Source: an uncultured Eggerthellaceae bacterium
GTDB taxonomy: Bacteria > Actinomycetota > Coriobacteriia > Coriobacteriales > Eggerthellaceae
Length of the DNA stretch: 40,060 nt
Assembly (NCBI GenBank): GCA_905234785.1
Contig: CAJOIP010000014.1
Location: 1-40,060 of the forward strand
Reading direction: 5' to 3'
The translations under genes and the position numbers were made by a program. A model generated the notes under the pieces. That model was not told where the DNA came from. It did no database searches and worked only from the letters and a program-made list of their open reading frames with translations. Positions 1-40,060 of this stretch are shown piece by piece (the first letter of the stretch is position 1; each line of letters starts with the position of its first letter).

Positions 1-102
1 TCACATGACATGTCGGCAACCCTGCCCGCCAGAATCTGCATTGCATCCATAAGCATTCGATAAAAGGCTTAGAAATGCAACGACTTAAAGATAGGAGCGT
101 TC

Positions 103-522
103 ATGATCAAGGAACTCGTAACCGACGAGGCGTTGCTGTCGACGCCGTGCGAAGCGGCAACCGCCGACGATGCCGAACTGGCGCAGGACCTGCTCGACAC
201 GCTGGAATCGATCGAGGACGGCGCGTGCCTGGCTGCCAACCAGATCGGCGTGGCGAAGGCCGTCATCGCGTACCGGGACGACAAGGACCGCATGCACGTC
301 ATGTTCAACCCGTCGATGAAGCGCGCCCTGCGTCCCGTCCGCATGGAGGAAGGCTGCCTGACGCGCGAGGAGACGTCGAAGGTCACGCGCTTCGACCAGG
401 CCACGTTCCATTACCAGGAGCTCGTCGACGGCGTGCTCGTTCCGCGCAAGAAGGAATGCCGCGGCTGGACGGCGCAGATCCTCCAGCACATGATCGACCA
501 CTGCAACGGCAAGCTCGTGTAG
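103..522 (+). CDS. Peptide deformylase-like protein lacking the catalytic Glu
   Basis: 139-aa member of the peptide deformylase family, which removes the N-formyl group from nascent proteins using a metal held by one Cys and two His. Motif 1 is seen as GACLAANQ (residues 40-47), motif 2 as EGCLT with metal ligand Cys85, and motif 3 as HMIDH (129-133). The two His ligands are present, but the catalytic Glu of the family's HExxH is Met130 (codon ATG). At about 139 aa it is shorter than most housekeeping deformylases. Start ATG has the RBS AGGAG at 93-97. The gene downstream is a COG0523 GTPase; deformylase paralogues next to such metallochaperones are a known association. Family membership is clear. 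Deformylase activity is doubtful, so I infer a paralogue that is inactive or altered. Confidence 0.85.
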   Translation: MIKELVTDEALLSTPCEAATADDAELAQDLLDTLESIEDGACLAANQIGVAKAVIAYRDDKDRMHVMFNPSMKRALRPVRMEEGCLTREETSKVTRFDQATFHYQELVDGVLVPRKKECRGWTAQILQHMIDHCNGKLV

Positions 523-557
523 CGATAATCAATTTCCTCCGAGGATATTGATTATCG
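523..557. repeat. PE1 palindromic repeat, single unit
   Basis: A 35-bp near-perfect palindrome starting at the base after the deformylase stop codon. Outer arms of 11 bp (523-533 and 547-557) are exactly complementary, and the centre CCTCCGAGG (536-544) is also palindromic, leaving one mismatch (534/546) and one central base. The same AATCA...CCTCCGAGG...TGATT design occurs as paired units at 15030-15088 and 26812-26875, so this is a dispersed family and not a one-off terminator. No T-run follows. Confidence 0.85.
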
Positions 558-577
558 GCGATGAGATAGGAGGGCGC

Positions 578-1708
578 ATGCCCGAGGGTGAGAACACCGT
601 GAAGATCGCGCTCGTGACCGGTTACCTGGGCGCCGGCAAGACGACGCTGCTCAACCATATCCTGGCAAACGACGAGGGGCTGCGCGCCGCCGTCATCGTG
701 AACGACATCGGCGCGGTCAACATCGACGCCGACCTCATACGCGAAAGCGGCGCCACGAAAGTCGAGAACGTCATTCCGCTGACCAACGGCTGCATCTGCT
801 GCACGCTGTCCGACGACTTGGCCGACCAGCTTGCGGGCATTGCCGATTCGGGCGACTTCGACTACATCATCATCGAGGCGTCGGGCATCTGCGAGCCCAT
901 GCCGATCGCCTACACGATATCCGAGTTCTGCGACCAGCGCATCGCCGATGGGCAGGCGCCGCTTTCGCTCGACAACATCATCGCCGTCGTCGATTGCGCG
1001 CGCATGCTCGACGAGTTCGACAACGGGCGCAGCCTGCTTGCGGATGATTTGGACGAGGACGACGTGGAAAGCCTGCTCGTCGAGCAGTTGGAATTCTGCA
1101 CGACGGTCATCCTGAACAAGGCCGACCTCGTCACGCCCGAAGAGCTTTCCGAGGTGAAGGCCATCGTGCGCAGCCTGCAGAAAAGCGCCGTCATCCTGGA
1201 GGCGGTGGAAGGCGAGGTGCCGCTCGGAGAAGTGCTCGACACGGGCCGCTTCGATTTCGACGACGTGTACGAGTCGGCTGCATGGCTCGACCTCATGGTG
1301 AACCCCGAAGACCACGGCGATCCGGAGCTTTTGGAATACGGCATCTCGACGTTCGTCTACGGGCGCCGCAAGCCGTTCGACCTCGACGCGTTCGGGGATT
1401 TCGCCGCCCATTGGCCCGACACGGTCATCCGCACGAAGGGCATGACCTGGATCGCCCAGCAGCCCGACACGTGCTTCTTGCTCGAGCAAGCCGGCCAGCA
1501 GCGGTCGTTCATCGACAACGGCTCCTTCGTCGCCGCGCTTCCCGCAGAAGAGCAGACGCAGGTGCTCGAGGAGAACCCCGGCATCATGGCGCGTTGGGAT
1601 TCGACGTGCGGCGACCGCCAGACCATCCTCGTGTTCATCGGCAAGGGCATGGACCGCGCGGCCATCGAGTCTGCGCTCGACGCGTGCCTGACCGACTGGG
1701 AAGGCTAG
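578..1708 (+). CDS. CobW/COG0523 family GTP-binding metallochaperone
   Basis: 376-aa G3E P-loop GTPase. The N-terminal GTPase domain has Walker A GYLGAGKTT (about residues 15-23), the family metal-binding motif CICC (Cys72, Cys74, Cys75) and the guanine-specificity motif NKAD. A CobW C-terminal domain follows. The family delivers metal ions (zinc, cobalt, iron) to client proteins in the cytoplasm; the client cannot be read from sequence. ATG 578 is chosen because AGGAGGG (568-574) sits just upstream; an in-frame ATG at 548 lies inside the PE1 repeat. It probably shares a transcript with the deformylase-like gene 55 bp upstream, and deformylase is a metalloenzyme family. Family call is secure; metal and client are unknown. 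Confidence 0.9.
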   Translation: MPEGENTVKIALVTGYLGAGKTTLLNHILANDEGLRAAVIVNDIGAVNIDADLIRESGATKVENVIPLTNGCICCTLSDDLADQLAGIADSGDFDYIIIEASGICEPMPIAYTISEFCDQRIADGQAPLSLDNIIAVVDCARMLDEFDNGRSLLADDLDEDDVESLLVEQLEFCTTVILNKADLVTPEELSEVKAIVRSLQKSAVILEAVEGEVPLGEVLDTGRFDFDDVYESAAWLDLMVNPEDHGDPELLEYGISTFVYGRRKPFDLDAFGDFAAHWPDTVIRTKGMTWIAQQPDTCFLLEQAGQQRSFIDNGSFVAALPAEEQTQVLEENPGIMARWDSTCGDRQTILVFIGKGMDRAAIESALDACLTDWEG

Positions 1709-1827
1709 GCGGGCGCATCGGGTCCGCGTCGGTTGCCGAGCATGGCGTCGTGTGGCACGACGACCGCTTCAAACGAATCTTCGTTTCGGGAGAATTCCCA
1801 ATCCTCGCAGAATGAGTAGCGCTTCAT
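1705..1827 (-). pseudogene. N-terminal stub of a glycoside hydrolase family 2 gene
   Basis: A 40-codon minus-strand reading frame beginning MKRYSFCEDWEFSR and containing VPHDAML near residue 30. This matches the conserved opening of GH2 enzymes (beta-galactosidase, beta-glucuronidase), where a W-x-F sequence is followed about 15-20 residues later by V-x-(L/V)-PHDAM. Full enzymes run 600-1000 residues; here the frame stops at TAG (1705-1707), overlapping the end of the CobW gene. Its ATG still has an RBS-like AGGAG about 8 nt upstream, and a GATAAT -10-like box lies further up. I infer a deletion that fused the 5' end of a sugar hydrolase gene to this locus. A coincidental short ORF is the alternative, but the PHDAM context argues against it. 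Confidence 0.55.
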
Positions 1828-2092
1828 GCCCTCGTCTCCTGAGACGCTCGAATTATCTGACGCGTCTATGATAGTGGAGCCGGCGCCGGGATGAGTGCCG
1901 GGGATATGCCCCATTGCCCGTCCCAGTGCCTGTTCAGCTGTCCCGCTAGCCGAGACGTGTAAATCGCCACTGGCAATATCCCGCGTAATGCGGTAGTTTT
2001 TCTATGTGCCCGAAACAAGCTCGAAACATTGGCACGCGGAGGGGAATCGGGCGCAAGGCAACGCTTAGGATCGACGTTCGAGAGGTGGCACT
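1828..2092. other. Intergenic region upstream of gap
   Basis: Holds the remains of the GH2 promoter region: GATAAT on the minus strand at 1852-1857, flanked by complementary AGACGC/GCGTCT arms that could be an operator. A short CCGC/GCGG hairpin (1981-1993) is followed by five T (about 1997-2001) and could be a weak terminator. No further coding sequence is visible. A promoter for gap must lie here, but I cannot assign a convincing -35/-10 pair. Confidence 0.4.
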
Positions 2093-3118
2093 ATGATCAA
2101 GATTGGCATCAACGGATTCGGCCGCATCGGCTCGCTGGTTTTCCGCGCGGCTATGAAAGCCGACGACATCGAAGTCGTGGCTATCAACGCTCCGAAACAT
2201 CCCGCTTCTCAGGTCGCCTACGCCACCATGTACGACACCGTGCATGGCCGCTATGACGGCGAAGTCCTGGCTGACGACGAGGCTGGCATCCTGACGGTCG
2301 ACGGCAAGCAGGTAACGGTGCTGTGCGACGACAAGTACCGCGACGCGGCGCTCATCCCGTGGGGCGAGCTCGGCGTCGATTACGTCATGGAATGCACGGG
2401 CAAGTACCGTGCGCGCGTCGACGCGCAGAAGCACATCGACGCCGGCGCCAAGGTCGTCGTCATCTCCGGCCCCACGAAGCTCGACGTTCCCATGTTCGTC
2501 GTCGGCGCCAACCTGTACGAGTACGAGCCCGACATGGACATCGTCTCGAACGCCTCGTGCACCACGAACTGCGTGGCGCCGCTCGCCAAGGTCATCGACG
2601 ACAACTTCGGCATCGTCGAGGGCTTCCTCACCACCATCCACGCCACGACCGCTTCCCAGTCGCCGGTCGACGGGTTCCCGAAGAAGAACTGGCGCCTCGG
2701 CCGCTCGGTGTTCGGCAACATCGTTCCCACCACCACCGGCGCCGCCGACGCCGTGGGTCGCGTCGTTCCCAACCTCATGGGCAAGATGACCGGCGTCTCT
2801 ATCCGCATCCCGTCGGCTGACGTGTCGCTTTCCGACCTCACCATCCGCCTGGCCAAGCCGGCGAGCTACGACGAGATCTGCGCCGCCATCAAGGCCGCGA
2901 GCGAAGGCGAGCTTGCGGGCATCCTGGCCTACACCGAAGACGAGGTCGTCTCGCAGGACTTCCGCGGCGACGCTCACACCGCCATCTTCGACAAGGGCGC
3001 CGGCAAGGCCTTGAACGACCAGTTCGTGAAGCTCATGGCCTGGTACGACAACGAGTGGGGCTTCTCGAACAAGATGCTCGACCTCACCCGCTACGTCGAC
3101 GGCGTCCGCAACGCATAG
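2093..3118 (+). CDS. gap: Glyceraldehyde-3-phosphate dehydrogenase, type I
   Basis: 341-aa phosphorylating GAPDH, interconverting glyceraldehyde-3-phosphate and 1,3-bisphosphoglycerate. The N-terminal Rossmann motif is INGFGRIG. The catalytic site is SNASCTTNC, with nucleophile Cys156. The conserved C-terminal YDNEWGFS is present. Residue 33, an Asp that selects NAD in most glycolytic GAPDHs, is Ala here (VAINAPK). The same Asp-to-Ala change occurs in Bacillus GapB, the NADP-preferring gluconeogenic enzyme, so NADP or dual use is plausible but inferred. ATG is preceded by AGAGGTGG. No pgk or tpi adjoins it; an amidohydrolase gene follows 7 nt downstream. Confidence 0.95.
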   Translation: MIKIGINGFGRIGSLVFRAAMKADDIEVVAINAPKHPASQVAYATMYDTVHGRYDGEVLADDEAGILTVDGKQVTVLCDDKYRDAALIPWGELGVDYVMECTGKYRARVDAQKHIDAGAKVVVISGPTKLDVPMFVVGANLYEYEPDMDIVSNASCTTNCVAPLAKVIDDNFGIVEGFLTTIHATTASQSPVDGFPKKNWRLGRSVFGNIVPTTTGAADAVGRVVPNLMGKMTGVSIRIPSADVSLSDLTIRLAKPASYDEICAAIKAASEGELAGILAYTEDEVVSQDFRGDAHTAIFDKGAGKALNDQFVKLMAWYDNEWGFSNKMLDLTRYVDGVRNA

Positions 3119-3125
3119 GGCGGGT

Positions 3126-4400
3126 TTGGCCGCAGGCAACGACATATCCGAGAGAATACGGGCGCTCGTTTCGGAGGCCGAAGGCGATGTCATCGCGTGG
3201 CGACGGCATTTCCACCAACATCCGGAACTGAGCGCCCATGAAGTAGAGACCAGCGCGTTCGTGCGCGCGAAGCTCGCCGAGTGGGGGATCGAACATCGGC
3301 TCGTGCAAGGGCCCCGTCCGGCCGAGTTCGCAGACGAGCGCGCCGATTTCATCGGCACGGGCATCATCGCCACCATCCGCGGCGAAGCCGAAGGCGCGTA
3401 CGACGAAGCGGGAAACCCCGCGAAGCGCATCGCGCTGCGCACCGACATGGACGCGCTGCCGGTGACCGAGCGCACGGGCTTCGAATACGCCTCCGAAAAC
3501 GATGGCGTCATGCACGCGTGCGGCCACGATTGCCACATGGCCATGATGCTCGGCGCGGTTCGCGCGCTGAACCAGCTGCGCGGCCAGCTGAAAGGCGAGG
3601 TGCGCATCATCTTCCAACCTGCCGAGGAGATCTCGATCGGCGCGCGCGACATGATCGCCGCCGGCGCCCTGGAAGGCGTCGATGCGATGTACGGCGCGCA
3701 CATCTGGAGCGAGGTCGAAAGCGGAACCGTTTCATGCGAGCCCGGCCCGCGCATGGCTTTCACTGACTGGTTCCGCATCGACATTTCGGGCGTGAGCGCC
3801 CATGGCTCCATGCCGCACAAGGGCGTGGACGCCATCGTCGTCGCATGCGAAATCGTCGACGCGCTTCAAGTCATCGTGTCGCGGCGCACGTCGCCGTTCG
3901 AGCCGGTCGTCATCACGGTGGGCGAGATACATGGCGGCACCGCCCGCAACATCATGGCGGGCTCGGCTTACATCACGGGAACCCTGCGCACCTGGAACCA
4001 GGATTTGCGGGAACGCGTCATCGACCGCATCGAGCGCGTTGCGGGCAAGACGTCCCATGCGTTTGGCGCCGACATAACGTTCTCGTTCGAGGAGGGCAAT
4101 CCAGCCGTCGTGAACGACCCTGCCTGCTCCGAAGCCGCCCGCAAGGCGGTCGAGAAGGTGCTCGGACCCGAGGCGGTCGGGTCGTACGAGGGCACGCTCG
4201 CCGGCGAGGATTTCGCAGAGTACCTGCGCATCGTGCCGGGCGTGTTCGTGTTCGTGGGTTCCCGCAACCCCGCAATCGGCGCCGACCACCCGCAGCACAG
4301 CTGTTACTACACCATCGACGAGTCCATGCTCGCCAAGGGCTCGATGGTCGCCGCCCAATGGGCCTGCGACATGCTCTCGCCATCCGCTACGCAGTTGTAA
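3126..4400 (+). CDS. M20 family amidohydrolase (N-acyl amino acid / peptide hydrolase)
   Basis: 424-aa M20D-type metallohydrolase, a family of cytoplasmic zinc enzymes that remove acyl groups from amino acids (hippurate, N-acetyl or aminoacyl conjugates). It opens with the RRHFHQHPELS segment typical of the group. The metal-site motifs RTDMDALP and HACGHDCHMAMMLGA, the catalytic QPAEE segment and a final metal-binding His region near GADHPQHS are visible. The TTG start is the first in-frame start after gap, with AGGG overlapping the gap stop codon about 5 nt upstream; no better start is seen, so the N-terminus is less certain than the rest. The 7-nt spacing suggests co-transcription with gap. 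The substrate cannot be assigned. Confidence 0.88.
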   Translation: MAAGNDISERIRALVSEAEGDVIAWRRHFHQHPELSAHEVETSAFVRAKLAEWGIEHRLVQGPRPAEFADERADFIGTGIIATIRGEAEGAYDEAGNPAKRIALRTDMDALPVTERTGFEYASENDGVMHACGHDCHMAMMLGAVRALNQLRGQLKGEVRIIFQPAEEISIGARDMIAAGALEGVDAMYGAHIWSEVESGTVSCEPGPRMAFTDWFRIDISGVSAHGSMPHKGVDAIVVACEIVDALQVIVSRRTSPFEPVVITVGEIHGGTARNIMAGSAYITGTLRTWNQDLRERVIDRIERVAGKTSHAFGADITFSFEEGNPAVVNDPACSEAARKAVEKVLGPEAVGSYEGTLAGEDFAEYLRIVPGVFVFVGSRNPAIGADHPQHSCYYTIDESMLAKGSMVAAQWACDMLSPSATQL

Positions 4401-4462
4401 CCTTTGCGCGAAGGTCCATATGATAGGCTGAGTGAATCGCTCGACGATTCAGGAGGTGTCAT

Positions 4463-5164
4463 ATGGTGAAGAACGCGTCTCCCATCCAAGAACTTGTCGC
4501 TGACGACGAGGGCATCCTGCCATTCGAGTCGCGCCTGCGCCACAACATCCTGAAGATGCCGAAGGAAATCGAGGAGACGTCGGGCATCGTCGTGTTCGGC
4601 CGGCGCATCAAGAGCCTGCTGTTCTCAACCGACTTGGCCGTCATCAAGAACTGCGACGCCGATGCCATTTTCGCCGTTCATCCGTTCACGGCACAGCGCT
4701 CCATCAGCGCTCCCATCATCCAGTCGGCTTCGATGCCGGTCTTCTGCGGCGTCGGGGGCGGCACTACCCAAGGCATGCGCGCGGTGTACCTGGCAAACGA
4801 CGCCGAAAGCCAAGGTGCCATCGGCGTGGTGCTGAACGCGCCCATTCCCAACAAGGACATTCGCGCCATCGCGCGGACGGTCGACATTCCCATCGTGGTG
4901 ACGGTCGCAAGCGAGCGCACGAACGTCGGCCTGCGCATAAAGAACGGCGCTGCCATCATCAACGTGGCGGGCGGGAAGAAAACCCCCGATATCGTGGCGA
5001 AGATCCGCAAGCAGCACCCGAAGGTGCCCATCATGGCGTCAGGCGGCAAGACGCCCGAATCCATCACGGCCACCATCGAGGCGGGCGCCAACGCCATCGT
5101 CATCACGCCGCCTAGTTCCGCCGAGCTGTTCAGGGACCTTATGGCCAAGTACCGCGAAGGGTAA
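4463..5164 (+). CDS. TIM-barrel protein of unknown function, IMPDH/GMP reductase-like fold
   Basis: 233-aa soluble protein with beta/alpha-barrel features: alternating hydrophobic strands, a Gly-rich FCGVGGGTT segment near residues 93-101, and a C-terminal phosphate-binding-like region (ASGGKTPESI followed by GANAIVITPP) as in IMP dehydrogenase or nitronate monooxygenase barrels. It lacks the CBS domains and catalytic Cys loop of true IMP dehydrogenase. Similar proteins in clostridia and actinobacteria are often labelled only 'hydrolase', which I do not regard as evidence. Start ATG has a strong AGGAGGT 5 nt upstream. The 62-nt gap to the M20 gene and the terminator after it make it a short unit. 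Function unknown. Confidence 0.7.
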   Translation: MVKNASPIQELVADDEGILPFESRLRHNILKMPKEIEETSGIVVFGRRIKSLLFSTDLAVIKNCDADAIFAVHPFTAQRSISAPIIQSASMPVFCGVGGGTTQGMRAVYLANDAESQGAIGVVLNAPIPNKDIRAIARTVDIPIVVTVASERTNVGLRIKNGAAIINVAGGKKTPDIVAKIRKQHPKVPIMASGGKTPESITATIEAGANAIVITPPSSAELFRDLMAKYREG

Positions 5165-5168
5165 TGGC

Positions 5169-5205
5169 CCAAAGGGGCAACGGCACCTTTGGCGCTAACA
5201 TTTTT
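5169..5205 (+). terminator. Probable terminator after the TIM-barrel gene
   Basis: CCAAAGG (5169-5175) pairs with CCTTTGG (5186-5192). A run of T (5201-5205) follows about 8 nt later, so the geometry is loose but compatible with intrinsic termination. Confidence 0.5.
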
Positions 5206-5209
5206 CCTC

Positions 5210-5238
5210 TTGCAATTGGCGGCGTAGGGGCGCATAAT
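5210..5238 (+). promoter_or_regulatory. Promoter of the glycine riboswitch / symporter gene
   Basis: TTGCAA (5210-5215) and CATAAT (5233-5238) are separated by exactly 17 bp, a good sigma-70-type pair. Predicted transcription starts near 5245, about 55 nt before the riboswitch aptamer. Confidence 0.65.
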
Positions 5239-5296
5239 GGCGCATGCGCTTTTCTGTGATGCCTTCGGAATCGGCTCGCCGAAACCGGAGGCGGAG

Positions 5297-5401
5297 AAAA
5301 CTCTGGAGAACTCTTAGATGAGTGCCGAAGGTGCAAGGCCCGCCAAGGGCTGAATCTCTCAGGCAAACGGACGGAGGCGACGCAAGCGGCTGGTCAGCCG
5401 C
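5297..5401 (+). ncRNA. Glycine riboswitch
   Basis: The aptamer spans roughly 5297-5379 and carries the conserved glycine-riboswitch blocks in order: TCTGGAGAACTCT, GTGCCGAAGGTGCAA and the diagnostic AATCTCTCAGGCAAACGGAC. Only one aptamer with full consensus is visible, so it looks like a singlet type and not the classical tandem. An expression-platform candidate follows: GCGGCTG/CAGCCGC (5386-5401), then a pyrimidine-rich stretch. It lies about 80 nt upstream of an alanine/glycine:cation symporter start, a known context for this class, and is expected to tune uptake to intracellular glycine. Whether it acts as an ON or OFF switch is not determined. Confidence 0.92.
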
Positions 5402-5482
5402 GCGTTCCTTTCCCGTTTCCCAGATGAACCAAGCGTATGGCAAGGGCGCATCGCATTGCGGTGCAGTGTGAAAGGGGAAACA

Positions 5483-6976
5483 GTGGAAGCGGCACTCGCG
5501 TCGTTCAACGACTTTCTGGGGGCGGTCGATGACCTGGTCTGGGGCATCCCGCTCATCTGCCTCATCTTGTTTGGGGGCATTTTCCTGACCATCCGCGTCG
5601 GGGGCTTGCAGTTCCGCAAGCTCGGCAAGGCGCTGCATTACATGATGAAGAACGAGAAGGGCGCCGGCGGCGAGGTCACCAGTTTCGCGGCGCTGTGCAC
5701 GGCCCTTTCGGCCACCATCGGCACCGGTAACATCGTCGGCGTCGCGACCGCGGTCGTGGCGGGCGGTCCGGGCGCGCTGTTCTGGATGTGGGTCGCCGCC
5801 CTGTTCGGCATGGCCACCAAGTACGCCGAGGGCATGCTGGCCGTGAAGTACCGCAGCTACGACAAGGAAACGGGACATGCGCTCGGCGGCCCGTTCTACT
5901 ACATCGAGCGCGGCATGGGCAAGAACTGGAAGTGGCTGGCGAAGCTCTTCGCGTTCTTCGGCGTGTGCGTCGGCCTGCTCGGCATCGGCACGTTCACGCA
6001 GGTGAACAGCATCTCGAGTTCCATCAACGGCTTCTTCGACCCCGATGGCCTGGCCATTGCGTTCAGCGCGTTCGGCCACGATTACACGTGGGCCACGGTC
6101 ATCGGCGGCCTGCTGCTGGCCGTCATGGTGGCGCTCATCGTCATCGGCGGCCTGCGCCGCATCGCCGCCGTGGCCGAGAAGGTCATCCCGGTCATGGTCG
6201 TCATCTACGTGGTCATGGGCCTCGTCGTCATCATCTTCAACATCACGGCGCTGCCCGATGCGTTTGTGCAGATCTTCGAGGGCGCGTTCGGCCTTCGCGC
6301 AGCCGCTGGCGGCGCGCTCGGTGCCATGATCATCGCCATGCAGAAGGGCATCGCGCGCGGCATCTTCAGCAACGAAGCCGGCCTCGGCTCGGCTCCCATC
6401 GCAGCCGCCGCCGCCCAGACGAAGGAACCGGTGCGCCAGGGCCTCGTGTCCATGACGGGCACGTTCCTCGACACCATCATCGTCTGCTCGATGACCGGCC
6501 TCGCGCTCGTCATGACGGGCGCGGGCAACACCGGCCTCGAAGGCGCCCAGGTGACCATGTACGCGTTCGCCGAGGGCCTGCCGTTCTTGCCGGCCGCCGT
6601 CACGAACTTCCTCGTCATGCTGTGCATGGCGCTGTTCGGCTTCACCACCATCCTCGGCTGGGACTACTACTCTGAGCGCTGCCTCGAGTACCTGACCAAC
6701 GGCAACATGAAGGCCGTGAAGGTGTACCGCTGGCTCTACATCATCGCCGTGTTCATCGGCCCGTACATGACGGTCGCCGCCGTGTGGACCATCGCCGACA
6801 TCTTCAACGGCCTCATGGCCATCCCGAACATGATCGCCCTGTTGGCCCTTTCCGGCGTCGTTGCGAAGGAGACCAGGGATTTCTTGCGCCGCCTCGATGC
6901 GAACGGCGGCCACGAAGAGGGCATGGTGCCGTACGTGAACGACCCGGCCACCTGGAAGAGCGGCTCGCCCGAGTAG
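5483..6976 (+). CDS. Alanine/glycine:cation symporter family protein
   Basis: 497-aa AGCS-family secondary transporter importing alanine or glycine with Na+. It has about ten hydrophobic membrane segments and the family signature around IGTGNIVGVATAVVAGGPGA, followed by FSNEAGLGSAPIAAAAA. The GTG at 5483 is preferred because AAGGGG (5472-5477) lies 5 nt upstream; an in-frame TTG at 5456 has no clear RBS. The glycine riboswitch directly upstream argues that glycine is a physiological substrate. The gene forms its own unit, with a repeat-containing gap downstream. Family assignment is secure and the glycine preference is inferred from the riboswitch. Confidence 0.95.
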   Translation: MEAALASFNDFLGAVDDLVWGIPLICLILFGGIFLTIRVGGLQFRKLGKALHYMMKNEKGAGGEVTSFAALCTALSATIGTGNIVGVATAVVAGGPGALFWMWVAALFGMATKYAEGMLAVKYRSYDKETGHALGGPFYYIERGMGKNWKWLAKLFAFFGVCVGLLGIGTFTQVNSISSSINGFFDPDGLAIAFSAFGHDYTWATVIGGLLLAVMVALIVIGGLRRIAAVAEKVIPVMVVIYVVMGLVVIIFNITALPDAFVQIFEGAFGLRAAAGGALGAMIIAMQKGIARGIFSNEAGLGSAPIAAAAAQTKEPVRQGLVSMTGTFLDTIIVCSMTGLALVMTGAGNTGLEGAQVTMYAFAEGLPFLPAAVTNFLVMLCMALFGFTTILGWDYYSERCLEYLTNGNMKAVKVYRWLYIIAVFIGPYMTVAAVWTIADIFNGLMAIPNMIALLALSGVVAKETRDFLRRLDANGGHEEGMVPYVNDPATWKSGSPE

Positions 6977-7027
6977 GCTAGGGCTGGCACCAGGTGGGTC
7001 AATCCGCCCTGTCCCCATTGTCCCAAT

Positions 7028-7116
7028 CCGTAGGGGCGCAGATCTCTGCGCCCGCCGCCGCAGGCGGCATGTCCCGATCAGTAATCACGCGGGCGTGATG
7101 AATCGTGCCCCTACGG
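7028..7116. repeat. Cloverleaf-like intergenic repeat with GTAGGGGC ends
   Basis: An 89-bp element closed by perfectly complementary 10-bp ends, CCGTAGGGGC (7028-7037) and GCCCCTACGG (7107-7116). Inside are three perfect hairpins: GGGCGCAGA/TCTGCGCCC (7034-7053, competing with part of the outer stem), GCCGCC/GGCGGC (7054-7068) and ATCACGC/GCGTGAT (7084-7099). A partial copy is at 31281-31303. GTAGGGGC-type intergenic repeats are, to my knowledge, widespread in bacteria, with no settled function. Confidence 0.8.
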
Positions 7117-7239
7117 GATGCGCATGCAAGATGATGATGCCGCACGGAGTGGCGCAGGCGATTCCGCAGATTGTCAACTACGTTTGCCAATATGGGGTTA
7201 AAATAGGAAGTCCACGGTTTTCCAGGTGATAGGAACACG

Positions 7240-8286
7240 ATGGACTTAAGCCTTGTCGCGATCATAGGCCAATTCGGCGCGTACCCGTCATTGGCGGTGA
7301 TCATCCTCCTTTCCCTGGTCGTCACCCTCATCTCCGGCGCCACCGATGCTCCCAACGCCATCGCGACCGCTGTTTCCACCCGATGCCTCACGCCCACCCA
7401 GGCGCTCGTGCTGGCGGCGGTGTTCAACTTCGTGGGCCTCGTCGGCATGACGTACATCTCCACCGCGGTCGCGCACACCATGTTCAACATGGTCGATTTC
7501 TCAGGAGACACCCATCAGGCGCTCATGGCGCTCATGGCGGCCATGATAGGCGCCATCGTATGGGGCGTGTTCTGCTGGTGGCGCGGCATTCCCGCGTCGA
7601 AGTCGCATTCGCTCATCGCGGGCATCACTGGCGGCGCCATCGCCATGAACGGGCTTGGCGGCGTGGTGATAGGCGAGTGGATGAAGGTTATCTACGGCAT
7701 GGTGTTCTCGCTCGTCGCGGGCTTCATCTTGGGGTGGCTCGCCGTGCGCGTCATCGAGCGCGTGTTCATCAACATCAACCGCCGCACATCGGGAAAGCTC
7801 TTCGTCGCCACGCAGGATGTGTGCGCCGCCTTGCTGTCGTTCCTCCATGGCGCGCAGGACGGGCAGAAGTTCATGTCCATCGCGATTCTGGGCATCGCTC
7901 TTTCCTTCGGCATGGAATCGGCCGATTCGGCCGGCTTCCCGTTCTGGCTGATGATCGCGTGCTCGCTGTGCATTTCGCTCGGCACGTTCCTCGGCGGCAA
8001 GCGCATCATCAAGTCCGTCGCCATGGACATGGTGAAGCTGGAAAAGCACCAGGGCGTAGCCGCTTCCATAAGCACCGTCATCACGTTGTTCGTCTCGAGC
8101 ATCACGGGCATGCCGGTTTCGACGTCGCACTGCTCGACGGCCGCCATCATGGGCGTGGGCGCTTCCAAGAGCATCAGGCACGTGAACTGGAGCATCGCCA
8201 AGGACATGGTGTTGGCGTGGGTGCTCACCTTCCCGTGCTGCGGCCTCATCGGCTTCCTGCTCGCCAAAGTCTTCATGATGTTCTAA
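7240..8286 (+). CDS. Inorganic phosphate transporter, PiT family
   Basis: 348-aa membrane protein of the PiT family (phosphate:H+ or Na+ symport). Both internally repeated family signatures are present: GATDAPNAIATAVSTR near the N-terminus and a C-terminal counterpart around SSITGMPVSTSHCSTAAIMGVG. About ten transmembrane segments are predicted by eye, with a cytoplasmic loop near residues 165-195. Start ATG 7240 has AGGA 8 nt upstream. No phoU-like (DUF47) gene adjoins, unlike many pit loci. The gene is monocistronic, flanked by repeats on both sides and followed by a PE2 element and a bidirectional terminator. Confidence 0.92.
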   Translation: MDLSLVAIIGQFGAYPSLAVIILLSLVVTLISGATDAPNAIATAVSTRCLTPTQALVLAAVFNFVGLVGMTYISTAVAHTMFNMVDFSGDTHQALMALMAAMIGAIVWGVFCWWRGIPASKSHSLIAGITGGAIAMNGLGGVVIGEWMKVIYGMVFSLVAGFILGWLAVRVIERVFININRRTSGKLFVATQDVCAALLSFLHGAQDGQKFMSIAILGIALSFGMESADSAGFPFWLMIACSLCISLGTFLGGKRIIKSVAMDMVKLEKHQGVAASISTVITLFVSSITGMPVSTSHCSTAAIMGVGASKSIRHVNWSIAKDMVLAWVLTFPCCGLIGFLLAKVFMMF

Positions 8287-8299
8287 GTGCTCGCCCGGC

Positions 8300-8419
8300 C
8301 GGCTCGGGACCATGCGGGCGCTTGTCCTCGCAGACTCGGCGGAATGACCGCAATGACACCTGCATCGCGTACCGCCGCCTCGCGTAGCTGCGGAATCGCG
8401 CCCGCACGGTCCCGAGCCG
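8300..8419. repeat. PE2 palindromic repeat, copy A
   Basis: 120-bp element 14 nt after the phosphate transporter stop. Locus-specific 22-bp outer arms (8300-8321 and 8398-8419) are complementary with one mismatch. Inside are a 25-nt block (8318-8342, containing CTTGTCCTCGCAGACTCGG) and a 28-nt block (8374-8401, containing CTCGCGTAGCTGCGGAATCG), separated by a 31-nt centre. Both blocks are base-for-base identical, as reverse complements, to copy C at 37851-37965. Confidence 0.85.
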
Positions 8420-8437
8420 ATAGAGTTCCAGCAAACG

Positions 8438-8461
8438 AAAGGCCACCGCATGGTGGCCTTT
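8438..8461 (-). terminator. Bidirectional intrinsic terminator
   Basis: Perfect 10-bp stem AAAGGCCACC/GGTGGCCTTT with loop GCAT, between two convergent genes. The minus-strand read-out is followed by TTTCGTTTG and best fits termination of the dicarboxylate symporter gene. It can also serve the phosphate transporter on the plus strand. Confidence 0.8.
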
Positions 8462-8487
8462 CGGGTTCGCATGGGAAGGTGCTTTCG

Positions 8488-9942
8488 TTACGCATCCTCT
8501 TCTGCGAGGACGTCTTCCATTTCGCGGAACTTGTCCGGGTCGCCGGGCTCGCCGATTTCGGTCGGGTCGCCGTGCGATGTGAAGTCGGGGTAGTCCTCGG
8601 GCTCGGGCGACTCGTCGAGCGTCGCAAGGTCGACGGCCGCGATCTTGTCGTTGCGGAACACGTCTTTGTCGAGCATGCCGCACAGGTTCGCGATGCACGT
8701 GGTCACCACGCCGTCGCCCGTCACGTTCACGGCCGTGCGGCCCATGTCGAGGATGCGGTCGATGCCCATGATCATGGCGACGCCCTCAGCCGGCAAGCCG
8801 ACCGTCGAGAACACCATCGTCAGCATGATGGTGCCCACGCCGGGCACGCCGGCGGTGCCGATGCTCGCCGCCGTGGCGGTGACCACGACCGAAAGCAGCG
8901 CCGAGGTCGGCAGGTCGATGCCGAACGCCTGCGCCGCGAAGATGACGGCCGCGCCCTGCATGATGGCTGTGCCGTCCATGTTGATGGTGGCGCCGAGCGG
9001 GATGGTGAACGAGGCCACCTTCGGGTCGACGCCCATGCGCTTCTCGAGCGTCTCCATGTTCAGCGGAATCGTCGCGTTCGACGAGCTCGTGGAGAACGCG
9101 AAGACCATGACCGGCCACATCTTCTTCAGGAAGTGCAGCGGGTTCAAGCGCGTGAAGATGAACAGGATGAGCATGTACACGACGAGCAGCTGTATGATGA
9201 GGCCCAGGTACACCGTGCCGATGAAGTTCAGCATCGGCAGGATGCCCGAGATGCCCAAGTTCGTGAACGTGCGCGTGATCAGGCAGAAGATGCCGATGGG
9301 CGCCACTTTCAGCACGAGCTGGATCATGTTCATCATGACGGCGTTGAACTGCGTGAAGAAGCGGTTCACCGTGGCCACCTTCTTGCCCAGGTTGCCCAGG
9401 ATGAAGCCCAAGATCAGCGCGAAGAAGATGATCTGCAGCATCGTGCCGGCCGAAAGCGCGGCGAAGATGTTCGTGGGGATGATGTTGAGCAGCACGTCGG
9501 CGAACGACTGCTCTTCGGCCGCCTTCGGCTCGACCTGCACGATCGAGGCCATGTCGAGCCCGAGGCCCGGGTTCGTGAACGACGCCAGGATAAGCGCGAT
9601 GGTGATGGCGAGCGCCGTCGTGCACAAATACATGAGGATGGTGCCGCCGCCGACCTTGCCGAGCATCTTCGGGTCGCTCATCGAGGCGGCGCCGCAGACG
9701 ATCGAGCAGAACACGAGCGGCGCCACGAGCATCTGCATGAGGCGGATGAAGCCCTGGCCGAGCACGTAGAACACGCCTTCGATGATGTAGGCGTCGGCCC
9801 ACGAGTCGGGCTCGATGACCGCATTGCAGATGATGCCGCAGATGATGCCGGCGCCAAGCGAGATGAGGATCCACGTGGTCATGCTCAGCTTCTTGCGCTT
9901 GCCCTCTTCGGGCGGCGTTTCGACGGTTTTGGCGTCTTCCAT
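8488..9942 (-). CDS. Dicarboxylate/amino acid:cation symporter (DAACS family)
   Basis: 484-aa member of the glutamate/C4-dicarboxylate:H+(Na+) symporter family (GltP/DctA-type). It shows the multi-helix core, the Ser-rich re-entrant loop (AFSTSSSNATIPLNM), the NMDGTA helix and the later Gly-rich VPGVGTIMLT region. It has an extra charged N-terminus (about 20 residues) and an acidic C-terminal tail of roughly 45 residues rich in Glu/Asp/Pro, longer than in E. coli GltP. ATG has an excellent AAGGAGGG RBS. It lies 28 nt downstream of the iron alcohol dehydrogenase gene on the same strand, so the two probably form an operon ending at the terminator at 8438-8461. Substrate (glutamate, aspartate, succinate or fumarate) is not resolved. 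Confidence 0.93.
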   Translation of the reverse strand: MEDAKTVETPPEEGKRKKLSMTTWILISLGAGIICGIICNAVIEPDSWADAYIIEGVFYVLGQGFIRLMQMLVAPLVFCSIVCGAASMSDPKMLGKVGGGTILMYLCTTALAITIALILASFTNPGLGLDMASIVQVEPKAAEEQSFADVLLNIIPTNIFAALSAGTMLQIIFFALILGFILGNLGKKVATVNRFFTQFNAVMMNMIQLVLKVAPIGIFCLITRTFTNLGISGILPMLNFIGTVYLGLIIQLLVVYMLILFIFTRLNPLHFLKKMWPVMVFAFSTSSSNATIPLNMETLEKRMGVDPKVASFTIPLGATINMDGTAIMQGAAVIFAAQAFGIDLPTSALLSVVVTATAASIGTAGVPGVGTIMLTMVFSTVGLPAEGVAMIMGIDRILDMGRTAVNVTGDGVVTTCIANLCGMLDKDVFRNDKIAAVDLATLDESPEPEDYPDFTSHGDPTEIGEPGDPDKFREMEDVLAEEDA

Positions 9943-9970
9943 GCTCCCTCCTTCTAGACGGTTTGGCCCG

Positions 9971-11137
9971 TTACAGGCACTGCTCGAGCAGGATCTCGAT
10001 GTCGTCGCTGTTCAGCTTGCAGAACTTCATGGGCAGGATCTTGGTGGAACGCGCGATCTTCGGAATCATGTCCTGCGTCACGCCGAGCTCGCCGAGCGTG
10101 CGGTAGGCGCCGACCCTCTCGGTCCATGCCTGCAGGGCGTCGATGCCCTCGATGGCGATGTCGATGTCGGTTTTCCCCTCGGGACTGACGCCCCACACGT
10201 TCACGGCGAAGCGGCGCAGCTGCCACGTCACGAGCACGCTCGTCACCTTGATGAAGCGGTAGTACTGCGCCTGGATGGCGGCGAGCCCGAAGCCGTGCAC
10301 GCAATCGGTGTACGCGCCGATCTGGTGCTCGATCATATGCACCTGGAACAAGCCGTTCTTGCCGCATTTCAGGATGCGGTTCTCGGCAAGCGAGCTCGCC
10401 CACATGAGGTTGGCGCGCGCTTGGTAGTCGTCGGGCTTTTCGAGCACCGCCTCGAGGCTCTTGATGACGTTGCGCATGGTCGCTTCGAGCAGGTCGTCGG
10501 CAAGCGCGTCGCCGACGGGCTCGCTGAAGTAGATTTCCATGAGGTGGCTGAGCGTGTCGTACGCGCAGGCGATGGTCTGCTCGCGGGGAACCGTGAAGGT
10601 GAGCTCGGGCTCGAGGATGGCGAAGCGCGCGTTCAGCTCGGGGTAGTCCTTGCCAGTCTTCACGTGCGTCTTCTCGTTGGTGATGACCGCGCCGCCGTTG
10701 CCCTCGCTGCCCGTGCCCGCGCACGTGACCACGAAGCCGTGGGGAATGGGGTCGACGACGATGGGCTCGAAGCGAACCCAATGCTTCTTCCAGGCGTTAT
10801 CTTGGCGTGCGGCCAGCGAGATGGCCTTCGTGCAATCCATGACCGAGCCGCCGCCGACGCCCAAGATGAAATCGACGCCCTCGTCATTTGCAAGCGCAGC
10901 GCCTTCTTCGACCTTGGCCCAGGTGGGGTTGCCCATGATGCCGCCGAATTCGACGATGCGCGCGCCGGCGCCCGCAACGAGCGCGGCAATGCGGTCGTAC
11001 AGCCCCGTCTTCTTAACGGAGCCTGCGCCATACGCGATCATGACGGTCTTGGCGCCCATCAGCTCATCGGCGACGTGCTGCAGCTGCTTGCGCCCGAAAT
11101 AGAACCGCGTCGGGTTCTGGAATGTGAAATCGTTCAT
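9971..11137 (-). CDS. Iron-containing alcohol dehydrogenase (butanol dehydrogenase-like)
   Basis: 388-aa group III, Fe-dependent alcohol dehydrogenase of the BdhA/YqhD subgroup, reducing aldehydes with NAD(P)H or the reverse. It starts MNDFTFQNPTRFYFG, typical of this subgroup. The nucleotide-binding GVGGGS motif is near residues 93-98. The four metal ligands are visible as Asp194, His198, His271 and His281. ATG 11137 is chosen because GAGGAGG lies a few bases upstream and homology begins there; a longer frame upstream is not credible. It precedes the dicarboxylate symporter gene in the same orientation. The physiological aldehyde or alcohol is unknown. Confidence 0.93.
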   Translation of the reverse strand: MNDFTFQNPTRFYFGRKQLQHVADELMGAKTVMIAYGAGSVKKTGLYDRIAALVAGAGARIVEFGGIMGNPTWAKVEEGAALANDEGVDFILGVGGGSVMDCTKAISLAARQDNAWKKHWVRFEPIVVDPIPHGFVVTCAGTGSEGNGGAVITNEKTHVKTGKDYPELNARFAILEPELTFTVPREQTIACAYDTLSHLMEIYFSEPVGDALADDLLEATMRNVIKSLEAVLEKPDDYQARANLMWASSLAENRILKCGKNGLFQVHMIEHQIGAYTDCVHGFGLAAIQAQYYRFIKVTSVLVTWQLRRFAVNVWGVSPEGKTDIDIAIEGIDALQAWTERVGAYRTLGELGVTQDMIPKIARSTKILPMKFCKLNSDDIEILLEQCL

Positions 11138-11192
11138 CGGATTCCTCCTCGTTCTGGCTGAGGCCATACTACCGTAATAGCATTCTGGCCGG

Positions 11193-11232
11193 AAAACAAA
11201 ACAGCCGCCGCATCGGTGAGGACACGGCGGCT
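11193..11232 (-). terminator. Intrinsic terminator between the microprotein and adh genes
   Basis: Stem AGCCGCCG/CGGCGGCT (11203-11210 and 11225-11232) with a 14-nt loop, followed on the minus strand by TTTTGTTTT. This is a strong Rho-independent terminator ending the small gene upstream, so adh needs its own promoter. Confidence 0.85.
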
Positions 11233-11261
11233 GAGATGCGTCTTGAACTATGCTCTTGGGC

Positions 11262-11381
11262 TTAGAACACGCCCAGTGTGCCGAACAGCCCCAGCATGCC
11301 GAGGACCACGATGACACCGGCTATGGCGCCGACGATTGCAGCGATGATCGCGATAATGATGATGGGGGAATCTTCTTCCAT
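11262..11381 (-). CDS. 39-aa hydrophobic membrane microprotein
   Basis: A short minus-strand gene starting [18 protein letters not shown] and ending [12 protein letters not shown]. An acidic N-terminus is followed by one long Ile/Val/Ala/Gly-rich segment, enough for one transmembrane helix, and a second hydrophobic Gly-rich stretch. ATG has a GAGGAG RBS 3-4 nt upstream (spacing short but usable). The stop is followed 30 nt later by a strong intrinsic terminator, so it looks like a complete stand-alone transcription unit. I do not recognise a family. Possible roles include a small membrane regulator or a toxic peptide, but nothing here decides between them. Confidence 0.6.
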
Positions 11382-11466
11382 GTGCTCCTCTTCCAGCGGC
11401 GTTATCTCGTCGAGACGATAGTAGGGCTTTTTCCCGCGTCGGGCAACAGGAGAAAGGGGAGCGGTC

Positions 11467-11490
11467 GTAAGCGGCAGGCAGGCCGCTTAC
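11467..11490 (-). terminator. Hairpin overlapping the PAP2 stop codon
   Basis: Perfect 9-bp stem GTAAGCGGC/GCCGCTTAC with a 6-nt loop. The gene's TAA stop lies inside the stem and no strong T-run follows, so it may act as a terminator or an mRNA 3'-end stabiliser. Confidence 0.55.
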
Positions 11491-11984
11491 GGAACGAGCA
11501 GAAACCCAATGCAGCCGCACAAAAGCGAGATGACGATGGCTGCGGCGATGTCGCGCGGGTAGTGGACGCCGCCGACAAGGCGCGTGAACGCGACCACGGC
11601 GCTTGCGATGAACGCGACGGCGCCGAGCACGGGGTTCAGCCACGCGAGCGCGCAGGCGATGATGACGGCGCTGGCCAGATGCCGGCTCGGCAGCGATTTG
11701 CCGCGCGTGTCCTTGTGGATGACGGGGCTGATGGCATGCTCTTCGTAGGGACGGGGGAAGTCGAGCGCCGCACGCACGACGGTGACGAGCGCAAACGTCA
11801 CAGCCGGAACGAGGAGCGCCCGCCAGAAACGCACGTCGCCCGTGAAGAGCAGGCCCGCCAGCGACGCGAGGTAGGCCGCGGCCACGATGTACACGAGCGC
11901 TTTGTCCAGCACGTTGACGGCCCGCGCGGCGGCAGCGCTGCGGAACGGGGCGGAAACGCGCTCATACCAGCTTTCGTAACTCAT
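11487..11984 (-). CDS. PAP2-family membrane phosphatase
   Basis: 165-aa integral membrane phosphatase related to lipid phosphate phosphatases (PgpB or undecaprenyl-pyrophosphatase type). The three PAP2 motifs are present: RAALDFPRP (Arg where Lys is usual), PSRH (normally PSGH) and [11 protein letters not shown] with catalytic His. Hydrophobic segments surround them, as expected for a catalytic site facing outward. No RBS precedes either ATG (11984 or the in-frame 11993). Instead a perfect TATAAT (11992-11997) ends 7 nt before ATG 11984, which suggests leaderless transcription. The substrate cannot be read. A divergent promoter region is shared with the L31 gene. Confidence 0.8.
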
Positions 11985-11991
11985 GCAACGC

Positions 11992-11997
11992 ATTATA
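11992..11997 (-). promoter_or_regulatory. -10 box positioned for a leaderless PAP2 mRNA
   Basis: A consensus TATAAT on the minus strand ends 7 nt before the PAP2 ATG, placing +1 at or beside the start codon. No convincing -35 is seen, and no Shine-Dalgarno sequence exists. Confidence 0.55.
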
Positions 11998-12051
11998 AAG
12001 CCCGACGGGGCGCTCCCATGGGCAGGCGGTGTGAAGGAATGAAGAAAGCGC

Positions 12052-12079
12052 TTGTTGCGGCGCGGTGCTGTGATATCAT
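12052..12079 (+). promoter_or_regulatory. rpmE promoter
   Basis: TTGTTG (12052-12057) and TATCAT (12074-12079) are 16 bp apart. Predicted start is near 12086, leaving a leader of about 50 nt before the L31 ATG. Confidence 0.6.
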
Positions 12080-12095
12080 GCAAAGGCTTGTCTTG

Positions 12096-12116
12096 GCCCT
12101 GGTCGGAAACCAGGGC
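12096..12116 (+). ncRNA. L31 leader hairpin (candidate autoregulatory RNA)
   Basis: Perfect 8-bp stem GCCCTGGT/ACCAGGGC with loop CGGAA, inside the short 5' leader of rpmE and ending 4 nt before the AAGGAG ribosome-binding site. Ribosomal-protein leader RNAs that bind L31 have been described in several phyla, to my recollection including Coriobacteria. Membership in that family is inferred from position and shape only. Confidence 0.5.
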
Positions 12117-12134
12117 GGAAAAGGAGAACCGAAA

Positions 12135-12629
12135 ATGAGGACTGGAATCCATCCGGACTACGTGGAATGCACGGTCACGTGCAGCTGCGGGAACACGTTC
12201 AAGACCCGTTCCACCAAGCCCGAAATCCGCATCGAAATCTGCAGCGCCTGCCACCCGTTCTACACGGGTCAGCAGAAGTTCGTCGACACCGGCGGACGCG
12301 TTCAGCGCTTCAGCGACAAGTTCGGCGCCGCCGACAAGCTGGTTGCCGAGCGCGAAGCCGCCCGCAAGGCCAAGCGTGCTGCCGAGGTGGCCGCTGCCGA
12401 GGAGAAGCGCAAGGCCGAGAAGGAAGCCAAGGCTGCCGAGAAGGCTAAGCGCGCCGAGGAATACGCCAAGAAGGCCGCTGCCGAAGCCGAGCGCGAAGCT
12501 GCCGCTGCCGCCAAGGCCGAAGCAGCTGCCGAGGCCGAGGAAGTCGCCGAGGCCGTCGAGGCCGCCGCTGCCGAAGTGGCTGCGGAAGAGGCCGCCGAGG
12601 CTCCTGCCGAGGAAGCTGCCGCCGAATAG
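12135..12629 (+). CDS. rpmE: 50S ribosomal protein L31, zinc type, with long Ala/Glu/Lys tail
   Basis: 164 aa. Residues 1 to about 70 are L31 of the zinc-binding (C+) type, with CSCGNTF and [11 protein letters not shown] supplying the Cys ligands and the usual [13 protein letters not shown] segment. Residues about 70-164 are a low-complexity tail of Ala, Glu and Lys that becomes purely Ala/Glu near the end, probably one long charged helix. Bacterial L31 is normally 65-90 aa, so the tail more than doubles the protein. ATG 12135 has AAGGAG 8 nt upstream and its own promoter and leader hairpin; a strong terminator follows. L31 binds at the 50S central protuberance, so the tail would extend toward the 30S head or solvent. 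Confidence 0.97.
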
Positions 12630-12650
12630 CGCGCACGCACATGCATGTCG

Positions 12651-12683
12651 AAACGGGCCCGATTCGTCGGGCCCGTTTTGTTT
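12651..12683 (+). terminator. rpmE terminator
   Basis: AAACGGGCCCGA/TCGGGCCCGTTT stem capped by a UUCG tetraloop and followed by TTTTGTTT: a textbook intrinsic terminator 21 nt after the L31 stop. Confidence 0.95.
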
Positions 12684-12698
12684 AACCTGTCCGGGGCT

Positions 12699-12799
12699 GG
12701 GTGGGACAGGTGGGGGTCGCGCTTGTCCTCGCTCGCATGGGGCTATTGGCTGTTGCCATATCCGGCTGCGGAATCGCGCTCACCCCACCTGTCCCACCC
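12699..12799. repeat. PE2 palindromic repeat, copy B
   Basis: 101-bp element between convergent rpmE and the methyltransferase gene. The 17-bp outer arms GGGTGGGACAGGTGGGG (12699-12715) and their perfect complement (12783-12799) share no sequence with the arms of the other copies. The inner ends are the family core: GCGCTTGTCCTCGC (12719-12732) and GCTGCGGAATCGCGC (12765-12779). The centre is 32 nt and unlike copies A and C. Confidence 0.75.
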
Positions 12800-12816
12800 C
12801 AACCCTGCTTTAAAGC

Positions 12817-13683
12817 CTAACGTGGTTGCCAGGCGATGAAGGCCCAGGTGACCTTTCGGTCTTCCGAGAGGTGCCAACCGCGCTCGTCGCTCACGAGGTT
12901 CTCTTCCAGCCAGGTGCGCAGGCGGGCGAGCGCGGTTTCCATCTCGTCGGCGGTCACGAGGTGCGCCGCCGCGTCGCGCACGATCGTCGAGAAGCCGTCG
13001 AGGGCTTCTTCCCGCGACTCGTAAAGCTCCATGCGCGCGCTCGGGATGTAAGCGACTTCCGGGTTTATGCCCATCTGGGCCAGGATGTTGAACGCGTACA
13101 GGAAGTCGCGTCCGAGCTTTTGCGACAAGCCGGCGGCGGCAAGGAGCCGCTCATCGGTTTTGGGCGAGGGGCCGCAGGGGAGGGTTATGCAGACGCGGCG
13201 CTTCGCCACGCGGTCAAGCTTCAGAAGCGATGCGCGCAGGTCGCTCGTCACGATTGACCGTGAAGCCAGGGCGACGTCGACGCCCTTGTCGGCAAGCCCG
13301 AACGAGCGCCAGTCATCCGCCCAGCTCATCTTGCGAACCTCGACGCCCGTCACGCCCAGGGCATGCTGGTCTTCCACCATGACGTCGAGCATGCCCTGCG
13401 AGAAGTCGCAGGCGATCACCTTGTTTCCCGCTTGCGCGAGCGGAGTGGCCAGGGCGCCCGTCCCGCACCCCATGTCCAACACCGTTTCGCCTGGCTGCAC
13501 GCCGGCAAGTCTTAAGAACCCTTGCACATAGCTCGTCTGCGCGCCGTGCTTCACGGGAAAGCTCTTCGCCCGCTCGTCCCAGACGGCCGCATCGTCGGCG
13601 TGGCGACGCGCCGCTTGCATCGCCTTCCATTCCTCGTTCCAGTTCGTCGACGTCAGTGCCGAAGTGAAGGTGGTCGATTCCAT
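12817..13683 (-). CDS. Class I SAM-dependent methyltransferase
   Basis: 288-aa cytoplasmic Rossmann-fold methyltransferase. Motif I is VLDMGCGTGALATPLA (around residues 80-95), followed by an acidic loop (VIACDFSQGML) at the end of strand beta-2. An N-terminal NWNEEWKAM...WDERAKSF segment and a C-terminal helical part complete the domain. The substrate is unknown; small molecules are more likely than DNA because no target-recognition domain is visible. ATG 13683 has AAAGGCG 6 nt upstream; a longer in-frame start 15 codons upstream has no RBS. It is divergent from thyX and convergent with rpmE, so it is a single-gene unit. Confidence 0.85.
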   Translation of the reverse strand: MESTTFTSALTSTNWNEEWKAMQAARRHADDAAVWDERAKSFPVKHGAQTSYVQGFLRLAGVQPGETVLDMGCGTGALATPLAQAGNKVIACDFSQGMLDVMVEDQHALGVTGVEVRKMSWADDWRSFGLADKGVDVALASRSIVTSDLRASLLKLDRVAKRRVCITLPCGPSPKTDERLLAAAGLSQKLGRDFLYAFNILAQMGINPEVAYIPSARMELYESREEALDGFSTIVRDAAAHLVTADEMETALARLRTWLEENLVSDERGWHLSEDRKVTWAFIAWQPR

Positions 13684-13766
13684 ATACGCGCCTTTCGCCG
13701 TATCGTTCAGGGGTGCCTTGCTGCCCAAGATTATACTTGCCTCAGTCCGCGAGAGAGAGGGAAGCC

Positions 13767-14447
13767 ATGCAAGTCGAACTGCTCTACCATACCCCCGATC
13801 CCGAACGCGCGGTCGCCACGGCGGCCCGCCTGTGCTACGCGCCCGTCGGCGCCTCCGAGCTCATGGAGTCGCTTTCCGATGAGCGCATTCGCAAGGTGCT
13901 CACCACCATTCTCGAAAGCGGGCACCTGTCCACGCTCGAGCACGCCAGCTACACCTTCGCCATCGACGGGGTGTCGCGCGCGCTCACGCACCAGCTGGTG
14001 CGCCATCGCCTGGCCAGCTTCAACCAGCAAAGCCAGCGCTACGTGAAGTTCACCGACGGCCTTGAAACGATAAAGCCTGACTCCATCGCCGAAAACGAGG
14101 AATGCAACCGCCTGTTCGACGAGATGATCGAGAAAACCGTCGAGGCGTACCAGGCGTTCGTCGATGCGGGCATCCCGGCCGAGGACGCGCGCTACATATT
14201 GCCGAATGCCGCCGAGACGAAGATCGTGGTGACCATGAACATCCGCGAGCTGCTGCACTTCTTCACGCTGCGCTGCTGCAACCGCGCCCAGTGGGAGATA
14301 CGCGCGCTCGCCTGGAAGATGCTCGAACTCGTGAAGCCCACGGCCCCGTTCATCTTCGCCGATGCCGGCCCCGGTTGCGTGCGCGGCGCCTGCCCCGAAG
14401 GGAAGATGACGTGCGGCAACCCGTACCCCCGCGCGAAGCGCGATTAA
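13767..14447 (+). CDS. thyX: Flavin-dependent thymidylate synthase ThyX
   Basis: 226 aa. It makes dTMP from dUMP using methylenetetrahydrofolate and reduced FAD. The ThyX motif RHRLASFNQQSQRY (residues 79-92) matches the RHRxxSxNxxSxRY consensus exactly, and the C-terminal CNRAQWEIR segment for nucleotide binding is present. The length fits the family. ATG 13767 follows a purine-rich AGAGAGAGGGAAG. The gene is a stand-alone unit followed by a tandem repeat. ThyX use often goes with loss of ThyA, but that cannot be tested inside this window. Confidence 0.97.
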   Translation: MQVELLYHTPDPERAVATAARLCYAPVGASELMESLSDERIRKVLTTILESGHLSTLEHASYTFAIDGVSRALTHQLVRHRLASFNQQSQRYVKFTDGLETIKPDSIAENEECNRLFDEMIEKTVEAYQAFVDAGIPAEDARYILPNAAETKIVVTMNIRELLHFFTLRCCNRAQWEIRALAWKMLELVKPTAPFIFADAGPGCVRGACPEGKMTCGNPYPRAKRD

Positions 14448-14455
14448 CACCGACC

Positions 14456-14570
14456 CTGTCATCCTGAGCGGAGCGCGAAGCGCCGTTCCCTCTGTCATCC
14501 TGAGCGGAGCGCGAAGCGCCGTTCCCTCTGTCATCCTGAGCGGAGCGCGAAGCGCGGAGTCGAAGGATCT
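14456..14570 (+). repeat. 36-bp tandem repeat, about three copies
   Basis: Unit beginning CTGTCATCCTGAGCGGAGCG is repeated exactly at 14456, 14492 and 14528. The first two copies look identical; the third diverges after GCGAAGCGCGGAG and ends GTCGAAGGATCT. Each unit contains a small GCGC-GAA-GCGC hairpin. The pattern TGTCATCCTGAGC...GAAGGATCT resembles an intergenic motif that recurs across many bacterial genomes. It is non-coding; reading it as protein only gives repeated artefactual peptides. Confidence 0.9.
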
Positions 14571-14666
14571 CCGGCTTCGCAACGGCGGAACTTCTTCGCT
14601 TACGCTCGGAAGGCAGATTGCTCAATGCGATTAGCTGAAGGTAACTCTTAGATAACTTTTTTATGT

Positions 14667-14690
14667 GACCCGCGCAGCCGAGCGCGGGTC
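14667..14690 (+). other. GC-rich hairpin upstream of the DUF1385 gene
   Basis: Perfect stem GACCCGCGC/GCGCGGGTC with a 6-nt loop. No T-run follows closely on either strand, so it is not a confident terminator. The rest of the 14571-14717 stretch shows no gene; CACAAT at 14706-14711 lies 6 nt before the next ATG and could be a -10 box for a leaderless mRNA. Confidence 0.5.
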
Positions 14691-14717
14691 GCGCTCGTTT
14701 AGCGGCACAATGAAACC

Positions 14718-15905
14718 ATGAGCGAAACGAAAACCAAAAGCGACCTTTCGCGCGCGTTCTCCGAAGACGGCGCGTTGAAAACCCACGTGGGCGGCCAAGC
14801 GCTGCTCGAGGGCATCATGATGCGCGGCAAGTACAACTGGTCGGTCGCCGTGCGCGAGCCCGAGGGCTCCATCTACCTCGAAGAGCACGACCTGGCGTAC
14901 GGCCAGGATAAGTCTGGCTGGCTGTATTGGCCCTTCATCCGCGGCTGCCGCGCATTCGTAGAATCGCTGGCGCTCGGCTACAAGGCGCTCTCCATCGCCG
15001 CCGAGCACGCATTCGTGGAAGAGGAAGAAGAATCAATTTCCTCCGAGGTAATTGATTCAAAATCAATTACCTCGGAGGAAATTGATTCGCAATTCTCGTG
15101 GAAGCGCGATTTCGGCAATCCTGACGAGATGATCGAAGCGCTGGGAGCGCAGCGCACGCTCGAAGTGGTGACGGAGCCCGAACCGATCCCCGCTGCGCCA
15201 ACTCGGGAACAACCTGAGAAGAAGCCGCTGCTCGGCGACAGGGAAATGGCCGTTTCCATGATTCTCGGGCTGGTGCTCGGCGTGGTGCTCTTCGTCGTGG
15301 CGCCGGCGTTCATCACGAACCTCGTCGTCGGCGAGTACGACGACCGCACGCTTTTGTGGAACATCGTCGACGGCATCCTGCGCATCGGCGTGTTCATCTT
15401 CTACATATGGCTCATCGGGCGCATGTCCGACATAAAGCGCATGTTCGGCTACCACGGCGCCGAGCACAAGACCATCCATTGCTTCGAGCACGGCCTTGAG
15501 CTCACGCCGGAAAACGCCCGCAGCTTCCCGCGCCTGCACGTGCGCTGCGGCACGGCGTTCCTCATCATGGTCATGATCATCGCGATCTTCGTGTACACGG
15601 TGGTGCCGCTGGGCCTTCTCATCGACGCATGGGGCGTGCCCGACGGCCCGCTGAAGCTCGTGCTCGTCATTGTCGTGCGCATCCTGCTCATGCCCGTCAT
15701 AGCCGGCATCGCCTACGAAATCACCGTGAAGTGGGCGGGAAGCCACCCCGACAACCCGCTTGTCAAGGTCATCCTCTGGCCCGGCATGCAGATGCAGTAC
15801 CTCACCACGCGCGAACCCGACGACGGGCAGATCGAGTGCGCCATCGCCGCCATGAAGCTCGTGCTCGAGCGCGAGCAGCGCGAGGAAGCCGCCGCGAGCG
15901 CTTAG
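14718..15905 (+). CDS. DUF1385 (YqhQ-like) membrane protein with an in-frame PE1 insertion
   Basis: 395-aa DUF1385 protein of unknown function. Family hallmarks are HVGGQALLEGIMMRG (residues about 23-37), the HGAEHKTIHCFEHG motif in the second half, and several transmembrane segments (about 175-195, 210-235, 270-295, 305-330). Usual length is about 300-320 aa. The excess lies in an acidic, proline-containing linker (about residues 98-170). Within it, residues 105-124 are encoded entirely by a 59-nt perfect hairpin, a double PE1 repeat. No Shine-Dalgarno precedes ATG 14718. topA follows 166 nt downstream. I infer that the repeat entered a tolerant linker without breaking the frame. Confidence 0.85.
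   Translation: MSETKTKSDLSRAFSEDGALKTHVGGQALLEGIMMRGKYNWSVAVREPEGSIYLEEHDLAYGQDKSGWLYWPFIRGCRAFVESLALGYKALSIAAEHAFVEEEEESISSEVIDSKSITSEEIDSQFSWKRDFGNPDEMIEALGAQRTLEVVTEPEPIPAAPTREQPEKKPLLGDREMAVSMILGLVLGVVLFVVAPAFITNLVVGEYDDRTLLWNIVDGILRIGVFIFYIWLIGRMSDIKRMFGYHGAEHKTIHCFEHGLELTPENARSFPRLHVRCGTAFLIMVMIIAIFVYTVVPLGLLIDAWGVPDGPLKLVLVIVVRILLMPVIAGIAYEITVKWAGSHPDNPLVKVILWPGMQMQYLTTREPDDGQIECAIAAMKLVLEREQREEAAASA
15030..15088. repeat. PE1 palindromic repeat, double unit, inside a coding gene
   Basis: Two inverted copies of the PE1 unit form a perfect hairpin: 28-nt arms at 15030-15057 and 15061-15088 around a 3-nt loop (CAA). Each arm is itself quasi-palindromic around CCTCCGAGG or CCTCGGAGG. The element is read through in frame as part of the DUF1385 gene, yielding SISSEVIDS followed by SITSEEIDS, a near-repeat peptide. 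Confidence 0.92.
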
Positions 15906-16071
15906 AAAGACGCGCCCACGCCCGCCCGAAATCGTGTATCCTTTCACTCTGTTGCGCAAAAGCGCGTGACGTGTCCGCGCAAGCGGCATGAAGCCCACAC
16001 ACGTTAATAAGCTAAGGGCACCCGTGTGAACGATTGCAGCCGTGGAACTCGGCTGCGGAAGGAGCAGTCCA

Positions 16072-18570
16072 GTGAAGCTGGTTGTTACCGAGAAGAACGA
16101 CGCCGCAGAGAAGATCGCCTCCCTGCTCGGCTCGAAGGCGAAGAAGGACAAGGTCTTCAACACGCCGGTCTACCGGTTCGAGGTCGACGGCGAGGAGTGG
16201 GTCACCATCGGCCTGCGCGGCCATATCCTCGAACCCGATTTCACCCCCCAGCTCGTCTACAAGAAGCGCGGCGGTTGGCGTGGGGTCACGGCGGAAGGCG
16301 AGGCTGTCGAGGCCGACATTCCCGATTCGCTGCCCAAGCCCCCCTTCAAGAAGAAGAAACCGTTTTCCGAAGACGGCGTGGACCTGAAGGGCTGGAAGAT
16401 GGAGGCGCTGCCGTATCTGGCGTATGCGCCCATCGAGAAGCTGCCCAAGGAAAAGGACATCATCCGCTCGCTCAAGAACCTGGCGAAGAAGGCCGACAGC
16501 ATCTGCATCGCCACCGACTTCGACCGCGAAGGCGAACTCATCGGCTCTGATGCGCTGTCGTGCATCAAGGAAGTGAACGACACGGCGCCTGTCAGCCGCG
16601 CGCGGTACTCTGCGTTCACGAAAGAGGAAATCAACCACGCGTTCACGAACCTGGTCGAGCTCGACGAGAACCTGGCCGCGGCGGGCGAGTCGCGCCAGGA
16701 CATCGACCTCATCTGGGGTGCGGCGCTGACGCGCTACCTCACGCTCGTGAAGTTCGCCGGCTACGGCAACGTGCGCAGCTCGGGCCGCGTGCAGACGCCG
16801 ACGCTGGCACTCATCGTCGCGCGCGAACGCGAGCGCTTGGCGTTCGTCCCCGAAGATTACTGGGTGATCAAGGGCTCGTTCGGCGAGGGCGACGACGCGT
16901 TCGAGGCGCCGCACGCGACGGCCCGCTTCAAGACCGAAGACGCGGCAAAGCTCGCGATGTCCCATGTCGACGGGGCGACCGACGCGCGCGTGGCCGCCAT
17001 CGAGAAGAAGAAGCGCACCGTGCGCCCGCCGGCCCCCTTCAACACCACGAGCCTCATGGCCGCGGCTGCCGCCGAGGGCCTGTCTCCCGCGCGCACCATG
17101 CGCATCGCCGAGAGCCTGTACATGGACGGCTACATCTCCTACCCGCGTGTCGACAACACGGTGTACCCGTCGTCGCTGAACCTCTCCGAAGTCGTGCGCA
17201 CCATAAGCGGCAATCCCGCTTACTCGTCGTATTGCAGTGAGCTGCTGTCGAAGGGCAAGCTCACCGCCACGCGCGGCAACAAGGAGGAAACGGACCATCC
17301 GCCCATTTACCCGACGGCTAAGGCGACGCCGGACGACTTGGGCGCGGCCGAGTACAAGCTGTACAACCTGGTGGCGCGCCGGTTCTTGGCGACGCTGTCG
17401 GAGGCCGCCGTCGTCGAGGGCACCAAGGTCACGCTCGACGTTCCCGGCACGGGCGCGGGCGAGCGCGAGCAGTTCGCGGCCCGTGGCGACGTCACGGTGA
17501 AGGCGGGTTTCCGCGCCATCTACCCGTACGGCGTGAAGAAGGACGACCAGCTCCCCGCGCTTTCGGAAGGCCAGGTCATCGCCTTCAACGGCGCGACATG
17601 CGAGAAGAAGCAGACCGAGCCGCCCGCGCGTTACAGCCAGGGCAAGCTCATCCAGGAAATGGAGAAGCTGGGGCTCGGCACGAAATCGACGCGCCACTCC
17701 ATCATCCAGCGCCTGTACGACGTGAAGTACATCATGAACGACCCCATCGAGCCTTCGCAGCTCGGCATGGCGGTCGTCGACGCGCTCGACGCGTATGCGC
17801 CCCATATCACGCACCCCGACATGACGGCCGAGCTCGAAGACGAGATGAGCGCCATCGCTGCCGGCAAGACGACGAAGGCCGACGTGGTCATGAACTCGCG
17901 CGATTTGCTGTCCGCCGAGCTTTCGGCCCTCTTGCCCGTGCAGGAGAAGGTGAAAGAGGCGCTCGCCGACGCCGTGGCAGCTGACGCGTACGTGGGGAAG
18001 TGCCCGAAATGCGGCAAGGACCTGCAGATCCGCGCTTCTAGCAAGACGCGCAGCATGTTCATCGGCTGTGCGGGCTGGCCCGATTGCGATGTGACGTACC
18101 CGCTGCCGAAGGGCAAGATCGAGGTTGCTGACGACCCGTGCCCGACCTGCGGCATGCCCCAGGTGAAGGTGTCGGCGTTCCGCGCCAAGCCGCGCGTGCA
18201 GTGCATCGACCCGAACTGCGAGACGAACCAAGAGCCCGACGTCGTCGTCGGCATCTGCCCGGCGTGCACCGACCGGGGCATCTTCGACGCGAAGCTCATC
18301 GCGCAGCGCAACCCGCGCACGCTCAAGCGCTTCATCCGCTGCGAGAACTACGACGACTGCGGGTGCAGCTACCCGCTTCCGCAGTACGGCAAGCTCACGC
18401 CCACCGACGAGGTGTGCGAGGCGTGCGGGGCGCCCATGGTCATCGTCACGACGACGCGCGGTCCCTGGAAGCTCTGCCCGAACTTCGACTGCCCGGCCAA
18501 GGAGCAGGAAGCGGAGGAGAAGGCCGCCAAGGGCAAAGGCCGCGGAAAGGGCCGTAGGAAGAAGTCGTAG
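16072..18570 (+). CDS. topA: Type IA DNA topoisomerase I, archaeal-like, with C-terminal zinc ribbons
   Basis: 832 aa. It relaxes negative supercoils by transient single-strand cleavage. The TOPRIM domain opens with LVVTEKNDAAEKIASLLG and carries the metal-binding TDFDREGELIG near residues 147-157. The catalytic tyrosine is Tyr357 in GYISYPRVDNTVYP. From residue 644 on there are four Cys-rich zinc-ribbon units (CPKCGK, CPTCGM, CPACTD, CEACGA), then a Lys/Arg/Gly tail. The N-terminal sequence and YISYPR-DNTVYP site look closer to archaeal topoisomerase I than to the usual actinobacterial enzyme. GTG 16072 follows GGAAGGAG (9-nt spacing). It heads the co-directional run through degV. Confidence 0.93.
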   Translation: MKLVVTEKNDAAEKIASLLGSKAKKDKVFNTPVYRFEVDGEEWVTIGLRGHILEPDFTPQLVYKKRGGWRGVTAEGEAVEADIPDSLPKPPFKKKKPFSEDGVDLKGWKMEALPYLAYAPIEKLPKEKDIIRSLKNLAKKADSICIATDFDREGELIGSDALSCIKEVNDTAPVSRARYSAFTKEEINHAFTNLVELDENLAAAGESRQDIDLIWGAALTRYLTLVKFAGYGNVRSSGRVQTPTLALIVARERERLAFVPEDYWVIKGSFGEGDDAFEAPHATARFKTEDAAKLAMSHVDGATDARVAAIEKKKRTVRPPAPFNTTSLMAAAAAEGLSPARTMRIAESLYMDGYISYPRVDNTVYPSSLNLSEVVRTISGNPAYSSYCSELLSKGKLTATRGNKEETDHPPIYPTAKATPDDLGAAEYKLYNLVARRFLATLSEAAVVEGTKVTLDVPGTGAGEREQFAARGDVTVKAGFRAIYPYGVKKDDQLPALSEGQVIAFNGATCEKKQTEPPARYSQGKLIQEMEKLGLGTKSTRHSIIQRLYDVKYIMNDPIEPSQLGMAVVDALDAYAPHITHPDMTAELEDEMSAIAAGKTTKADVVMNSRDLLSAELSALLPVQEKVKEALADAVAADAYVGKCPKCGKDLQIRASSKTRSMFIGCAGWPDCDVTYPLPKGKIEVADDPCPTCGMPQVKVSAFRAKPRVQCIDPNCETNQEPDVVVGICPACTDRGIFDAKLIAQRNPRTLKRFIRCENYDDCGCSYPLPQYGKLTPTDEVCEACGAPMVIVTTTRGPWKLCPNFDCPAKEQEAEEKAAKGKGRGKGRRKKS

Positions 18571-18579
18571 GGGCGCCGC

Positions 18580-19425
18580 ATGACAAGGTTCATCACGAAA
18601 GAACAGGTAACCGCCAAGCTGCTCGAAGCGCTGCCGCAGCTGGCGTTCGAGCTGCCCGAGGACATTGAACGTGCCCTGAAGGCGGCTTGCGAGCGCGAGA
18701 CGAGCCCTCGCGCCGCCGAAGCGCTGCGGCTGCTCGTGGAGAACGCGCGCATCGCGCGCGAGGACCGCGTGGCGATTTGCCAGGACACGGGCTCGGTGTG
18801 GGCCTGCCTGGAAATCGGCCCGGATGTCAGCGTTTCGGGCGACGTGCTCGACGGGGTGAACGATGCGGTTGCCCAGGCCTACACGGCCGGCAACCTGCGC
18901 AAGTCGCTCGTGCGCGATGCGCTCGTCGACCGCACGAACACGAATGACAACACGCCGGCGTTCGCCGAGCTGCGCACGGGTCCCTCGCCGGGCGCGCGCC
19001 TGCACGTCATGTGCAAGGGCGGCGGCTCGGACAACGCGAGCCGCGTGGTCATGCTGACGCCGGGCGCGGGAAGGCAGGGCATCGTCGATGCCGTTCTTAC
19101 GTGCGTGCGCGAGAAAGCGGCCAACGCGTGCCCGCCGCTTGTCATCGGCATCGGTGTCGGCGCGACGTTCGACAAGGTCGCCGGCCTTGCGAAGATGGCG
19201 CTCATGCGCCCGCTCGGCGAAGCTGCTTCCAACCCCGAGGTCGCCGCATTCGAAGCCGAGCTGCTCGAAGCCGTGAACGCGCTTGGCATCGGCGCAGCCG
19301 CGCTCGGAGGCTCCACCACGGCGCTCGGCGTGCACGTGAACACGGCCGCCTGCCACATCGCGGCGCTCCCGCTCGCAATCAACATGGGTTGCTCGGCCAT
19401 GAGGAGGGGAACGTATGAGTTGTGA
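18580..19425 (+). CDS. Fumarate hydratase class I, alpha subunit (N-terminal half)
   Basis: 281-aa alpha chain of a two-subunit, oxygen-sensitive [4Fe-4S] fumarase (TtdA/FumA N-terminal family), hydrating fumarate to malate. Candidate cluster Cys are Cys67 (ICQDTG), Cys184 (NACPPLVIG) and Cys258 or Cys271 near the end. The NTNDNTPAF substrate segment and GGGSDNAS are conserved. ATG 18580 comes 9 nt after topA with AGGGGCG as RBS, and the stop overlaps the beta-subunit start. A tartrate dehydratase has the same fold; without genetics fumarase is the more likely role, since it fits a dicarboxylate-using organism. Confidence 0.9.
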   Translation: MTRFITKEQVTAKLLEALPQLAFELPEDIERALKAACERETSPRAAEALRLLVENARIAREDRVAICQDTGSVWACLEIGPDVSVSGDVLDGVNDAVAQAYTAGNLRKSLVRDALVDRTNTNDNTPAFAELRTGPSPGARLHVMCKGGGSDNASRVVMLTPGAGRQGIVDAVLTCVREKAANACPPLVIGIGVGATFDKVAGLAKMALMRPLGEAASNPEVAAFEAELLEAVNALGIGAAALGGSTTALGVHVNTAACHIAALPLAINMGCSAMRRGTYEL

Positions 19426-20095
19426 GGGGCCGGTTTTCGGCGCGGGTAGCCCCGAGGGGGCCCCGTGCTCAGACAGTCCTCGCGAGCTTCGCTCGCTGCG
19501 GAACTGCGCGCGGGACCCCCTCGGGGCTACCCGCGCCGAAAACGCGTGCGGGGAAGCGCGGCGGATCGACCTGCCGCTCAATCGGGGGTTGTTACGGGAA
19601 CTGCGCGCGGGGGATTCCTGCTTGCTTACAGGGAACCTCTACACGCTCCGCGACGCCGGGCACCTGCGCTTGCTCGCAGAGCTCGACGAGCAGGGAAGTG
19701 ACGTGCTGCCCTACGGGCTGGAAGGACAGGCCATCTTCTATGCCGGGCCGACGCCCGCGGCTGCAGGAAGGCCGTTCGGGGCAATAGGTCCCACGACGGC
19801 ATCGCGGATGGATTTCGCGGCCCCGCGCCTGCACGATGCGGGCATTGTAGCGACAATCGGGAAGGGAACCCGCTCCGAGGCGGTTCGCCAGGCGTGCATG
19901 CGCAACGGCGCGGTGTATTTCGTGACCGTGGGCGGTGCTGCTGCTTATCTTGCGAAGTGCGTCACGGCATCTGAGACCTTGGCGTATGATGATTTGGGAA
20001 CCGAGGCGCTCAGACGCATCGAGGTGGTCGATTTCCCCGTGTTCGTGGGAATCGACGTCCTCGGCAACGATGTATACGACCTCGCAAGGCAATGA
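19415..20095 (+). CDS. Fumarate hydratase class I, beta subunit, with repeat-encoded N-terminal extension
   Basis: 226-aa beta chain (FumA/TtdB C-terminal family). Homology begins about residue 50 with RIDLPLNRGLLRELRAGD, then YTLRDAGHLRL, FYAGPTP, IGPTTASRMD, IGKGTRSE and AVYFVTVGGAAAYLAKC, as in the family. Family members normally start 2-5 residues before the RIDLPL-like segment. Here about 45 extra residues precede it, and residues 7-43 are encoded by a PE2 palindrome. ATG 19415 is well supported by GAGGAGGGG at 19401-19409 and by the 11-bp overlap with alpha; no ATG, GTG or TTG in frame lies between the element and the conserved start. I infer an insertion directly after the original start codon that preserved the frame. 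Confidence 0.88.
   Translation: MSCEGPVFGAGSPEGAPCSDSPRELRSLRNCARDPLGATRAENACGEARRIDLPLNRGLLRELRAGDSCLLTGNLYTLRDAGHLRLLAELDEQGSDVLPYGLEGQAIFYAGPTPAAAGRPFGAIGPTTASRMDFAAPRLHDAGIVATIGKGTRSEAVRQACMRNGAVYFVTVGGAAAYLAKCVTASETLAYDDLGTEALRRIEVVDFPVFVGIDVLGNDVYDLARQ
19433..19543. repeat. PE2 palindromic repeat, copy D, inside the fumarase beta gene
   Basis: Perfect 28-bp inverted arms (19433-19460 and 19516-19543; each contains GCGCGGGTAGCCCCGAGG or its complement). They enclose a 55-nt core with GTCCTCGC and GCTGCGGAA, the two strings common to all PE2 copies, and an internal GCGAGC-TTC-GCTCGC hairpin (19482-19496). It is translated in frame as residues 7-43. The core is more diverged than in copies A and C, so family membership is likely but not certain. 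Confidence 0.75.
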
Positions 20096-20123
20096 TCGGC
20101 TTGCGTGGTGCGAAGGATGTAGC

Positions 20124-20855
20124 ATGACTGAAGGATCACTGCGCGATAAGCCGCGCGGCGTGTTCATAACGTTCGAAGGCGGCGACGGCGCCGGCAAGTC
20201 GACGCACCTGTTCTTCGTCGCCGAGGCGCTGCGCCAACGCGGCGAGAAGGTCGTGTGCCTGCGCGAGCCCGGCGGCACGATCATCGGCGAGCAGCTGCGC
20301 AACACGGTGCTCGACCCGGGCAACTACGTCATGTCCGACGAATGCGAGCTGCTCATTTACGAAGCTGCCCGCGCGCAGCTCGTTTCGCAGGTCATCAGGC
20401 CCGCCTTGGAAGCGGGCTCCATCGTGCTCTGCGACCGCTTCGCCGATTCCACCGTCGCCTATCAGGCGTTCGGGCGGAAGATCGACCGCGCGTTCATCGA
20501 CCGCGCGAACCGGTTCTCGTGTCAGGACGTGTGGCCCGACCGCACGATCCTCATGCTCACCGGCGGCGATGCGGAAGTCGGGTTGGAACGCGCCACGCAT
20601 GACAAGCACGCCGACCGCCTGGAGATGGCGGGAACCGAGTTCCACGAGCGCGTGAACCTGGGTTACCTGAACCTTGCGGGCGAAGATCCCGCGCGCATCC
20701 GGTTGGTCGTGTCCGACGAGGGCAAGGCTGCGACGGCGCGCAAGGTGTTCGCCGAGCTTTCCGACCTGTTCCCCTGGATGGCCGACCCGGCGGTATGCAC
20801 CGACGGGTTCTTCGAGGACCTCGTCCTCAAACGCGACCTGATGGGGCGCAAGTAA
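20124..20855 (+). CDS. tmk: Thymidylate kinase
   Basis: 243-aa P-loop kinase phosphorylating dTMP to dTDP, the step after ThyX. Walker A is GGDGAGKST (residues 19-27). The dTMP-binding LREPGGT and the DRFADSTVAYQ motif (DRY/FxxS type) follow. Typical Tmk is 205-215 aa; the extra C-terminal 30 residues or so have no recognised domain. ATG 20124 has AAGGA 6 nt upstream, 28 nt after the fumarase beta stop. holB starts one base after its stop, the usual tmk-holB arrangement in Gram-positive bacteria, so translational coupling is likely. Confidence 0.95.
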   Translation: MTEGSLRDKPRGVFITFEGGDGAGKSTHLFFVAEALRQRGEKVVCLREPGGTIIGEQLRNTVLDPGNYVMSDECELLIYEAARAQLVSQVIRPALEAGSIVLCDRFADSTVAYQAFGRKIDRAFIDRANRFSCQDVWPDRTILMLTGGDAEVGLERATHDKHADRLEMAGTEFHERVNLGYLNLAGEDPARIRLVVSDEGKAATARKVFAELSDLFPWMADPAVCTDGFFEDLVLKRDLMGRK

Positions 20856-20856
20856 C

Positions 20857-21987
20857 GTGGCTGACGTGTTCGACCAAATATACGGCCAGCAGCGCGTTCG
20901 CGAGTTCTTGCGGGCGAGCGTGGCGACCGAGCACGTCACGCATGCGTACCTGTTCACGGGCCCTGCCGGCTCGAACAAGACGCAGGCGGCATACGCGCTC
21001 GCCGCGGCGCTGCTGTGCAAGGACGGCGGCTGCAACGCGTGCGACACCTGCCAGAAGGTCGCGCGGCGCAAGCATCCCGACGTGCGCTACTACGCGCCTG
21101 AAGGGGCGGGCGGCTACCTGGTTGACCAGGTGCGCGAGATCGTCGCCGACGCGTCGCTTGCGCCCATTCAGGCCGACAGGAAGATCTACATCCTCGACCG
21201 CGTCGACTTGCTCGGCACCTCCGCCGCCAACGCGTTTCTGAAGACGCTTGAGGAACCGCCGGCCGATGTCGTGCTCGTGCTGTTGGGCCGCACGCGCGAA
21301 AGCGTGCTGCCGACCATCGTGTCACGTTGCTCGGTCGTGCCGTTCCGCCACATCCCCGCGAGCGAGGCGGCTGCGATCCTGTGCCAGCGCACCGGCGCCG
21401 ATCCCGATTTGGCGAAGATCGCCATCGAGGCGTGCGGCGGCTCGATCACGCGCAGCATCGAGTTTTTGAAATCGAACGAGCGCCTGGCGTTCCGCAAGCG
21501 CGTGCTCGAAGTGCTCGCGAACATCGGCCGCGCCGACATGTGGGACACGCTGACCCAGGCAAGCGAGCTCGTCGTGCTCGCCAAGGCGCCGCTCGACACC
21601 GTGCGCGCCGCCCACGAGGCCCAGCTTGCGGAAAACGCCGACTTCTTGGAGCGTTCCGCCATTCGCCAGATCGAAGCGCGCAACAAGCGCGAGCTCTCGG
21701 CGAAGAGCTTGGAGTCGTTCCGCCAGATAACGGCGATAACCGCGTCGTTTCTGCGCGACGTGCTGGCAGTGTGCTCGGGTGCCGGCGAGCTCGTCATAAA
21801 CCACGACGCGCGCGCCGACATCGAGGAAGTGGCCGCACGTACCGACGAGGCCCGCGTTGCCAAGGCGTTAGCCGCCGTGCGCACATGCGACGAGGCCATT
21901 ACGTATAATGTATCCCCTGAAACGTGCTTAGACGCGTTGCTGTTCGAGATTGGAGAGGCTCTGTATGGTTCGCATAGCCCCCGTTAG
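20857..21987 (+). CDS. holB: DNA polymerase III subunit delta prime
   Basis: 376-aa clamp-loader ATPase-fold subunit. It has HAYLFTGPAGSNKTQAA at the P-loop (canonical GxxGxGKT is altered to GPAGSNKT), a four-Cys zinc module (CNACDTCQKVARRKHPD plus the preceding Cys), the FLKTLEEPP motif and SRC sensor (VSRCSVVPF). Delta-prime subunits of some bacteria also have degenerate P-loops because they do not hydrolyse ATP, so the change fits delta prime and not gamma/tau. GTG 20857 follows the tmk stop by 1 nt. The 3' end overlaps ricT by 23 nt. Confidence 0.92.
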   Translation: MADVFDQIYGQQRVREFLRASVATEHVTHAYLFTGPAGSNKTQAAYALAAALLCKDGGCNACDTCQKVARRKHPDVRYYAPEGAGGYLVDQVREIVADASLAPIQADRKIYILDRVDLLGTSAANAFLKTLEEPPADVVLVLLGRTRESVLPTIVSRCSVVPFRHIPASEAAAILCQRTGADPDLAKIAIEACGGSITRSIEFLKSNERLAFRKRVLEVLANIGRADMWDTLTQASELVVLAKAPLDTVRAAHEAQLAENADFLERSAIRQIEARNKRELSAKSLESFRQITAITASFLRDVLAVCSGAGELVINHDARADIEEVAARTDEARVAKALAAVRTCDEAITYNVSPETCLDALLFEIGEALYGSHSPR

Positions 21988-23389
21988 GCTCGCCTTCAAT
22001 CCCAAGACGCTGTGGTTCGACGCCGGCGACTTGGAATTGCGCACGGGCGACGCCGTCGTGGTTTCCACGGCTCGGGGCAACGAGTTCGGCCATGTGTCCG
22101 ACTCGTTGTTCGAGATGGATTACGAAGACACGAAGAAACTGAAAAGCCCGCTGAAGCCCGTCAACCGCCTGGCGACAGAGGAGGACGAGGAGAAGTCGGA
22201 CGAGCTGATGGCGCTTTCGCGCGAGGCGCTGCCCACGTTCAAGCGCATGGCATCGGAATCGGTGCCCGACATGAACCCCGTGGCGGTGGAGTACCTGTTC
22301 GACGGCGACAAGGCCGTGTTCTACTTCGAATCGGAAGAGCGGGTCGATTTCCGCGACCTCGTGCGCAGGCTCGCCTCCGAGTTCCACGTGCGCGTCGACA
22401 TGAAGCAGATCGGCGTGCGCGACGGCGCCCGCATGGTGGGCGGCTTGGGTCATTGCGGCCAGGAGCTGTGCTGCCGCAGGCTCGGCGGCGAGTTCAACCC
22501 CGTATCCATCCGCATGGCCAAAGAGCAGGACCTGTCGCTGAACCCGCAGAAGATATCGGGCGTGTGCGGCAGGCTCATGTGCTGTCTGCGCTACGAGTAC
22601 GATGCCTACAAGGACTTCCACGGCCGCGCGCCGAAGAAGAACGCGCGCATCGCCACGCCCGACGGCGAGGGCAAGGTGGTCGATTTGGACGTGCCCCGCG
22701 AGGTCATCTCCATCAAGGTCGGCGACGAGAAGCCGGTGAAGGTTCCGCTCGCCGACTTCGAGCCTGCCGAGGAGGGCGCCCGCCCCAACGAGGTGGGCGA
22801 CGAGGCATGGCAACGCGCAACCGACCCGGCGCCGACGTCGCTCGACGGCGCCCTGAGCCTGTTCACCACCGAGCTTTCGGGCGAAGACAAGCTCGCGGAG
22901 CCCGGCAAGGTGCGCCACGTGCATGGTGAGGACTCGCCGAAGCAAGGCCGTTCGCGCCGCAGGCGCGGCGGTTCCGGCTCGGGCGGCGCCGAAGCTTCGA
23001 AAGACGAGCAGCCGCAGCGCAAGTCGCGCCGTCGCCGCTCGACGACCGTGAAGTCCGACGGCAGCACGCAGATTCAGAAGGGCGAGGAGAAGCAGGGTTC
23101 CAAGCGCGCCGGCCAGGGTGCCGACCAGCAGCAGAAGCCCTCGCCATCGCGGCGTCGCCGCAGCAGGTCCTCTTCTAACAACAAGCAGGCGAAGCCCGCT
23201 GGCGAGCAGCAAGTGCAGGGCTCGAAGGTCGGCCGCAACTCGTCAGCCTTGCGCGCGAACCGCCCCGAACCCGGCGATGCCCGAGACGGCGCCAAGCCCC
23301 AGGGCAGCGGCAATGGCGGTGGAAACGGCCAGCGCCGTCGCCGCCGCTCGCATAAGACGGGCTCGAACGGCGAGAACGCTTCGGAATAG
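21965..23389 (+). CDS. PSP1/RicT (YaaT)-like protein with basic low-complexity tail
   Basis: 474 aa. Residues 1 to about 270 are the PSP1 domain of RicT-like proteins, with all six family Cys visible (Cys164, Cys169, Cys170, Cys201, Cys206, Cys207 in GHCGQELCC and VCGRLMCC). In Bacillus, RicT joins RicA and RicF in an Fe-S complex that promotes RNase Y-dependent RNA maturation. Residues about 310-474 are a Ser/Arg/Lys/Gln/Gly-rich disordered tail with repeated SRRRR-type clusters, suggesting nucleic-acid binding; this tail is far longer than in Bacillus YaaT (275 aa). ATG 21965 has GGAGAGG 6 nt upstream. The tmk-holB-ricT order is conserved in Gram-positives. Confidence 0.9.
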   Translation: MVRIAPVRLAFNPKTLWFDAGDLELRTGDAVVVSTARGNEFGHVSDSLFEMDYEDTKKLKSPLKPVNRLATEEDEEKSDELMALSREALPTFKRMASESVPDMNPVAVEYLFDGDKAVFYFESEERVDFRDLVRRLASEFHVRVDMKQIGVRDGARMVGGLGHCGQELCCRRLGGEFNPVSIRMAKEQDLSLNPQKISGVCGRLMCCLRYEYDAYKDFHGRAPKKNARIATPDGEGKVVDLDVPREVISIKVGDEKPVKVPLADFEPAEEGARPNEVGDEAWQRATDPAPTSLDGALSLFTTELSGEDKLAEPGKVRHVHGEDSPKQGRSRRRRGGSGSGGAEASKDEQPQRKSRRRRSTTVKSDGSTQIQKGEEKQGSKRAGQGADQQQKPSPSRRRRSRSSSNNKQAKPAGEQQVQGSKVGRNSSALRANRPEPGDARDGAKPQGSGNGGGNGQRRRRRSHKTGSNGENASE

Positions 23390-23400
23390 AAGGTAATCAC

Positions 23401-24855
23401 ATGAACATCGACTACGCGGCGCTGACCGACCTGTACCAGATCACGATGGCCCAGGGCTATTTCGACCATGGCATGGGCACGACGCAGGCGTGCTTCCACA
23501 TGTACTTCCGCAACTACCCGTTCAAGGGCGGGTACGCAATCGCGTGCGGCCTCGACCAGCTCGCCGAGCTCGTCGAAAGCTACCGGTTCACCGACGAGGA
23601 CATCGAGTACCTCCGGGGCTTGAAGGCGCCCGCAGGCGGCAGCCTGTTCCACGACGACTTCCTGTCGTATCTCGCCGATTTCCGCCTGTCGGTCGACATC
23701 GACGCGGTCCACGAAGGCACGCCGGTGTTCCCGAACGAGCCGCTCGTGCGCGTGGTCGGCCCGATCTTGGAATGCCAGCTCATCGAGACGCCGCTTCTGA
23801 ACTGCGTGAACTTCGAGACGCTCGTCGCCACGAAGGCCGCGCGCGTGTGCCAGGCGGCTGAAACGCCCGTCGCCGAGTTCGGCCTGCGCCGCGCCCAGGG
23901 CGCTGCGGGCGGCGTGTGGGCGAGCCGCGCGGCCGTCGTCGGCGGTTGCGCCTCGACGTCGAACGTGCTCGCCGGGCGCCTGTTCGACATTCCCGTGTCG
24001 GGCACGCACGCCCATTCGTGGGTCATGTCGTTTCCGGACGAGCTGACGGCGTTCCGCGCGTACGCCAAGTCGTTCCCGAACAACTGCATCCTGCTCGTCG
24101 ACACCTACGACGTCGAGCAGGGCGTGAAGAACGCCATCACGGTCGGCCTCGAGATGCGCGAGCGCGGCGAGCGCCTCATGGGCATCCGCATCGACTCGGG
24201 CGACCTCACGTGGCTCTCGAAGATGGCGCGCCGCATGCTCGACGAGGCGGGCCTTGACGATTGCGGCATCGTGCTTTCCAACGACCTCGACGAATACACC
24301 ATCCGCTCGATCCGCCAGGAAGGCGTGAACGCCATGAGCTGGGGCGTGGGCACGAAGCTGGCCTGCGCCTACGACCAGCCGACGCTCGGCGGGGTGTACA
24401 AGCTGTCGTGCACGCGTCCGGAGGGGTCTGGCGAATGGGTCGACCACATCAAGATCAGCGAATCCATCCAGAAGCTGACCACGCCCGGCGTGCTCGACGT
24501 GCGCCGCTACTACGACGAGTCGGGCCGCATCGCCGGCGACATGGTGTTCGACACCAACGCCGACGTGAACGCCGACGAGGTCATCGTCGACCCGTATGAC
24601 GGCCTGCGCCGCAAGAAGCTGGCGGGAAAGCGCTACGAGACGCTGCTGAAGCCGCTCGCGCGCGGGGGCCGTTGCGTGCTCGAAGCTGACGCGCGCAGCG
24701 CCATGGCGGCTCGCGAGCGCACGCGCGCGGGCCTGGAAACGCTCGACGAAACGCAGAAGCGGTTGCTCAACCCGCATACGTACCCGGTCGGGTTGGAACG
24801 CGGCCTGTTCGATCGCCGTAGCGCCCTCGTTTCCAAGATGCGCGGATTCGCCTGA
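23401..24855 (+). CDS. pncB: Nicotinate phosphoribosyltransferase
   Basis: 484-aa enzyme of NAD salvage, joining nicotinate and PRPP to give nicotinate mononucleotide. It starts with the family opening LTDLYQITMAQGYF. The active-site region around EFGLRRAQGA and the GGCASTSNVLAG segment follow, then GTHAHSWVMSF and the phosphate-binding IRIDSGDL. Size fits the large (NAPRTase type 2) class. ATG 23401 is 11 nt after ricT with AGAAGG upstream, so it is likely in the same operon. No oddities seen. Confidence 0.95.
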   Translation: MNIDYAALTDLYQITMAQGYFDHGMGTTQACFHMYFRNYPFKGGYAIACGLDQLAELVESYRFTDEDIEYLRGLKAPAGGSLFHDDFLSYLADFRLSVDIDAVHEGTPVFPNEPLVRVVGPILECQLIETPLLNCVNFETLVATKAARVCQAAETPVAEFGLRRAQGAAGGVWASRAAVVGGCASTSNVLAGRLFDIPVSGTHAHSWVMSFPDELTAFRAYAKSFPNNCILLVDTYDVEQGVKNAITVGLEMRERGERLMGIRIDSGDLTWLSKMARRMLDEAGLDDCGIVLSNDLDEYTIRSIRQEGVNAMSWGVGTKLACAYDQPTLGGVYKLSCTRPEGSGEWVDHIKISESIQKLTTPGVLDVRRYYDESGRIAGDMVFDTNADVNADEVIVDPYDGLRRKKLAGKRYETLLKPLARGGRCVLEADARSAMAARERTRAGLETLDETQKRLLNPHTYPVGLERGLFDRRSALVSKMRGFA

Positions 24856-24950
24856 GTGCGTGTCGGCCTTGTCTCGCCGCTAAGCCGTGCGAACGTGTCG
24901 AAGCGAGCAGGTAAGGCAAGGTATTCAGGATCATTCTGAGGAGGGGGCGG

Positions 24951-25853
24951 ATGATTCGCATCGTAACCGATTCCACGGCCTCGATTCCAAACGGGGTCGC
25001 GCGGGCCAACGGCATCTCGGTTGTCACGATGTACGTGAACTACCGGGGCGTCGAATACGAAGACGCCACGATGGACCTCGACGCCTTCTACAAAGACATC
25101 TACGAGATGATTGACGACATACCGAAGTCGAGCCAGCCTTCGCAAGGCCAGCTCGAGGCCGTGTTCGCGAAGATCGCCGAAGACGGCGACGAGCTTCTGG
25201 GCATTTTCATGAGCTCGAAGATGTCGGGCACGGTCGACGGCGCCTTGCGGGCTGCCCGCAGCGTCGCGGCCCTCCATCCCGGGTTCAGGTTCCGGATCAT
25301 CGACAGCTCCTCGAACAGCTTCGACGAGGGATGGCCGGTGTTCGCCGCGGCGTCGGGCCGCGATGCGGGGTGCACGCTCGACGAATGCTGCGAGCTCGCA
25401 TGCGCTTCGATTGCAAGGTCGCGTTGGCTGTTCACGCCCGAATCGCTGCGCTTCCTGAAAGCCGGCGGCCGCATAGGCACGGCGTCTGCGTTGCTCGGCA
25501 ACCTCATGAAGCTCTGCCCGATACTCACGGTCTGCGACGGCGAGACTGCGACGTACGCGAAAGTGCGCACCCAGAAGAAGGCGCTTGCCGCCATCGCCGA
25601 GAAGCTCGGCGCCGACATCGACGAATACGGTTTGAAGAACGTCGTCGTGCACTACATCGGCTCGCCTGCCGACGCCTTGCGCTGGGCGCGCGAGGCCGTC
25701 GAGCCCCTCGTGAGGCGCGAGGTCCCCGTCGTTCCCGTGAGCGCCTGCATCGGGTTGCACGTCGGCCCCGCCATCGGCGTGGTCTACGAGTGCGAGAGGG
25801 AACTTCCCGGAAAGCTGACCTTCAATCCCGCATCGCTGGTGTATGCTTCTTAA
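24951..25853 (+). CDS. DegV family fatty-acid-binding protein, copy 1
   Basis: 300-aa DegV protein, a two-domain fold that binds fatty acids and, in Firmicutes, presents them to FakA kinase. It starts with the signature RIVTDSTASIP, then SSQPSQGQ and FMSSKMSGTVDGA (lipid-contacting Ser), and LKAGGRIG in the second half. ATG 24951 has GAGGAGGGGGCGG just upstream. A 95-nt gap without recognised elements separates it from pncB. A second DegV gene follows 21 nt later, probably in the same transcript. No FakA gene is visible here. Confidence 0.92.
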   Translation: MIRIVTDSTASIPNGVARANGISVVTMYVNYRGVEYEDATMDLDAFYKDIYEMIDDIPKSSQPSQGQLEAVFAKIAEDGDELLGIFMSSKMSGTVDGALRAARSVAALHPGFRFRIIDSSSNSFDEGWPVFAAASGRDAGCTLDECCELACASIARSRWLFTPESLRFLKAGGRIGTASALLGNLMKLCPILTVCDGETATYAKVRTQKKALAAIAEKLGADIDEYGLKNVVVHYIGSPADALRWAREAVEPLVRREVPVVPVSACIGLHVGPAIGVVYECERELPGKLTFNPASLVYAS

Positions 25854-25874
25854 AAACGATAAGGAGACGTGTTC

Positions 25875-26807
25875 GTGCCAGAGATTAAGTGCAACGTGAT
25901 CGTCGATTCGTGCTGCGACCTTCCGCATGCCGTCATCGACATTCCCGGAGTCGAGTTGCTGCAGTTCCCGTATATGCTCGATGGCGAAGAGCATTTCGAT
26001 GACATGTTCGAAAGCCTTCCCGCCCGCGAGTTCTACAACCGCATGCGCAAGGGCGCTGAGGTCTCGACGGCGCAAATTCCCCTGCCGGTCATCACCGAAG
26101 CGTTCCAGCGCGCCATCGACAGCGGCGTCCCAACCGTGTACCTGGGGTTCACGAGCGGCCTGTCCGGCAACTTCAACACGGCCAAAATGGTCCGCGACCA
26201 GCTCGTCGCCGACAACCCGGGAGCCGAGCTGTACGTGGTCGACACGCACCTGGCCTCCATCGCCGAGGGCCTTTTGGTGTACGAGGCGGTCCGCCAGCGC
26301 TCGAAGGGGCTTTCGGCCAAAGAGCTCGCGGCTTGGGCGAACGAGGCGCGGTTCTTCGTCAACGAGCTGTTCACCCTCGACGAGCTCGAATGGCTGCGCA
26401 AGGGCGGCCGCATTCCCGCTTCCGTCGCGTTCGCGGGCGCGAAGCTCGACGTGAAGCCGATGCTCGACATATCGATGGAAGGCAAGCTGTCGCTTTCGGG
26501 CGTGGCGCGCGGCCGGAAGAAGGGCATCCGCCAGCTCGCCGAGTTCTACAAGCGCAATGCCGCCGAGCTCGGCTGCGGCTCGTCGATCGTCATCGGAAGC
26601 TCCGATTGCCCCAAAGACGTCGAGCGCCTGAAGGACGAGATCGTGAAGGTCGACGACACGGTGCTGTTCCTCGAAACGACGATCGGCCCGGTCATCGGAA
26701 GCCATGTCGGCCCGGGCATGCTCGCGATATCCTTCATGGGCAACGACACGCGCGAGGACCTGTCGGTTTCCGACCGCATCGCCAAGCGCGTGCGCAGCAA
26801 GGAATGA
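25875..26807 (+). CDS. DegV family fatty-acid-binding protein, copy 2
   Basis: 310-aa DegV paralogue with VIVDSCCDLP at the N-terminus, STAQIP, GFTSGLSGNFNTA and LRKGGRIP. Identity to the upstream copy looks low apart from these motifs, so the pair is an old duplication or two separately acquired types with different lipid preference. GTG 25875 is preferred over GTG 25869, since AAGGAG (25861-25866) is 8 nt from the former and only 2 nt from the latter. A double PE1 repeat begins 5 nt after the stop. Confidence 0.9.
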   Translation: MPEIKCNVIVDSCCDLPHAVIDIPGVELLQFPYMLDGEEHFDDMFESLPAREFYNRMRKGAEVSTAQIPLPVITEAFQRAIDSGVPTVYLGFTSGLSGNFNTAKMVRDQLVADNPGAELYVVDTHLASIAEGLLVYEAVRQRSKGLSAKELAAWANEARFFVNELFTLDELEWLRKGGRIPASVAFAGAKLDVKPMLDISMEGKLSLSGVARGRKKGIRQLAEFYKRNAAELGCGSSIVIGSSDCPKDVERLKDEIVKVDDTVLFLETTIGPVIGSHVGPGMLAISFMGNDTREDLSVSDRIAKRVRSKE

Positions 26808-26811
26808 TGAG

Positions 26812-26875
26812 TAATCAATCACCTCGGAGGAAAATGATTATCACGGTAATCATTTTCCTCCGAGGTGATTGATTA
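26812..26875. repeat. PE1 palindromic repeat, double unit, intergenic
   Basis: Perfect 29-bp inverted arms (26812-26840 and 26847-26875) around the 6-nt loop TCACGG. Each arm is a PE1 unit with the CCTCGGAGG or CCTCCGAGG centre and AATCA/TGATT ends. It lies between the second degV gene and the dehydrogenase-like gene, and would place a very stable hairpin in the intergenic mRNA. No T-run follows, so a role in termination is unproven. Confidence 0.92.
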
Positions 26876-26895
26876 TCGTGGAATGAGGTATTGCT

Positions 26896-27849
26896 ATGAA
26901 CCCGTCCTTTTTCTTCGTCGGCCATGAGACGGTCGGCGCGTACGTCTCGCGTTGCCTCGAGCCGCTCGGCTGGGTGCGCGTGAGCGACGTCTCGCAGGCG
27001 GCAGTCGCGATTTCGTACTGCACGTCACAAACGGCGCTCGAAGACGCGTATTTCGATGGGGAAGGGCTCGTGAAGCGCTCGAAGCCCGGCACGCTGCTCA
27101 TCGACTTGTCTCCTTCGACTCCCGCGTTCGCCCGCGAGCTTTCCGCCGTGGCGACGGTGAACGACTTGCGCCCCGTCGAGGCGCCGCTTTCCGTGGTCGA
27201 CACGGCGCTGCCCGACGCGTTTGCGACTTCGGAGAACGTGATGTGCTTCGTCGCCGGCGAGGATGACGACGTCGACGAGGTCATCGACATCATCGAGACG
27301 GTAGCCGCAACCGTGGAGCGCACGGGGGCGAGCGGTTCGGCGCAACTTGCGAAGGCTGCGCGCACCGTGCAGGCAGCCGCGTTCATCGCGAGCGCTGTCG
27401 AGTCCGAGGCGCTCGTGCGCGCGACGCGCAGCAACACGACGTCGCTTGACGGCTTCGAGGCGATCGCGCGCCCCGCGGCCTTGGCGACGGCTTCCTCAAT
27501 CGCTGCTGTGTCGGTCGACGCGTTCGACGGCGCCTACACGGTCGAGATGCTCATGGCGGAAGTCGCGGCCGCCATGACGGCGGCTGACGATGCCGAGCTC
27601 ATTCTGCCGCAGCTCGAGTCCGTCATGCACCTGCTCGAGGTCCTGGCCGTCATAGGCGGCGCGGACAAGGCGCCGACGGCCTTGGCGCTCATGTACCGCG
27701 AAGAGGCGGCAAGCGCCGCGCAAGGCCTCGACTGGACGCGTGCCGAGGGCATGTTCGCCGATGCGGACCATGACCACGACCACGGATACGATGACGAGGA
27801 CGACGATTTCGGCATCTACGGCGGTTTCGGTGGGTACTCTGCGAACTAG
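26896..27849 (+). CDS. Beta-hydroxyacid-dehydrogenase-like protein with degenerate nucleotide site
   Basis: 317-aa protein resembling 3-hydroxyisobutyrate/6-phosphogluconate dehydrogenases. It has FFFVGHETVG at the Rossmann loop, LLIDLSPSTPAFARE (family xxIDxSTxxP), RPVEAPLS and GSAQLAKAARTVQ with the catalytic-Lys position retained. The dinucleotide motif GxGxxG has lost its second Gly (GHETVG) and the usual KxxNN is KAART. The C-terminus ends in a His/Asp tail (DADHDHDHGYDDEDDD), then GGFGGYSAN, suggesting metal binding. ATG 26896 has GAGGT upstream. The end overlaps the next gene by 20 bp. I infer an altered or non-enzymatic relative; the function is unknown. Confidence 0.65.
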   Translation: MNPSFFFVGHETVGAYVSRCLEPLGWVRVSDVSQAAVAISYCTSQTALEDAYFDGEGLVKRSKPGTLLIDLSPSTPAFARELSAVATVNDLRPVEAPLSVVDTALPDAFATSENVMCFVAGEDDDVDEVIDIIETVAATVERTGASGSAQLAKAARTVQAAAFIASAVESEALVRATRSNTTSLDGFEAIARPAALATASSIAAVSVDAFDGAYTVEMLMAEVAAAMTAADDAELILPQLESVMHLLEVLAVIGGADKAPTALALMYREEAASAAQGLDWTRAEGMFADADHDHDHGYDDEDDDFGIYGGFGGYSAN

Positions 27850-28750
27850 CCCGTGCAACCTCTGCCCGCGCCTGTGCGGCGCTCGCCGCGACGAGGGCGA
27901 ACGCGGCGTCTGCGGCGCCGGTGCCGACATGGTCGTCGCGCGGGCGGCGCTTCACTTCTGGGAAGAGCCGCCGCTTTCGGGCGAGGCGGGAAGCGGGGCC
28001 GTCTTCTTCGCGCACTGCCCCCTGCATTGCGTGTACTGCCAAAATGCCGACATCGCCGCCGGCAAGGCGGGGAAGCCCGTGAGCGTAGTGCGGCTGTCCG
28101 AGATCTGCCTCGAGCTTCAAGCGCAAGGCGCCTTGAACGTGAACTTCGTCACGCCGACGCACCACGGCTTGGCCATTCGCGATGCCGTGCGCGACGCGCG
28201 CGAACGCGGCCTTGGCATTCCCATTGTGTGGAACACGTCGGGATACGAGCGCGTCGAGGTCGTGGGCGCGCTCGCCGACACGGTCGACGTGTGGCTCGCC
28301 GACTTCAAGTACGCCGATGCGGCCCTGGCGAAACGGTATTCGAATGCACCCGATTATCCGCAGGTTGCGCTTCAGGCGATAGAGGCGATGGCAACGCAGG
28401 CGGGGCGTCCGCAATTCGACGAGGTCGGCGGCTTGCCGCGCATGCGCAAGGGCGTCATCGTTCGCCATCTCATGCTGCCAGGGGCGCTCGGGCAGTCGAA
28501 ACGCGCCGTGAAGCTGTTGCACGAGCGCTTAGGCGACGCGGTGCTGTATTCCATCATGAACCAGTACACGCCCGTCATGCCGCCATCGGCGCTCGGCCGC
28601 TTTCCCGAGCTGGCGCGCCGCGTGCCCGACGACGAGTACGAGGAGCTGCTCGATTTCGCCGATTCCCTCGGCATCGAGGACTACTTCTGGCAGCAGGGCC
28701 CCGCCGCCGAGGAGAGCTTCATCCCGGCGTGGGATTGCACGGGCGTATAA
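27830..28750 (+). CDS. PflX-like radical SAM protein (COG1313)
   Basis: 306-aa radical SAM enzyme related to pyruvate formate-lyase activating enzymes. The radical SAM cluster is CPLHCVYC (Cys63, Cys67, Cys70; a CX3CX2C spacing). An N-terminal Cys group (Cys9, Cys12, Cys16, Cys28) precedes it, and ARAALHFWEEPPLSG...GSGAVFF is the family hallmark. Such proteins are predicted to activate glycyl-radical enzymes or modify small targets; the substrate is not known. GTG 27830, overlapping the previous gene, is the only in-frame start that keeps the N-terminal Cys motif; its RBS is weak, so the start is tentative. No glycyl-radical enzyme gene is nearby. Confidence 0.85.
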   Translation: MGTLRTSPCNLCPRLCGARRDEGERGVCGAGADMVVARAALHFWEEPPLSGEAGSGAVFFAHCPLHCVYCQNADIAAGKAGKPVSVVRLSEICLELQAQGALNVNFVTPTHHGLAIRDAVRDARERGLGIPIVWNTSGYERVEVVGALADTVDVWLADFKYADAALAKRYSNAPDYPQVALQAIEAMATQAGRPQFDEVGGLPRMRKGVIVRHLMLPGALGQSKRAVKLLHERLGDAVLYSIMNQYTPVMPPSALGRFPELARRVPDDEYEELLDFADSLGIEDYFWQQGPAAEESFIPAWDCTGV

Positions 28751-28766
28751 GGCGCGACCTGAACCC

Positions 28767-28818
28767 TTGACTAAATACATTTGTTCGATTAACCTGTTCG
28801 AATGAACAGCGAACAGGT
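28767..28818 (+). promoter_or_regulatory. Promoter and palindromic operator of the DNA-repair radical SAM pair
   Basis: TTGACT (28767-28772) and TAACCT (28790-28795) are 17 bp apart. Overlapping the -10 and start region is TGTTC-GAAT-GAACA (28795-28808), matching the TGTTC-N4-GAACA architecture reported for one LexA clade (Verrucomicrobia). A wider perfect repeat ACCTGTTCG...CGAACAGGT (28792-28818) reaches to the RBS. Further GTTCG and CGAAC half-sites lie at 28783-28787 and 28810-28814. An SOS-type operator is a reasonable inference, given that the genes are annotated as DNA repair, but the repressor is not identified. Confidence 0.5.
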
Positions 28819-28824
28819 GTGCGT

Positions 28825-30255
28825 ATGAATTTGATGCGAAAACTCGAGGTCTTGGCGGATGCCGCGAAGTACGACGTGGCATGCACGTCGTCGGGTTCCG
28901 ATCGCGGGGCCGTGAAGGGCAAGCTCGGCGCCACGCAGGCGGCAGGGTGCTGTCACAGCTTCACGGCCGACGGGCGTTGCATCAGCTTGCTGAAGGTCCT
29001 CATGACCAACGTGTGCGCGTACGATTGCGCGTACTGCGCCAGCCGCCGGTCCAACGAGGTGGAGCGCGCCACGTTCAAGCCGCGCGAGCTGGCCGACCTC
29101 ACCATCGAGTTCTACCGGCGAAACTACATCGAGGGCCTTTTCCTCAGCTCGGGCGTGCTGGGCACGCCCGATTACACGACCGAGCTCATGGTCGAGGCGC
29201 TTCGCATCCTGCGCGACGAATACGGCTTTCGCGGGTACATTCACGCAAAGGTGGTGCCGGGCACCTCGCCCGAGCTCATCGACCAGCTGGGCCGCATGGT
29301 CGACCGCCTCTCGGTGAACCTCGAGCTGCCCTCGCAGGAAAGCCTGGCGCTGCTCGCCCCTCAGAAAACCCGTCAGCATATCGTGGCCCCCATGCGCCAA
29401 ATCGCCGAGGGCATAGCCGAGGGCAGGGAATCGCGTTTGCTCGCGAAGCGGAAAAGCGTGTTCTACCAAGGCGGCATCCAGCGTGCGGCCACGCGCCACC
29501 CGTTCTCGCCGGCCGGCCAGTCAACCCAAATGATCGTCGGCGCCACGCCCGAATCCGACTACCAGATCCTCAGCCTGTCCGCCGCCCTGTACAAGTCGAT
29601 GTCGCTCAAGCGCGTGTTCTTCAGCGCGTACCTGCCGGTGAACGACGACGCGCGGCTGCCGAAGACCGATGCCGTGCAGCTGAACCGCGAGCACCGCCTG
29701 TACCAGGCGGACTGGCTCATGCGCTTCTACCGCTTCGACGCATCCGAGCTCGTCGACGAAGCGAACCCGTTCCTCGACCCTTTGCTCGACCCCAAGGCGA
29801 ATTGGGCGCTGAACCACCTCGAGCTGTTCCCGATCGAGGTTAACACGGCCCCGTACGAGGCCCTCATGCGCGTGCCCGGCATCGGCGTGGTCGGGGCGCA
29901 ATCCATCGTGCGCGCCCGCAAGACCGCCACGATACGCGAACCGCATCTGCGAAAGCTCGGCATCGCCTACAAGCGCGCCCGGTATTTCATAACGTGCAAC
30001 GGCCAGTACGCGGGCGCGGGCGTCGCCATGACGCGGGAATCGCTCAGGCCGCTGCTCGCCGCCCCGATCAACGGCGGTCGTCATGGCCGCCGCGCCGACG
30101 CCGTGCTGCCCAACCAGCTCTCGCTGTTCGGCGAAGGGGAAACGTTCGCGTCGCCCACCCCTGCGGCAAGGTCGCTTTCGGGCGACTATGCAGGCCAGCC
30201 GCCCAAGCTTTCCGTGGGTGCGCGAGAGCCGTCTGTCGCATGGAACCTGTCATGA
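28825..30255 (+). CDS. Putative DNA modification/repair radical SAM protein
   Basis: 476-aa radical SAM protein (COG4277 / TIGR03916-like). The cluster motif is CAYDCAYC (Cys64, Cys68, Cys71). An upstream CCHSFTADGRCISLLK segment is typical of the family. A helix-hairpin-helix region (about residues 348-375, RVPGIGVVGAQSIVRAR) indicates DNA contact. The last 70 residues or so are variable. These proteins are nearly always encoded beside a DUF4130 protein, as here, and are thought to act in DNA repair; the lesion is unknown. ATG 28825 has an AGGTG RBS 5-6 nt upstream that lies within a palindromic operator. The next gene overlaps its stop (ATGA), so the two are translationally coupled. Confidence 0.92.
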   Translation: MNLMRKLEVLADAAKYDVACTSSGSDRGAVKGKLGATQAAGCCHSFTADGRCISLLKVLMTNVCAYDCAYCASRRSNEVERATFKPRELADLTIEFYRRNYIEGLFLSSGVLGTPDYTTELMVEALRILRDEYGFRGYIHAKVVPGTSPELIDQLGRMVDRLSVNLELPSQESLALLAPQKTRQHIVAPMRQIAEGIAEGRESRLLAKRKSVFYQGGIQRAATRHPFSPAGQSTQMIVGATPESDYQILSLSAALYKSMSLKRVFFSAYLPVNDDARLPKTDAVQLNREHRLYQADWLMRFYRFDASELVDEANPFLDPLLDPKANWALNHLELFPIEVNTAPYEALMRVPGIGVVGAQSIVRARKTATIREPHLRKLGIAYKRARYFITCNGQYAGAGVAMTRESLRPLLAAPINGGRHGRRADAVLPNQLSLFGEGETFASPTPAARSLSGDYAGQPPKLSVGAREPSVAWNLS

Positions 30256-31103
30256 TGCTTGCGCAAGAAGAGCCGCTGCGGCATGTCGCGTACTTGCACG
30301 ACGGAACGCTCGAAGGGCTGCTCTGCGCCGTGTTCCTAGCGTACGAGCGCCATGAAGAGCCCGAGGACGTCGTCGCCGAGGCTTCGTACGAGCCGCGCTT
30401 GGGGCAGAGCTGCGTGCACGTCGCGACGGACTTCGAGCGAGCCAGCCGGGTGAGGCGCGGCGTGGAAAGGGCGGTTGGAAAGCGGGCGTTCACGGCCATC
30501 ATGCGCGCTTCGACGTGCGACGATCGCGAAACGGGCCGCATCGTCCTCTCGTTCATTCGCTACTGCATGGCAAGGCCAGGCAGCCTCAGGAACTCGCCCG
30601 TGCTCGACGAGCTTGCGAACCCGGCTGTCGCCGACCTGCGCCGCCTCGAGAAGCGGGCGCTTAACGAAGCCGAGAAGATGCGCCAGTTCGCGCGGTTCTC
30701 CCACTTGGAAAACGGCATCTGGTTCGCGCGGGTCAACCCGAACGCCTCGGTCGTGCCGCTCGTCATGAACCACTTCGCCGACAGGCTCAACGACCAGCCC
30801 TTCATCATCTTCGACGAGGCTCACGGCCTGTCGGGGGTTTACGATGGCCGAGCATGGCAGCTCGTGCGCGCAACAGCGGTAGACGTTCCCGAAGCCACCG
30901 ATCACGACCGCACGATGCAAGAAGCGTGGAAGCGCTTCTACGATGCGCTTTCCGTCGACGCCAGGTACAACCCCGAGCTGCGCCGCCATTTCATGCCAGT
31001 CCGGCTGTGGCGCAACCTCGCTGAGATGCATCCGCGCGGAAGCGAAGGCACGGCCGTGCGCGCCGCCTCACGCCAGGGCGAGAACCGCATCGTTTCGGCA
31101 TAG
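30252..31103 (+). CDS. DUF4130 / TIGR03915 probable DNA metabolism protein
   Basis: 283-aa partner of the radical SAM repair protein. It begins YLHDGTLEGLLCAVFLAYE, the standard opening of DUF4130. It continues through HLENGIWFARVNPNASVVPLV and ends with a segment around YNPELRRHFMPVRLWRNLAEM. Some homologues carry a uracil-DNA-glycosylase domain fused behind this region; none is present here. Three in-frame starts exist (30240, 30252, 30255). ATG 30252 is chosen because it gives the classic ATGA overlap with the upstream stop, but 30240 cannot be excluded. Biochemical activity is unknown, and the link to DNA repair comes from context. Confidence 0.88.
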   Translation: MMLAQEEPLRHVAYLHDGTLEGLLCAVFLAYERHEEPEDVVAEASYEPRLGQSCVHVATDFERASRVRRGVERAVGKRAFTAIMRASTCDDRETGRIVLSFIRYCMARPGSLRNSPVLDELANPAVADLRRLEKRALNEAEKMRQFARFSHLENGIWFARVNPNASVVPLVMNHFADRLNDQPFIIFDEAHGLSGVYDGRAWQLVRATAVDVPEATDHDRTMQEAWKRFYDALSVDARYNPELRRHFMPVRLWRNLAEMHPRGSEGTAVRAASRQGENRIVSA

Positions 31104-31113
31104 GCGCCTGTGC

Positions 31114-31119
31114 TACAAT
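31114..31119 (+). promoter_or_regulatory. -10 box of the tRNA-Thr promoter
   Basis: TACAAT ends 13 nt before the first base of the tRNA, a normal spacing for a tRNA transcript with a short leader. The -35 element is not clear. Confidence 0.5.
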
Positions 31120-31132
31120 TCACCTGCGGTTC

Positions 31133-31207
31133 GCCGGCGTGGCTCAACGGTAGAGCATCTGATTTGTAATCAGGTGGTTGCGGGTTCGATTCCTGTCGCC
31201 GGCTCCA
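31133..31207 (+). tRNA. tRNA-Thr (anticodon UGU)
   Basis: 75 nt. Acceptor stem GCCGGCG/CGCCGGC is perfect. The D arm is GCTC...GAGC. The anticodon stem TCTGA/TCAGG carries the loop TTTGTAA with anticodon TGT, which reads ACA (Thr). The T arm contains GGTTCGATTCC, the discriminator base is T, and the CCA end is encoded. It is a single tRNA gene followed by two terminator-like hairpins. Confidence 0.97.
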
Positions 31208-31217
31208 CGCAATTACA

Positions 31218-31279
31218 GGGCGTGGCCTTCGCGGTCGCGCCCTTTCCTTTTTGCGAAGAAGGCGCCTACAGCCTTTTTT
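31218..31279 (+). terminator. Two successive terminators after tRNA-Thr
   Basis: First hairpin: GGGCGTGGCC/GGTCGCGCCC (31218-31242) with loop TTCGC and tract TTTCCTTTTT. Second: AAGGC/GCCTT (31259-31275), extended by A-T and G-T pairs and running into TTTTTT. The first is the stronger. Confidence 0.8.
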
Positions 31280-31280
31280 C

Positions 31281-31303
31281 GTAGGGGCGCACTCCGTGCG
31301 CCC
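31281..31303. repeat. Partial GTAGGGGC repeat
   Basis: GTAGGGGC followed by the hairpin GGGCGCAC-TCC-GTGCGCCC (31285-31303). It equals the left end and first hairpin of the cloverleaf-like repeat at 7028-7116; the remaining two hairpins and the right end are missing. Confidence 0.65.
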
Positions 31304-31354
31304 GCCACGTGGAATGTGGCAGCTTGTTGGAACGCGTTGCAGGGGGAGTCTTTC

Positions 31355-32032
31355 ATGGAACGGTACAAGCAGGAGTTCATCGAGTTCATGGTCGAATCCG
31401 ACGTCTTGAAGTTCGGCGAGTTCACGCTGAAGAGCGGCCGCAAGTCGCCGTTTTTCATGAACGCCGGCGCGTACACGACGGGCGATCAGCTGCACCGCCT
31501 CGGCCTGTATTACGCGCAGGCCATCAACGATGCGTTCGGGCTCGATTTCGACGTGGTGTTCGGCCCCGCCTACAAGGGCATACCGCTGTCGGTGGTCACG
31601 GCCATGGGCATATCCGAGCTGTACGGCAAGCAGGTGCGCTACTGTTCCAACCGCAAGGAAGCCAAGGACCACGGCGATGCGGGCATCTTGCTCGGCAGCT
31701 CGCTTGCGGACGGCGATCGCGTCGTCATGGTCGAGGACGTCACCACGTCCGGCAAGTCCATCGAGGAGACGTATCCCATCATCACGGGGCTGGCCGACGT
31801 GAAGGTATGCGGGCTCATGGTGTCGCTGAACCGCCAGGAAGTCGGCAAGGGCGGGCGGAAATGCGCGCTCGACGAAGTGGCCGATTTGTACGGGTTCCCG
31901 ACGGCCGCAATCGTCACGATGGGCGAGGTGTGCGACCACCTGCACAACCGCGAGTGCCAGGGCCGCGTCGTCATCGACGATGCCCAGATGGCGGCCATCG
32001 ACGCGTACTACGAAACCTACGGCGCGAAGTAG
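31355..32032 (+). CDS. pyrE: Orotate phosphoribosyltransferase
   Basis: 225-aa enzyme converting orotate and PRPP to OMP in pyrimidine synthesis. The PRPP-binding motif is VVMVEDVTTSGKSI. The FGEFTLKSGRKSPFF opening and the FGPAYKGIPL loop are typical. ATG 31355 has AGGGGGAG about 7 nt upstream. murI starts 7 nt after its stop. It stands apart from other pyr genes, though pyrH begins at the far end of this window. Confidence 0.95.
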   Translation: MERYKQEFIEFMVESDVLKFGEFTLKSGRKSPFFMNAGAYTTGDQLHRLGLYYAQAINDAFGLDFDVVFGPAYKGIPLSVVTAMGISELYGKQVRYCSNRKEAKDHGDAGILLGSSLADGDRVVMVEDVTTSGKSIEETYPIITGLADVKVCGLMVSLNRQEVGKGGRKCALDEVADLYGFPTAAIVTMGEVCDHLHNRECQGRVVIDDAQMAAIDAYYETYGAK

Positions 32033-32039
32033 GCCTGCC

Positions 32040-32813
32040 GTGGCGCTTCGCTTCAACGGCTCTGTCGGCGTGTTCGATTCGGGCGTCGGCGGCATCAGCG
32101 TGCTGCGCGCGCTCGTCGACACGCTTCCGTGCGAGGATTTCGTCTTCTTCGGCGACTCGGCCAACGCGCCGTATGGAGAGAAGTCGCGCGAACAGGTCGT
32201 GCGCCTATCGCGCGACATCGTCGATTTCCTGCTCGACGAAGGTGCGAAGGCCATCGTCATCGCCTGCAACACCGCCACATCGGCCGCTGCGGCCGAGCTG
32301 CGCGCCGAATACGCGCATGTGCCGATCATCGGCGTGGAACCGGCCCTGAAGCCAGCGACGCTCGCCCCAAACGCCAAGCGCATCCTCGTCATGGCCACGC
32401 CCATAACGCTGCGCCTCGACAAATACCAGCAGCTCGCCGAGAAGTGGGGAAGCGGCCACGAGGTCATCTCGGCGCCGTGCCCCGGATTGGCGAGCCGCAT
32501 CGAGCAAGGCGACCTCGACGCGCCCGATGTCACAGGCCTCCTCGAAGACCTCGTCGGCGCGTATGCGGGACGCGTCGACAGCGTGGTGCTCGGTTGCACG
32601 CACTATCCGTTCGTCGCCAGGCAAATCCGCCAGGTGGTAGGCGACGTTCCGCTCTTCGACGGCGCGCAGGGCACGGCGCTTCAGCTGCAGCGCAAGCTTG
32701 CCGAGCGCGGGTTGCTGACGAAATCGACGGCCCCTGGGCGCGTGGAGTTCCTCTCGAGCAAGCCCGGCGAAGAGGAGATCTCGCTGTACCGCTCGTTCTT
32801 CGAACTCAAGTAG
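32040..32813 (+). CDS. murI: Glutamate racemase
   Basis: 257-aa cofactor-independent racemase giving D-glutamate for peptidoglycan. The two catalytic cysteines lie in ACNTATS (Cys76) and GCTHYPF (Cys186). The N-terminal VGVFDSGVGGISVL and GDSANAPYG motifs are complete. The GTG start lies just after pyrE with only a weak RBS (TAGG), so the N-terminus is the likeliest choice but not certain; the distance to the DSGVGG motif matches the family. Confidence 0.95.
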   Translation: MALRFNGSVGVFDSGVGGISVLRALVDTLPCEDFVFFGDSANAPYGEKSREQVVRLSRDIVDFLLDEGAKAIVIACNTATSAAAAELRAEYAHVPIIGVEPALKPATLAPNAKRILVMATPITLRLDKYQQLAEKWGSGHEVISAPCPGLASRIEQGDLDAPDVTGLLEDLVGAYAGRVDSVVLGCTHYPFVARQIRQVVGDVPLFDGAQGTALQLQRKLAERGLLTKSTAPGRVEFLSSKPGEEEISLYRSFFELK

Positions 32814-32872
32814 GCCCGGCGCCCCGCGTCACGTGTCGTTTCGCACCGTTTCGTCCCGGTTCCTGCAGGTGT

Positions 32873-32900
32873 TTCACCAGGGTGTTCCTTACGCTATACT
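32873..32900 (+). promoter_or_regulatory. mobBA promoter
   Basis: TTCACC (32873-32878) and TATACT (32895-32900) separated by 16 bp, about 29 nt before the ATG of the MobB-MobA fusion. The same TTCACC-16-type arrangement precedes pyrH. Confidence 0.55.
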
Positions 32901-32928
32901 GGGCACTTCGGGAAAGAGGGGGGGGATA

Positions 32929-34194
32929 ATGGTTGACATTCCCAGTCCGGCTGTCGCAGTCGTCGGCCGTCATAATTCGGGTAAGACCACGTTGGTGGTG
33001 AAGCTCATCGAGGAGCTCACGGCGCGCGGCCGCGACGTCGGCTCGGTCAAGCACCATCACCGCCTGGGCTTCGAGTTCGACGTTCCCGGCAAGGACTCGT
33101 ACCGCCACCGCCACGCCGGCGCCACCGAAACCGTCGTCGCCGCGCCAGACCAGATCGCGCGCGTGCGCACGCTCTCAGAAGAGCTCGAATGCGCCTCCAT
33201 CGTCGAGTCGATGCCGGGTCATGACGTGGTCATCGTCGAGGGCTACCGCAAAAGCGGCCTTCCCACAATCGAGGTCATGCGCGCGGAAAACGAAGCCGAT
33301 GCCGCCGTTGCCCAGGCATTTGCCGAAGGGGCGGAAAACGGCGAGCCGCTCGGCACCGACTTCATCCAGAAGTCGCGCGGCGAGCGCGCGTTCGAATTCG
33401 AAGAGGGCGGCAGGGAGTCCGACCTCGCCACGAAGATGCCCACGGCGAACACCATCGCCGTCGTGACCGACATCCCCCAAGCCCAGCAAGCCGCCGATAC
33501 GTACGGCATCCCGCATTTCCACCCCGACGACGTGCGGGGCATAGCCGATTTCCTGGAAGCGCACTACGTGCGCCCGAAGGTGACGGTCGTCATTCAGGCG
33601 GGGGGCGAGAGCCGCCGCATGGGCCAGAGCAAGGCGCTCGTGCCATTTGCGGGCCGCCCGCTCATCTGCCGCATGGTCGACCGCTTGTCCCCGGTCGCCG
33701 ACGAGCTCATCATCACCACCAACGAAGGCGAGCGCCTGGCGTTTCTAGCTGAAGAGTATCCCGATCTCGACATACGCCTCGTGCCCGACCTGCATGATTT
33801 CAGGGGGGCGCTGCCGGGCATCCACACGGCGCTCGACGCGGCCACCAACCCGTTCGTGGCGCTCGTCGCCTGCGACATGCTGTTCGCGTCGCCGCGGCTC
33901 GTCGTGGCCGAGGCCATCGCGCTGAAGGAGTCGGGGGCCGATGCCGTCATCCCCGTGAACAAGCACGGATACGAGCCGTTCCACGCCATCTACCGCCGCT
34001 CCGCTTGCCTGCCGGCGGTGATCGAACTGCTCGATGCAGGCGACAAGCGCGCCCAGTCGTTCTTCGACCGCGTGAAGGTGCGCGAGTACGAGCAATCGGA
34101 AGTGTTGCGCGCCGAGCCCATGGGCGGCTGCTTCGTCAACGCGAACACCCCCGAAGAACTGCACGCGCTCGAAGAGGCCTTCCTCGAGGAATAG
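32929..34194 (+). CDS. MobB-MobA fusion: molybdopterin guanine dinucleotide synthesis protein
   Basis: 421-aa bifunctional protein. Residues 1 to about 205 are MobB, a GTP-binding adapter, with P-loop GRHNSGKTT (13-21) and a D-V-V-I-V-E-G-Y motif. Residues about 215-421 are MobA, with the nucleotidyltransferase signature QAGGESRRMGQSKALV (from Gln223), LVPDLHDFRGALPGIHTAL and CDM. MobA attaches GMP to molybdopterin, giving the bis-MGD cofactor of DMSO-reductase-type enzymes such as formate dehydrogenase. ATG 32929 has a G-rich GAGGGGGGGG RBS and its own promoter. A polyferredoxin gene follows 24 nt later. The fusion order MobB then MobA is clear from the motifs. Confidence 0.93.
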   Translation: MVDIPSPAVAVVGRHNSGKTTLVVKLIEELTARGRDVGSVKHHHRLGFEFDVPGKDSYRHRHAGATETVVAAPDQIARVRTLSEELECASIVESMPGHDVVIVEGYRKSGLPTIEVMRAENEADAAVAQAFAEGAENGEPLGTDFIQKSRGERAFEFEEGGRESDLATKMPTANTIAVVTDIPQAQQAADTYGIPHFHPDDVRGIADFLEAHYVRPKVTVVIQAGGESRRMGQSKALVPFAGRPLICRMVDRLSPVADELIITTNEGERLAFLAEEYPDLDIRLVPDLHDFRGALPGIHTALDAATNPFVALVACDMLFASPRLVVAEAIALKESGADAVIPVNKHGYEPFHAIYRRSACLPAVIELLDAGDKRAQSFFDRVKVREYEQSEVLRAEPMGGCFVNANTPEELHALEEAFLEE

Positions 34195-34206
34195 CCGCGC
34201 GCATGG

Positions 34207-34212
34207 CATAAT
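34207..34212 (+). promoter_or_regulatory. -10 box positioned for a leaderless polyferredoxin mRNA
   Basis: CATAAT ends exactly 6 nt before ATG 34219, so transcription would begin at the A of the start codon. No Shine-Dalgarno sequence precedes this ATG and no clear -35 is seen. Confidence 0.4.
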
Positions 34213-34218
34213 ACGCTC

Positions 34219-35358
34219 ATGCCCTCGCTCGACAACATAATGCAAGTGGCCGAAGCGCTCGAGAAGAGTCCCATCATCGTCATGCGCGACCGTTGCGTCG
34301 CCGTGCGCAACCGCAACGCGGCATGCCGCACGTGCGCCGAGTCCTGTCCTGAAGGCGCAATCGACGTCGGGTTCAACGAGGTGAAGCTCGAAGCGGGGAA
34401 GTGCATCGCATGCGGCATATGCGCCTCGGCGTGCCCGACCGAGGCACTCGTTCCCGTGAAGCCAACGGAAGGCAGCCTGCGGGAAGCCTCCCTGAACTCG
34501 GTGGGGCGCAATGGCGGATGCGCGGTCGTGGCGTGTGCCCGCATAGCAGCCAAGCGGCAAGCCGATCCGTCCCGATACGCGGAAGTCCCGTGCCTGTCAT
34601 TCGCGGACGAGGCGCTCATCGTCGAGCTCGTGTCGAAGGGGGCCGAGCGCATCCTTCTCGTCGACGGCAATTGCCAGACGTGCAAGCATCGGCGATGCAT
34701 CGGGGCTTTGGAAGAGTCGCTCCGCTTGGCAAGGCTCTTGCTCGACGCCCACGGCTCGAATGCCGCCATCGAGCGCGTCACGGGTTTCCCCGACGACCTG
34801 CGCGAGGAAACCACCCAGGGCTTGCACGGCTCGACGCGCCGCGGCTTTTTCTCCGAGGCGGTCGGCGCCGCGAAGGAAACGGCCATGACGGCTGCCCGCA
34901 CGACGCTCGAAAGCGAGCTCGGGTACAAGATCGACGAGGCGTCCATCGGCGACCGCCTTAGGGTGACGGAAAAGGGAACGCTGCCCCAGCTGCGCATGCC
35001 CCGCCATGAAGCAGTGCTCAACGCGCTCGATGCAATCGGGCTGCCGCAAGAAGGCGCGATAGAAAGCCGCTTGTTCGGGTCGGTTACCATCGACGTGCAG
35101 AAATGCAACTCGTGCGGCATGTGCGCCGTGTTCTGCCCGACGGGCGCCCTCGCGCGCGCCGAGGCTGAAAAATCCTCCGACCCGCTGCGCTACCTCGAGT
35201 TCTCGGCAGCCGACTGCGTGCAGTGCGGGCTCTGCGAAGACGTGTGCTGGAAAGAGGCGCTCGAGCTCTCCCGCACCGTCGACGCCTCCGAGCTGTACGA
35301 TTTCGAGCCGCGCACGTTCAAGCTGCGCTCCGTCAAGAAGAAGTCCTTCACGCGCTAA
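34219..35358 (+). CDS. Multi-cluster 4Fe-4S ferredoxin-like protein
   Basis: 379-aa protein with paired [4Fe-4S] ferredoxin domains at both ends. N-terminal Cys sets lie at residues 26-43 (ending CRTCAESCP) and 62-72 (CIACGICASACP). The C-terminal sets are CNSCGMCAVFCP and CVQCGLCEDVCW. The middle (about residues 95-170) holds further Cys (GGCAVVAC, EVPC, GNCQTCKHRRC) in an alpha/beta context that faintly recalls the MvhD-type domain; that comparison is tentative. An electron-transfer role, perhaps for a molybdenum enzyme given mobBA directly upstream, is inferred. I recognise no named family. The start is chosen from the ORF and position; the mRNA may be leaderless. Confidence 0.75.
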   Translation: MPSLDNIMQVAEALEKSPIIVMRDRCVAVRNRNAACRTCAESCPEGAIDVGFNEVKLEAGKCIACGICASACPTEALVPVKPTEGSLREASLNSVGRNGGCAVVACARIAAKRQADPSRYAEVPCLSFADEALIVELVSKGAERILLVDGNCQTCKHRRCIGALEESLRLARLLLDAHGSNAAIERVTGFPDDLREETTQGLHGSTRRGFFSEAVGAAKETAMTAARTTLESELGYKIDEASIGDRLRVTEKGTLPQLRMPRHEAVLNALDAIGLPQEGAIESRLFGSVTIDVQKCNSCGMCAVFCPTGALARAEAEKSSDPLRYLEFSAADCVQCGLCEDVCWKEALELSRTVDASELYDFEPRTFKLRSVKKKSFTR

Positions 35359-35386
35359 TGCGCTCTTCCCCTCAAGCGTTCTATGG

Positions 35387-35456
35387 TATACTCTCCATCG
35401 CTTTATTGTGGTAAAGCATGTCGGGAGAGGGGCCGCTAAAAGAGCGGTGGCCCGAC
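35387..35456 (+). promoter_or_regulatory. ABC transporter promoter -10 and structured leader
   Basis: TATACT (35387-35392) is a likely -10. The transcribed leader has a two-helix hairpin: GTCGGG/CCCGAC (35420-35425 and 35451-35456) enclosing CCGCT-AAAAG-AGCGG (35433-35447). It ends 25 nt before the substrate-binding protein ATG. It might be an mRNA stabiliser or an amino-acid-responsive leader; no known riboswitch consensus is recognised. Confidence 0.45.
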
Positions 35457-35481
35457 GCATCCGGGAAAGGGAAGGAACAAT

Positions 35482-36363
35482 ATGAAGAAAGTCAAGTTCG
35501 CTGCCGCGTTCGTCGCGGCATTCGCGTTGGCGGCATTCGTGCTCGTCGGCTGCTCGTCGGGCGGAAGCTCCAGTGCGAGCGCCAGCGCCTCCGCGTCGTC
35601 TGAGAGCGCTTCCGCAAGCAGCGCCAGCGCCTCGAGCGCCGCTGCCGGCGAGTTCACGCTCGTCGTCGGCTTCGACGCCGAGTATCCGCCCTACGGCTTC
35701 GTGGGCGATGACGGCCAGTACACCGGTTTCGACCTCGACCTCGCCCAGGCCGTCTGCGAGGCGAACGGCTGGGAGTTCAAGGCCGAGCCGATCGACTGGG
35801 ATGCCAAGGACGCCCTGCTGAACAGCGGCGCCATCAACTGCATCTGGAACGGCTTCACCATGGAAGGCCGTGAGGGCAACTACGCGTTCTCCGATCCGTA
35901 CATGCTCAACGAGCAGGTCATCGTCGTGAAGGCCGATAGCGGCATCGCCGACTTGGCCGCGCTCGCCGGCAAGGCCGTCATGACGCAGGCCGACTCCGCC
36001 GCCCTCGAGGTGCTCTCCGACGAAGAGGGCCAGAAGGCGCTCGCCGACACGTTCGCCAAGCTCGAGACCATCGGCGACTACAACAACGCCTTCATGCAGC
36101 TCGACTCCGGCATGGTCGATGCCGTGGCGTGCGACCTGTCCATCGCGCAGTACCAGATGGCGGCCAATCCCGACAAGTACGTCATGATCGAGGAGCCGCT
36201 GTCCTCCGAGCACTACGCGGTCGGCTTCGCCAAGGACGACACCGCCACCGCCGAAACCGTGACGGCTTCGCTCAAGGCGCTGTACGCCGACGGCACGGTC
36301 AAGGACCTCTGCGACAAGTACGCCGAGTACGGCCTCAGCTTCGACAACTGGGTGCTCGTCTAA
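35482..36363 (+). CDS. Amino acid ABC transporter substrate-binding lipoprotein
   Basis: 293-aa periplasmic-binding-protein-like lipoprotein of SBP family 3 (polar amino acids). Signal peptide MKKVKFAAAFVAAFALAAF precedes the lipobox LVGC, so Cys24 would be lipidated and anchor the protein outside the membrane. A Ser/Ala/Glu linker (about residues 25-55) leads to the binding domain starting FTLVVGFDAEYPPYGFVG, with GFDLDLA and WNGFTMEGREGNYAFSDPY as expected. ATG has AAGGA upstream. It is followed by a strong terminator, then permease and ATPase genes. Specificity within the polar amino acids is not resolved; cystine, glutamine or glutamate are all possible. Confidence 0.94.
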   Translation: MKKVKFAAAFVAAFALAAFVLVGCSSGGSSSASASASASSESASASSASASSAAAGEFTLVVGFDAEYPPYGFVGDDGQYTGFDLDLAQAVCEANGWEFKAEPIDWDAKDALLNSGAINCIWNGFTMEGREGNYAFSDPYMLNEQVIVVKADSGIADLAALAGKAVMTQADSAALEVLSDEEGQKALADTFAKLETIGDYNNAFMQLDSGMVDAVACDLSIAQYQMAANPDKYVMIEEPLSSEHYAVGFAKDDTATAETVTASLKALYADGTVKDLCDKYAEYGLSFDNWVLV

Positions 36364-36376
36364 TCTAGGTTTACGG

Positions 36377-36408
36377 AAAGCGCCCGTCGCAGCGGCGGGC
36401 GCTTTTTT
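36377..36408 (+). terminator. Terminator between binding protein and permease genes
   Basis: AAAGCGCCCG/CGGGCGCTTT stem (36377-36386 and 36396-36405) followed by six T. Read-through of this intra-operon terminator would make the binding protein more abundant than the membrane components, as in many ABC importers. Confidence 0.9.
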
Positions 36409-36430
36409 GCGCTAACGGGAAAGGAAACGC

Positions 36431-37084
36431 GTGGATCTTTCGACGATGATGAGCCTGCTGGGCCAGGGCCTTGTACTGACCGGGCAGATCTTCGTGGTCA
36501 CGCTGCTGGGGTCGCTTCCCCTCGGCGTGCTCATCGCGCTCGGGCGCATGAGCAAGTTCAAGCCCCTTGCATGGGTCATGCGCGCCTACATCTCGTTCAT
36601 GCGCGGAACGCCGCTCATGCTTCAGCTCATGGCGCTCATGTTCGGGCCGTACTACCTGTTCGGCCTGCAGCTCGGCAGCGACTGGAAGTTCTGGGCATGC
36701 GACATCGGCTTCATCCTGAACTACGCGGCGTACTTCGCCGAGATTTACCGCAGCGGCATCCAGTCCATTCCGCGCGGCCAGTACGAGGCTGCCGAGGTGC
36801 TGGGCTATTCCCGCACGCAGACGTTCATGCGCATCGTGCTTCCCCAGGTCATGAAGCGTATCCTGCCGGCTATGGGCAACGAGGTCATCACGCTCGTGAA
36901 GGACACGTCGCTCGCGTTCGTGCTCGGCATCATGGAGATGTTCACGCAGGCGAAGGCCATCGCGGCCAGCCAGGTCAGCATGCTGCCCTACATCATCGCC
37001 GCGGCCATCTACTGGGGATTCACCATCGTCGTCGAATTCATCTTGAACCGCATCGAGAAGAAGCTGGATTACTATCATGACTAG
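36431..37084 (+). CDS. Amino acid ABC transporter permease
   Basis: 217-aa membrane subunit of the HisMQ/GlnP type. It has about five transmembrane helices and the EAA loop ([29 protein letters not shown]) that contacts the ATPase; [17 protein letters not shown] is typical. GTG 36431 has AAGGAAA about 6 nt upstream. The last 8 nt overlap the ATPase start, indicating coupling. Family members act as homo- or heterodimers; only one permease gene is present, so a homodimer is likely. Confidence 0.94.
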
Positions 37085-37835
37085 CCTGGTTTCGCTGCAG
37101 CATGCGCGCAAGAGCTTCGGCGACGTCGAAGTGCTCAAGGACATCTCGCTCACGGTCGAACAGGGCGAGGTGCTCGCCATCATCGGCCCGTCGGGCGGTG
37201 GCAAGTCCACTCTTCTGCGGTGCTGCACGTTGCTCGAGACGCTCGACGGCGGCGCGCTTTCGTTCGGCGAGTGCGTGGTCACGACCGATGTGGACGGGCA
37301 TGCCGCATACGGCGGCAAGGACGTGCTGCGCCAGGCGCGCACCCATTTCGGGCTCGTGTTCCAGAACTTCAACCTGTTCCCGCACTACACGGTCATGCGC
37401 AACCTCACCGACGCGCCCGTCACCGTGCAGAAGGTTCCGAAAGAGCAGGCCGAGGCGAAAGCTTTGCAGCTGCTCGCGAAGATGGGCCTGGAAGGCAAGG
37501 AGGACATGGTTCCCTGCGAGCTTTCCGGTGGCCAGCAGCAGCGCGTCGCCATCGCCCGCGCGCTCATGCTCGACCCGGCCGTGCTGTTCTTCGACGAGCC
37601 CACCTCCGCGCTCGATCCCGAGCTCACCAAGGGCGTGCTGAAGGTCATTCGCAGCTTGGCGGAAGAGCACATGACCATGGTCATCGTCACGCACGAGATG
37701 AAGTTCGCCCGCGACGTGGCCGACCACGTCATCTTCATGGACGGCGGCGTCATCGTCGAAGAGGGCCCCGCAGCCGAGGTCATCGACAACCCGAAGCACG
37801 AGCGCACCCGCGCCTTCCTGCTTTCCGAAGAATAA
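37077..37835 (+). CDS. Amino acid ABC transporter ATP-binding protein
   Basis: 252-aa ATPase of the GlnQ/HisP type. Walker A is GPSGGGKST (residues 37-45), the Q-loop is FQNFNLFPH, the signature is [15 protein letters not shown], and Walker B is [14 protein letters not shown], with the switch His in VTHEM. It powers the permease encoded immediately upstream. ATG 37077 overlaps the permease gene by 8 nt. A PE2 repeat begins 16 nt after its stop, and no conventional T-tailed terminator is seen. Confidence 0.95.
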
Positions 37836-37850
37836 AGAAAGAAGCGTCCG

Positions 37851-37965
37851 CGGCTGGTAGGGCGTAGCGCGATTCCGCAGCTACGCGAGGCGGCAGTTGC
37901 CGATGCTGTTCTTTATGCGAAGGCGCCGCCGAGTCTGCGAGGACAAGCGCGAGCCCTATCAGCCG
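37851..37965. repeat. PE2 palindromic repeat, copy C
   Basis: 115-bp element after the ABC transporter operon, in the opposite orientation to copy A. Outer arms CGGCTGGTAGGGC (37851-37863) and GCCCTATCAGCCG (37953-37965) pair with one G-T. The 28-nt block (37867-37894) and 25-nt block (37926-37950) are identical to those of copy A as reverse complement. The centre (37895-37925) is 31 nt, the same length as in copy A, but only about half its positions match. Confidence 0.85.
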
Positions 37966-37983
37966 ACGCCGCTTCAAGCTCAA

Positions 37984-38023
37984 CCTGAAAGAAACCTGAA
38001 AAGCAGGTTACGCAAGCGTTACG
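37984..38023 (+). promoter_or_regulatory. Two pairs of 11-bp-spaced direct repeats upstream of htrA
   Basis: CCTGAAA at 37984 and 37995, then GTTACG at 38007 and 38018: each pair is spaced exactly 11 bp, one helical turn. This spacing is typical of sites bound by OmpR/PhoB-type response regulators. htrA genes in Gram-positives are often under such two-component control. The regulator is not in the window. Confidence 0.45.
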
Positions 38024-38142
38024 GAATCAGGCGAGGCATGACGCAATGATGACGTTCGGGCCTGGTCATTCAAATTGCGCGGTCATGAGTGATACCCTAC
38101 TTTACAGCAAACGCACAGACAATGCGAAGGAGCGAAGCAACC

Positions 38143-39789
38143 ATGACGGATCACATGTATGGAACATCGGGCACGCCCTCGTCGCGCCCTCCCGAGCCGC
38201 CGTACCGCTCGAATGCATCGACGCAGCCAGCGTATAGCGGCCAGCAGCAATACGCGTCTCCCGATACGAGCGGCATCGACCGTGCGGGCGAAGTGTCTGC
38301 GACGGGCCAATACGCGCCTGCGGGCAGCAACTACCCCACGGAAAGCCTCGGCAACGCCCGCATGGGCGATACGGCCACCATGCCGAACGCCGGCGCAAGC
38401 GGCACCGCCGGGCGCCATAGCGCCACAGCGCAGCAAACGTATCAGGCGCCTGCCCCGCAGCCAGCGAAGCAGAAGTCGGGGGCGGGCAAGTCGTTCGTTT
38501 TCGGCTTCCTCGGCGCGCTCGTGGCATGCGCCCTTGCGATTGGGGGGTTCGCCATTTGGCAGGGCACGCAGAACGCCTCGTCTGCCGCGACGGTTCTCGG
38601 GACGTCCGACCCGAGCGTCATCAACGCCGTTGACGAGGGCCAGACGATCGCCGAAGCCGTTGCCGCGAAGGCGCTGCCTTCGGTCGTCGCCGTGTACAAC
38701 TACCAGCAGCAGTCGGGTAGCGGATACTACGGATACGGGTACGGGTATGGAAACGGCTCGGGCAGCACGTCGGGCGAACCTGTCGCCATGGGCATGGGCT
38801 CGGGCGTCGTCATCTCCGACGACGGTTACATCATCACGAACTACCACGTCGTGGAAGGCGCCGACAAGCTCACCGTCACCGTCGACGGCATCGAGCGCGA
38901 TGCCGAGCTCGTCGGCTCTGACAGCAGCTCGGACATCGCGGTCGTGAAGGTGTCCGACACCGAAGGCCTCGTCGCGGCCGACATCGGCGATTCCGACAAC
39001 CTGAAGATCGGCGAATGGGTCATGACGGTCGGCGCGCCGCTGGGCCTCGAGCAGTCGGTTGCGACCGGCGTCGTGTCCGCGACGAACCGTTCCACCATCA
39101 TGGACCTCAACTCGTCGTCCGACGTGTACAGCTACTTTTACGGCAACTCCACGCCGCAATACGCGTATTACCCCAACATGATCCAGACCGACGCGCTCAT
39201 CAACCCCGGCAATTCCGGCGGCGCGCTCGTCGACGCCGACGGCAAGCTCGTGGGCATCAACTCCATGCTCTCCTCGTATTCGGGCGACTACGCGGGCGTC
39301 GGTTTCGCCATCCCCATTAACTACGCAATCGGCCTGGCCGAAGACATCATCGCCGGCAACGAGCCGTCGCATGCGGCGCTTGGCGTATCCATCTCGCAGG
39401 TGAACAGCCAGACTGCCCAGCGCTACAACCTCTCGGCCACGTCGGGCGCCTACATCGCTGGCATTTACGAGGGCTCTGGTGCTGCCGATTCCGATTTGCA
39501 GGTCGGCGACATCATCACGGCCATCGACGGTAAGGCCGTCACGTCGACGACCGATGTCACGCTCGACGTGCGCGGCTACGATGTCGGTGACACGGTCACG
39601 GTTACCGTCAACCGCAATGGCGAGACGCTCGACATCCCCGTCACGCTGGTATCCGACCAGCTGCTCGATACGTCAAGCAGCGATTCGCGCCAGCAACTGC
39701 AGCAATCGCCCTACGACAACGGCGGCGGGTCGGAAGACGAGTACAGCATGGAGGACCTCGAACGCTTCCTGCGCATGCTCGGCATGTAG
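38143..39789 (+). CDS. HtrA/DegP-family membrane-anchored serine protease
   Basis: 548-aa S1C protease for extracytoplasmic protein quality control. A long Ser/Pro/Gln/Gly-rich cytoplasmic N-terminus (about 1-105) precedes one transmembrane helix (about 112-135). The trypsin-like domain has catalytic His235 (TNYHVVEG), Asp264 (SDIAVVKV) and Ser358 (NPGNSGGAL). One PDZ domain (about 415-510) follows, then an acidic tail. A Gly/Tyr-rich insert (GYYGYGYGYGNGSGS) lies at the start of the protease domain. ATG 38143 has AAGGAG 10 nt upstream; longer in-frame starts lack an RBS. It stands alone between a repeat-rich region and a terminator. Confidence 0.94.
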   Translation: MTDHMYGTSGTPSSRPPEPPYRSNASTQPAYSGQQQYASPDTSGIDRAGEVSATGQYAPAGSNYPTESLGNARMGDTATMPNAGASGTAGRHSATAQQTYQAPAPQPAKQKSGAGKSFVFGFLGALVACALAIGGFAIWQGTQNASSAATVLGTSDPSVINAVDEGQTIAEAVAAKALPSVVAVYNYQQQSGSGYYGYGYGYGNGSGSTSGEPVAMGMGSGVVISDDGYIITNYHVVEGADKLTVTVDGIERDAELVGSDSSSDIAVVKVSDTEGLVAADIGDSDNLKIGEWVMTVGAPLGLEQSVATGVVSATNRSTIMDLNSSSDVYSYFYGNSTPQYAYYPNMIQTDALINPGNSGGALVDADGKLVGINSMLSSYSGDYAGVGFAIPINYAIGLAEDIIAGNEPSHAALGVSISQVNSQTAQRYNLSATSGAYIAGIYEGSGAADSDLQVGDIITAIDGKAVTSTTDVTLDVRGYDVGDTVTVTVNRNGETLDIPVTLVSDQLLDTSSSDSRQQLQQSPYDNGGGSEDEYSMEDLERFLRMLGM

Positions 39790-39815
39790 TGAGATTGCAT
39801 GACGAAGGGTTTTCC

Positions 39816-39846
39816 GAAGGGCGGCTTTCAAGCCGCCCTTCTCCTT
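39816..39846 (+). terminator. htrA terminator
   Basis: GAAGGGCGGCTT/AAGCCGCCCTTC 12-bp stem with a 2-nt gap (TC), so the true loop takes some stem bases. A modest pyrimidine tract TCCTT follows. Confidence 0.75.
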
Positions 39847-39895
39847 GCGGCGCAAAAGCGCATCAGAGTGACCAGGCCAGGATGACACATCATCG

Positions 39896-39923
39896 TTCAC
39901 CGAGCTTCTAAATCGGTTAATAT
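39896..39923 (+). promoter_or_regulatory. pyrH promoter
   Basis: TTCACC (39896-39901) and TAATAT (39918-39923) with 16-bp spacing, about 40 nt before the pyrH ATG. Confidence 0.55.
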
Positions 39924-39962
39924 GGAACGCGATGGAAAACACCTTGGCGGGAGGAGAAGCCC

Positions 39963-40060
39963 ATGGCCGATGACTACAAGTACAAGCGCGTGTTGCTGAA
40001 GCTTTCAGGCGAGGCGCTTGCCGGCGATTTGGGGTACGGCATCGACCCGAAAGTCGTCGA
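39963..40060 (+). CDS. pyrH: Uridylate kinase, 5' end only (runs off the window)
   Basis: The first 32 codons of PyrH, which phosphorylates [22 protein letters not shown] matches the conserved opening ([11 protein letters not shown] is the nucleotide-binding Lys/Gly loop), followed by [12 protein letters not shown] 39963 has GGGAGGAG 7 nt upstream. The rest lies beyond the window edge. In most bacteria frr follows, but that cannot be seen here. Confidence 0.93.

Follow-up and report, generated by a model that had tools for sequence, protein, structure and literature searches.

The DUF1385 gene at positions 14718..15905 of the plus strand raises the question of how a perfect DNA palindrome comes to lie in frame within an otherwise intact protein gene. 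Palindromes that are read as protein have been described as an oddity of Rickettsia and Wolbachia, and a few intragenic REPs have been noted in other bacteria. The window, the whole stretch of 40,060 nucleotides that was analysed, is part of a 2.26-Mb MAG of an uncultured gut Eggerthellaceae bacterium (83 contigs, 97% complete; G000). The gene encodes 395 amino acids, matches Pfam PF07136 with E = 5.4e-83, and has orthologues in 50 of 61 genomes.

In exact agreement with the sequence-only reading, which had described a perfect 59-nt hairpin of two inverted repeat units, positions 15030-15088 form two arms of 28 nt (15030-15057 and 15061-15088) that are 100% complementary and separated by a 3-nt loop. 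RNA folding of the hairpin gives -43.4 kcal/mol (z = -14.6). Each arm is a 27-nt near-palindrome on its own, here called a PE1 unit. Unit A (15031..15057, plus strand) matches the unit pattern with 0 mismatches and reads ESISSEVIDS in phase 1, while unit B (15061..15087, plus strand), its exact reverse complement behind the spacer CAA (15058..15060), reads KSITSEEIDS; these are the near-repeat peptides that had been proposed for the two halves. The element corresponds to residues 105-124, and the frame 14718-15905 stays open throughout, so that, as claimed, no stop codon is brought in.

The unit is a symmetric 27-nt sequence with an odd centre and hard ends (AATC...GATT), described by the pattern AATCA.TT.CCTC[C/G]GAGG.AA.TGATT and the consensus AATCAATTTCCTCSGAGGAAATTGATT. 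The flanks show a symmetric base preference, their complementarity does not exceed chance, which leaves no stem beyond the 27 nt, and target-site duplications of 1-8 nt are not above shuffles. The outer AATCA/TGATT and inner CCTC/GAGG blocks are near-invariant, and the positions in between vary, often on one arm only, because of which a single unit usually has one mismatch in its stem. This internal mismatch weakens the hairpin of most singles (-7.2 vs -11.7 kcal/mol).

Within the window, matches to the unit are found at 527-553, 15031-15057, 15061-15087, 26813-26839 and 26848-26874, and none in 100 dinucleotide shuffles. The single unit at 527..553 lies 4 nt past a stop codon with co-directional genes on either side. 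The inverted doublet further downstream begins 5 nt past a stop codon with its first unit (26813..26839), of which the second (26848..26874) is the exact reverse complement, including private substitutions. The repeat thus recurs at both intergenic places where it had been noted, with the boundaries corrected from 523-557 to 527-553 and from 26812-26875 to 26813-26874.

A search of the whole MAG with the 27-nt unit, as had been proposed, returned 58 places at ≤3 mismatches; none are expected by chance, and the reversed control pattern gave 0. Stretches taken around every listed copy yielded 58 units at 52 sites. In the stretches taken from the sister species G004 there are 51 sites with 60 units, and a looser pattern finds 81 places in that genome. 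Among a collection of 84,980 species, the exact 27-mer occurs outside G000 in only one genome, the roe-deer jejunum Eggerthellaceae MAG RGIG4359, with match positions equal to those of G004. The 21-nt core has no exact match in viral contigs, and a phage or virus origin of PE1 was dropped.

DUF1385 has an acidic linker that is hypervariable within the genus, and the coding copies could in principle be ordinary linker sequence that is palindromic by chance, or an artefact of assembly. The genome-wide count refutes this explanation, whose probability is negligible: an almost identical DNA unit is present in six unrelated genes and at about 46 intergenic or gene-end sites, and the RecN and CarA sites are common to two independently assembled MAGs, with identical 27-nt DNA.

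Genes around the sites were called with our own simple codon-usage gene caller. Of the 52 sites in G000, 46 fall between genes or across a gene end, despite a coding fraction of about 0.87 in the DNA taken; only 4 sites are clearly internal, with 2 more in C-terminal tails (P about 3e-34). The element follows the upstream stop codon closely, at less than 30 nt in 33 of 38 measurable cases, and at 9 sites the AA of PE1 completes a TAA stop. One unit (L114:2998-3024) serves two genes: it provides the TGA stop of the gene before it and, ~10 nt ahead of the ATG of the gene that follows, a GGAGG ribosome-binding sequence. Convergent gaps are neither enriched nor depleted significantly (2/44 vs 26/218, P = 0.19).

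This placement, with 35 of 44 classified intergenic sites in co-directional gaps and very near the upstream stop, together with the stable hairpins, would suit an element that is kept for an RNA role, as an intercistronic hairpin stabilising or processing operon mRNA, with the in-gene copies as by-products. However, the co-directional share is near the genome baseline (161 of 218 gaps), and the internal mismatch described above weakens the fold of most singles. We regard selection for such a role as quite unlikely to account for the family, although an RNA role could be compatible with a mobile origin of PE1.

The claim that the element is dispersed and can be intergenic or protein-coding was borne out, with in-gene copies in at least six more genes. 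Besides DUF1385, PE1 is internal to RecN and CarA in both G000 and G004, to GltD in G000, and to ArsS and HypF in G004, while a MetN-like ATPase of G000 carries it near the C-terminus. At all seven in-gene loci the unit is read in phase 1, and whichever way round it lies this gives the acidic, hydrophilic peptide [E/K]SISSEEID[S/Y]. A stop interrupts phase 2, whereas phase 0 (NQFPPRKLI) occurs only at or near C-termini.

In RecN, CarA, GltD and HypF, relatives have a variable loop or linker of similar length at the PE1 position, and in ArsS a shorter loop (GYGMGGDLKL vs GYG-KSISSEEIDS-LKL). Alignment to solved homologues puts the CarA copy directly before the glutamine-amidotransferase part, the HypF copy between the zinc finger and the YrdC-like domain, and the RecN copy in a poorly conserved loop. 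Judged by the variable loops of relatives and these alignments, the in-gene copies occupy permissive surface loops or linkers. The predicted inserted peptide is most likely neutral.

A clean gap of 20 residues in related DUF1385 proteins, which the sequence-only reading had led one to look for, was not seen. The linkers of relatives consist of other sequence of about 12 to >50 residues, and the sister species carries one PE1 unit, with a compensated change (CAGTTT...AAACTG), in the same linker that holds two units in G000; unit B aligns with this lone unit. Likewise, none of the in-gene loci provided a clean empty site; in each case the loops of relatives are filled with other sequence and show no simple gap.

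Several of these proteins contain other insert-like sequences. CarA of G000 (L094:8999-10432) contains, besides PE1, another in-frame insert that differs from it and resembles an inverted repeat, located around residues 350-380: TTGTCAATCTGAGCGAGGCG...GGGATGACAA, which encodes the peptide CQSERGEESPISRRGRSLAYARDDKG and is lacking in G004. In the loop of G000 ArsS that corresponds to the PE1 loop of G004, ~44 residues are encoded in frame by another repeat, CHPEQSAHAPLTCHPERSAHAPLTCHPERSAQRGVEGSPRS (L211, L214; G000:C7:3129-4004). HypF of G000 likewise has a long in-frame insert with inverted-repeat-like DNA, GTAGGGGCGCACACCGTGCGCCC...GGGCGCTC, in the loop that holds PE1 in G004 (L206; G000:C17:52485-53315). 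Opposite the GltD copy of G000, G004 encodes KSASAGEADY (L209; G004:C126:23930-24610), whose DNA, AATCGGC...GCCGATT, is diverged with ends that still pair; it may be a decayed older element.

For 24 units of G000 an alignable locus was found in G004, and 20 of them aligned over the full unit, with an identity of 96.1% in the unit and 92.4% in the flanks. Many copies have thus been inherited at shared sites. In the RecN and CarA copies all 27 bases are identical between the two species. At two further pairs of loci (L103/L060 and L093/L119) one unit is present in G000 and two in G004. Altogether, G000 has 6 doublets and G004 has 9, and 9 of these 15 are perfectly complementary. The two arms of a doublet have private substitutions in common, which leaves 9 mismatches in the 15 doublets, compared with a mean of 34 and a minimum of 20 after permutation; this fits either the duplication, in inverse orientation, of a unit already in place or correction through the hairpin. 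Pairwise identity is lower among doublet units than among singles, with 0.89 vs 0.94 in G000 and 0.92 vs 0.95 in G004.

Units that are more conserved than their flanks, with near-invariant outer and central blocks and a one-sided variation between them that breaks pairing in most singles, would also be expected of a dyad-symmetric binding site for a protein, such as a nucleoid or chromosome-organising protein or a global regulator, with coding copies where the gene tolerates them. The ~58 sites may also be similar in number to the known sites of chromosome organisers. However, PE1 sites lie directly past stop codons and not upstream of promoters, the unit also occurs as long perfect inverted doublets, and the family does not extend beyond one genus, within which it turns over from species to species; in G005 the RecN loop contains an unrelated palindrome. 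On balance, a binding site appears unlikely as the explanation of PE1.

The extent of this turnover was seen in the comparison across the family. A related, diverged palindrome (AATC..TTTCCC...GGGAAA..GATT) is present in G006, G008, G010 and G014, and the related family overall is found in 6 of 138 genomes of the family, all in one genus; no PE1-related palindrome was found in the 123 genomes of other genera. The palindrome in the RecN loop of G005 is also 27 nt long and unrelated to PE1. Its dispersal was predicted from the RecN loop and then found: G005 has 49 places, and no other genome has more than 2. In the stretches taken from G005, 57 of 58 units are intergenic, the one in RecN being the exception.

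In the RecN loop, two species carry PE1 and a third carries a different palindrome family; in the ArsS loop, one sister species has PE1 and the other has another dispersed repeat. We therefore tentatively propose that, within this one genus, unrelated short palindromes repeatedly colonise the same permissive loops and replace each other there. The turnover of REPs might then be a regular source of new loop peptides in conserved enzymes.

A transposase gene flanked by PE1 was also looked for and not found. Y1 transposase genes (PF01797) are common in the genus; the PF01797 search gave no match in G000, G005 and G009, and no PE1 was present within the 0.5-1.5 kb taken around each of the four Y1 genes of G004. 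Two genes located between two units were considered by eye and rejected as a PE1 transposase, the one in L079 (14064-14846), which resembles an HTH regulator, and the one in L137, which resembles a small membrane protein. For three Y1 genes tested, the top match was NCBIfam REP_Tyr_transpos (REP-associated tyrosine transposase), below its cut-off.

RAYT-like genes with palindromes on their flanks are found in G002, G006, G007, G013 and G014, several with their own palindrome on both sides, and at least five different palindrome families surround Y1 genes in this one genus. A palindrome flanking a Y1 gene of G002 is of the G005-like type, and in G014 two AATC-type palindromes surround one Y1 gene. 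When the pattern of the AATC-type sister family was relaxed, it matched near Y1 genes of G014, G006 and G008, with 0 matches in 34 kb of other loci there. At six loci of sister species (L145, L151, L146, L147, L291 and L294) a RAYT-like Y1 gene has its own palindrome of 27-41 nt around it. As no Y1 gene was found beside PE1 itself, we infer its mobilisation by a RAYT from the sister families.

Taken together, PE1 is probably a REP-type dispersed palindromic element that is spread by a RAYT-like transposase and tolerated as peptide inserts. A RAYT-like HUH (Y1) transposase would move it in trans as a single-stranded hairpin, and only harmless insertions would persist, whether they lie between genes or are read as a peptide that the protein tolerates. 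Doublets like the one in DUF1385 probably formed when a unit already in place was duplicated in inverse orientation, or hairpin correction keeps their arms identical. Speaking against this explanation are the lack of a Y1 match in the MAG, of PE1 in the 0.5-1.5 kb taken around the Y1 genes of G004, of target-site duplications and of a clean empty site, and the fact that singles are more alike than doublet units.

The similarity to the Rickettsia palindromic elements (RPEs) that had been pointed out holds for the dispersal and for the occurrence both between genes and in frame inside them. RPEs are palindromes of 105-146 bp that are scattered through intergenic DNA and also lie in frame within conserved protein-coding genes (Ogata et al. 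2000, summarised in PMC2229807); for the RPE in gmk, translation and enzyme activity have been demonstrated (PMC2229807). PE1, a palindrome that is likewise in frame in RecN, CarA, GltD, ArsS, HypF and DUF1385, differs in size (27 nt, or ~60 nt as a doublet) and in its actinobacterial host, and its peptide is predicted from the sequence. Compared by size, host and behaviour, the best reading is that PE1 works like the RPEs and forms a separate, lineage-specific family.

Rickettsia is also not the only precedent, as intragenic REPs with GTAG or CGTC tags were published in 2013 for several bacteria, some of them in repair genes (Di Nocera et al. 2013, PMC3733652). These are palindromes of 20-40 nt, mostly located just 3' of genes and in some cases in frame, which occur as singles and inverted dimers; their ends supply stop codons, and different REPs are found at about the same recB site in two Xanthomonas species (PMC3733652). 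PE1 shares their size, placement 3' of genes, in-frame copies, inverted dimers and supply of stops, and its RecN loop parallels the recB site, whereas its consensus carries neither a GTAG nor a CGTC tag and its flanks vary. By definition PE1 is a REP, being a 20-40 nt palindrome with many copies that are mostly extragenic and near gene 3' ends. REPINs and RAYTs (PLoS Genet 2011, PMC3116915) are resembled in that the inverted doublets of PE1 form long hairpins with matching arms and that RAYT-like genes flanked by palindromes exist in the same genus. In contrast to REPINs, PE1 occurs mainly as singles, and these resemble each other more closely than the units of doublets do. No RAYT was found adjoining PE1, and the relaxed matches near Y1 genes of G014, G006 and G008 belong to the sister family.

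In line with the earlier statement, no description of such elements in Coriobacteriia was found in limited searches of the open-access literature. The mechanism and the kind of element are known in outline, while the family, the host class and the fact that different repeats have repeatedly used the same loops appear to be new. With one 27-nt unit, one peptide and at least six host proteins, PE1 is a compact, countable system. Sister species that differ by one vs two units at the same codons give a handle on how mobile repeats become peptide segments, and PE1 lets one ask whether different repeat families reuse identical permissive loops.
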